Below are positions 1 to 39,030 of a DNA stretch of 39,030 bases, piece by piece. The position numbers and the translations under genes were made by a program. The DNA is from an uncultured Rubrobacteraceae bacterium (GTDB lineage Bacteria; Actinomycetota; Rubrobacteria; Rubrobacterales; Rubrobacteraceae). The notes beneath the pieces are model-generated. The model was given only the letters and a program-made list of their open reading frames with translations. It made no database searches and was not told where the DNA came from. The first letter of the stretch is position 1. Each line of letters opens with the position of its first letter. The stretch covers positions 1 through 39,030 of the forward strand of contig CADCVF010000038.1 in the NCBI GenBank assembly GCA_902806095.1, read 5' to 3'.

Positions 1-173
1 CCCTTTTATTTTGCCGCGTAGAGCGACATCCCTCGTACCGGTGCCTTCTTAGAACCCCTCAAGACGAAGTAGTTCGCAGAATTCGTTCTCCACGCACTCG
101 GGTGAAAAAGGCATGAAGGAGGGCCGAGGCTACTACGCCCCGGCCATTAGGAGGCGCTATGAGTGTACGGTTC

Positions 174-446
174 TCAGGACGTATACTTGGCTTCGACCAG
201 CTTGGTCTTGCTAAGGTACTTGATCCGCTCCGCGCCGTTCTTCACCTCTTTAAGGTGCAACTCGACGTACTCTCTGCCTTGCGAGGGATACGCAGGTTTG
301 ATTTTCGTGATCTCCTCCTCTACGCCAAAGCCCGTGGGGACGGAGCCGAGCCTGGAGCCTTTCTGGGCGTTGCCACGAATGTCCTTAACCACCATCCCGC
401 GTTTCAACTGGCCGCCTGGCACCCATCTGTATTCTCCTCTAACCAT
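174..446 (-). CDS. small hypothetical protein, 90 aa
   Basis: I do not recognise this protein. The ATG at 446 is preceded by a strong ribosome binding site (GGGAGGAGGT, complement of 451-460), which decides the start against a longer reading that begins at 509. The product is basic and mixed-charge with no obvious membrane segment or signal peptide; it begins MVRGEYRWVPGGQLKRGM and ends KTKLVEAKYTS. The opposite strand is also open here and even has an AGGAGG before an ATG at 159, but that product looks like an antisense shadow. No neighbour in the same direction gives context. Confidence 0.55.
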   Translation of the reverse strand: MVRGEYRWVPGGQLKRGMVVKDIRGNAQKGSRLGSVPTGFGVEEEITKIKPAYPSQGREYVELHLKEVKNGAERIKYLSKTKLVEAKYTS

Positions 447-696
447 GTCTACCTCCTCCCTGTTGAAAGGGGGCGGAACAGAGAAGGTTCCACCCTGCCT
501 ACGTAGCAACTGTAACTTACACTCGGGAGGAGGATGTGCCCTCCTGGCTGGGAGCAGTGCTCAGCGCGTCGAGCTGACGAGAATGTGGGGAGGTGGGACC
601 GACGCGAGGGTCGAAGCCGCAACCTTGGGAGCCACAGTTCTCTAAACCCCGTTACAGGGTATCTCCGTACCTCCGCTGCATCTTTGACGCGAGGAT

Positions 697-1245
697 TCAT
701 CGAATCCCGAAGCGCCGATACAGTTTCTCCCAGGCGAAATGTTCTCTCTGCAAGTCACGGGCCCACAAGATGCGCTCTCCGCTCCTCGCTGCCTCTGTCG
801 AGAGGAACCGCGGGTCCGGCCTTATCCCCACCCGCCACAGGTTCAACCGGTCGGCATCCCAGCACACCCCCACGGTCGGGTCCGAGCTCACGCCACCGTT
901 GGTATGCTCGTCGCAGGCGAGCGCTAGCAGCTCCGTCGCGGTATCCCCAATGTCGAAAGCCCCGCCGCGCAGCTCCCTGGCCAGCGCCGCTCCCCTCGGG
1001 CCGTGTAGGGGGTCGTGGCTATCGTTGAGCCTCATGGAGTCGTGGAAGAGGGCGAAAAGGAATACGAGCGCCGGGTCGGCGCCTAGCGTCTCGGGAAGCA
1101 GGGCGAGCCCGGCAGCGGCGACCCGCTGCCAGTGGCTCTCGCCGTGTATTGAGGAATGCTTGCCCGTGGACCTCTCAAGGACGGCGGCCACGAGCCTTTC
1201 GGCATCCGGTATGGAGGCGTGCCTGCCGGAACCCACGCTAGTCAC
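697..1245 (-). CDS. HD-domain metal-dependent hydrolase
   Basis: This is an HD-superfamily protein of about 182 aa, probably a small soluble phosphohydrolase. Visible metal-ligand motifs in order are HGESHW near the N-terminus, the central FHD of ALFHDSMR, a downstream CDEHTNG and WDADRLNL, so the HD site looks complete. The substrate cannot be told from sequence. A TTG at 1257 is possible, but the GTG at 1245 is preceded by GGAAGG and is preferred. It stands alone; the SRPBCC gene behind it has the same orientation but its own -10-like element, so no operon is evident. Confidence 0.75.
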   Translation of the reverse strand: MTSVGSGRHASIPDAERLVAAVLERSTGKHSSIHGESHWQRVAAAGLALLPETLGADPALVFLFALFHDSMRLNDSHDPLHGPRGAALARELRGGAFDIGDTATELLALACDEHTNGGVSSDPTVGVCWDADRLNLWRVGIRPDPRFLSTEAARSGERILWARDLQREHFAWEKLYRRFGIR

Positions 1246-1432
1246 CCGACCTTCCAACGCAGCGTTTCACGGCCGGTACAGTGCTCGTTTCCGCCGCTAT
1301 GAGGCAGCGGGCTGGCTGGAGTGGTCTGTTCGAGGCCGTGATTGATTGCACCCTGCGTTCCGTAAACGGGCCTCGATGTCTGTCACGACTCCTCTGCTTT
1401 CTTGCCTGCGAGCATCCGCGGTCCCGAAGCTC

Positions 1433-1894
1433 CTATCGGTCGGCCCCGAGGAGGCAGCAGCGTACCGCACCTTGCCGATACCGGAAGATCCTCCTTAATT
1501 GTAGGCGCACCAGCGGATGGAAGAGATCGCCCAAAAGCCCGAACGGCAATCGGTATTGCACGGTGTCCTCGATCACGGTTCCTGCTTCGGCATCGTAAAA
1601 CCGGTGGGCGTGCCTCCAGAGCCGGTAGGGACCGCGCACCTGCTCGTCCACGAACCCGGCCGGTGGCATCCATTCCATGATACGCGCCCGCCAACTCAAC
1701 GGAACCGAGAATAGGCGGAGCCTATAGTCGATCAAGGTTCCTTCTTGCATCGTGATCGGGTGCGGCGTGAGGATCCGGAAGCGCAATTCCGGCGGCGTAA
1801 TACGCTCCAAATTGGCCGCGTCAGCGAAGAAGGCGAACACCGCCTCGCGTGGAAGCGGCAGGCTCATGGACGTCTTGAAGACGCGCTTGGACAC
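1433..1894 (-). CDS. SRPBCC-family (START/Bet v1-like) protein
   Basis: A 153 aa protein of the SRPBCC fold, a helix-grip hydrophobic-pocket domain. The family pattern is clear: [20 protein letters not shown] near the N-terminus, [11 protein letters not shown], then [23 protein letters not shown] and a C-terminal RIFRYR. Relatives are annotated as cyclase/dehydrase-like or ligand-binding SRPBCC proteins; the ligand is unknown. The GTG start at 1894 has a TACAAT box 7 bases upstream (complement of 1902-1907), which suggests a leaderless mRNA. An identical core recurs before the STAS/HATPase gene at 31938. The last roughly ten residues past the conserved end look unconserved. Confidence 0.75.
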
Positions 1895-1945
1895 ACCTCT
1901 TATTGTAGTCGGCGGTGTTGCCCCGTCTACGGGCAGTCTGTTTCA

Positions 1946-2013
1946 TAGACTCTACTCAACCCTATATAAATCTATTTCAATAGAGAGGGTCCGGTGCTGG
2001 CGAGTAGAGTCTA
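1946..2013. repeat. 12-bp inverted repeat upstream of 2038 gene
   Basis: TAGACTCTACTC at 1946-1957 is mirrored exactly by GAGTAGAGTCTA at 2002-2013, bracketing a 44-base AT-rich stretch with TATAAA-like sequence. It lies 24 bases before the start codon at 2038, so it could be an operator or promoter-embedding element. A short mobile repeat is the alternative. Confidence 0.5.
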
Positions 2014-2037
2014 GGTCGACAACAATAGGAGGAGCGG

Positions 2038-2745
2038 ATGAAAAACCAGTACTTCGGCGACATCAACGACTATCGTAAGTACGGGCTGCTCAGACTCCTG
2101 TCCCGGGGTGGGGAGCTCTCCACGGGCGTTTGCTGGATGCTCACCCCATCTGACGGGTTAGCCCACGGCCAGTTCATCGGTCACCTCGACCAACCACACA
2201 GATGGCGCAGGTACGACCCCGAACTGTTCGACTTCCTACACGAGTGCCTGATGGTGCAGGGCCAGCGAGATGTGGGTCTGCTCGAGGGCGCGGGGGTACT
2301 TCCCGCGACCACTTTCTACGCCCCGATACTCGCCGACGCGGTGGAGGAGAGACGCCGCTATTTCCGGAGGATGCTCGACCTGTTCCGTGAGGCGGATCTA
2401 ATCTTCTTCGACCCGGATAACGGGTTCGAGGTCAGGTCTAAGCCGATCGGCCGGAGAGATTCGTCGAAGTACCTTTACTGGCACGAACTGACCGCGACCT
2501 ACGCGGCCGGTCACTAGGTGCTGGTCTACTAGCACTTCGTCCGCGAACAACGCGAGGCCTTCGTCGACCGAGTAACGAACGCCGTTCGCTCCCACACGGG
2601 TCAGCGAGCCCAGGTCCGCGCCTTTCGAACGCCGCACGTCGTCTTCTTCCTGGCCTCCCGCCCCGAACACGAGTCTCGGCTCGGTCTTCTTGCCGAGAGA
2701 GTTCCGTCCGTCTGGGGTGATCAGATCCGCGTCTCGCGTCATTAG
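2038..2745 (+). pseudogene. conserved hypothetical protein broken by two in-frame TAG codons
   Basis: The reading frame starts at ATG 2038 behind AGGAGGAGCGG and begins MKNQYFGDINDYRKYGLLRL, the hallmark of a widespread conserved hypothetical family. It carries FFDPDNGFEV near the middle and SSKYLYWHEL later. At 2515 and again at 2530 the frame meets TAG; ignoring both, it continues for about 70 more codons (VLVY, then HFVREQREAFVDRV, then VVFFLASRPEHESRLGLL) to TAG at 2743. Family members have YQHF where this one has Y-stop-HF, so the second stop replaces Gln (CAG to TAG). The tail is still clearly coding, so the damage is recent. Function unknown; a resemblance to nucleic-acid methyltransferase-like TcmP proteins is only a guess. 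Confidence 0.8.
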
Positions 2746-2759
2746 GGCGGGGTCCTCAA

Positions 2760-2802
2760 ACGCATCTGGGATCGCGAGCGCAGCTGGCGATCCCAGATGC
2801 GT
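2760..2802. terminator. strong hairpin after the broken 2038 gene
   Basis: A perfect 16-bp stem (2760-2775 with 2787-2802) closes an 11-base loop just behind the broken gene. No T-tract follows, so intrinsic termination is plausible but not certain. Confidence 0.6.
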
Positions 2803-2924
2803 GCGGGCGGTATGCCAAAGGTCCTCAAGCGGTACTAATAGAACGCTTCGGTTAGTTTACTTACTGCCCGGGCAGGTATTACCTGCGATTGTGGTGTATG
2901 TAAGCACGCTAGTCAGGAGGCAGC

Positions 2925-3281
2925 ATGGTTCAAGGCGTAGCCGTTGTTTGGATGCCCGTAGAAGACATAGAGCGGGCCAAGGGGTTCTACAGGGACACCC
3001 TAGGACTCGCGATCCAGAAAGAGGACGGCCCGTGGGCCGAGGTGGACGCCAATGGCCTCACCATAGGCCTGAACGGGCGCGAGCCCGGTGGCACGGGGGC
3101 CGAAGGCGGTCCGGTCGTCACCTTCCAGCCCGAGGGCGACCTAGACGAGGCAGTAAGCAGCCTCAAGGAGCAGGGCGTGCAGTTCCCCGCCGAGATCTCC
3201 GAACACGACTGGGGACGCGTCGCAACTTTCAAGGACAGCGAAGGCAACGACATACAGCTTTACGAGCCGCCAAGAGGCTGA
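2925..3281 (+). CDS. VOC (glyoxalase/bleomycin-resistance) family protein
   Basis: A 118 aa single-domain vicinal-oxygen-chelate protein. The N-terminal half-motif VVWMPVEDIERAKGFYRDTL and the C-terminal motif ATFKDSEGNDIQLYEP give the paired beta-alpha-beta-beta-beta modules, with the C-terminal Glu/Tyr region typical of metal-binding members. The specific substrate cannot be assigned; relatives include glyoxalase-like and resistance proteins. An AGGAGG precedes the ATG. The gene is intact although both flanking plus-strand genes are inactivated, and a strong hairpin follows immediately. Confidence 0.85.
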   Translation: MVQGVAVVWMPVEDIERAKGFYRDTLGLAIQKEDGPWAEVDANGLTIGLNGREPGGTGAEGGPVVTFQPEGDLDEAVSSLKEQGVQFPAEISEHDWGRVATFKDSEGNDIQLYEPPRG

Positions 3282-3284
3282 CGA

Positions 3285-3324
3285 CGAGGGAGGTCGGGAT
3301 CTATGTTGGTCCCGACCTCCCTCG
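3285..3324 (+). terminator. hairpin terminator after VOC gene
   Basis: A perfect 15-bp stem (3285-3299 with 3310-3324) and 10-base loop starts four bases after the VOC stop codon. There is no T-tract. Confidence 0.65.
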
Positions 3325-3513
3325 CCAGTAACTCACGCCGGTTTGCTCTTACGATCGAGGAGCATGCAGAACGCTACGCAGCGATCGTCTTACGGGATGT
3401 CCGTTCTCGAGGCGCCGTTTCCAACCTCACATGCACCTGGGACGGGTGTGATGCGGGAATAGCGTCGGTAGGTTCCTTGCGGTAGCTCATCGACGAGTAG
3501 AGGGGTGGTACGG

Positions 3514-4257
3514 ATGGCTGACACGCTAGACGGCAAGGTGGCGGTGGTGACCGGGGCTTCGAGCGGGATCGGGGAGGCGACGGTGCGCTCGCTTGCAGCC
3601 GAGGGAGCCGCGGTGGTGGCCGGAGCTTGACGCAAGGAGCGCCTCGACGGGCTCGTCGAAGAGGTCACCAACGGGGGCGGGCAGGCTATCGCTGTGGAGT
3701 GCGACGTCACCGACGAGGAGCAGGCTCATGCCTTAGTCGATCGGGCGATCGGGGAGTTCGGGCGGATCGACATCCTGGTCAACAACGCCGGCGTGATGCT
3801 CCTCTCTAAGGTAGAGAAGGGCCTTTCCGACGAGTGGAGGCAGATGTTCAACGTAAACGTTCTAGGTTTGCTCTACGCCACCGATGCCGCCGTCGAGGCG
3901 ATGAAGCCCCAAGGGAGCGGGCACATAGTCAACGTGTCGAGCGTCGCCGGGCGCAAGACCCGCCCGACGGTCGGCGTCTACTCCGGGACGAAGTTCGCCG
4001 TCAACGCCATCTCCGAAGCCCTGCGCCAGGAGTTGCTCGAGGACGGCATCCGCATAACGGTGGTCGGGCCGGGGGCGGTGGCGACGGAGCTAACCGACCA
4101 CATCACCGACGAGGAAGTCCGCGAGGGGTTGAAGCAACGGAACGTAGAGCCGCTCCAGTCCGAGGACGTCGCGAACGCCATAACCTTCGCCGTCAGCCAG
4201 CCGCAGCGGGTGAGCGTCAACGAGATCCTGATCCGTCCGACACAGCAGATGAACTGA
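3514..4257 (+). pseudogene. short-chain dehydrogenase/reductase with internal TGA
   Basis: A classical SDR of about 247 codons. It has the NAD(P)-binding TGASSGIGEA near residue 14, NNAG, and the active-site Ser in NVSSVAG followed by YSGTKFA (Tyr-x-x-x-Lys). The frame begins at ATG 3514 behind GAGGGGTGG but hits TGA at 3628-3630 (codon 39), where relatives have Arg (VAGARRKERL-type sequence; CGA to TGA). Everything after the stop remains an intact SDR body to 4257. A restart at GTG 3694 would lack the Rossmann nucleotide-binding segment and so would not give an active enzyme. Substrate unknown; NADP-dependent oxidoreductases of this subgroup are often broad. Confidence 0.85.
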
Positions 4258-4506
4258 ATAGGGTAACCTCGATAACTCCAGTAGCTGGGAGGAGGATCTC
4301 CTCATCACCGCCTCTAACTTGCCGCGTTTTGTAAGCTTCTCGATCAGCTCCTTCAGCTCCTCGATCGAGGTAACGGTGTCTCTCCTCCTGTGGGCCATGG
4401 CGTGGCGGTTGGCGCACAAGGGGCATCTCAATGAGAGTCGGCGCCTTCAAGACAGATGGCGACGGAAGCTGAGTCGTAGGTTCCGCCCCGTTTGTGAACT
4501 CGGCGG

Positions 4507-5400
4507 TTACACCACAATACTAAGCGCCAAGATCAACACTAAGGAGATCACTGACGCCATCGAGGTTACCAGGGTAAGCGACTTGAGTGTTCCTTGGGTA
4601 GTGAGCCCCAGCAGCGTCTCGAACATCCAGAAGAAGTTGCTGTTCACCTGTAAGGCGAACAGCGCCCCGGAGCCGATGGCCAGCCTGAGCACCACCGTGG
4701 GGACTTCAATGTTGCCCAATATCGGGGCCAGTATGCCCGCCGCGGTGATGGCGGCGACCGAGATTGAACCTATGGCGAGGTGCAAAATGGCCGCGATCAA
4801 CCAGGCCAGCAGAATCGTCAGCAGTTCCGGCGTGCCCGCCTCCGCCGAGAAGAAACCCCCTAGGATCTTGTCGAGCCCTGTCTCGCCGATCACCGCCCCA
4901 AGAGAGCCGCCGATGCCCGTGATCAGCAGAATCTAGCCTGTCGCGTTGAAACCCTTGTGCATCGCGTCTTCGACGTGCTCGTTGCCCATCATGCCCCACG
5001 CCAGCAGGTAGGCGCCGAGCAAGCCCAAAAAGAGGGCGAAGACGGGATCCCCGAGGAACGCTATCACGGGGGCCTCTAGACCGGCAGCCTCGGCAACCGC
5101 CCCAAAGGCTATCAGCAACAGCGCAACCAGGATCGGCAACAACGAGACGTATAGAGGAGGAGTATGTTGTGCTGTCTGTCGCTCCTCCGTTGCGCCGGGA
5201 GTTCCTTTCTTCGCGTCCTCAGATACGGAAGGGTCTCCTTCCGGCGTCGTTACGGCAGGATCTTCTCCCCTCACCTCCTCCGCCGCGGCAGCGCTCTCTT
5301 CCGGCATGTCCTCGAAGTGCGCTTCGTCCTTGGCCTCGTTCCATAGCCCGTATGCTTTCTCGTGAGGATGCGGTGGGGTGATGCGCTCGAACGCGCGCAC
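4507..5400 (-). pseudogene. GntP-family (gluconate/H+ symporter-like) permease remnant
   Basis: The minus-strand frame encodes a truncated permease. A charged cytoplasmic loop (HEKAYGLWNEAKDEAHFEDM) is followed by hydrophobic segments, then ILLITGIGGSLGAVIGETGL, LAIGSISVAAITAAGILAP and NSNFFWMFETLLGLTT, matching the C-terminal half of GntP transporters. A TAG at 4933-4935 interrupts NATG-stop-ILLITG where Gln is expected (CAG to TAG). The first roughly 200 residues of a normal 450 aa GntP protein are missing, and reading upstream of about 5390 gives low-complexity sequence unlike a transporter. It is thus both truncated and nonsense-mutated. Confidence 0.8.
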
Positions 5401-5752
5401 GCTGCTGCGGTCTGCGCTCGAGCGACTAGAGAGTAGCGAATAACCCGCCGCAGAGTCGGCCCCTCGTCGGCGATCTCCTAAAACATGCAAATGCCGGTTC
5501 TCCGCAGTGCCTGACGCTGTGCTGTGTGCCAGTTTTGGCGCCGAGACTACGTTGAGGCCTGTGGTTAATGTAGGCGACGTTTTGAAACCGGTTCTAATAC
5601 GGAAAGCTTGGACTCACTACCGTTGGGAGAGTCGACCGTCACGCAGACCATGACCTCTTGGCGCAAGCTCTTAGAATGTCAATAACGCAGCCTTGAGTTC
5701 TCTGGTCTGAAATCTAAACCCAGTATTACAAGAAGTGGTTTCATCGTGGGCG
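5401..5752. other. intergenic stretch without recognised gene
   Basis: Between the decayed permease and the small-gene cassette I see no convincing coding frame, RNA gene or terminator. It may hold the lost 5' part of the permease in unrecognisable form. Confidence 0.4.
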
Positions 5753-5965
5753 ATGGCTGCTACATACGACAGTCGCGTGATATGGGATCGGCTGGCTCTG
5801 CTCCTCATTGCCCAGGCCCGCGAGGGGTGGGGGCGCGAGTTTGAGGAAATAACGGGCCGCGGGATCGAACGGCTGTCACCACCAGCCACAGAAGCGGAGC
5901 GGGAGCGCGATTCATCGCGCTCGCATTGTCTACGAGCCCAGCGCGGATGCTACTCCAGAGACTGA
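5753..5965 (+). CDS. possible small hypothetical protein, 70 aa
   Basis: An open frame from ATG 5753 gives a mixed-charge product with a plausible helical segment (IWDRLALLLIAQAREGWGRE). No ribosome binding site precedes it, and its C-terminal part overlaps the next small frame. It may be the first gene of the small-ORF cassette or a chance frame. Confidence 0.3.
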   Translation: MAATYDSRVIWDRLALLLIAQAREGWGREFEEITGRGIERLSPPATEAERERDSSRSHCLRAQRGCYSRD

Positions 5966-6101
5966 ATCAGCTGCGCTTGCTGCCGTATATCGGGTCATCC
6001 TCGATTGCCGTGCGAAGAAAAAGGCGGCTCCCTCAAGCCGCCCCGACGACGCGAAAGTGGGGTCCAAGCATGACTCTCACGCCACAGAGAAGTGTACGTG
6101 A
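5925..6101 (+). CDS. small ORF without standard start, cassette member
   Basis: A frame of about 58 codons has strongly protein-like content (RIVYEPSADATPETESAALA, then AVYRVILDCRAKKKAA) and ends at TGA 6099-6101. I recall similar short proteins heading small-gene cassettes in related actinobacteria. No ATG, GTG or TTG lies in frame near the start; an ATT at 5910 or 5925 behind GAGCGGGAGCGCG would be needed, or the start has been lost by mutation. It overlaps the next gene by 32 bases, as in translationally coupled cassettes. Confidence 0.35.
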   Translation: MVYEPSADATPETESAALAAVYRVILDCRAKKKAAPSSRPDDAKVGSKHDSHATEKCT

Positions 6102-6270
6102 TGACTCGAACGTGTTCGCTGCAGTTCGCGAGCTCTACTCCCGCCTCCCCGGGGCGCGCACCCTCGAGGCTTATGAACTCCAGGGCACGCTCTGGCTTCT
6201 GCACTACACCAACGAGCTTGATCCCGAGGCTGAGATGGCGGCCGCTGTGGAGGTGGCTCGTGGCGACTAG
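6070..6270 (+). CDS. small hypothetical protein, 66 aa
   Basis: An unrecognised, soluble, acidic 66 aa protein starting MTLTPQRSVRDDSNVF and ending AAAVEVARGD, with predicted helices around AYELQGTLWLLHYTNEL. The ATG at 6070 overlaps the end of the preceding small frame, and the next small gene begins 20 bases after its stop. The packing suggests a polycistronic cassette. No function can be inferred. Confidence 0.55.
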   Translation: MTLTPQRSVRDDSNVFAAVRELYSRLPGARTLEAYELQGTLWLLHYTNELDPEAEMAAAVEVARGD

Positions 6271-6290
6271 GACCCCGGGGGAGCGGCGGC

Positions 6291-6437
6291 TTGAGCAAGG
6301 AGAAGCGCCGCCGTGCTGTCGCCGCGCTCGTAGGCCGCGGCGGGACCGTGATTCCGGTCTCCGCCGGCGAAGAGAAGGCCGAGGAGATCGCCCGCGAACG
6401 CCGAGTCCTCTTCATCGAGTGGCATATGGAAGAGTAG
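6291..6437 (+). CDS. micro-protein, 48 aa
   Basis: A 48-codon frame starts at TTG 6291 behind a GGGGGAGCGG purine-rich site and ends at TAG 6437. The product begins (M)SKEKRRRAVAALVGRGG, continues IPVSAGEEKAEEIARERR and ends IEWHMEE, a basic N-terminus followed by a charged helix. Its spacing to the genes on both sides (20 bases each) supports a real gene in the cassette. Function unknown. Confidence 0.5.
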   Translation: MSKEKRRRAVAALVGRGGTVIPVSAGEEKAEEIARERRVLFIEWHMEE

Positions 6438-6457
6438 GTACGAGTAAGGAGGGAAGC

Positions 6458-6730
6458 ATGGCTGCTGTCCAAGAAATCGAAGCGAGTTACGGTGGGAAGG
6501 CCGCCGGCACCGTCTGGGGCTGGTACGAGACGCAGGACGAGATAGAGCCCGTCGAGGGACCGCGCGTGGCCCTGTTCGCGGCCAAACAGCGAGCGGGGGC
6601 GGCCCGGATAAGGATGGGCGAGCGAGCGCAGACGAAGGATGAGGAGCACCGCAAGGAGCGCAGGGACTCCAGCCATATCCTCCCTTCCCACCGCCTCATG
6701 ACCCCGGGGGGGTGCATACCTATTGGCTAA
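6458..6730 (+). CDS. small hypothetical protein, 90 aa
   Basis: The ATG at 6458 has an excellent ribosome binding site (AAGGAGGGAAGC). The product starts MAAVQEIEASYGGKAAGTVW, has an Arg/Lys/Glu-rich middle (RMGERAQTKDEEHRKERR) and ends GGCIPIG. The stop overlaps the TTG start of the next gene by 8 bases, so the two are probably translationally coupled. Not recognised. Confidence 0.6.
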   Translation: MAAVQEIEASYGGKAAGTVWGWYETQDEIEPVEGPRVALFAAKQRAGAARIRMGERAQTKDEEHRKERRDSSHILPSHRLMTPGGCIPIG

Positions 6731-7109
6731 ATGCTCGGGCATAACGCAGGCGGGTATCCCCTGTAGGGGTATACCTATAGACGGCTCTGACTACTGCTAC
6801 GTCCACCACCCAGGCTATATCGAGGAGCGCCAGCGCCACGGATCGAAGGGCGGCAAGCGCGCTGGAAGGGGCAGGCCCTCCGTCGAGCTCGCAAGGCTGC
6901 AAGGCCTATTCGAGGACCTGGCCGCTGAGGTCCTCTCCGGCGAGGTCGAGCGCGGCGTCGGCGCCGTGGTCGGGCAGCTCCTAAACGGGGCGAGGGCGTG
7001 TGTTAGGGACGCTCTGGCAGCACGCGAGCAAGAGGAGCTGATCGGGCGCCTTGAAGCCCTGGAGGGGGCCTTGGAACGGCAGAAGGAGGGTCATCGGTAT
7101 GGGGCTTAG
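6723..7109 (+). CDS. Cys/His-rich small protein with basic linker
   Basis: A 128 aa protein from a TTG start that overlaps the preceding gene. The N-terminus carries C4-x9-C14-x10-C25-x2-H28 (CSGITQAGIPC, then DYCYVHHP), a likely zinc-binding knuckle. A Gly/Arg/Lys-rich segment (GSKGGKRAGRGRPS) follows, then a long C-terminal helical region rich in Glu and Leu. This architecture recurs in actinobacterial genomes, often in accessory regions, as a hypothetical protein. DNA or RNA binding is a reasonable inference from the knuckle and basic linker but is unproven. Confidence 0.65.
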   Translation: MAKCSGITQAGIPCRGIPIDGSDYCYVHHPGYIEERQRHGSKGGKRAGRGRPSVELARLQGLFEDLAAEVLSGEVERGVGAVVGQLLNGARACVRDALAAREQEELIGRLEALEGALERQKEGHRYGA

Positions 7110-7458
7110 ATCTCGGTTACGGCGGCTGGAGCGCGCGGCGCGGGGCACCCTGGTGAGCTTCGAACTCCTCGACGGCAGCCGCTTCTACTACGACACGCAA
7201 ACCTTCGAGCTGTTTCTGCATTGGAGGAAGTGCCTTGATGCGGGCAACCCCGACAAGTGGCCAGAACCGCCCGAAGCCGTGCGCAAGGTGACGGAGGCCA
7301 GGGACCCCGAAGCGGCGCTAGAGAGCGTCAGCGGCGGAGCCTTTTGGCTCCCCTACGACCTGGAGGCGCTGCTGAGGGAGCGGGAGATCAGGCCGCGTAG
7401 CCTCGTTGCAGGCCGGGACGTATACGACCAGGAGGTAGAGGACCTCTCCGAGCCCTGA
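7099..7458 (+). CDS. hypothetical protein, partner of the Cys/His protein
   Basis: A 119 aa protein starting at ATG 7099, which overlaps the preceding stop by 11 bases and follows GGAGGG. It opens with a basic amphipathic segment (MGLRSRLRRLERAARG), then a beta-like part (LVSFELLDGSRFYYD) and an acidic C-terminus. Coupled translation with the Cys/His-rich gene suggests the two act together. It is the last gene of the cassette; lipB follows on the other strand. Function unknown. Confidence 0.6.
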   Translation: MGLRSRLRRLERAARGTLVSFELLDGSRFYYDTQTFELFLHWRKCLDAGNPDKWPEPPEAVRKVTEARDPEAALESVSGGAFWLPYDLEALLREREIRPRSLVAGRDVYDQEVEDLSEP

Positions 7459-7643
7459 GATCCGCGAGGATGGCTTCTGAAGGCCTCCGTGCCCCGGACC
7501 AGCCCCCCTTGCCTCCGATCCTCGCGCTGCTGTAGGCCGTCCCTGACGCGAGGGCCGACGCGGGGAGGACGCTGGCTTGACGCGAGGGTCACGCTGCGAA
7601 AGGCTCCTATTGGGTTGGGCGTGTCCGAGGGAGCCATCTTGGA

Positions 7644-8300
7644 CTAACGGAACGTCCGGAGAAAGCGGTCGACGACCTTCTCTTCGACTTCGGCGAGGGA
7701 AATGTCCCGATCGAGTTCCCGGCTCAGGCTTGTGACGCCGAACTCCTTTATGCCGCAGGGTGTAATGCGGTCGAACCAGGTAAGGTCTGTCTTTACGTTC
7801 AGGGCAAAGCCGTGGGAGGTGATCCAACCCGAAGTGAACTTCACGCCGATGGCGGCGATCTTTTTCTCCCCCACCCACACGCCCGTGTACTCAGGGTGAT
7901 GCCAACCCTCCAGCCCGTAGTCACCGAGCACCCCGATGAGGACGCCTTCGAGTTCGCGGAGGTAGGCGTGAGTGTCGCGGACTTTGAGGCGCAGGATCGG
8001 GTACCCTACTATCTGACCAGGACCGTGGAAGGTCGCGTCCCCTCCCCTATCGCTCCAGAAAACCTCGGCCCCCAGGGCCCGGAGGTACTTTTCTCCGGCG
8101 CCCAAGTTCCCCGCGTCCTTTGCCGCCCGCCCCACCGTGTAGACCGGCGGATGCTCGCACAGGACGAAGGTGTCGGGGATCCCGTCGTTCTTCCTTAGCC
8201 GCACGAGGGCCTTCTGAAGATCCCAGGCCTCCGCGTAAGGCGTAAGCCCGGGCAGCCGCCGCACCTCGATCGTCGTTGGTGTCTGTTTCTCCAGGGTCAT
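7644..8300 (-). CDS. lipB: octanoyl-[acyl carrier protein]:protein transferase
   Basis: LipB (218 aa) transfers octanoate from acyl carrier protein to lipoyl domains, the first step of lipoate assembly. Family motifs are present: RGGDATFHGPGQIVGYPI, the catalytic Lys region AAIGVKFTSGWITSHGFALN and the active-site Cys in TPCGIKEFGVTSL. Length is normal. It lies 9 bases behind lipA in the same direction, so the two are surely co-transcribed. The product acts in the cytoplasm on dehydrogenase E2 and glycine-cleavage H proteins. Confidence 0.95.
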   Translation of the reverse strand: MTLEKQTPTTIEVRRLPGLTPYAEAWDLQKALVRLRKNDGIPDTFVLCEHPPVYTVGRAAKDAGNLGAGEKYLRALGAEVFWSDRGGDATFHGPGQIVGYPILRLKVRDTHAYLRELEGVLIGVLGDYGLEGWHHPEYTGVWVGEKKIAAIGVKFTSGWITSHGFALNVKTDLTWFDRITPCGIKEFGVTSLSRELDRDISLAEVEEKVVDRFLRTFR

Positions 8301-8309
8301 GCCTGGGCT

Positions 8310-9350
8310 CTAGACGCTCGCGACGCCGGCCGCGGTGCTTTGCCTGGCGCCTGAGGTCTGTTCGTGGGCGTGGTAGGAGCTTCGGACCAGCGGACCGCTC
8401 TCGACGTGCTTGAAGCCGAGTGAGAAGCCGTACTTGCGCAGGCTTGCGAACTCCTTGGGCGTGTAGTAGCGGCTCATCGGCAGGTGGTTCTCCGAGGGCC
8501 TCAGGTACTGGCCGATAGTCAGGATGTCCACGTCGTGATCCCGCAGGTCGCGCATCGTCTGATGGATCTCCTCTTCGACCTCGCCCAATCCGACCATAAA
8601 GCCGCTCTTGGTCAGGCCGTCGGGGTTCAGTTCCTTGGCGTAGCGCAGCACCTCCAGGGAGCGTTCGTACTTCGCCTGCGGACGGACCGCATAGTAGAGG
8701 CGGGGAACCGTCTCGATGTTGTGGTTGAAGGTGTCGGGGCTGGCATCTATGACGGTCTTGACCGCGTTGCGGTCCCCCTTGAAGTCGGGGGTCAGGACCT
8801 CGACGGCGCAGCCGAGGACCTCCTCCCTGATGGCGTGTATCGTCCCCGCGAAGATCGAAGCCCCGCCGTCCGCCAGCTCGTCGCGGTTCACGCTCGTGAT
8901 CACGGCGTGCTCCAGGCCCATCTTCTTCGCGGCATCGGCGACGCGGTGGGGCTCGTCGAGGTCTAGCTCGGAGGGCTTGCCCGTGAGCACAGCGCAGAAG
9001 CCGCAAGAACGGGTACAAACGTTGCCGAGGATCATGAACGTCGCCGTGCGGTTGTTCCAGCACTCGCCGATGTTCGGGCAACGGGCCTCCTCGCAGACCG
9101 TGTGGAGGTTCAACCCACGCATGGTCTCCTTGATGTCGCGGTAGACCTCACCGTCTGGGATGCGCGCCTTGAGCCATTCAGGACGACCGTGCGCGCCAGG
9201 GATTCCCCTCGCCTGCTGCCTGAAGGGCAGGTACTCCGTCGGCGTCCCGTCTGGCGGCGGAGGGACAGGCCTGTCTTCCCAGCGGTGGCGGACCTCGAAG
9301 GTCTTCGTGCCATCGTCCAATATTTTCAAGTTGATCTGTCTGCGGGCCAC
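8310..9350 (-). CDS. lipA: lipoyl synthase (radical SAM)
   Basis: LipA (346 aa) inserts two sulfur atoms into protein-bound octanoyl chains. The auxiliary cluster cysteines are in [12 protein letters not shown] and the radical-SAM cluster in CTRSCGFC, and the conserved C-terminal RSSYHA is present. The start is GTG 9350 behind TAGGAG. The N-terminus is longer than usual, about 65 residues before the auxiliary-cluster region, with a Pro-rich part ([12 protein letters not shown]). It heads the lipA-lipB pair; lpdA lies upstream across a repeat-containing gap of 188 bases. Confidence 0.95.
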
Positions 9351-9428
9351 AGCGCTCCTATCTTCTTCGCATTCTGAGCCTATGGTATCGCACGGAGGTA
9401 GACCCGTACCGTGTCCCCTATCTCAGAG

Positions 9429-9461
9429 CGGAATGGGAAGGCCCGAGGCCTTCCCATTCCG
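9429..9461 (-). terminator. hairpin between lpdA and lipA
   Basis: A perfect 15-bp stem (9429-9443 with 9447-9461) closes a 3-base loop downstream of lpdA. It may end or attenuate the lpdA transcript before lipA. No T-tract is present. Confidence 0.55.
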
Positions 9462-9472
9462 GGCTACAGTTA

Positions 9473-9538
9473 TCAGGCTTCAGGAAAGGCCGGGAGCAAC
9501 GGGGCCCAAGACCCCACCTGACCGCTGATGCCTGAAAC
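9473..9538. repeat. intergenic TCAGGCTTCAGG-type inverted repeat
   Basis: ATCAGGCTTCAGG at the left and GATGCCTGAAACC at the right form a loose inverted pair. The same word family recurs at 16079-16103 and 25312-25403. Confidence 0.5.
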
Positions 9539-11026
9539 CTAAAAATGAATCGGGTGGCCCTCCACGGCCATCGCGGACTCGCCGACGACCTCGGAGAGGC
9601 TTGGGTGGGGATGCATTGTCATCCCGATCTCCTGCGGTGTGCCCTCGACGAGCTTGGCGAAGACCCCCTCGGTGATCAGGTCGGTCACCTTAGGCCCTAT
9701 GGCGTGCATCCCCAGGATAAGGTCGGTCTCTTCGTCGGCCACGATCTTGAAGAAGCCGTTTGGTTCGCCCTCTATCAAGGCTTTGCCGATGGCCCTAAAC
9801 GGGAACTTGGACTCCTTGACCTCGTAGCCCTCCTCCTCTGCCTGAGCCTTGCTGAGCCCGAAAGAGGCCACCTCGGGGCGACAGAAGGTCACGCGCGGGA
9901 CCAGGTTCTGATCCATGGGCATCGGGTTCTCGCCGGCCATATGCTCGACGGCGATGATTCCCTCGTGTCCCGCGGCGTGCGCGAGCCAGTAGCCTCCGAT
10001 GACGTCCCCGGCGGCGTAGATTCCGTCCTCTCCGGTACGCCCGAACTCGTCGACCTGGATGACCCCGCTGTCGTCGAGCTCTACGTTCGTCACGTCGAGG
10101 TTCAGATCCTCCGTAACGGTCCTGCGCCCGACCGCGACCAGGATAGCCTCGGCCTCGAGGGTCTCTCCTCCGTCGGCCTCACCCGTTGGGGCGTCCTCGC
10201 CGCCGTAGGAACCGCCTTCGCCTTCCGTCTCCTCCTGCTCGCCCGAGTCCGCGCCTGCCACCGTGATCTTGATCCCGCTGTCGGTCTTCTCCAGGCTCTC
10301 TGGGTCTGCTTTAGTGCTTGTGAGCACCCTGATCCCGCGGTCTTCGAACTCCTTCGTCAGTGCCTCGGAGATCTCCGGGTCTTCCGCCGGCACTATGCGG
10401 TCGAGCAACTCGACCACGGTGACGTCGGTTCCGAAGTCGTGGTACATGCTGGCGAACTCGACGCCGACGGCCCCTGAGCCGAGGACTATGACGGACTCGG
10501 GATAGCTCTCGTCGTTGGTCACGATATCGTCCGAGGAGATGACCTTCTCGCCGTCGAACTCTAGTCCTGGCAGGGTGCTGACGGCGGAGCCGGTGGAGAT
10601 CAGGACGTTCTCCGCTTCGAGCTCTTCCTCGCCGTCCTCGGTCTCTACCTTTATCTTCTTGGGCTCGACAAAGCTGCCTACCCCGTTGTAGACGGTCACC
10701 TTGTTTTTCTTCATCAGGCCCTGCACGCCGCGTCTGAGCTGGCTTACGACCTGCTCGCGGCGCTTTGACGCCTGCGGGTAGTCGAACTCCACCTCTCCGA
10801 CCTTGACGCCGAAGTCTTCGCCGTTTCTGGCATCGTGCAAGAGATGGGCCGTCTGGAGCAATGCTTTGGTCGGGATGCATCCTACGTTAAGGCACGTGCC
10901 TCCGAGATGCCCGCCCTCCCGCTTCTCGATGAGGGCTACGCTCATTCCCAGCTGGCTGGCCCGGATCGCTGGTATGTACCCACCGTTCCCGCCGCCGATT
11001 ACTACGAGGTCGAATTGCTCAGCCAC
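9539..11026 (-). CDS. lpdA: dihydrolipoyl dehydrogenase (E3)
   Basis: E3 reoxidises dihydrolipoamide on 2-oxoacid dehydrogenases or the glycine cleavage system, passing electrons via FAD to NAD. Visible are the FAD-binding GGGNGGYIPAIRAS, the redox disulfide CLNVGCIPTKAL, the NAD-binding GSGAVGVEFAS, the second FAD contact YAAGDVIGG and the C-terminal catalytic MHPHPSLSEVVGE. At 495 aa it exceeds the usual 460-475 because of an acidic Gly/Glu-rich insertion of about 30 residues (around GEQEETEGEGGSYGGEDAP) before AILVAVGRR. The GTG start follows AAAGGAG. It sits in a run with mutM and lipA-lipB, linking lipoate synthesis to a lipoamide enzyme. Confidence 0.93.
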   Translation of the reverse strand: MAEQFDLVVIGGGNGGYIPAIRASQLGMSVALIEKREGGHLGGTCLNVGCIPTKALLQTAHLLHDARNGEDFGVKVGEVEFDYPQASKRREQVVSQLRRGVQGLMKKNKVTVYNGVGSFVEPKKIKVETEDGEEELEAENVLISTGSAVSTLPGLEFDGEKVISSDDIVTNDESYPESVIVLGSGAVGVEFASMYHDFGTDVTVVELLDRIVPAEDPEISEALTKEFEDRGIRVLTSTKADPESLEKTDSGIKITVAGADSGEQEETEGEGGSYGGEDAPTGEADGGETLEAEAILVAVGRRTVTEDLNLDVTNVELDDSGVIQVDEFGRTGEDGIYAAGDVIGGYWLAHAAGHEGIIAVEHMAGENPMPMDQNLVPRVTFCRPEVASFGLSKAQAEEEGYEVKESKFPFRAIGKALIEGEPNGFFKIVADEETDLILGMHAIGPKVTDLITEGVFAKLVEGTPQEIGMTMHPHPSLSEVVGESAMAVEGHPIHF

Positions 11027-11047
11027 CCTTGGCTCCTTTCACGTTTG

Positions 11048-11908
11048 CTACCACAGTGATTCTAACCCTCCCCCTCCTCCGGGGCCATCCTCCCGCTGGC
11101 ACGCGGGACAGAAGTGCGACGGTCTCCCGCTTACCTTTTCCCGAACTACCTCTCCTTCACACCCAGGACAGGGCTGCCCCTGCTTTTCGAAGACGCGCAG
11201 GTAGTTCTGATGCTCGCCTGGCCGGTCCAACACATCCTTGTAGAGACGCACGGTCGTCCCGCGATGCTCGACGCCTGCCGCGAGGTTGGATCGGATCGCC
11301 GCATGCAGCGCCTCCCATTCGCCCTCCGAGAGCGCGTTTGCCTTCCGCCTCGGATGCAACCTCGCGTCGTACAGTATCTCATCAGCGTAGATGTTCCCTA
11401 TGCCGGAGACGACTTTCTGATCCAGGAGCAGGGGCTTTATCTGGGCCCTCCGCGAACCGATGACTCGCTGCAGATAACCCGCGTCGAACTCTTCTTCGAA
11501 GGGCTCCGGTCCCAACGAGGAGAGCCGGTCCTCGAGTTCGTCCCCATCGAGCAGGCGCGCCCGCGTAAAGCCCGTCTCGTCCCGCAGGAAGAGCCTCCTG
11601 TCGCCGTCGAGATTCAGGACGAGCATGAGAGCGGTCTCCGGCTCCTCGACGGGCGGCACGAGCAGGAGCTGGCCCCCGATCTTGAGTTGAAACACCAGCG
11701 AGTCCCCTGTATCGAGCTCCACGATGAGGTGCTTGGCCCGCCGCCGCGCCCCTGCGATGCTGACACCTTCGAGCCGGCTTGCGAACTCCTCGGCCGAGGG
11801 CTGCTCCACTAGCGAGGAGTCGAGAATCCGTGCCCGCCCTATCTCTGAGCCGGCGACAAGCTCACGCAGGTCTTCCTTTATGGTCTCTACCTCTGGCAAC
11901 TCCGGCAT
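11048..11908 (-). CDS. mutM: formamidopyrimidine-DNA glycosylase
   Basis: MutM/Fpg (286 aa) removes oxidised purines such as 8-oxoguanine and nicks the abasic site. The catalytic N-terminus MPELPEVETIKEDL fixes the start at ATG 11908, because Pro2 and Glu3 must follow the initiator Met. Other motifs: the Lys of RRAKHLIVEL, QIKPLLLDQKVVSGIGNIYA, and the C-terminal zinc finger CPGC...SHFCPACQ. A TATAAA box 7 bases before the ATG suggests a leaderless start. lpdA follows after 21 bases. Confidence 0.94.
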   Translation of the reverse strand: MPELPEVETIKEDLRELVAGSEIGRARILDSSLVEQPSAEEFASRLEGVSIAGARRRAKHLIVELDTGDSLVFQLKIGGQLLLVPPVEEPETALMLVLNLDGDRRLFLRDETGFTRARLLDGDELEDRLSSLGPEPFEEEFDAGYLQRVIGSRRAQIKPLLLDQKVVSGIGNIYADEILYDARLHPRRKANALSEGEWEALHAAIRSNLAAGVEHRGTTVRLYKDVLDRPGEHQNYLRVFEKQGQPCPGCEGEVVREKVSGRPSHFCPACQREDGPGGGGGLESLW

Positions 11909-11951
11909 ACGCGTATTTATACCCGCTCCGCGCCGCGTAATCTTCGTCTTC

Positions 11952-12785
11952 TCATAGTGGTTTGCGCGCGACGAAGGCAGCATGTCCCTCCGCCAGCGGG
12001 AAATCAGCATACGATCGCATCGTCTGAACCCGGAAGCCGGCCCGTTCGAGTTCTGCGGAAAGATCCGACGGGTCGTATAGCCGCACGCGGTGGACTTCGT
12101 CGTCACGCCTGTAGTGCTCTCCCACTTTCCGGAAACTAACGATCCGGCGCTCCATCGTTACCCGCTCGACGTCCTCCTCCCGCTCGGAGAGCACGGCCCA
12201 GTCCTCCCCCACTCCGAAACCCCTCGTCTTGTCGCCCGGCGACACCTGACCAGGACCAAGCACGTCGAAGACGAAGACGCCCCCTGGTACGAGCGCGTCG
12301 TGGACGCGCCGGAAAAGGCGAGACAGCCCCAGATCCTCGTTCTCAGCGTCGAAAAGATAGTTGAGGACCTCGCTTACCGCCGTGACGGCCTGACAACCTG
12401 GGATCTCGACCTCGAAGAGCGATCCAACCCTGAACTCGGCCTCGGGTACCTTTTTGCGCGAGAGATCGATCATCGCCTCGGAGATATCTATGCCGAAGAC
12501 GCGATAGCCTGAATCGACCAGCTCACGCGCCCACAAACCGCTACCGCAACCGAGGTCTACGACGAGGCCATCGTGTATCCCGTTTTGGTCCAGGATCTTC
12601 AGTATGCCTGGCGCAGATCTGAGGGCGAACTCGGCGTGGCCGACGTCGTGGATGTAGGCGATGTCCTCCCCGTACCACCGCGTCGCATCAGGGCCTCCCG
12701 AGGCTATCTCAGTTCCCTGTAAGCCGGAAGGAGGGCGCGTCGAACATGGGGGCGGGCTCTCTGTAGACTGCCCTGTAGAGACCAT
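11952..12785 (-). CDS. class I SAM-dependent methyltransferase
   Basis: A Rossmann-fold methyltransferase. The SAM-binding motif I is VVDLGCGSGLWA, followed by the acidic loop FGIDISEAMIDLSR, and a later ALVPGGVFVFDVLGPG. The substrate is unknown. The only standard start in frame is ATG 12785, which overlaps the end of the preceding TenA-like gene by 77 bases; conserved sequence begins around TRWYGEDIAYIHDVGHAEFA (residue 36), so the true start may be later and non-standard. It lies between the TenA-like gene and mutM, probably in one transcript. Confidence 0.8.
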   Translation of the reverse strand: MVSTGQSTESPPPCSTRPPSGLQGTEIASGGPDATRWYGEDIAYIHDVGHAEFALRSAPGILKILDQNGIHDGLVVDLGCGSGLWARELVDSGYRVFGIDISEAMIDLSRKKVPEAEFRVGSLFEVEIPGCQAVTAVSEVLNYLFDAENEDLGLSRLFRRVHDALVPGGVFVFDVLGPGQVSPGDKTRGFGVGEDWAVLSEREEDVERVTMERRIVSFRKVGEHYRRDDEVHRVRLYDPSDLSAELERAGFRVQTMRSYADFPLAEGHAAFVARKPL

Positions 12786-13464
12786 CGAGCATGACCGAGC
12801 GGGCGTCGAGCGAGCGCATGGCGCCCTCGCGGACTATTCGTTGGCCTTCCTCGTCCCCTGCGTAGGGCGCGATAGCGTCCATCATGATTCGGGCGTGGGT
12901 TACGTCCATCGTGACGTGGCTCGTGAAGATCTCGAGATCTCTATCAGGCAGGCCGGCAGCCTTCCTGAGGCCGTCGGAGAGCTTGGCGTAGATCGGGGGC
13001 ACGGGCCACTCACTCGCAGGCCCCAGTGCACCGAGCCCTAGCCTGAAATCGGGGTGGCCCGAGAGCGCGTAGTGGCTGGTGATGTACATCTCTATCTCGG
13101 GTAGCGTCGGAGGCTCCTCCCACTCCTCCTCACCGATGCCAAGCGCCGCGAGAAATCGCCTGTACAAAGCTGGATGGGTCTCCTCGGGGTCGAGGTGGCC
13201 GTACTCGTCGAAGAGGACCTCGGCGAGCGCGAGCTGCAGCTTCTCGTCGTAACGGCAGTTCGAGATGAGAGCGGCCAGGTACAGCCGGCTCACCCTGACG
13301 TGCCTGTAGTACTGGATCGCAAAGGTCCTTATCCCCTCAGCGTCAGCATCCCCCTCCCCGAACCGCTCCAGGAAAGGGTGCGTGAGCGCAGGATGCCCGA
13401 TGACCTCACGTTTTAGTCTTTGGAGAAACTCTTCCGGGTTCTTGCCGCTCGTCTCATGTCGCAT
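12709..13464 (-). CDS. TenA/PqqC-like (heme-oxygenase-fold) protein
   Basis: A 251 aa all-helical protein of the TENA/THI-4/PqqC or iron-containing redox enzyme type. Helical motifs with potential metal ligands are FAIQYYRHVRVSRLYLAALI, EVLFDEYGHLDPEETHPALY and FTSHVTMDVTHARIMMDAI, the His/Glu pattern of heme-oxygenase-like diiron members. The reaction cannot be assigned; thiaminase and PqqC functions are not supported by context. The ATG at 13464 has TAAACT 7 bases upstream and no Shine-Dalgarno, again leaderless in appearance. It heads the minus-strand run ending with lipB. Confidence 0.75.
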   Translation of the reverse strand: MRHETSGKNPEEFLQRLKREVIGHPALTHPFLERFGEGDADAEGIRTFAIQYYRHVRVSRLYLAALISNCRYDEKLQLALAEVLFDEYGHLDPEETHPALYRRFLAALGIGEEEWEEPPTLPEIEMYITSHYALSGHPDFRLGLGALGPASEWPVPPIYAKLSDGLRKAAGLPDRDLEIFTSHVTMDVTHARIMMDAIAPYAGDEEGQRIVREGAMRSLDARSVMLDGLYRAVYREPAPMFDAPSFRLTGN

Positions 13465-13490
13465 GTTCTAGAGTTTAGCGCAAGGTTCGA

Positions 13491-13718
13491 GCATTTCAGC
13501 AAATCAGCACGCTCCAGCCTTCGGCTTTCGCTTGTCAGCACGGCGCTTCGCGCCTTGTCAGCACTTCAGCAAGTCGTCCCGTAGCCTCCCCACGAGCGTC
13601 GAAGGTGACCACCGCGGCTAGTATGTTCCTCGTGCGCGGCCAGGCGAGGGCGAAGCGGGAAAAGCTGAATTGCTGACCAGCGAAGCCCGAAGGGCGCAGC
13701 CTGCTGAAATGCTGATTT
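13491..13718. repeat. dispersed GCTGAAATGCTG repeat, copy 1
   Basis: GCATTTCAGC at 13491 and CTGCTGAAATGCTG near 13701 flank modules rich in CTTGTCAGCAC and short GC hairpins (for example GGCGCTTCGCGCC). The stretch fills most of the 304-base gap between two divergent genes and carries no gene that I can support. Related copies occur near 14330, 19330-19553, 29034-29163 and 33995-34110. Confidence 0.65.
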
Positions 13719-13733
13719 GCAGGCAATTCATCC

Positions 13734-13762
13734 TTGTCTCACTAGTCTCAGTGAAGTATAAT
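13734..13762 (+). promoter_or_regulatory. sigma-70-type promoter of a leaderless gene
   Basis: TTGTCT (13734-13739), a 17-base spacer and TATAAT (13757-13762) form a near-consensus promoter. The ATG at 13769 lies 7 bases beyond the -10 box, where transcription should begin, so the mRNA would be leaderless. Confidence 0.8.
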
Positions 13763-13768
13763 GGGTGC

Positions 13769-14296
13769 ATGACAGATACGAGGAACATCAGGCAGGATTG
13801 GCTGAGTGTCCCGCGGCGGCGGGAAGAGGAGCGTTTGGACCCGCACGTGTACAAGCGCGGCATCAACGGGCTGACGGTCGAGGAGGCGTTAGGTCGGGCG
13901 TATCCGAGGGTGATGGACATTCTGAGGAGGAGTGGCGAGGAGTATTCGGAGTTCGAGCGGCAATTGGTAAGGCAGACCGTTCGGGCGTGTCTGATCTCCC
14001 AGGTCTCCCGCGCGAACCTCTATCGCATCGCCGGCATCCTGGTCGCCGACAGGCGCGACGAGGGGGCGCACATCGAGACTTCGCTCGCGCTCGCCTACGT
14101 TGCGGCGCTCAGGGAGGCGTTCCTCACGGAACTTTCCGTCGGAGAGCGGGTACAGACGCCGCTCGGTTCAGGGGAAGTCCGCTACGTCTCCGGTGATGGC
14201 ACCAACGCCGCCGTCAAGCTAGACAACGACTACGAGGTCTGGTTGCCGGCTGAGAAAGTGTCGCGTCCCGGCTCCCCCTTGCGACACGCCTCCTAG
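13769..14296 (+). CDS. hypothetical protein with C-terminal SH3-like segment
   Basis: A 175 aa protein that I do not recognise. The N-terminal two thirds look helical (ERLDPHVYKRGINGLTVEEA, then ROW-like charged helices around SEFERQLVRQTVRACLISQV). The C-terminus reads VGERVQTPLGSGEVRYVSGD and then AVKLDNDYEVWLPAEKV, a pattern resembling a small beta-barrel (SH3, KOW or Tudor type) such as in proteins that bind nucleic acid or the transcription machinery. The fold assignment is inference. The start is set by a strong promoter that leaves no 5' leader. Hairpin 14301-14330 follows. Confidence 0.65.
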   Translation: MTDTRNIRQDWLSVPRRREEERLDPHVYKRGINGLTVEEALGRAYPRVMDILRRSGEEYSEFERQLVRQTVRACLISQVSRANLYRIAGILVADRRDEGAHIETSLALAYVAALREAFLTELSVGERVQTPLGSGEVRYVSGDGTNAAVKLDNDYEVWLPAEKVSRPGSPLRHAS

Positions 14297-14300
14297 AAGG

Positions 14301-14330
14301 TTGCAAAGAGGTCAAGGACCTCCCTTGCAA
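14301..14330. terminator. hairpin at dispersed repeat copy 2
   Basis: TTGCAA...TTGCAA flanks an inner GAGGTC-AAG-GACCTC stem right after the 13769 gene. It is followed by GCATTTCAGC and, at 14368, CGAATGCGCG...CGCAGT, a word order shared with 19409-19445. Confidence 0.55.
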
Positions 14331-14485
14331 GCATTTCAGCTCGTTGGTTTCGCTGGGCGCTCGTAGTCGAATGCGCGCTTCGCAGTAAGTCGCTACCTCT
14401 GCCCGAGACCTTAGAGACTGGCCGCCATAAATGGGAGGTTTTCCGGGTAGACTAGGGGGGTCGTAAGGGCGATAGAGAGCGCGCC

Positions 14486-15406
14486 ATGGAGAAGTCGAAA
14501 GCACGGGTGATCTGCAATCCGACCTCGGGTGGTGGTGCCTACGATCCTGATGAGATCCGCGACGAGCTCGACGGGATGGAGGTCGAGTGGATCGAGACCG
14601 AAGGCCCCGAGGATGCGATAGAGGCCGCTGAGGAGTGGCGCGAGGGACTACTGATCGTCGCCGGGGGGGACGGCACGATCAACGACGTGGTCAACGGGCT
14701 CGGCAAGGCTGGTTTCCCCGAAGGAGTCACCCTTGGCATCCTGCCCGCCGGGACGGGCAACGATCTCGCAGCGACGCTGTGTATCCCCGAGGACCCCGAG
14801 CTCGCGGAGGACGTCATCCGGCAGAACCGGGAGCGGCGGCTAGACGTGGCGAGGGTTCGTTCTGAGGGCATTGGCGAGCGGTTCTTCATCAACGTGGCGA
14901 CGGGGGGGTTGGGGGCGGAGATCTCCGACGCCAACGACGAAGAATTGAAGCAGCGGTGGGGCAAGCTCTCCTACCTACGGGCTTCGCTCGAGGTCGCGAG
15001 GAACTTCGACGTGCGCGAGCTTACGATCTACCTCGATGGTGAGGGGCATCAGGTGAAGGCTGTCAACATCGCCGTGGGTAACTGCCGCTACACCGGAGGC
15101 GGCTGGCCAGCCACCCCGATGGCCAACCCAGAGGACGGGCTCCTGGACGTGGTAGTCATAGAGACACTCGGGATCGGTGCCCTGCTCGACCTCGCGCCGG
15201 CGGTGCTCGCGGAGTCAAACTACCTGGACAGCGATGGCGTGCTCTTCGTGCGGGCGAAGGAGATCCGGATCGAGACCCAGCCCCCAGGCCTGGAGTTCAC
15301 CGCCGACGGCGAGGTCATCGGCAACGAGCCGGCCCAGTTTTCCGTTCTTCCCCAGGCCCTCAGGGTTATAGTCGGATCAGATTACGTACCCGAGCCGGCG
15401 GGATAG
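14486..15406 (+). CDS. diacylglycerol kinase family lipid kinase (YegS/DagK-like)
   Basis: A 306 aa DAGK-catalytic-domain protein that would phosphorylate a lipid alcohol, probably diacylglycerol, at the membrane surface. Motifs are CNPTSGGGAYDPD at the N-terminus, the nucleotide-binding GGDGTINDVVNGLG, LGILPAGTGNDLAATL and the C-terminal LEFTADGEVIGNEPAQFSVL. Length fits the family. The start is ATG 14486. moaD begins 9 bases after its stop but has its own -10-like box. Confidence 0.9.
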   Translation: MEKSKARVICNPTSGGGAYDPDEIRDELDGMEVEWIETEGPEDAIEAAEEWREGLLIVAGGDGTINDVVNGLGKAGFPEGVTLGILPAGTGNDLAATLCIPEDPELAEDVIRQNRERRLDVARVRSEGIGERFFINVATGGLGAEISDANDEELKQRWGKLSYLRASLEVARNFDVRELTIYLDGEGHQVKAVNIAVGNCRYTGGGWPATPMANPEDGLLDVVVIETLGIGALLDLAPAVLAESNYLDSDGVLFVRAKEIRIETQPPGLEFTADGEVIGNEPAQFSVLPQALRVIVGSDYVPEPAG

Positions 15407-15415
15407 AATGAAGCC

Positions 15416-15658
15416 ATGATCAAAGTGCTACTCTTCGGCGCCGCGGCCGACCGGGCAGGGACCCGCGAGACCGAGTTACCGGTAGAAGACGTCTCGACCC
15501 TCGCTGAGGTCTGGCCTCTGCTCGCCGAGAGGCATCCAGACCTCGCCCCGATGCGCGACACGCTGGCCTTCGCCGTCAACGGCGAGTACGCCCGCGGAAA
15601 CGACGGCGTATCGCCGGGTGACGAGATAGCCGTGCTGCCGCCTGTCTCGGGCGGCTGA
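15416..15658 (+). CDS. moaD: molybdopterin synthase small subunit
   Basis: MoaD (80 aa) is the ubiquitin-fold sulfur carrier of molybdopterin synthase; its C-terminal Gly-Gly (PPVSGG) is thiocarboxylated and donates sulfur to precursor Z. The N-terminus MIKVLLFGAAADRAG and the body (ERHPDL, AFAVNGEYA) match the family. A TAGAAT box lies 6 bases before the ATG without a Shine-Dalgarno. moaE starts directly after the TGA, so the two subunits are translationally linked. Confidence 0.92.
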   Translation: MIKVLLFGAAADRAGTRETELPVEDVSTLAEVWPLLAERHPDLAPMRDTLAFAVNGEYARGNDGVSPGDEIAVLPPVSGG

Positions 15659-16102
15659 ATGTTCGCCATAGTCGAGGAGTCGCTAGACGTGGGGGCATTG
15701 ATCCAGGCCGCCCAGAGGCCTGATTGCGGGGCCATAGCCACGTTCGTCGGCACGACGAGGATCGACGAGTCGGAAGGCGCGGCTGTCGAATACCTGGAGT
15801 ACGAAGCGTACCGCCCTATGGCCGACAGGAAGCTGGAGGAGATCGGGGCCGAGATAGAAGGGCGCTGGGACGTCAGGCGTGTCTCGATAGTACACCGTCT
15901 TGGCAGGGTTGACCCCGGCGAGGCAAGCGTCGTCATAGTCGTCGCTGCGGCGCGGCGCGGCCCAGCGTTCGAGGCGAGTCGCTACGCCATCGAGCGCATA
16001 AAAGAGGTCGTGCCCATCTGGAAGCGTGAGGTCTGGTCGGACGGGTACGTGTGGGTGGGAAGCCAGGTCGGAACCAGGGATCAGGTTTCAGGTAACAGGT
16101 AA
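15659..16102 (+). CDS. moaE: molybdopterin synthase large subunit
   Basis: MoaE (147 aa) is the catalytic subunit that converts precursor Z to molybdopterin with MoaD as sulfur donor. It shows GAIATFVGTTR, VEYLEYEAY, VSIVHRLGRVDPGEASVVIV and the C-terminal KEVVPIWKREVWSDGYVWVG with the conserved lysines. Where many homologues have HR in the central motif this one has AARRGPAFEA. The ATG immediately follows the moaD stop. Other Moa genes are not in the window. Confidence 0.93.
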   Translation: MFAIVEESLDVGALIQAAQRPDCGAIATFVGTTRIDESEGAAVEYLEYEAYRPMADRKLEEIGAEIEGRWDVRRVSIVHRLGRVDPGEASVVIVVAAARRGPAFEASRYAIERIKEVVPIWKREVWSDGYVWVGSQVGTRDQVSGNR

Positions 16103-16103
16103 C
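16079..16103. repeat. TCAGGTTTCAGGTAACAGG repeat
   Basis: ATCAGGTTTCAGG is followed by two GTAACAGG units. It overlaps the 3' end of moaE and encodes its last residues, so the annotated C-terminus (DQVSGNR) may derive from repeat insertion. Confidence 0.5.
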
Positions 16104-16122
16104 AGGGTTCTGCTGGCAGCGG

Positions 16123-16503
16123 CTACGTCAACAGCACATAGATGATGAATACTGTGGCAAAAGCCAGACTACCGGTGACTATTATCAGGTAGGCTGCCGC
16201 CGAAGGGACGAACTCGCCCGTCGAGATCCTGCGCCGGTTACGGAGGAACTGGGTGGTGCCTAAGACGAGTGTGAGCGCCCCTAGCAGGGCCAGCGCCAGC
16301 CCGAAGAGTTCCGAGGCGTTCGTGGAGCCAACCTTCATGGAGGCATCCACGAGCGCCCCTGCCCTCTCGACGACGAGTCCTATCGAGATCAGGCTAATCC
16401 CCGTCCTCACCCATGACAGAAGCGTCCGCTCGTTCGCGAGGTGCTCCCTGATCTCGGTTCCGCCATGCTCCGGCGGGTCGCTGTGCTCGTTATGCGGTGG
16501 CAC
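16123..16503 (-). CDS. DUF202/YidH-family membrane protein
   Basis: A 126 aa inner-membrane protein with three predicted transmembrane segments (TGISLISIGLVVERAG, LFGLALALLGALTLVLGTTQ and YLIIVTGSLAFATVFIIYVL). The hallmark HLANERTLLSWVRTG precedes the first segment. Family function is unknown. The GTG at 16503 is preceded by AAGGAG, which rules out the longer upstream reading. Confidence 0.85.
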   Translation of the reverse strand: MPPHNEHSDPPEHGGTEIREHLANERTLLSWVRTGISLISIGLVVERAGALVDASMKVGSTNASELFGLALALLGALTLVLGTTQFLRNRRRISTGEFVPSAAAYLIIVTGSLAFATVFIIYVLLT

Positions 16504-16700
16504 TGTCTCTGATCTCCTTCTCGCTGGCGCAACGGCCACGCCGAAGATTACCTGTTGGAGCGCCTGAGAGATTGTTCGCCTCCCGGGATTCGGCTCCAGG
16601 GCCAAAGCTGGTATTGCAGATCTGGGGTAGCGTTTGCTGCATAATAGTTAGAGAATACGTCGAGGCATTCGGGGACAGGGGGAGCGAAGGGGACAGGCTG

Positions 16701-18008
16701 TTGGATCGACGGAGCGGGCTCGAGCAGGAATTCTTCCTGGTCGAGAACTCCGGGTGTCCGTCGGAGCGGGCCGACGAGTTCCTGGAGATCTGCCGCGAGG
16801 CGACCGGGGAGGAGTCGAGCGGTCCTGCGTGCTTCGCCCCCGAGTTCGTGTTGGGCCTGGTAGAGGTAAACACACCTCCGGTCGACACCCTCTATGACCT
16901 CGAGCGCGAGTACGCGCAGAACCTGCGGTTGGCCCTGCGCACGGCGCGATCTCTTGGCCTCAGGCTCTATCCGCTCGGCACTTATCCCTTGCCTCTGGAG
17001 CCCGCCGTCCGCGACGGGCTGGACTACAGGGTCCAGGTTAGCACGGTCGGCCCTGAGAGGTTCATGGATGCAGGGAGGTGCGCGGGCACGCACCTGCATC
17101 TGGAGGTGCAGGCAGGGACAGTCGATGAGGGAGCGGGCATCTCCGCCACCGCCTCCGACGCCGCACGGGAAGAAGTCTCGAACATCTACAACCTTGCGAC
17201 GGCCCTGGATCCCGCCCTGGTGGCCCTCACCCGCTCGTGCCCATATTTCGAGGGGCGGAAGACGGGGCTGGCCGTCCGCACGGTCCATTACAGGGGCAGC
17301 GCCATCTTCGGGTGGGAAGGAGTATATACGGACCTGCCCCAGGTCGGAGCGTTGCTACCCTACGCCGAAGACGCACAACACCTGATCCGTCAGCAGTTCG
17401 ACCGCTACAAGGCATGGCTCAGCGCTATGGACCAGGCCGGCGTACAGAGACGCCACTTCGCCGAGGCGGGCGGGGACCTGCTCAGGCCGGCCTGGAACCC
17501 CGTGCGTCTCAACCGCCAGGGAACGCTGGAGTTGCGCGGAATGGATAGCAACTACCCCGAGGTAACGCTGGCGGTGTCCGCCATTGTCCTCGGCGCCGCT
17601 GGCCGCACCAGGCGTGATGGCCTCGAAGTAGTGCCTGACGATAGGGTGCGCGCTTTCGAGGTCACGGGAGACGTGCTCAGGGTGCCGGGCTTCGGTAGTC
17701 TAGGCGGGGAACTGCTCCACGCGGCGGTAACCGGAGGAGCAGGCGACGAGACCGTAGCCACCTACCTGGACTCTATCCTGGAGTTCGCCGGGGTGGAGGA
17801 CGAAAGGCTAGCCGCCCTGTCTCGCCACCGCCGTAATACCGGCGTCTACCCAACCACCGAGGCCGCTATCCTCGAAGGCTACGACGGGCATCTCTCCGAA
17901 GACGAAGGTCTTCGACTGGTGCTCGAAGCCTGCGACGAGCTGGAGGCCCAGGTCTCGCACCTCAGCCGGTCTCATCGCCGGGAGGAAGAGCCGGCGGACC
18001 TCTCGTAG
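16701..18008 (+). CDS. glutamate-cysteine ligase family protein (GCS2-type)
   Basis: About 435 aa, related to the GCS2 family of ATP-dependent gamma-glutamyl-cysteine ligases. Motifs are GLEQEFFLV (ATP/metal-site Glu region), LVEVNTPPVDTLYDLE, the metal-binding CAGTHLHLEV and PAWNPVRLNRQGTLELRGMD. It could make gamma-glutamylcysteine for a low-molecular-weight thiol; no gshB partner is nearby, so the product is uncertain. The start is unsure: TTG 16701 behind AGGGGACAGG is chosen because conservation starts just after it, but the frame is open back to 16497. Confidence 0.75.
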   Translation: MDRRSGLEQEFFLVENSGCPSERADEFLEICREATGEESSGPACFAPEFVLGLVEVNTPPVDTLYDLEREYAQNLRLALRTARSLGLRLYPLGTYPLPLEPAVRDGLDYRVQVSTVGPERFMDAGRCAGTHLHLEVQAGTVDEGAGISATASDAAREEVSNIYNLATALDPALVALTRSCPYFEGRKTGLAVRTVHYRGSAIFGWEGVYTDLPQVGALLPYAEDAQHLIRQQFDRYKAWLSAMDQAGVQRRHFAEAGGDLLRPAWNPVRLNRQGTLELRGMDSNYPEVTLAVSAIVLGAAGRTRRDGLEVVPDDRVRAFEVTGDVLRVPGFGSLGGELLHAAVTGGAGDETVATYLDSILEFAGVEDERLAALSRHRRNTGVYPTTEAAILEGYDGHLSEDEGLRLVLEACDELEAQVSHLSRSHRREEEPADLS

Positions 18009-18027
18009 GAGCGATTTTCTGAAGTTC

Positions 18028-18048
18028 GCGGAAGCCTTCGCCTTCCGC
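18028..18048 (+). terminator. small hairpin after GCS2 gene
   Basis: A 7-bp stem GCGGAAG/CTTCCGC with a 7-base loop lies 20 bases after the stop. Weak, no T-tract. Confidence 0.4.
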
Positions 18049-18121
18049 AGTAGGCGGTCAGCTATCCCAGACAGAACCCGAACTGTATAGCGGGGTTTCA
18101 TCCCACGGGTATACTCGTCGC

Positions 18122-18613
18122 ATGGGCAAGGACCGCGCAGTATCAGGTATGGACTTTGGGGTGCGGGTCGCGGCGGTGATTGAGCGGGAGGGAGCCCTGC
18201 TCCTGGTGCGCCACCAGAAACCCGACAGGGACCCTTACTGGGTGCTCCCTGGAGGCAGGCTCGAGCCGGGCGAGACGATACCTGAGTGCGCAGGCCGCGA
18301 ACTCGCTGAGGAGACAGGCCTTACGGCCGACTTCTCCGGTGTCCTCTACGTGAGCGAGTTCATGAGGGAGGGGCGCCATACGATCGACGTCGTCGTCCGG
18401 ATGGACTTGCAAGGAGACGGGGAGGCGAGCCTCGGGAGCGACCCCGAGGTCGCGCCTGGCACCGAGCCGACCCTCACGGAAGTACGCTGGGTAAGCGTCG
18501 ATGAGCTGCCCGAGATCGAGCTTCTGCCGGCCTCCATAAAGGGAAGGCTACTGAGGGACGCCGGCGATGGCTGGAACCCGGAAAACGTCTACGTTGGAAG
18601 CATAGATGGCTGA
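18122..18613 (+). CDS. Nudix hydrolase
   Basis: A 163 aa Nudix protein that hydrolyses a nucleoside diphosphate linked to another moiety. The Nudix box is complete: LPGGRLEPGE followed by RELAEETGL, giving G-x5-E-x7-R-E-x2-E-E-x-G. The beta-strand before it is VAAVIEREGALLLVRHQKPD. Substrate unknown. TATACT lies 6 bases before the ATG at 18122, so the mRNA may be leaderless; ATG 18149 is an alternative start. It overlaps the next gene by 8 bases. Confidence 0.9.
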   Translation: MGKDRAVSGMDFGVRVAAVIEREGALLLVRHQKPDRDPYWVLPGGRLEPGETIPECAGRELAEETGLTADFSGVLYVSEFMREGRHTIDVVVRMDLQGDGEASLGSDPEVAPGTEPTLTEVRWVSVDELPEIELLPASIKGRLLRDAGDGWNPENVYVGSIDG

Positions 18614-19328
18614 CCCGCAGAGCACGTTGCTCTCCGTCGTTTTTTTGGACACGGCCGTCACGGGGGCCGTGATCGGGGGGTTCTGGCTGACTGTCTCGCT
18701 GCTGCGGAGCTTCGGCAAGAAGGTTGGTTACTCCCTGGCACCCCTTGGGTTCTCACGGCCTAAGGAAGGATTCCTGGCGGGGATCGGTGTCGGGATGGCA
18801 GTCGGCGTCGGTGCCGTACTCCTCAGCATGATAGTGACCCCGATCAGCGTCCTGGTCCTCGAACAGCTCGGCTATTCTACGGAGTCGACGGTCCAGCAGC
18901 CGTTTATGGAAGGGCTCGTTGGCTGGGTGCACGAGAGCCCTGGCGTGGCCGTACCGGCGATAGTCCTGGTCGTCGTACTTTTCGGCCCTGCCGTTGAGGA
19001 GCTGGTCTTCAGGGGCGTTGTCTTCAACGGCCTCTACCGGCTGGGGGCCCTGATCTCCACCAGGTACGTTGGGGCGGAGCATCCCAAAGGTCTCCCCAGC
19101 AAGACGATTTTCGTCTTCTCCGCATTAGCGTCTTCCCTACTCTTCGCCCTGCTGCACCTGGAACCGGTCCTCTTGCCGGTCCTCTTGATACTCGCGATAA
19201 CCCTGTGCGCGCTCTTCCAGCGGGCGGAGAGCCTCCTTCCCTCGTTCGTCGCCCACGCGACGTTCAACTCCTTCGCCGCCACCCTGATCATCCTCAGAGG
19301 GCTGAACGTGCTGAACTTTCCCAGCTGA
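18606..19328 (+). CDS. CPBP-family intramembrane glutamic endopeptidase
   Basis: A 240 aa polytopic membrane protein of the CPBP (CaaX protease/bacteriocin-processing, Abi) family. The catalytic motifs are present: EELVFRGVVFNGLYR (motif 1, Glu-Glu-x3-Arg), FALLHLEP (motif 2, Phe-x3-His) and HATFNS (motif 3). Hydrophobic segments run through the whole length. Target unknown; relatives act in prenyl-protein processing or self-immunity to bacteriocins. The ATG overlaps the Nudix stop, implying co-translation. Confidence 0.87.
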   Translation: MADPQSTLLSVVFLDTAVTGAVIGGFWLTVSLLRSFGKKVGYSLAPLGFSRPKEGFLAGIGVGMAVGVGAVLLSMIVTPISVLVLEQLGYSTESTVQQPFMEGLVGWVHESPGVAVPAIVLVVVLFGPAVEELVFRGVVFNGLYRLGALISTRYVGAEHPKGLPSKTIFVFSALASSLLFALLHLEPVLLPVLLILAITLCALFQRAESLLPSFVAHATFNSFAATLIILRGLNVLNFPS

Positions 19329-19329
19329 A

Positions 19330-19553
19330 GCAGCATTTCAGCTTGTCAGCACGCCGCCTTGCAGGCGGCTTGTCAGCATTTCAGCTTCTTAATTCGCGCT
19401 TATCGGCCGAATGCGCGAACCGCAGTGGGTTGATGTCTCTGCCAATCTCTCTGAAACAGTCTGCAGAGAGACTACGCCTCCTACAAACCGCGGCTGCAGG
19501 CTATGGGCGTCAGCTTTCAGCGAAACCAAGCTAAAATGCTGAAGTGCTGAAAT
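19330..19553. repeat. dispersed GCTGAAATGCTG repeat, copy 3
   Basis: CAGCATTTCAGCTTGTCAGC and a GCCGCC-TTGCA-GGCGGC hairpin open the block; GCTGAAGTGCTGAAATGCTT closes it. The middle (CGAATGCGCG..CGCAGT..CTCTGCC) matches 14368-14403. GTCTCTGCC and GCAGAGAGAC can pair, so an RNA from here would be structured. It fills the gap between two convergent genes. Confidence 0.65.
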
Positions 19554-19589
19554 GCTTGCAAAGGGGTTTTCAACCCCTTTGCAAGCATT
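19551..19589. terminator. bidirectional hairpin between convergent genes
   Basis: An 18-bp perfect stem (19551-19568 with 19572-19589) with a TTC loop separates the CPBP gene from the citrate synthase gene and runs into the latter's stop codon. Confidence 0.7.
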
Positions 19590-20814
19590 AGCGTTCATCG
19601 GGTTTCCGGTGCGGTTGTTCTCCGACGTAGCGGGCCCTTGGACGTATAAGGGAGCCGCTCCTGTACTGCTCTATGGCGTGGCCGATCCAACCGACGGTCC
19701 TGCCGAGGGCAAAGAGCGCGATGGCCCCGCCAGGCGGCAACTCTAGCGCCCGAGCTACCGTCGCCAGGGCGAAGTCCACATTGGGGCGCTCGCCCATCAA
19801 ATGCAGCATCTCTCCGGCAACGGTACCGGGGAGCGCGACGGCGATGCTCTCAGGATACGCTCCGGCCACCAGGCGAAGCAGACCGGCACCGCGGGGATCT
19901 CCTTCGGGATACAGCGAGTGCCCGAAACCGGGGATACGCTCCCCCCGCCTGAGGCGGCCTGAGATCACCGCCCGCGCGTCCCCTACACCCTCAACTTCCC
20001 GCAGGAAGGCCTCGACGAGCTCGATCTCACCACCGTGCTTGACGCCCCCGAGCGCCGCGAGCCCGGCCAGAACAACAGCATAAGGTGTGGCCTCGGACGA
20101 AGCAACACACCTCGCGGCGAAGGTCGAGACGGGCAACTCGTGATCCACACAATAGACGAGCGCGGATTCGAGAAGGTCGGCAGACCCCGGATCCGCTGGA
20201 CTCCAGCCGCGCTGGAGCGTCTCTGCCAGCCCCGGAGCGTACTCTCCGGCGGCCATCTCCGTCATCAGGCGCAGTATCCTCGCGCCTGTGCGCGCGACGC
20301 CGGGAGGACGCAGGTCGTAGGCGGCCGGGTCTTCGGCGGCTGCCACAGGGAGCAGGACCTGAAAGACCTCGACGGGCGTTAGTCCGGCCACGTTCCCCAT
20401 AACGGTACTGATGCGCCGAGAGGGCATGCACGGCTCGGGCGGGAAGAGCGCCGGAGCCATCGCTTCGTCACCCGTCCAGATGAGAGCCGCCACCTCCTCG
20501 ATCGTGCTCTCCCCGGCGAGCGTCACGACGTCGCGCCCCCTGTAGTACAGCCCGCCACCGTCGATCAGGGTGATCCCCGACTCCAGCACAGGCGTCCCCC
20601 AGTGCATGGCACCTTCCACAACCCCGTCAGGGTCCCTCCTGCGTTGCTTCCGCTCCTTGAGCCTCCTAACGTCCTCGGCCCGATAACGCCTGTTGCGCCT
20701 CCCCCCCACCGCCTCCGACCGTACCATCCCCCTGCTCACGTACGCGTACAACGTCGCCACGCTGATCCCCAACTCCTCCGCAGCCCGCCGGGCACTAATA
20801 TACCGCTCCTCCAT
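19588..20814 (-). CDS. citrate synthase-family protein with N-terminal helix-turn-helix
   Basis: A 408 aa fusion. Residues 1-60 form an excisionase/MerR-like DNA-binding domain (ISARRAAEELGISVATLYAY, then RRNRRYRAEDVRRLKERK). The rest is a citrate synthase fold with catalytic-type residues: His in GGVKHGGE, His in IPGFGHSLYP and Asp in RPNVDFALAT. ATG 20814 has AAGGAGAT upstream, which excludes an earlier start. The catalytic domain is somewhat divergent. It may be a metabolite-sensing regulator, an enzyme, or both. It is divergent from a second citrate synthase across an AT-rich palindrome, which would suit autoregulation and control of the neighbour. Confidence 0.85.
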   Translation of the reverse strand: MEERYISARRAAEELGISVATLYAYVSRGMVRSEAVGGRRNRRYRAEDVRRLKERKQRRRDPDGVVEGAMHWGTPVLESGITLIDGGGLYYRGRDVVTLAGESTIEEVAALIWTGDEAMAPALFPPEPCMPSRRISTVMGNVAGLTPVEVFQVLLPVAAAEDPAAYDLRPPGVARTGARILRLMTEMAAGEYAPGLAETLQRGWSPADPGSADLLESALVYCVDHELPVSTFAARCVASSEATPYAVVLAGLAALGGVKHGGEIELVEAFLREVEGVGDARAVISGRLRRGERIPGFGHSLYPEGDPRGAGLLRLVAGAYPESIAVALPGTVAGEMLHLMGERPNVDFALATVARALELPPGGAIALFALGRTVGWIGHAIEQYRSGSLIRPRARYVGEQPHRKPDER

Positions 20815-20867
20815 GCAATCATCTCCTTCACCGGGTGCACCACCACACACCCATAATCCTACTATAT

Positions 20868-20915
20868 ATTGATTAACAAATCAATATTGATACATATTTC
20901 GTAGAGGGTTACGAT
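20868..20915. promoter_or_regulatory. palindromic operator and divergent promoters
   Basis: ATTGATT-AACA-AATCAAT (20868-20885) is a perfect 7-bp dyad, followed by another ATTGAT. For the plus gene, TTGATA (20887-20892), 17 bases and TACGAT (20910-20915) look like a promoter. On the minus strand TTGATT, 17 bases and TAGGAT overlap the dyad. The local AT content stands out in a GC-rich region. Confidence 0.65.
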
Positions 20916-20966
20916 TGACAACTACGACAATAGCCTGGAGATCCGGGTCGGACTGAAAGGACGAGC

Positions 20967-22097
20967 ATGGGCGAGAGTTCTAGGACGGGGTTCGTTGCGG
21001 GGCTCGAGGATGTGGTGGCTGCCGAGACTTATTTGAGCGGTGTGGACGGTGAGGCTGGGGAGTTGACGATCGCGGGTTTCCCGGTCGAGGAGTTGGCGGG
21101 ACGAGCTTCTTTCGAAGAGACCGTCTACCTGCTCTGGCACGATGTCTTGCCTGATCCCGATCAGCTCGCGGATTTTCGGGAGGAGCTCGCTGGAAGGCGT
21201 GAGCTTTCGCGGGCTACGTTGGACCTGTTGCGGGCCGTGGTTGCGGAGAAGGTGCCGGTGATGGATGCGCTGCGTATGGCTGCCGGCACCGTGAGCCCGG
21301 GCACGGACGAAGTGGAGGCGATGGCGCTGGTGGCGAGTCTACCCACCATTGTGGCGGCATACTCGCGGATGCTCGAGGGTGAGGAGCCTGTGGACCCTGA
21401 TCCTGAGCTTGGCCATGCGGCCAACTACCTGTACATGCTCACGGGCGAAGTGCCTGGTGCAGAGTTTACGCGGGCCCTCGAGACCTACCTCAACGCCGTG
21501 TCCGACCACGGCATGAACGCCTCCACGTTCGTCGCGAGGGTAATCGTCTCGACCCGCTCGGATTTCGTCTCCGCTGTGGTCGGAGCTATAGGGTCCCTCA
21601 AGGGGCCGTTACACGGTGGCGCGCCAGGTCCTGCGCTGGACGTGGTGTTCGAGATCGGAGATGTGAGCAAGGCCGAGGCGTACCTGCGGGAGAAACTCGG
21701 GCGCGGCGAGCGGCTAATGGGCTTCGGGCACAGGATCTACCGCGTGCGCGACCCTAGGGCGGACGTGCTCGCCGCCGCTGCCGAGCGCCTTTACACCACC
21801 GACGGGGACAGGGAGCTCTACGATCTGGCGCTAGGAGTCGAGCAGACTGCGCTACGGCTGCTCGCCGAGCACAAGCCCGGCAGGAACCTGCAGACCAACG
21901 TCGAGTTCTACACGGCGCTGTTGCTACACGGGCTCGGGTTACCCACGCAGCTCTTCACCCCGACCTTCGCGGCGGGGAGGGTTGCCGGGTGGACGGCGCA
22001 TTGCTCCGAACAGCGGGCGCTGGACCGCCTGATCAGGCCGCAGTCCGTGTACGTGGGGAGCGAGGACAGAACCTGGGTGCCCCTCGAAGAACGGTAG
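20967..22097 (+). CDS. citrate (or 2-methylcitrate) synthase
   Basis: A 376 aa type-I-length citrate synthase that condenses acetyl-CoA (or propionyl-CoA) with oxaloacetate. Active-site His are in LKGPLHGGAPG and LMGFGHRIYRV, and the arginine-containing C-terminus (AALDRLIRPQSVYVG-type) is present. The third catalytic position reads NVEFYTALLL, Glu where the textbook Asp occurs. The ATG follows GAAAGGACGAGC. Both a TCA-cycle role and a methylcitrate role are possible; no prpB or prpD is nearby. It is divergently paired with the HTH-citrate synthase gene. Confidence 0.88.
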   Translation: MGESSRTGFVAGLEDVVAAETYLSGVDGEAGELTIAGFPVEELAGRASFEETVYLLWHDVLPDPDQLADFREELAGRRELSRATLDLLRAVVAEKVPVMDALRMAAGTVSPGTDEVEAMALVASLPTIVAAYSRMLEGEEPVDPDPELGHAANYLYMLTGEVPGAEFTRALETYLNAVSDHGMNASTFVARVIVSTRSDFVSAVVGAIGSLKGPLHGGAPGPALDVVFEIGDVSKAEAYLREKLGRGERLMGFGHRIYRVRDPRADVLAAAAERLYTTDGDRELYDLALGVEQTALRLLAEHKPGRNLQTNVEFYTALLLHGLGLPTQLFTPTFAAGRVAGWTAHCSEQRALDRLIRPQSVYVGSEDRTWVPLEER

Positions 22098-22107
22098 TGC
22101 GGAGAGA

Positions 22108-22139
22108 TACGAAAAACGACCCCCGGAGAGATCCGGGGG
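22108..22139 (-). terminator. intrinsic terminator, minus strand
   Basis: Read on the minus strand, CCCCCGGA-TCTC-TCCGGGGG (22139-22120) is followed by TCGTTTTTCG, a hairpin plus T5. It lies about 250 bases beyond the cinA stop, implying a long structured 3' untranslated region. The same hairpin also follows the plus-strand citrate synthase. Confidence 0.65.
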
Positions 22140-22386
22140 CCGTACCCTTCTGAGTGTTACGCAGGTATCCCGTTTTTCAGCACGTCCGCCTTCACGACAT
22201 GGGAGGCGGATAAAGTAACCCAGGATCCCGCCGGGTGTTTTGGTGGGCCTAGGTCAGAGCCACCTCTCCCAGAAGATACCCGCGACTACTACTCGATGCG
22301 TCTATCTGGATCACCTCCTCTCGCGTGCCTTCAACTCCGCGAAGTTTACTACCGCGTGTCGTATCCAGCAAGGGTGCTCCCGAAGA

Positions 22387-23649
22387 TTAATTCTCTTCCA
22401 GGCGAAGCCTCATGAGGTCGAAGGCCCTGTTCGCGCTCCGCTCGCGGATCGAGTCCCTGGAGCGAGCCCACGCTGTGAGGTCGAGTTTCTCCGCGAACGT
22501 GGCTTCTGAATCAGAGATCCCTACAAAGACGAGACCGACGGGTTTCTCCTCCGTCCCGCCGTCGGGACCTGCTATTCCGGTGACCGAGAGCCCGTAGTCG
22601 GCGCCTGAGACCCTGCGCGCGCCCTCGGCCATCCCGCGCGCCACGGGCTCTGAGACGGCGCCGTGGTCCACGATCATGGCGTGCGGTACCCCCAGCAGGT
22701 GTTCCTTGGACTCGTTGGAGTAGGTAACGAATCCCTCACCGAAGTATGCAGAGGATCCCGGCATGTCCGTCAGGCGCTTGGCGAGGAGGCCTCCCGTGCA
22801 GCTCTCTGCGAGGGTCAGGGTTGCGCCCCGCTCCTGGAGCAGGCGTCCGACCGCACCTTCGAGGGTCTCGTCGTCCTCGCCGAAGTAGTAATCGCCGAGG
22901 CGGGCGATGACCTCCTTTTCGACCGGCGCTATCTTCTCCTGCGCCTCCCTCTCGGTGGCGGCCCTGGTCGTGATACGCAGCCGCACCCTGCCCTGGCCCG
23001 CCAGTGGGGCGACCGTGGGATCGGTGGCGTCGAGGAACTCCTGGACCTTCTCCACCAGCGCGGACTCCCCGATGCCAGCGAAGTGGAGGGTCTTGGAGAC
23101 GATGGAGCCCTCGCTGCGGGCCCGGATCAGGGGCTCGAGTGTCGCGTCGAACATGCTCTTCATCTCCGTGGGCACCCCAGGGAGCGTGGCGAACAGAGTT
23201 CCCTCCCATTCCACGAGCGCCCCCATCGCCGTCCCGACCGGGTTGGGGATGAGTTGCGTTCCTTCGGGGAAGAGAGCCTGCTTGTAGTTGTTGGCTGTCG
23301 GCGTGCGGCCGAACCTCTCGAACATCGTGTCAACGTGTTCCCTGGCCTCCTGGTACTCGACCATCTCGCGGCCCGTCAGGGTCGAGAGGCAGGCGTTGGT
23401 AAGGTCGTCCGAGGTTGGACCGAGTCCTCCCGTCGTTACGACCAGGTCGGATCTGGAGGCGGCCTCGCGCAGGGCGGCGACGATCCTTTCTGAGTTGTCC
23501 CCGACGGTGGTGTGGCGGTAGATCCCCACCCCGAGCGCGGCGAGACGCTGGCTGATCCAGACCGTGTTCGTATCAACGAGGTCGCCGAGGAGCATCTCGG
23601 TCCCCACGGTCACTATCTCGGCTCTCTCTATGTTTTTTTCATCATGCAC
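22387..23649 (-). CDS. cinA: CinA-family protein (nicotinamide-nucleotide amidase)
   Basis: A full-length CinA (420 aa). The N-terminal MoaB/MogA-like domain ([42 protein letters not shown]) is a putative ADP-ribose/NAD-related pyrophosphatase. The C-terminal PncC-type amidase ([31 protein letters not shown]) deamidates nicotinamide mononucleotide in pyridine-nucleotide salvage. The GTG at 23649 is 6 bases behind a TAGAAT box with no Shine-Dalgarno. It shares this promoter core with the divergent yqeK. Confidence 0.93.
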
Positions 23650-23655
23650 GCAGGT

Positions 23656-23665
23656 ATTCTACAAT
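23656..23665. promoter_or_regulatory. overlapping divergent -10 boxes for cinA and yqeK
   Basis: ATTCTACAAT contains TACAAT for the plus strand (23660-23665, 7 bases before the yqeK ATG) and TAGAAT for the minus strand (23661-23656, 6 bases before the cinA GTG). The two promoters should compete physically. The -35 regions are weak. Confidence 0.6.
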
Positions 23666-23672
23666 CCGCCGG

Positions 23673-24287
23673 ATGGATGACCATGCGAAAACCCACACGC
23701 TCCTCGAAGAGGCCGACGCCTTCGCCCGTTGCCGGCTCTCGAAGGAGCGCTACGAACACACCCTGAGGGTGGCCGACACCGCCGAGGGTCTGGCGCTGGC
23801 CCACGGTATCGATGCGGGCAAGGTGCGACTGGCCGCCCTGCTGCACGACGCCGCCAGGGAGACCGGGCCCGAGGAATTCCTGAAGCTGGCCGATAAATGG
23901 CGCCTCGAGGTGGGAGATCCGGAGCGGCAGAGCCCGAAGCTCCTGCACGGGCCCGTTGCCGCCGAGCTGGCAAGGCGCGAGCTTGGCGTCGATGACGGTG
24001 AGGTTCTGGAGGCAGTCATGGCACACACGACGGGGAAGCCGGAGATTGGGCCGCTCGCGCTCGTCCTTTACGTCGCCGACAAGATCGAACCAGCCCGCGA
24101 CTACCCGAGCGTGGAACGCCTGCGCCGCCTGGCCAGCGAGGATCTCAATGAGGCCGCTGCGGAGTCGTTGCGGCGTGCCATAGCCCACAACGAAGAGCGA
24201 GGGAAGGCCACGCACCCTGCGAGCAGAAAGATGCTAGATTGGCTGGAGGCCAATAGCACCGCGCAATCCCGGATAGAGCAGGAGTAG
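23673..24287 (+). CDS. yqeK: YqeK-like HD-domain hydrolase (symmetrical Ap4A hydrolase type)
   Basis: A 204 aa HD protein of the YqeK family, which cleaves diadenosine tetraphosphate to two ADP. The metal site reads YEHTLRVADTAEG, ALLHDAARE, LHGPVAAELA, VMAHTTGKPE and VLYVADKIEPARDYP, all the expected motifs. In many genomes yqeK neighbours nadD and rsfS; here it is divergent from cinA instead. A leaderless start is likely. Its last 54 bases overlap the end of the convergent YdjM-like gene. Confidence 0.88.
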   Translation: MDDHAKTHTLLEEADAFARCRLSKERYEHTLRVADTAEGLALAHGIDAGKVRLAALLHDAARETGPEEFLKLADKWRLEVGDPERQSPKLLHGPVAAELARRELGVDDGEVLEAVMAHTTGKPEIGPLALVLYVADKIEPARDYPSVERLRRLASEDLNEAAAESLRRAIAHNEERGKATHPASRKMLDWLEANSTAQSRIEQE

Positions 24288-24803
24288 GGCGTATAGCGTG
24301 AAGGCAAGTGCTACCAGGGCCACGGCTACCTCGACGGCGCCGCCGGATCTGACCCCACCAGGCAACAACCTGAACGGCTTCCCCACGGGCCAGAGGAGCG
24401 GCACGCCGCGGGCGTTGAGCGCGTCGGCGACGACGTGCGAGGCGTAGCCCGCGACGAGGGCGAGGACGAGGTTCGGTAAACCTCTCAACAGCAGCCAGAC
24501 CGTCAGTGAAAAGAAGAAAACACCTACCAGCGAATGGGTCAGGGTGCGGTGGCCGACAGTCCTGACGAGCAGGAAAGACGTCGTCCTCAAGGCCCAGCTT
24601 AGGGGCCGGCTCAGGAGGTTGAGAGTAGGGTTTTTCATCCGGCTCAGACCGTTGCCCAGGGTGCTGCGCGGATTGTCGACGTCGGGCAGCCAGGCCGCGG
24701 CGACGGCGGCGGGGTAGACGTATGCTGGCGGTTCGGCCCCTGTGACGAGCGCGGCGCCGGCCAGGGCCGCGACCCCGAAGACGGCGTGCGTGGTCGCATT
24801 CAA
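24234..24803 (-). CDS. YdjM/DUF457-type membrane metal-dependent hydrolase
   Basis: About 189 aa with four or so hydrophobic segments. The family signature is visible: NATTHAVFGVAALAGAAL at the N-terminus, AAWLPDVDNPRSTLG (Asp-x-Asp) and VGHRTLTHSLVGVFFFS (His-Arg-x2-Thr-His). The TTG at 24803, 31 bases after the dut stop, is chosen because conservation starts there; the frame upstream is antisense-like and overlaps dut. Family members are inner-membrane proteins of unclear substrate, sometimes LexA-controlled. The gene overlaps yqeK tail to tail. Confidence 0.78.
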   Translation of the reverse strand: MNATTHAVFGVAALAGAALVTGAEPPAYVYPAAVAAAWLPDVDNPRSTLGNGLSRMKNPTLNLLSRPLSWALRTTSFLLVRTVGHRTLTHSLVGVFFFSLTVWLLLRGLPNLVLALVAGYASHVVADALNARGVPLLWPVGKPFRLLPGGVRSGGAVEVAVALVALAFTLYALLLLYPGLRGAIGLQPI

Positions 24804-24834
24804 TCCGGCCGCAGTCCAGCAACGAACCTCACGC

Positions 24835-25290
24835 CTAGGACCCTGAGGAACCGAAGCCGCCTTCCCCGCGGCCGTCGGTCGCCGATTCCAGGAACTCCAC
24901 CTCGGCGAAGAATGCTGAGGCGGCACGTACGAGGACGAGTTGCGCGATCCTTGTTCCATCCTCGATCAGGAATGACTTCTTGCGGTCGTGGTTTATCAAG
25001 GGCACCTGAATCTCACCACGGTAGCCAGAGTCGATGAGACCAGGCGTGTTGACGAGGGAGATCCCATGCCTCACGGCGAGGCCGCTGCGCGGGAGCACTA
25101 GCCCCGCGTAACCCTCCGGTATAGCTAAAGAGATCCCGGTCCGCACGAGCGCCCGGGATCCCGGCGCCAGATTCAATCTCTCGACCGACCGCAGATCATA
25201 GCCCGCATCCCCTGTGTGGGCGCGCTCGGGCATCACTGCCTCGGAGACGAGCCGGCGCAAAGGGATCTGCAAAGGGCGCTCGGAGCTCAT
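24835..25290 (-). CDS. dut: dUTP diphosphatase
   Basis: dUTPase (151 aa) hydrolyses dUTP to dUMP, keeping uracil out of DNA and feeding thymidylate synthesis. All five trimeric-dUTPase motifs are seen: AGYDLRS, PRSGLAVRHG, GLIDSGYRGEIQVPL, GTRIAQLVLV and the C-terminal Arg/GEGGFGSSG. TACCAT lies 7 bases before the ATG. Functionally it pairs with thyX some 2 kb away. Confidence 0.95.
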   Translation of the reverse strand: MSSERPLQIPLRRLVSEAVMPERAHTGDAGYDLRSVERLNLAPGSRALVRTGISLAIPEGYAGLVLPRSGLAVRHGISLVNTPGLIDSGYRGEIQVPLINHDRKKSFLIEDGTRIAQLVLVRAASAFFAEVEFLESATDGRGEGGFGSSGS

Positions 25291-25311
25291 CCAGAGAATG
25301 GTAGCATCGGA

Positions 25312-25403
25312 GGTTTCAGGCTTCAGGAGTTTAGGCGATTCGCGGGCGCGTAAGGGTCACGTACAGAAGATGCCTTTCCCTGATACCTGATGCCTGAAGC
25401 CTG
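25312..25403. repeat. TCAGGCTTCAGG inverted repeat pair
   Basis: TTTCAGGCTTCAGG at 25314 and CCTGATGCCTGAAGCCTG at 25385-25402 form an inverted pair around a 57-base core, between divergent dut and metG. Same family as 9473-9538. Confidence 0.6.
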
Positions 25404-25417
25404 TTATCCTTTTGTTC

Positions 25418-27142
25418 ATGAGCGAGCAGAGACGAAGGTACCTCGTAACCTCGGCGTTGCCTTATGCCAACGGGCCCTTGCATGTCGGCCAGATCTCGGG
25501 CGCTTACCTGCCCGCTGACGCGTTCGTACGCTACTTGCGTGCGCGCGGCGAGGACGTGGTCTACGTCTGCGGCACCGACGAGCATGGTGTGCCGATCACC
25601 CTGACGGCGGAACGTGAGGGGAAGGACCCGCAGGAGGTCGTCGACTACTGGTGGGCGCACATGAAGGAGACCTTCGAGCGTTTCGGCATCTCCTTCGACA
25701 ACTTCTCGCGCACCTCGACCCCGCTTCACGCGAAGAACACCCAGCTGTTCTACCGCAAGCTCAAGGAGGGCGGCTACATCTCGGAGGCAGAGTCAAAGCA
25801 GATGTACAGTCCTACGGAGGGCCGCTTTTTGCCCGACCGTTACGTCGAGGGGACTTGCCCCGTGTGCGGCTACAAGGAGGCGAGGGGCGACCAGTGCGAC
25901 AACTGCGGCTCGTGGTACGAGGCGTACGAGCTGATCGAGCCACACTCCAAGGTCACGGGCGGACCTGTGGAGGTCAGGGAGACTACGCACCTCTACCTCG
26001 ACCTCCCCGAGTTCTCAGAGAGGCTGAGGGAGTACGTCGCCGGACAGGAGCACTGGCGCACTTCGGTCAAGAACTTCATCCTCGGCATCATAGATGGCGG
26101 CCTGGAGAAACGGCCCATAACAAGGGACATCCAGTGGGGCGTCCCCGTCCCCGAGCCTGGCTTCGAGGACAAGCGCTTCTACGTGTGGTTCGACGCCTGC
26201 ATCGGCTACGTCTCCTCGACTATGGAGTGGGCCCAGAACGTCGGTGAGCCCGACAGGTGGAGGGAGTACTGGCAGGAGCCCGAGAGCCGGCTCATCCACT
26301 TTCTCGCGAAGGACAACACGGTCTTTCACACTGTGATCTGGCCGGCCCAGCTCATGGGCACGGCAGAAGACGGCGAGGAGTCTTTCGTCCTCCCCTACGA
26401 CGTGCCGGCCAACGAGTTTATGAACCTCGAGGTTGTGGTCGACGGGGAGCGGCGGGCGATGCAGATGTCGACGAGCCGCAACCTCGCGGTCTGGCTGCAC
26501 GAGGCTCTCGACCGCTTTCCAGCCGACCCTCTGCGTTTCTACCTGGCCTCGAACCTGCCCGAGACGGGCGACGTGGTGTTCTCCTGGCAGGAGTTCCAGG
26601 GCCGGGTGAACTCGGATCTGATCGGGAACCTCGGTAACTACGCAAACCGCGTCCTCTCTTTTGCAGAGAAGTACTTCGGCGGCGAGGTGCAACGCCCAGA
26701 GGGGCTACCTGATGACGCCGTCGCTGTCCTCGAGGATTTCAAAGAGTTAGAGGCGCGCTACGAGACAAGGATGCTCGCCCCGAGGCCCCGCGAAGCGCTC
26801 GGAGAGCTACTGGCGATGGGCAGGCGCGCCAACCGGTTCTTCGACGCGTCGGCCCCCTGGAAGACCCGCAAGGAGGATCAGGAGCAGACCCTCCTCACGC
26901 TGTATACCTGCTCCGTCCTGCTCGGCTCCATCGCCTACCACGCCGCACCCTACGTCCCTGATGCCGTCGGGCGGCTAGAGGAGTTCTTCGACGGCCCCAT
27001 AGCCCGCGTCTCGGATCTCGACGAGCTGCCGAAAGCCTACCGCGTCACCGGGGCGAAACCGCTGTTCCGTAGGATCGAGGACGATGAGGTCGCGGTGGCC
27101 GAGGGGCACCTCTCACGGGCCGTGCGCGGCGAGGCAAGTTAG
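25418..27142 (+). CDS. metG: methionyl-tRNA synthetase
   Basis: MetRS (574 aa) charges tRNA-Met. The class I signature HIGH appears as YANGPLHVGQISGAY, the zinc knuckle CPVCGYKEARGDQCDNCG lies near residue 147, and the KMSKS loop reads MQMSTSRNL, a variant found in some bacterial MetRS. GNYANRVLSFAEKYF marks the anticodon-binding domain, and there is no C-terminal tRNA-binding extension. ATG 25418 is chosen over an upstream TTG; TATCCT is 7 bases before it and no Shine-Dalgarno is seen. Confidence 0.94.
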   Translation: MSEQRRRYLVTSALPYANGPLHVGQISGAYLPADAFVRYLRARGEDVVYVCGTDEHGVPITLTAEREGKDPQEVVDYWWAHMKETFERFGISFDNFSRTSTPLHAKNTQLFYRKLKEGGYISEAESKQMYSPTEGRFLPDRYVEGTCPVCGYKEARGDQCDNCGSWYEAYELIEPHSKVTGGPVEVRETTHLYLDLPEFSERLREYVAGQEHWRTSVKNFILGIIDGGLEKRPITRDIQWGVPVPEPGFEDKRFYVWFDACIGYVSSTMEWAQNVGEPDRWREYWQEPESRLIHFLAKDNTVFHTVIWPAQLMGTAEDGEESFVLPYDVPANEFMNLEVVVDGERRAMQMSTSRNLAVWLHEALDRFPADPLRFYLASNLPETGDVVFSWQEFQGRVNSDLIGNLGNYANRVLSFAEKYFGGEVQRPEGLPDDAVAVLEDFKELEARYETRMLAPRPREALGELLAMGRRANRFFDASAPWKTRKEDQEQTLLTLYTCSVLLGSIAYHAAPYVPDAVGRLEEFFDGPIARVSDLDELPKAYRVTGAKPLFRRIEDDEVAVAEGHLSRAVRGEAS

Positions 27143-27178
27143 GCGGCGCTCAGGCCGGATGGCTCCCTTCTTGCGGGC

Positions 27179-28114
27179 CTATGCCTTGCGGTTCTTGGTC
27201 GATACGGTATACGTACCGTCGGGGAGTTCACCCAGCTCGTAGTCGCCGAACAGGATGGGATCCACGGTCCTCAGGCACAGGAATAGGCGGAGGGCCAGGT
27301 TGCGGATCTCACTCTCCGCGTGCGCGTCGGCCCGCATTTCGATGATGTGCCGTAGGGCGCGTACGTTCCCCGTGAAGACCATCGGGGCCTCCGTCTCGTT
27401 CGGCAGAAGGGAGCGCGCGGTCTGCTGCACCTTCTTCCTCGCATCGGTCCTGTAGTCCGCGGTGAGCATGCTCGCCCCGCCCTCCTGGCGCTCGAGCAAG
27501 AGGTCGGCCATCGCCTCGTACTCCGCCGCGGCCCTGTCGGCCCGCTCCTCGAAAGTCATGTGCAACTCTTCGTCTTCCTGGTACTCCGGGCGCTCCACAA
27601 AGCGAAGCACGGCTCCAGAGACATAGCGCTGACTAACCTGGGAAAAAGCGGCGCCGGCGCGATGTCTTACCAACTCGTGCGTAACACTGCGGCTTATGCC
27701 GTAGAGCAGGAAGTTGAAGCTGGAGTGCTCGAGCACGCTGCCGTGTCCCGCAGAGGTCAAACGCTCGATGTAAGCGGCGGCATTCTCGTTGGTCGTCCGC
27801 CGGGGTCCGAACGACATATAACATGTTTGGCCAGATGTTTTACAAAGTTGGGATGAATCCGGCAGTGTGGTGGGATCGTCGAGGTACTCGGTAAAGCGGA
27901 GATCCGGATCGAAGCCTACCAGGAACCCTCCGAGCCCCGCGAGGTTGGTCTGGGGCTTCGCGAGAACGACGACACCGGGTCTCTTCAGATAAGGGGTTCC
28001 TGCTCTTGTATGGTGAACTTGCGAATGGATATTGGGGAAGCCGTCAAGTACGGCTCCGCCCAACTCTTCGAATAGTTGCCGCGCGCGCTCGGTGTTACGC
28101 TCCGTGGTCTCCAT
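27179..28114 (-). CDS. thyX: FAD-dependent thymidylate synthase
   Basis: ThyX (311 aa) makes dTMP from dUMP with methylene-tetrahydrofolate and reduced flavin. The ThyX motif is RHRAGAAFSQVSQRY, and HGSVLEHSSFNFLLYGISRS and RALRHIIEMRADAHAESEIR are conserved neighbours. The ATG at 28114 follows GAAGGGAGC; the frame runs open further upstream but into sequence opposite the sigma gene that is not protein-like. It is longer than typical 210-250 aa ThyX because of an N-terminal extension. The sigma-factor gene lies 58 bases upstream in the same direction. Confidence 0.93.
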   Translation of the reverse strand: METTERNTERARQLFEELGGAVLDGFPNIHSQVHHTRAGTPYLKRPGVVVLAKPQTNLAGLGGFLVGFDPDLRFTEYLDDPTTLPDSSQLCKTSGQTCYMSFGPRRTTNENAAAYIERLTSAGHGSVLEHSSFNFLLYGISRSVTHELVRHRAGAAFSQVSQRYVSGAVLRFVERPEYQEDEELHMTFEERADRAAAEYEAMADLLLERQEGGASMLTADYRTDARKKVQQTARSLLPNETEAPMVFTGNVRALRHIIEMRADAHAESEIRNLALRLFLCLRTVDPILFGDYELGELPDGTYTVSTKNRKA

Positions 28115-28172
28115 GGGCTCCCTTCGCCTTCGAGCTTCTGGGGAGCACCTTAGCAGCCCGATTGGATCTGTT

Positions 28173-29015
28173 CTACACGGCCTCGGAGAGGGCGCGGCGC
28201 AGGGTGCTGGCGTAGCGGCCGGTGCGGATGGTCCTGAGAGCCTTGATCTCCACCTGACGCGCCCGCTCCTGGGAGATACCGAGCTCCTCGGAGACCTCGC
28301 GCAGGGTGAGGGTGTTGCTGCCGTCGAGGCCGTGGCGCATCTCGATGATCCTGGCCTCACGCTCGGGCAGGGACCTCACGGCCTCGACGAGCGCCCGCTC
28401 CCACTGGCCTACCTCGACTCGGGCGTATTCGTCGCCGGAGTGCTCGTCAGGGAGCAACTCGCCGAGCTCGGAGCCTTCGTCGGCGTTGATCTTTGCGTTG
28501 ATGCTGGAGATGGGCTGGCTGACCTCGCGCAGACGCCTGGCCTCCTCCGGTCTTACGCCGAGCCTCTCCACGAGTTCCTCCTCGGTTGCGTCGCGGCCGA
28601 GTTCGAGGCTCAGGGCGTTCTCGGCGCGTCGCAGGCGGTAGAGAGCATCGACAACGTGCGCGGGCAGACGGACGGTGCGGGCATTGTCGGCGACGGCGCG
28701 GGTAACGGCCTGCCTTATCCACCAGGTCGCGTAGGTCGAGAAGCGGTTGCCCATCTCGGGGTCGAACTTCTCGACGGCCCGGATCAGGCCAGCGTTCCCC
28801 TCCTGGATCAGATCCTCGAAGGGCACGCCACGACCCCTGTATTTCTTGGCGATGGAGATCACGAGCCGCAGATTCGACTCGATGAGCTTCTGACGGGCCC
28901 TCATGTCCCCACCGCGGGCCCGCCTCGCGAGATCCTTCTCCTCACCGGCATCGAGCAGCCTGCCGCCGCGCACCCTGCCCAAATACTGTGTGAGAACGTC
29001 CCGTGCTTCCATCAT
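28173..29015 (-). CDS. sigma-70 family RNA polymerase sigma factor (group 2-like)
   Basis: A 280 aa sigma factor with regions 1.2 to 4: [20 protein letters not shown] (1.2), [20 protein letters not shown] and [19 protein letters not shown] (2.1-2.2), [20 protein letters not shown] (2.3-2.4), a region 3 and [20 protein letters not shown] (4.2). It lacks the long N-terminal 1.1 of a primary sigma, so an alternative or secondary role is likely. The ATG follows GAGGGGAGACC. It may be co-transcribed with thyX. No anti-sigma gene is adjacent, but a STAS/HATPase gene lies 2 kb upstream. Confidence 0.92.
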
Positions 29016-29033
29016 TAGGTCTCCCCTCTATTA

Positions 29034-29163
29034 GCTGGTCAGCATTTCAGCACGCCGCCTATCGGCGGCTCTCAGCACTTCAGCTTTCGCATGTGCAAGC
29101 CCTGGCTGAAGTGCTGACAAGCGAAGCCCGAAGGGCGTAGCGTGCTGACTGGCTGAAATGCTG
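29034..29163. repeat. dispersed GCTGAAATGCTG repeat, copy 4
   Basis: GGTCAGCATTTCAGCACGCC and GCCGCC-TAT-CGGCGGC at one end pair with GCGTGCTGACTGGCTGAAATG at the other, giving a long imperfect inverted repeat. It fills the gap before the sigma gene. Confidence 0.65.
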
Positions 29164-29167
29164 TTCA

Positions 29168-29494
29168 TCATGCTGCTGGGTACGATCCTCCGGCCCTTGG
29201 GCCCCCGTGCGTTACAAAGCGATCCAGGATGCGGCCGTCCAGGCTCGATGTGACGCGCCAGCTCCGCCCGCACGAGCAATCTAGCTCGAGGCGTCGACGC
29301 TCGCCCACCTCGGACATTGCCGACTCCCTCAGGGAGCGCAGGCAACACGCTGGCAACGACCACACGTAGATCTCCCGCTCGGGCTCGCCAACGGGGATGA
29401 GCGCGGTATCGGGCCTGAGGGCGCTCCGTCGCTTGCGTGCCCTTACTTTGCGCGATGCTTCTCCGCCCACCTTCTGCCTCCCTCTCTCCCACAT
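29168..29494 (-). CDS. small cysteine-motif protein, paralogue 2
   Basis: A 108 aa basic protein. Its centre and C-terminus read VWSLPACCLRSLRESA and LELDCSCGRSWRVTSSLDG, matching the LPACC and C-x-C-G-x-x-W pattern of the gene just upstream (29501-29737). The cysteines suggest a small zinc site. The ATG at 29494 is 6 bases behind the previous stop. The N-terminal 45 residues are Arg/Lys-rich and may be linker or belong to an alternative start. Function unknown; last gene of a five-gene same-strand block. Confidence 0.55.
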   Translation of the reverse strand: MWERGRQKVGGEASRKVRARKRRSALRPDTALIPVGEPEREIYVWSLPACCLRSLRESAMSEVGERRRLELDCSCGRSWRVTSSLDGRILDRFVTHGGPRAGGSYPAA

Positions 29495-29500
29495 CGTTTT

Positions 29501-29737
29501 CTACGCTGCTCCTCTACGCTCTTCTGGCTGTACGAAGGCGTCCTCCTCGGGCTGCAGAGGCAGCGGCTCCCGCCACATCGCGCCGCACGCCGGACACTCG
29601 AACGATTCGTCGTGGTGAAGGGCGCTGCGTCTGCAGCAGGCGGGGAGATCCTCCTCGTAGACGACCTCCTCGCCGAGGGCTGCGATCCAGGCGGATCCGC
29701 GCACTACGCGGCCCTCCCCGAAAGACGCCCGATCCAC
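29501..29737 (-). CDS. small cysteine-motif protein, paralogue 1
   Basis: A 78 aa acidic protein from GTG 29737 (GGAGG 7 bases upstream), overlapping the preceding gene by 34 bases. It reads YEEDLPACCRRSALHHDESF and then ECPACGAMWREPLPL, a Cys-Cys plus Cys-x2-Cys arrangement expected to bind zinc. The overlap implies coupled translation with the annealing-protein-like gene. Not a family whose function I know. Confidence 0.6.
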   Translation of the reverse strand: MDRASFGEGRVVRGSAWIAALGEEVVYEEDLPACCRRSALHHDESFECPACGAMWREPLPLQPEEDAFVQPEERRGAA

Positions 29738-30282
29738 TCGCTCGCCTCCTCACGAGTAAGCTCACCCACAGGCTTTCCGACCATCTCCTCGAAGCGGCCG
29801 ATCCCATCCTCGACAACGTCTGAAATGAGGGCCTCGAGGTAGTTGAGCTGCTTCCTCGTCGCCGGTAACTCGCCTCTTCCTTCCTCGTTCTGCGCCTTCG
29901 GCTGCTGCCCGTTACGCTCCTGGGTTCCCGAAGAAACCACGACCTCTTCCTCGCCGCCGAGCTCCTCGAAAGCGGTGACGCCGACGTTGATGGCATCCCT
30001 CAGAGCACGCGCCTTGGCCCTCGTCTCGGCCATCCGGATCAGGTGCGGAGCTATCGCCCGGTTCACGTTCTGCGGAGAGGCATCCCCGATACCGCCGAAC
30101 TTGCCCTCCTCCGTCCGGATCATGGCCTTGACGATCGCGACCTCGCCGTTCTCCTTGGCAGGGACCTGCAAAAGCTCCGTCTCGATGCTCCTGAGCCCCC
30201 GGCTGTGCGCCTCCTCCAGAAGACCCGCATAGAGCACGAACCTCTTGCCCTGGCGCTCGATCATGTACTCTTCCCTCATCAC
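29704..30282 (-). CDS. putative single-strand-annealing-related protein
   Basis: A 192 aa protein beginning MMREEYMIERQGKRFVLYAG. It carries the block GLRSIETELLQVPAKENGEV, then GGIGDASPQNVNRAIAPHLI and RMAETRAKARALRDAINVGV. That Met-Ala-Glu-Thr-Arg-Ala helix is typical of families near Rad52/Sak/ERF-type and DdrA-like proteins and of phage recombination accessories. The C-terminus has a separate helical domain (TRKQLNYLEALISDVVEDGI, then VGELTREEASEWIGRL) like those ending many phage annealing proteins. AGGAGG precedes the ATG. A DNA-repair or recombination role is an inference from these resemblances only. Confidence 0.55.
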   Translation of the reverse strand: MMREEYMIERQGKRFVLYAGLLEEAHSRGLRSIETELLQVPAKENGEVAIVKAMIRTEEGKFGGIGDASPQNVNRAIAPHLIRMAETRAKARALRDAINVGVTAFEELGGEEEVVVSSGTQERNGQQPKAQNEEGRGELPATRKQLNYLEALISDVVEDGIGRFEEMVGKPVGELTREEASEWIGRLSGRAA

Positions 30283-30355
30283 TGAACCTCCTCCGACCAG
30301 AAGCCGGTAACGCTATCTTCACTGAACTCGGTGAGGATGTGGTCAAAAATAAACA

Positions 30356-30961
30356 TCAGGCGATCCGCTCGTAGGTGTATTGGCGCCCGCCAGGGGCTGC
30401 TGTTTCGATGCGGCGGTGGATCAGGCCGAGTTTCGCGAGCCTGGTCGCCCTGTTGTTGCAAGCTGTATGGTTGAGATCCAGCCTTGCGGCGAGGGCCGCG
30501 TTAGTGATGGAGCCTGAGTCGTAGATAGCCTGCAGGGTCTCGAGAAGGTGGTCAGGTACCTTGCCGACTATGCCTGGCTCGGCCCCGATCTCGTCGACCC
30601 GGATCATGGCGAGCGAACGCTGCCTCAAAGAGGCCTCGACGTTCTCCAGGAGATCCCGGTCCTCCTCGACCAGAACAAGATGTCTGTCCCCATACTCCCC
30701 ACTCGCAGACCGCGACACCAGTATCCCAAGCGCCTCGTCAGCGAACGAGTAGTCCATGAGCTCGACCCCCCGCGTGTCCACATACAGGATGCCCCCCTTG
30801 GGCAACTCCTCCAGCGCTCCTTCGAGCGACTCCCTGACCGCGCGGCCGGTCCTGCGGGTCACCATCAGCTTGCCCCCGAAGTCGCCCCCCGCGACCTCGA
30901 AAACCCGGTGCGCCCGCTCCTCAATCACCGGTGCCGTCCTCACTGTCGTCAGTGAAATCAT
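30356..30961 (-). CDS. STAS-like (DUF4325) plus winged-helix protein
   Basis: A 201 aa two-domain protein. Residues 15-120 resemble the STAS-like DUF4325 fold (VFEVAGGDFGGKLMVTRRTG, VDTRGVELMDYSFADEALGI, DRHLVLVEEDRDLLENVEAS). The C-terminal 70 residues look like a winged helix (LETLQAIYDSGSITNAALAA, then ATRLAKLGLIHRRIE). It could therefore be a DNA-binding regulator whose activity depends on the STAS-like part. Its promoter is near consensus and leaves almost no leader. The STAS/HATPase gene ends 62 bases upstream, so the two probably form a partner-switching pair. Confidence 0.7.
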   Translation of the reverse strand: MISLTTVRTAPVIEERAHRVFEVAGGDFGGKLMVTRRTGRAVRESLEGALEELPKGGILYVDTRGVELMDYSFADEALGILVSRSASGEYGDRHLVLVEEDRDLLENVEASLRQRSLAMIRVDEIGAEPGIVGKVPDHLLETLQAIYDSGSITNAALAARLDLNHTACNNRATRLAKLGLIHRRIETAAPGGRQYTYERIA

Positions 30962-30969
30962 ATATGAGG

Positions 30970-30998
30970 ATTGTACCGGTCATTCCTGGATAAGTCAA
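30970..30998 (-). promoter_or_regulatory. promoter of the STAS-like/HTH gene
   Basis: On the minus strand TTGACT (30998-30993), a 17-base spacer and TACAAT (30975-30970) precede the ATG at 30961 by 8 bases. This gives the HTH gene its own start point, independent of the STAS/HATPase gene upstream, and an almost leaderless mRNA. Confidence 0.75.
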
Positions 30999-31023
30999 CG
31001 GCATATCGGGGGGTTTTCTGTCT

Positions 31024-31938
31024 TCATCCGGAGGATTTTTCCTGCTGGGTGCGTGGTAGGGAGACGCGGACGAAGGTACCTGGAAATTCCGGGACGTTGC
31101 GGGAGTTTTTACGGTTCTCGTAGACGGTCACGCGGCCCGAGCCGGAGCGCAAAGAGAGGGAGCCGCCGGCGCGGGCGGCGATCCCTGCTACGAGGGCGAG
31201 GCCTCCTCCGCGGCCGATCTCACCGGTCGCCGAGACGCCCATCTCGAGTGCGTGGCGCAAGGCGTCGGTATCGGTGGTGGTATGTTCGGAGTATTTCGGG
31301 TTACGGGAGAGCGTCTCGCGCACGCCTACGCCGCCGTCGGCGATCGCGATGAGGACCTCTTCGCCGCGGCGGCGGGATCCGCTGACGATGTGATGGTAGG
31401 CCTGGACGGCGGCGTAGGCCCCGAAGGATGAGACCCCGTGCTCGGCGGCATTCGCGCAGACCTCTGAGAGAGTGGAGCAGATCGCGACTCTCTCGCGCAG
31501 GCGGTAGCCCTGATTCTCCAGGATCTCCGAGATTCTCTCGATGATCCCGGGTATCTCCTCTTCGGCGTGAAAGTTGATCAACTCCTGCAGCGTTCCTGGG
31601 TTGTGCCGCCTGCGCTCCTCCAGAGACGCCACATCGGCGTTGGTGCGCACTCGGTCCCCGAACGACCTGAAGAAGTTCATCCGCTCCAGGTAGGCCGGCA
31701 CGTCACGTCCGGTGAGTGCAAGATCCACCACCTCACAACGGGCGCACAGGTACTCCAGTAGCGCTGCGAGAGCACAGAGTCCGGCCGGCTCGACGAACTC
31801 GACCGTACGCAGGTCGACGACCACGGGCCCTCCGTCCACGCCTGTGGCGGCGTCGAACGCCGGATCGAGGCTGCCCATGGTCAGCACCCCGCTCATCGCG
31901 CCCCGGCTCCTGATGTTCAGATCGAGCTGCGTCTTCAT
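31024..31938 (-). CDS. STAS domain fused to GHKL ATPase (anti-sigma-like)
   Basis: A 304 aa fusion. Residues 1-105 form a STAS domain (VVVDLRTVEFVEPAGLCALA). Residues 130-300 form a GHKL/HATPase domain with all boxes: N box LSEVCANAAEHG, G1 IADGGVGVRE, G2 GEIGRGGGLALV. Anti-sigma kinases and their STAS antagonists are usually separate proteins; here they are fused. The phosphorylatable Ser of anti-anti-sigma factors is absent (EPAGL), suggesting the STAS part is a fixed docking or oligomerisation module. TACAAT is 7 bases before the ATG. The likely partner is the STAS-like/HTH protein downstream. Confidence 0.78.
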   Translation of the reverse strand: MKTQLDLNIRSRGAMSGVLTMGSLDPAFDAATGVDGGPVVVDLRTVEFVEPAGLCALAALLEYLCARCEVVDLALTGRDVPAYLERMNFFRSFGDRVRTNADVASLEERRRHNPGTLQELINFHAEEEIPGIIERISEILENQGYRLRERVAICSTLSEVCANAAEHGVSSFGAYAAVQAYHHIVSGSRRRGEEVLIAIADGGVGVRETLSRNPKYSEHTTTDTDALRHALEMGVSATGEIGRGGGLALVAGIAARAGGSLSLRSGSGRVTVYENRKNSRNVPEFPGTFVRVSLPRTQQEKSSG

Positions 31939-32020
31939 CAGCCTTATTGTAGTCGGTTAGGGCAAGTGGCGAGCCCAAAGCACCGGGGTATTGACGCAGA
32001 GATCCTATTCGCGCGTGCCT

Positions 32021-32629
32021 CTATGGGCTCTGCTTTACCCGCTGGAGCTCGTAGAAGAGCTCGGTGTAGCGGCGGTTATCGTAGCGGCTAAGGAGGGAAC
32101 CGTCACCGACCTGCACAAAGCCGTTCTTCTCGAAGACCCTTTGCATACGGTCGTTGTGGGCCAGGGTCGAGCCGCGGACTGCTCCAAGGCCCAGGGTGTC
32201 GAAGACGTAATCGAGGAGGAGGGTAACGGCCTCGGTGGCGTAGCCCCTGCCGCGAAGGTTTCCGGGTCCGATCTTTATGCCGAGTTCGCATCCATCGCGG
32301 TGGAAGTCATAGAGGGTCGCCATGCCGATGGGGTCCCCCCTGGCCTCTATGATAAAAGTCTTGACGCTCGGGTCCTCCCAGCGGGCCAGGTAGTCGCGCC
32401 GGGCGGCCGAAAGAGAGATGGAGATGGGCGACCGCCCGTTCCAGGCGGCGAGCTCGGGATCTCTGTCCCAGGAGTAGACCACCTCCACGTCGGACTTCCG
32501 CGGCGGCCTGAGGGTAACCGACTCTCCCTGCAGAGCGTGTACCTCTTCTATGTGTATGGTCTCTCCTCTCTCGAGAACCGGAATGTTACACCCGTTGCCC
32601 GCCCGAGGCATCCTTTCGGGCTGGTACAT
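32021..32629 (-). CDS. GNAT-family N-acetyltransferase
   Basis: An acetyl-CoA-dependent acyltransferase resembling RimJ/RimL-type proteins. The core runs VTLRPPRKSDVEVVYSW, FIIEARGDPIGMATLYDF, ELGIKIGPGNLRGRGYATEA (acetyl-CoA loop) and HNDRMQRVFEKNGFVQVG. The substrate is unknown. The start is uncertain: ATG 32629 has TATTCT 7 bases upstream and looks leaderless, while conserved sequence begins about 40 residues later, behind a GAGAGGAGAG site that lacks a standard start codon. Divergent from the HD-like gene at 32670. Confidence 0.8.
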   Translation of the reverse strand: MYQPERMPRAGNGCNIPVLERGETIHIEEVHALQGESVTLRPPRKSDVEVVYSWDRDPELAAWNGRSPISISLSAARRDYLARWEDPSVKTFIIEARGDPIGMATLYDFHRDGCELGIKIGPGNLRGRGYATEAVTLLLDYVFDTLGLGAVRGSTLAHNDRMQRVFEKNGFVQVGDGSLLSRYDNRRYTELFYELQRVKQSP

Positions 32630-32669
32630 TTTGGTTAGAATAGCCCAGAGTAGAAGATCGGGAGCGTCA

Positions 32670-33995
32670 TTGAGCGGTACGGTTGGGGAGCTCTTCGGAG
32701 GCTCCGGCAGAAGAATCAGGGACGAGATCTGGGGGGACGTCTCTATAGATCGGGCGGTGAAGGCCCTGCTCGAGACCGGCGCGATGCAGCGTCTCAAGGG
32801 CATGAGCCAGCTAGGATTTACCTTCGGGTCCTTCCCGAGGGCCCGTCACACGCGCCTGGATCACGCGGTCGGCGTCTACCACCTCGCGGGACTGACGCTC
32901 AAGCGGATCGCGGAGTCTGGCGCTTATCTCGAAGACCGCGACGTAAGGGCCGCCCTGGCCGCAGCCCTTCTTCTGGACGCGGGCCGGTACCCTTACGTCA
33001 CTTCCATCGAAGGGATCAAAGTCCCGGGCGCGCCCACCCTCAAAGAGCTGAGCAGGCGCTGGATCGAACACACCGAGGTGGCGAAGGTCTTGAGGGCGGA
33101 GTGGGACCTCGAACCCCACAACGTCTTCAGGCTGGTCTCGCGCGGGGATAAGCTGCCGCACAGCCTGACTCCAACGGAACATCTACTGCGGGACATCCTC
33201 TTCGGCTCCTTGAACCTTGATGCCCTCGACCGCCTGATCCGTGACGCCAGGGGGGCCAGGGTTCCCTATGGCCTGGTCGAAGTGGAGTCCCTCATACAGC
33301 GCCTCAGGATCGTGGGCCATGAGAACAAGGCGATACTGGCGCTGGACGAAGAAGAGGCTGGCATGCTGCAATCCGTCGTCTTCTCCCGCTACATGGTCTA
33401 CTACAACGTCTACGGCCACCACGCTCTGCGTATCCCGGCCGTGATGTTCCTCAGGGCCGTTCAGGACGCCGTAGGGGCGGGTAACGTTACCTTCGACGAG
33501 CTCTCCGAGCAGGACGACGCGGGAGCCTTCGTCCTGCTGGAAGACTCTGCCGAGAGCTCCACGGCCACCCTAATGAAACGTCTCGCGGACCGCAGACCCT
33601 ACCATCTCGCCCTGGAGTTCGACGAGCGACACCCGAGCTACTCCTCGCTGAACCGCCTCCACGACGATGCCTCCTGGCGCCGCCGCGTCGAAGAAGCCTG
33701 GTCCCGCTATCTCACCCGCTACCGCAAGGGCGTAGCCGGTCCCTTCGACATACTCATAGACCTCCCCGAAAAAGAGCACTTCCCCGTAGAGTTGCGCCTG
33801 ATCCGGCGCAACCCCCTCCCCGGCGAGCGCAACCCCGTCGGTTGGCAGAACCTCTCTGGCATGTCCGAAGACGAAATGACCCGCTACCACGCCCCCCTCC
33901 GACGGATCCTCATCGCCACAGCGAACGACGAACTCGCAAAGTCCGTGCGCCGGCACGCCGAAGAACTCTTCACCATCGCCGAGGAAGTAGGATAG
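32670..33995 (+). CDS. HD-superfamily protein with altered metal site
   Basis: A 441 aa protein related to SAMHD1/YdhJ-type HD phosphohydrolases (dNTPase-like family). The first His is kept (ARHTRLDHAVGVYHLAG) and the distal Asp region is kept (GSLNLDALDRLIRDARG). The central HD pair, normally LLHDIGH-x-PFSH, reads ALLLDAGRYPYVTSIEG here, so the HD His and the following His residues are Leu, Arg and Thr. It probably lost catalysis or binds metal differently. TTG 32670 follows GGGAG and is chosen as start. Repeats and hairpins follow the stop. Confidence 0.8.
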   Translation: MSGTVGELFGGSGRRIRDEIWGDVSIDRAVKALLETGAMQRLKGMSQLGFTFGSFPRARHTRLDHAVGVYHLAGLTLKRIAESGAYLEDRDVRAALAAALLLDAGRYPYVTSIEGIKVPGAPTLKELSRRWIEHTEVAKVLRAEWDLEPHNVFRLVSRGDKLPHSLTPTEHLLRDILFGSLNLDALDRLIRDARGARVPYGLVEVESLIQRLRIVGHENKAILALDEEEAGMLQSVVFSRYMVYYNVYGHHALRIPAVMFLRAVQDAVGAGNVTFDELSEQDDAGAFVLLEDSAESSTATLMKRLADRRPYHLALEFDERHPSYSSLNRLHDDASWRRRVEEAWSRYLTRYRKGVAGPFDILIDLPEKEHFPVELRLIRRNPLPGERNPVGWQNLSGMSEDEMTRYHAPLRRILIATANDELAKSVRRHAEELFTIAEEVG

Positions 33996-34110
33996 CACGC
34001 CGCCTGCAGCGGCTTGTCAGCATGTCAGCAAGGACCTGCGCATGCGAAAGCTGAAGTGCAGACAAGCGAGGGCCTGAAAGGCCCGAGCGTGCTGAAATGC
34101 TGAAGTGCTC
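33995..34110. repeat. dispersed GCTGAAATGCTG repeat, copy 5
   Basis: AGCACGCCGCCTGCAGCGGC and CTTGTCAGCATGTCAGC at the left, GCGTGCTGAAATGCTGAAGT at the right, with internal GGGCCTGAAAGGCCC. Same composition and order as the copies at 13491 and 29034. Confidence 0.65.
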
Positions 34111-34117
34111 AAAGAAA

Positions 34118-34185
34118 AAGGGCCGGTGTTCATAGAAGGGTGAGACCCTTTTCCGGCCCTTAGCGGCCCCCAGAAAGGGCCGCTA
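34118..34185 (+). terminator. tandem structured hairpins
   Basis: AAGGGCCGG (34118-34126) pairs with CCGGCCCTT (34153-34161) around an inner AAGGG-TGAGA-CCCTT hairpin. A second perfect stem TAGCGGCCC/GGGCCGCTA follows at 34161-34185. They probably terminate the HD-like gene transcript or shield the tRNA gene. Confidence 0.55.
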
Positions 34186-34294
34186 GGATGATACGAAGAT
34201 TATAAACGAGCGGGCACCACCCTCGCAAGCCCTGTGAACAAAACTTAACTTTGGCCCTATACTCCCTGCCAGCGATGCTATAATTTGCCCTCGC

Positions 34295-34367
34295 GGGCCG
34301 CTAGCTCAATTGGCAGAGCAAGAGACTCTTAATCTCTAGGTTCCAGGTTCGAGTCCTGGGCGGCTCA
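34295..34367 (+). tRNA. tRNA-Lys (anticodon CTT)
   Basis: A 73-nt cloverleaf: acceptor GGGCCGC/GCGGCTC (one G-U pair), D arm GCTC/GAGC, anticodon stem AGAGA/TCTCT with loop CTCTTAA (anticodon CTT, reading AAG), five-base variable loop, T arm CCAGG-TTCGAGT-CCTGG and discriminator A. CCA is not encoded. A TATAAT box lies at 34279-34284. An integrase fragment starts 100 bases downstream, so the tRNA 3' end is a probable attachment site. Confidence 0.95.
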
Positions 34368-34468
34368 CTTCTCGAATCGGTGTACCTACGCCGCATTCCC
34401 GCCGCCAGCCGCCCTGCCTCGGCCGCTCCAATCGAGCTCTACCACGTCTTTTACCACGACAGGCTAAT

Positions 34469-35139
34469 CTAACGCCCGCCGAGAGCGTCGCCGAAGTGAC
34501 CGAAGGACTCCCTCTGGTAGCGGGGAGAGAGGTGGCTGTAAGTATTGATCGTGGTCGTAATCGAGGAGTGGCCAAGGACCTTTTGCAGGACCTCGGCTGA
34601 TTCACCCGACTCGACCCAGAGCGTGGCGAAAGAGTGCCGGATGTCGTAGGGGCGCATTGGAGGGACACCAGCTTTCCTGAGCAGCTTCTTGAACTGCTGG
34701 CGGTTCACGTTGCCGTGGTCGAGGGGCGTGCCAGCGCGGCTTGGAAAGACGAGGTCGCGGTACTCGGGATTCTTCGCCCAGGCCTCCTCCCAAAGGACGC
34801 GGTACCTGACCAGCTCCTCGAGATAGCGCGTCCTGTGGGAGCTCATGGCGGCGGCCGCCTCCGGCAGTAGCGAAACGGGCCTGCCCTTCCCGGTCTTGGT
34901 GGTTTCGCGCATCACGGCTCCGGTCCTCGTGGCCGACCACGAGCGGCGGATCAGGAGCTCGCCGTCGGAATCGTCCTTGGGTAACCTGACGTCGACCCTT
35001 TTCAGACCGAAGACTTCCCCTGGCCTGAGGCCAGTTAGACACCACACTATCCCCAGGGCCTCGAGTCTCTCGCCAGCCGCGGCACCGAAGAAGGCCTCCA
35101 GGCCGTCGAGGTCGAGGGTGGGACGCTCCTTCTTCTGCT
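34469..35139 (-). pseudogene. tyrosine recombinase (phage-type integrase), 5'-truncated
   Basis: The catalytic domain of a tRNA-targeting integrase. Recognisable are the first catalytic Arg in TGLRPGEVFGLKRVD, Lys in ETTKTGKGRPVSLL, PYDIRHSFATLWVESG (Arg-His), VLQKVLGHSSI and the nucleophile region TTTINTYSHLSPRYQ. The frame continues upstream of its first GTG through RPTLDLDGLEAFFGAAAGER and then stops being integrase at about 35140, where it meets the truncated alpha/beta hydrolase. The N-terminal core-binding and arm-binding domains are absent, so it cannot be a functional integrase. It faces the tRNA-Lys gene, as island integrases do. Confidence 0.85.
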
Positions 35140-35964
35140 CAGGACGATCAGCGGCTTCTCACCCAGCGAGGGGGCGGCATCGGTCGCTTTGGCCACGCTC
35201 TTGTTAATGGTCGCGGACTCCTCGGCGAACGCGTAGATGTGGCGGGTGCTGTTGTAGATCGCGTTCCTCTCCTCCCCGAACCCTTCGGGGGGACCGCCCT
35301 CACCAGATCCCCCGGACAACAAGCGCACGATGCCGAGCGGGGCCATGGCCTTGAGCGTCAGGGAAGACGGGGTTGCCCCCTCGGCGGCGTCCCTGAGGTC
35401 CTTGTCGAGGACGCGAGAGTCCAGCGCCGAGTCGACCAGCACCATCCCGGCCACCTCCTTGGGGTACTCGGCGGCGTAGAGCTGCACGTTGGCGCCCCCG
35501 AACGAGTGGCCCACGAGCACGTAGGGGCCGCCCCCGCCGGCGTTCTTAAGCAGGGCGTGCAGCTCCTTCACGATTTGCGGGCTCGTGCGCGGCTTCGGCC
35601 CCGACTCGCTCCACCCCAGGCCGGAGCGGTCGTAGGAGCAAACCCGCGCGAACTTGGCCACCTTGGGCTGCACCGTCTGCCAGTCCAGCACGCCGCCCCC
35701 AATACCAGAGTCCATCACGACGGTCGGCCCCCCCCTCGCCTTGCCGGCGCAGTAGAGCTGCATGCCGTGGCCGGAGACGGCGACCATTTCGCCGGGGGCG
35801 GGGTACTCTCGGTAGGCGAGCCGGGTGGCGACGAACTGGTAGAGGAGCCCGGCGAGCAACACAACGACGACGAGCCCGACGAGCGCCACGAGGGCACGCC
35901 TTATCCAGAGCCACAGCCGCCCGCGCGCGGAAGCGGGTCGTGGTCGATCTTCCCTGGTCACCAT
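35137..35964 (-). pseudogene. alpha/beta hydrolase, 3'-truncated
   Basis: The first about 275 codons of an alpha/beta-fold hydrolase with an N-terminal membrane anchor (LVALVGLVVVVLLAGLLY). It shows the oxyanion-side SGIGGGVLDWQTVQ, CSYDRSGLGWSESG, the nucleophile elbow LVGHSFGGANVQLYA and VLVDSALDSR. After GEKPLIVLS the family sequence ends at about 35137 and the frame runs into the integrase DNA in another frame, stopping at 35047. The catalytic His that should follow is lost, so the enzyme is inactive. ATG 35964 follows GGGAGGGAG. Confidence 0.82.
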
Positions 35965-36122
35965 GACATGACTCCCTCCCAGACCTCGGTTCTTGCCGGT
36001 CTCGGGACGGGGTGAAGACCCCAGACCCCAGATTGCACCTCAGCAAGCATACATACCCTCGCGCCGGGGCACATCATCCAAGCGGACTGCATTCGAACAT
36101 ACTTCTTGTCGGACTTCTTCTC

Positions 36123-36472
36123 CGTTAGCGCGAAGTTCGCAGAATTCATCAGCGTGTTGAAAAAGTCGCTATCTGGCCGGTCGGCAGATCAAAAATGAAT
36201 TCAACACTGCCAAACCAAGGCAAAAACACTGCGGGAAAGGGTCTTTGAGTTCTTGATCCGGGCTCCAAAGGCGCATTGAGGAGTTTTTCAACAAGCTGTC
36301 ATCTCCCTACAGCATCACTTACGCGCAAAGACCTGCCAACCGCTGCTCGGCGCGTGTACCAGGGAGTGAAAATGCCCAAAGAGCTGGGCGAAACGTACCC
36401 TAAATCAAGGCCGCTGAGTAAATCGGAGTTAAGTGATGCTGTAGGGTCTATTCTGCGAACTTCGCGCTAACG
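36123..36472. repeat. palindromic MITE-like element, outer
   Basis: A perfect 23-bp inverted repeat, beginning CGTTAGCGCGAAGTTCGCAG at 36123-36145, is mirrored at 36450-36472. A second perfect 17-bp inverted pair (CCCTACAGCATCACTTA at 36305-36321, complement at 36430-36446) lies inside. The left arm is split by another element; without it the two arms align over about 45 bp and the whole would be about 200 bp. No protein is encoded. Confidence 0.75.
36150..36298. mobile_element. nested 149-bp MITE with 4-bp target duplication
   Basis: Ends CAGCGTGTTGAAAAAGTC and, inverted, CAGCTTGTTGAAAAACTC match at 16 of 18 positions. TCAT flanks it on both sides (36146-36149 and 36299-36302). It interrupts the left arm of the outer palindrome. 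TGTTGAAAAA ends are typical of DDE insertion sequences, so a full-length relative probably mobilised it. Confidence 0.75.
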
Positions 36473-36504
36473 CAGTTCTGAGAAGTTTGGCGCGCATGAG
36501 AGAA

Positions 36505-36537
36505 GGGTCGGGGCCTAAAGAGAGTAGGCCCCGACCC
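36505..36537 (-). terminator. hairpin terminator of the interrupted surface-protein gene
   Basis: A perfect 13-bp stem GGGTCGGGGCCTA/TAGGCCCCGACCC with a 7-base loop lies 25 bases beyond the gene's stop codon. Confidence 0.65.
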
Positions 36538-36830
36538 GTCTTGTCGCTGCTAGCTCGGGCGCTACGACGCGGTGGCGCACGTAGCCTGGGCTTTCACGCT
36601 CCAGCTCGCGGTGGTCGGTTCTTCCTCGATCGCTTCCACCGAAACGTCGATGCCGTTGTAGACCATCACTTCTGAGACCACGACGTCGGTCAGTATGTTC
36701 GGGAATTGACTGCTCTTGCCGCCTATGATGTCGTAGCCTGTTCCCACGACCATCTTTCCCGCCGGGCAACTCGCGGCCGCGCCCTTGAGGGAGTCCGAAT
36801 TGGAAGCACTGGTAGCGAAGACGGTCTCTA

Positions 36831-37998
36831 GTGCACAATCAGGCGACCTCTTGTGGAATGGATAGATGCTCATAGTGCGGACAACTGAAGACCCCGCAGA
36901 CTCTGTCGGCGAGCTCATAAGCGCCAAGCAATCTCTCGGGCTCTGTAACCTTGCGTTTGCCGTGGATCCACTTGGGCTCTATAGCATTGAGCCACGGGCT
37001 CTTGGTGGGCAACAGGCACGCTACTATCCGAACCCCATGGCCGCTTGCTTTGAGACCTGGCGGTTGCGGGCGGCGATCCAGTTACGCACCTCTCGGCTCT
37101 TGTGCCAGCTTGCGTTGTCCCAGATCAACAGCAGGGCCTTCTTGCCTCGCGCCTTGAGCCTGTGGCAGCACCACTCAAGAAACCGCGTGGTTATGGAGCT
37201 CACGGGTCGACCATCGACGAACCTTATCCAAGTCTCTGCAAGTTCCGGCAGGTACAGCCCGTAGCAGGAGAGGGCTTTGGGGTCGGGATCGTCCTTTCTC
37301 GGCTCTTTCTGGAGGAGGCGCACCGGGTCGCCCGCCTCGGCCCAGGAGTGCAAGCTCGGCCTCTCAAAGCGAGAAAACCAGGTCTCATCCTCGAAGCCCA
37401 AAACCCACTCCGGATGGCTCTGGGCGAGCCGGATCAGCCGATCTCGATCCCCTTTTTTCGGGTGTATTCGGGATCGGGGCTCTCTATCCAGCGTTTGGCC
37501 CGCTTCCAGCGCACCCCAAGCCTTGCCAGTGTCGCCCGGATGGTCTCGCCACTGACCTCTCTTTCGGTTAGGCCTTCCTCAAAGCTCACTTCAGCAGCCA
37601 TCGCAAGCGTCCAGAAGGTGCTCTGTTTGCCGAACTTGCTCGGGGGCTGGTGGAGCATCTGCCGTAGGGACTCGGCCCTGCCTTCGTCGAAGGCGGCGTG
37701 GACCTCTTTGGGACGTGAGGAGCCGGCTACGAGAGCAGCAACTCCCTTCTCGTTGAAGTCGTGGATGGCATTGCGCACCGTCTGGGAGCCACACCCGCGA
37801 TTTTCGGCTATCCGAGGCGGATGTTCTCTGCGGGCGCTGGCCAAAAGGATCTGGCAGCGACGCAGGACGAATGCATCTGAGGAGCGCAACCCGCCTTCCA
37901 GCTCTTGGCGCTCCTGCATTGACAGCGTACGAACGAAGATTGGAGGTTTCATGAGCACTACTGTAACTCATCACTCACAACCTATTCTGAAAGTGCAC
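36831..37998 (-). mobile_element. IS630-family insertion sequence (1168 bp)
   Basis: The ends GTGCACAATCAG and, inverted, GTGCACTTTCAG match at 10 of 12 positions, and the element is flanked by TA on both sides (36829-36830, 37999-38000), the standard Tc1/IS630 target duplication. It contains one broken transposase gene and lies in the same direction as the gene it interrupts. Confidence 0.88.
36839..37952 (-). pseudogene. IS630 transposase, frameshifted
   Basis: The N-terminal frame (from ATG 37952) has an HTH region (VLRRCQILLASARREHPPRI) and winged-helix continuation to YTRKKG. At the in-frame heptamer A-AAA-AAG (37458-37452) a -1 shift leads to DRDRLIRLAQSHPEWVLGFE and the DDE domain: FEDETWF (first Asp), LLIWDNASWHKSREV (second Asp). 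A second -1 change at about 37030 (after KQAA) is needed to reach GVRIVACLLPTKSPWLNAIE with the final Glu, and the stop is at 36839. The first shift fits programmed frameshifting; the second looks like a one-base loss that kills the transposase. Confidence 0.85.
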
Positions 37999-38446
37999 TA
38001 GTCCGTTGACCCCGATCTCGTTGGCGCTCTTGCCGTCGAGCTTGTCGGAGTTGAGGTTGGCTACCTGCGCGGCGGAGTTGACCTTCATCGGCGCCTTGCC
38101 CGGCTCTACTTGAAGGTCTAGCGCCGTGGCGTCGGCGGAGTTGTTGTCTATCTGCAGGCTAGGACCGGCCACGCTCCCCACCAGCTTGGTTATGGCGTTC
38201 ACGGTGTTGGTCTGTCCCAGCTGGAAGCGGGCACCTATCCCCGTCCCCGCAAGGGCGGTGGTGGCCACTCCCAGCAGCAGGGCCATCATCACCGCTACTC
38301 CCAGGGTGAGGGCCGTGCCCCTGGCTATCCCCATCGCCTTCTTGTAGATCTTCCTCATCATCTTGCTCCTTCCTCCCGCCCTTCGTGTCGGCGGGTTTCG
38401 CTGTGTGTGCCTCCAACACTAAGGCGCGCGAGGGGGAGCGACATCC

Positions 38447-38517
38447 GTAGGGTTACTAGGTCGTAGAAGGCGGGAGAGAACTGGTAGGGTTACCAGGTCC
38501 AAACGGGCTAGAAGGAC
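38447..38517. promoter_or_regulatory. cluster of dyad operators upstream of the surface-protein gene
   Basis: GTAGGGTTACTAGGTC (38447-38462) recurs as GTAGGGTTACCAGGTC (38484-38499) 37 bases on. The second sits in the palindrome CTGGTA-GGGT-TACCAG. A further stem GGGCTAG/CTAGCCC follows at about 38505-38524. Their spacing, near multiples of a helical turn, suggests a regulator-binding region for the gene starting at 38361. Confidence 0.5.
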
Positions 38518-38625
38518 CTAGCCCAGACGTACTAGACCGGCGAGCGCCGACCCCTATTCAGCGGAGTGCGTGGAGAGGCTGTATGGAAAGTGGTCCTCGG
38601 GTGGTGTTTCGCTACTCTAGCACGT

Positions 38626-39030
38626 ATGAGAAAAACATACCCGACGGATCTTTCCGATGCCGAATGGAACTACATAGAGCCCCACCTCCCCGTCCCCAAA
38701 GGGCTTGGACGGCCGAGGACCCACGATCTTCGCGAGATCCTGAACGCTATCTTTTCTACCTCCTAAAGAGCGGCTGCCAGTAGTGGCGCCTACTGCCGCA
38801 TGACTTCCCCAGGTGGCCCACCGTTTACTGGTACTTCAGGAAATGGCGCTGAGAGAAGGCACCTGGGAGAGGATCAACGGCTCCCTGCGCGAGCGCCTCA
38901 GGGTTCGCCTGAAAAGGGACCCTGAGCCAAGCGCGGGCGTGGTGAACTCCCAGCCGGTGAACTCCACCGCGGTGGGAGGGGAAGAGCGCGGTTACGATGG
39001 TGGCAAGAAGGTGAAGGGCAGAAAGCGCCA
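38626..39030 (+). pseudogene. IS5-family transposase remnant, runs off the window
   Basis: The reading starts at ATG 38626 with MRKTYPTDLSDAEWNYIEPH, LGRPRTHDLREILNAIF. A 2-base insertion in a T run near 38754 shifts the frame to YLLKSGCQ. A TAG triplet follows (38781-38783), then WRLLPHDFPRWPTVYWYFRK, another frameshift near 38850, then GTWERINGSLRERLRVRLKR and GGEERGYDGGKKVKGRKR. At least three lesions make it non-functional. The end lies beyond the window. Confidence 0.85.

Follow-up and report, generated by a model that had tools for sequence, protein, structure and literature searches.

Among described systems, the locus reported here comes closest to CapK/CapS, a kinase activated by DNA damage together with the repressor it controls (Chambers et al. 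2026, EMBO J; PMC13373217). CapK is activated by single-stranded DNA (ssDNA) and phosphorylates CapS at Ser54, its own N-terminal helix-turn-helix (HTH) being dispensable, and ChIP-seq revealed CapS binding in the gap between capK and capS as well as in the gap between capS and the downstream operon (PMC13373217). In VapKSC the kinase has a STAS-GHKL architecture without an HTH, and VapS, which lacks a winged HTH (wHTH), inhibits the VapC toxin (PMC13373217). A GHKL kinase also acts on a STAS serine in SpoIIAB/SpoIIAA and RsbW/RsbV.

The window, that is, the whole stretch of 39,030 nucleotides analyzed here, corresponds to contig C38 in a Rubrobacter-type genome of 3.83 Mb. The original prediction proposed a candidate system of five consecutive minus-strand genes (A to E), and all five open reading frames are present. 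It overlooked a sixth gene (sigma), an unlinked gene (X) and a set of putative operators. The genes are as follows.

31024..31938, minus strand: gene A, predicted STAS-GHKL kinase, CapK/VapK-like, without N-terminal HTH (Pfam, hhalign, Asn163)
30356..30961, minus strand: gene B, predicted STAS-wHTH repressor, CapS-like (CapS structure matches, Ser72)
29704..30282, minus strand: gene C, predicted single-strand annealing protein with a C-terminal helical domain (AF2, BFVD)
29501..29737, minus strand: gene D, CC...CxxCG micro-protein (in all 34 loci; homologous to E)
29168..29494, minus strand: gene E, D paralogue with a C-terminal SSLDxRVLxRFVTH extension (in 33/34 loci)
28173..29015, minus strand: sigma, RpoD/SigA-like, regions 1.2-4 (Pfam, PDB matches)
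13769..14296, plus strand: gene X, order-wide protein and candidate third target of B (34/39 genomes)

A search of 39 Rubrobacterales genomes with protein C led to 33 orthologous loci, representing 12 genera, which were then scanned. The order A-B-C-D-E on one strand was kept in the window and in the 33 orthologous Rubrobacterales loci wherever the contig was long enough, which exceeds chance by far; one locus (L044) has no detectable E, and another (L052) begins within C at a contig end. The co-occurrence of the five genes, proposed from the single sequence, is confirmed in these loci. One copy of D is frameshifted. In every locus, sigma is the next gene after E. Most loci have 2-85 nt between E and sigma (152 nt in the window), and hence sigma is probably part of the transcript. 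Genes for ThyX and an acetyltransferase are the usual flanks of the block, at variable distance.

A had been read as a STAS domain fused to a GHKL ATPase and B as DUF4325 plus a winged helix, and profiles bore out both. Member-wise Pfam scans detected HATPase_c in 12/12 and STAS_2 in 10/12 members of A, and a winged helix in 12/12 and DUF4325 in 9/12 members of B (best 7.9e-6). Over both domains, the B profile matched PDB chains 9z72/9z73 and 9z71 (E 1.9e-6 for 9z72, 1.1e-5 for 9z71); these chains are structures of CapS, which was published together with the kinase CapK in June 2026 (PMC13373217). The published genes for CapK (WP_001567866.1) and CapS (WP_001567865.1) were taken for comparison. 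A aligned with Enterobacter roggenkampii CapK at an hhalign probability of 97.1 (E 7.5e-11) and B with CapS at 92.0. Ser72 of B aligns with the CapS phosphoserine S54 and is kept in 33/33 sequences, as is Gly192, the wing glycine, while Asn163 of A aligns with the catalytic N218 of CapK and is kept in 32/32. As in CapKS, the STAS-GHKL kinase gene is directly followed by the STAS-wHTH repressor gene, and the phosphoserine and the catalytic asparagine are both retained. In contrast to CapK, A begins at the STAS domain and has no N-terminal HTH, and the ssDNA-contacting residues W68, K237 and K239 are not conserved, their counterparts in the alignment being Ser23, Ser186 and a variable residue, which suggests that the activating signal of A may be something other than ssDNA. 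Judged by these alignments, A-B is homologous to CapK/CapS and is a CapKS-like pair, not strict CapKS. The original prediction, which knew of no described system with this gene set, therefore fails for the regulatory pair, a Rubrobacterales version of CapK/CapS (PMC13373217). A shares with the VapKSC kinase the lack of an HTH, but B differs from VapS in bearing a wHTH, and no VapC-like PIN protein was found in the block. A search for viral homologues yielded none for B and a single weak one for A. A plasmid relative of B turned up only once, in Janibacter, where the gene for a DUF4325 protein lies near a ThiF gene in a CapKS-like setting.

The two regulatory and the three downstream genes had been said to be separate units if they occurred independently in relatives, and this holds in part. 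The INDEPENDENCE test returned A-B pairs without C-E at G024:C1:4010975-4012391, G028:C1:466256-467735 and G302:C24:27551-28601, and Chloroflexota and phages have relatives of C but no accompanying A-B. Within Rubrobacterales, however, every C-D-E block on a sufficiently long contig was accompanied by A-B. Matches outside the family among 346 genomes of the phylum were limited to one genome for B and four for A. Since A-B is found elsewhere without C-E, the gene distribution indicates that it is a portable regulator which in this order became attached to the C-D-E-sigma operon, was inherited with it and is fixed in the Rubrobacterales core genome.

C had been likened to recombination accessory proteins, and its predicted structure agrees with that. 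The AF2 model (pLDDT 89.6, 101 aligned sequences) displays a bb-a-bbb-a core followed by a C-terminal helical domain. Among the best 50 matches in BFVD, all those with a functional name are ERF, RecT or Bet annealases. A Foldseek search of the PDB returned weak dsRBD-like matches, with no solved annealase among the best 50. The Rad52 pairing domain is itself classed as dsRBD-like by SCOP. C itself has no Pfam match, and its sequence family is phrog_22961, of unknown function; individual relatives match Rad52_Rad22 (1.8e-4), a RecT-like PHROG (8e-5) and an Erf-like PHROG (0.004). Many relatives of C are found in phages, where they adjoin genes for SSB, a Gam-type inhibitor, DnaB and primase, and the relatives in Chloroflexota and Armatimonadota occur without A, B, D or E. 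From the predicted fold, the viral structural matches, the phage neighborhoods and the family matches of its relatives, C is most likely a single-strand annealing protein of the Rad52/RecT/Erf type. It resembles the Rad52/RecT/Erf/Redbeta superfamily (PMC11783212) in its predicted core, its named viral structural neighbors and the replication and recombination genes around its phage counterparts, but it forms a family of its own without a direct match to a solved annealase and is a chromosomal core gene placed behind a damage-type regulator. The start of C is probably the ATG at 30279, with a conserved MREE. Nearly all genomes of the order contain a second copy, C', which is flanked by DnaC and a metallo-beta-lactamase-like gene, linked also to a DnaD-like gene and with SSB (named from its N-terminal sequence) nearby.

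D and E had been described as twin, related cysteine micro-proteins, and they are indeed homologous (hhalign probability 95.8, E 8e-9), sharing the invariant residues P48, C50, C51, C73, C75 and W79 (E numbering). D probably starts at a GTG overlapping the TAG stop of C (29704), which would make it a protein of about 67 aa whose translation is probably coupled to that of C. The fold of E, predicted with D rows in the alignment, was of low confidence (pLDDT 63.7) and found no match in the PDB, so that it is the cysteine pattern which suggests that D and E may bind zinc. As a guess, they could be partners of C or of sigma.

CapKS pairs mostly sit before immune operons (PMC13373217), and C-D-E, with X, might accordingly be thought to oppose phage, for instance by interfering with phage recombination; the many phage relatives of C would fit, as would the pair in G302, which by inspection adjoins genes resembling type I restriction-modification. 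Yet vertical inheritance has preserved the block across the whole order, in contrast to the patchy spread of defence islands, PADLOC finds nothing for C, D or E, no toxin-like domain is present, and the paralogue C' lies in a replication cluster. We regard an anti-phage operon as improbable. The block also departs from CapKS in this respect, its operon consisting of annealase, cysteine proteins and sigma with no known immune system, and in being a core gene set of an order with an unlinked candidate target, X.

Alignment of the intergenic regions of the 33 loci exposed a palindrome in the B-C gap. The corresponding sites and the B promoter are listed below.

30970..30998, minus strand: B promoter TTGACT-N17-TACAAT, 8 nt before the ATG (alignment of 33 loci)
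30940..30955, read on the minus strand: putative operator 1, TCACTGACGACAGTGA, at codons 3-8 of B (30/33 perfect)
30319..30334, read on the minus strand: putative operator 2, TCACCGAGTTCAGTGA, in the B-C gap (24/33 perfect)
13739..13754: putative operator 3, TCACTAGTCTCAGTGA, between the -35 and -10 of gene X (sequence)

The B promoter is of the sigma70 type, lies just 5' of the start and is conserved in the 33 loci. Operator 1, TCACT-N6-AGTGA, has one mismatch in the three loci where it is not perfect. Within it, the codons TCA for Ser3 and ACA for Thr6 are each used in 33/33 loci, against 18/277 and 17/338, respectively, elsewhere in B; the freezing of these rare codons indicates selection on the DNA. 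For operator 2, eight loci, including the window, carry one mismatch and one locus carries two, where shuffled sequences would lead us to expect about 0.06 of 33 loci to reach one mismatch and none to reach zero. The whole genome of the window contains four perfect TCACT-N6-AGTGA copies and the one-mismatch copy before C. Of the 39 genomes, 37 contain the pattern TCACTNNNNNCAGTGA and almost none contains a reversed control pattern. There are 0 to 4 sites per genome, almost all at B, in the B-C gap or at X, and none upstream of A or sigma. The remaining palindromes (G000:C40, G020:C220, G023:C234, G036:C24, G036:C61) have no gene in common. These data suggest that TCACT-N6-AGTGA is probably the operator of B. 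The predicted sites thus resemble those of CapS in lying at the repressor's own gene and before the downstream operon, with none before the kinase gene, whereas the half-site is TCACT here and TTAA in CapS. No TCACT palindrome was found near B in the independent A-B pairs of G024, G028 and G302. An intrinsic terminator was rejected as an explanation of the palindrome, there being no T run after the stem on either strand. A micro-ORF between B and C (25 aa in the window), whose start overlaps the B stop in 29/33 loci, was not treated as a gene because, outside the operator, its variation is not enriched at third positions.

No convincing -10 element for the C operon was seen in the intergenic alignment, leaving room for read-through from B. 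Together with the linkage of C' to DnaD-like, DnaC and SSB genes in the same genomes, this would suit a constitutive replication and repair housekeeping operon, A-B regulating themselves alone. An operator with at most one mismatch in the B-C gap of 32/33 loci argues against such an arrangement, which we consider very unlikely.

The GHKL domain of A is of the RsbW/SpoIIAB type, B contains a STAS domain and no block lacks a sigma gene, so that A could conceivably act as an anti-sigma factor for the downstream sigma with B as its antagonist, the output being sigma activity and not operator release. Partner switching of this kind is hardly what the wHTH of B and the probable operators at B and in the B-C gap would lead one to expect. 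Moreover, sigma, for which Pfam finds regions 1.2-4 and the best PDB matches are SigA, RpoD and RpoS, is RpoD/SigA-like and not of the group typically controlled by anti-sigma factors, and homology to CapK/CapS is enough to account for both A and B. We hold this explanation to be improbable. In the switch that we favor, the output would be a DNA-binding repressor, in contrast to the release of sigma in SpoIIAB/SpoIIAA and RsbW/RsbV.

In the window, operator 3 fills the spacer between the -35 (TTGTCT, 13734-13739) and the -10 (TATAAT, 13757-13762) of X, a gene that lies about 20 kb from the block in several genomes. Among 31 X promoters, 16 carry the operator with at most two mismatches. The X protein is highly conserved and has no informative Pfam or PDB match; matches to Pizza-repeat PDB entries cover 30 residues and were judged spurious. 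From its promoter sequence, X is a candidate third target of B in about half of the genomes.

Taken together, we read A-B as a putative CapKS-type switch over itself and the C-D-E-sigma annealase operon, forming a damage-induced regulon separate from LexA, and give this reading a probability of roughly 60%. The regulator class and the operator are well supported; the half-site, TCACT as against TTAA in CapS, and the presence of the X operator in only half of the genomes count against the reading, as do the unconserved ssDNA contacts of A, the lack of a convincing C-operon -10 and the want of a solved annealase among the best 50 PDB matches of C. We infer DNA binding by B, phosphorylation by A, annealing by C and the sigma output, and the sense of repression and the damage signal are drawn from homology to CapKS. 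In undamaged cells, a dimer of B would sit on the TCACT-N6-AGTGA sites within gene B and between B and C and thereby keep B itself and the C-D-E-sigma operon repressed, along with X in roughly half of the genomes. A DNA-damage signal would activate kinase A, which would phosphorylate Ser72 of B and cause the dimer to dissociate, so that annealase C, the cysteine proteins D and E and sigma are produced. At DNA breaks, C would then help complementary single strands to anneal again, and sigma may extend the damage response. Signal-controlled DNA repair, which the original prediction drew from a regulatory pair preceding three genes, one annealing-like and two for related small cysteine proteins, remains the likely theme in this scheme. 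That the switch starts annealing repair and a sigma-driven second wave apart from LexA, and thereby aids radiation resistance, is a more tentative and on balance doubtful proposition.

Rubrobacter radiotolerans is among the most radiation-resistant bacteria. The genome paper reported neither LexA in strain RSPS-4 (two lexA genes occur in the type strain) nor IrrE/PprI, PprA or DdrA-D, and it suspected other pathways (PMC4148983). Absence of LexA from the whole order is ruled out, since LexA scored above the cut-off in 28/39 genomes; the proposed response would therefore run beside SOS in most of them, and the weight of the A-B switch could be greatest in genomes lacking LexA, as reported for RSPS-4. 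If the switch reading is true, CapKS would reach beyond accessory immune operons into core DNA repair, and an annealase of the phage type would be governed by a chromosomal damage response. With its order-wide distribution, recognizable putative operators and CapKS-like regulator, the predicted annealase operon is a concrete, testable candidate for a damage response apart from LexA in these radiation-tough bacteria.

In 29 of the 33 orthologous block loci, a small ORF of 19-34 codons starts on the stop codon of B, the CapS-like STAS-wHTH repressor gene, and ends around the start of C, the predicted single-strand annealing protein (SSAP) gene (window 30283-30358, minus strand). No codon-phase signal was found in this ORF. 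It may nevertheless link the two flanking genes, B and C, at the level of translation. An additional perfect palindrome resembling the operator, the probable B site, was observed elsewhere in the window's own genome (L264 1959-1974; G000:C40:15458-15473), with no recognisable conserved target gene at this position.

Intergenic gaps of the window, including that between the cysteine micro-protein gene E and the sigma gene, contain scattered AGCAyTTCAGC repeats (17 matches versus 0.38 expected from shuffled sequence), which look like REP-type elements. A tRNA gene adjoining an ORF that resembles part of a tyrosine recombinase suggests the scar of an integrated element, approximately 2.5 kb from the block.

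13490-13713, 14330, 19332-19556, 29041-29162 and 34019-34109, both orientations: AGCAyTTCAGC repeats
34295-34368, plus strand: tRNA-Lys(CTT) gene, adjoining the recombinase-like ORF
34469-35047, minus strand: ORF resembling the C-terminal portion of a tyrosine recombinase (integrase), adjoining tRNA-Lys(CTT)

A pair resembling B and the kinase gene A, with DUF4325, lies close to a ThiF adenylyltransferase gene on a Janibacter plasmid (L313 3070-4549), and is probably a CapKS-type (kinase-repressor) pair adjoining a Bub-like operon in Actinomycetota.

The second annealase-like paralogue, C', lies in a cluster that recurs across Rubrobacterales, in several complete genomes approximately 40-60 kb from the contig's first base. 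In the window's own genome the cluster reads:

L056 6915-11963 (G000:C3): DnaD-like, DnaC, C', metallo-beta-lactamase-like, SSB

An extra C-type copy is present on the Rubrobacter marinus megaplasmid (L065 8001-8672), near a gene annotated ruvC. Relatives of C are also encoded by 79 viral loci (L147-L225), many of them just ~110 aa long, corresponding to the core domain alone. For phrog_22961, whose function is not annotated, SSAP-like could serve as a new annotation.
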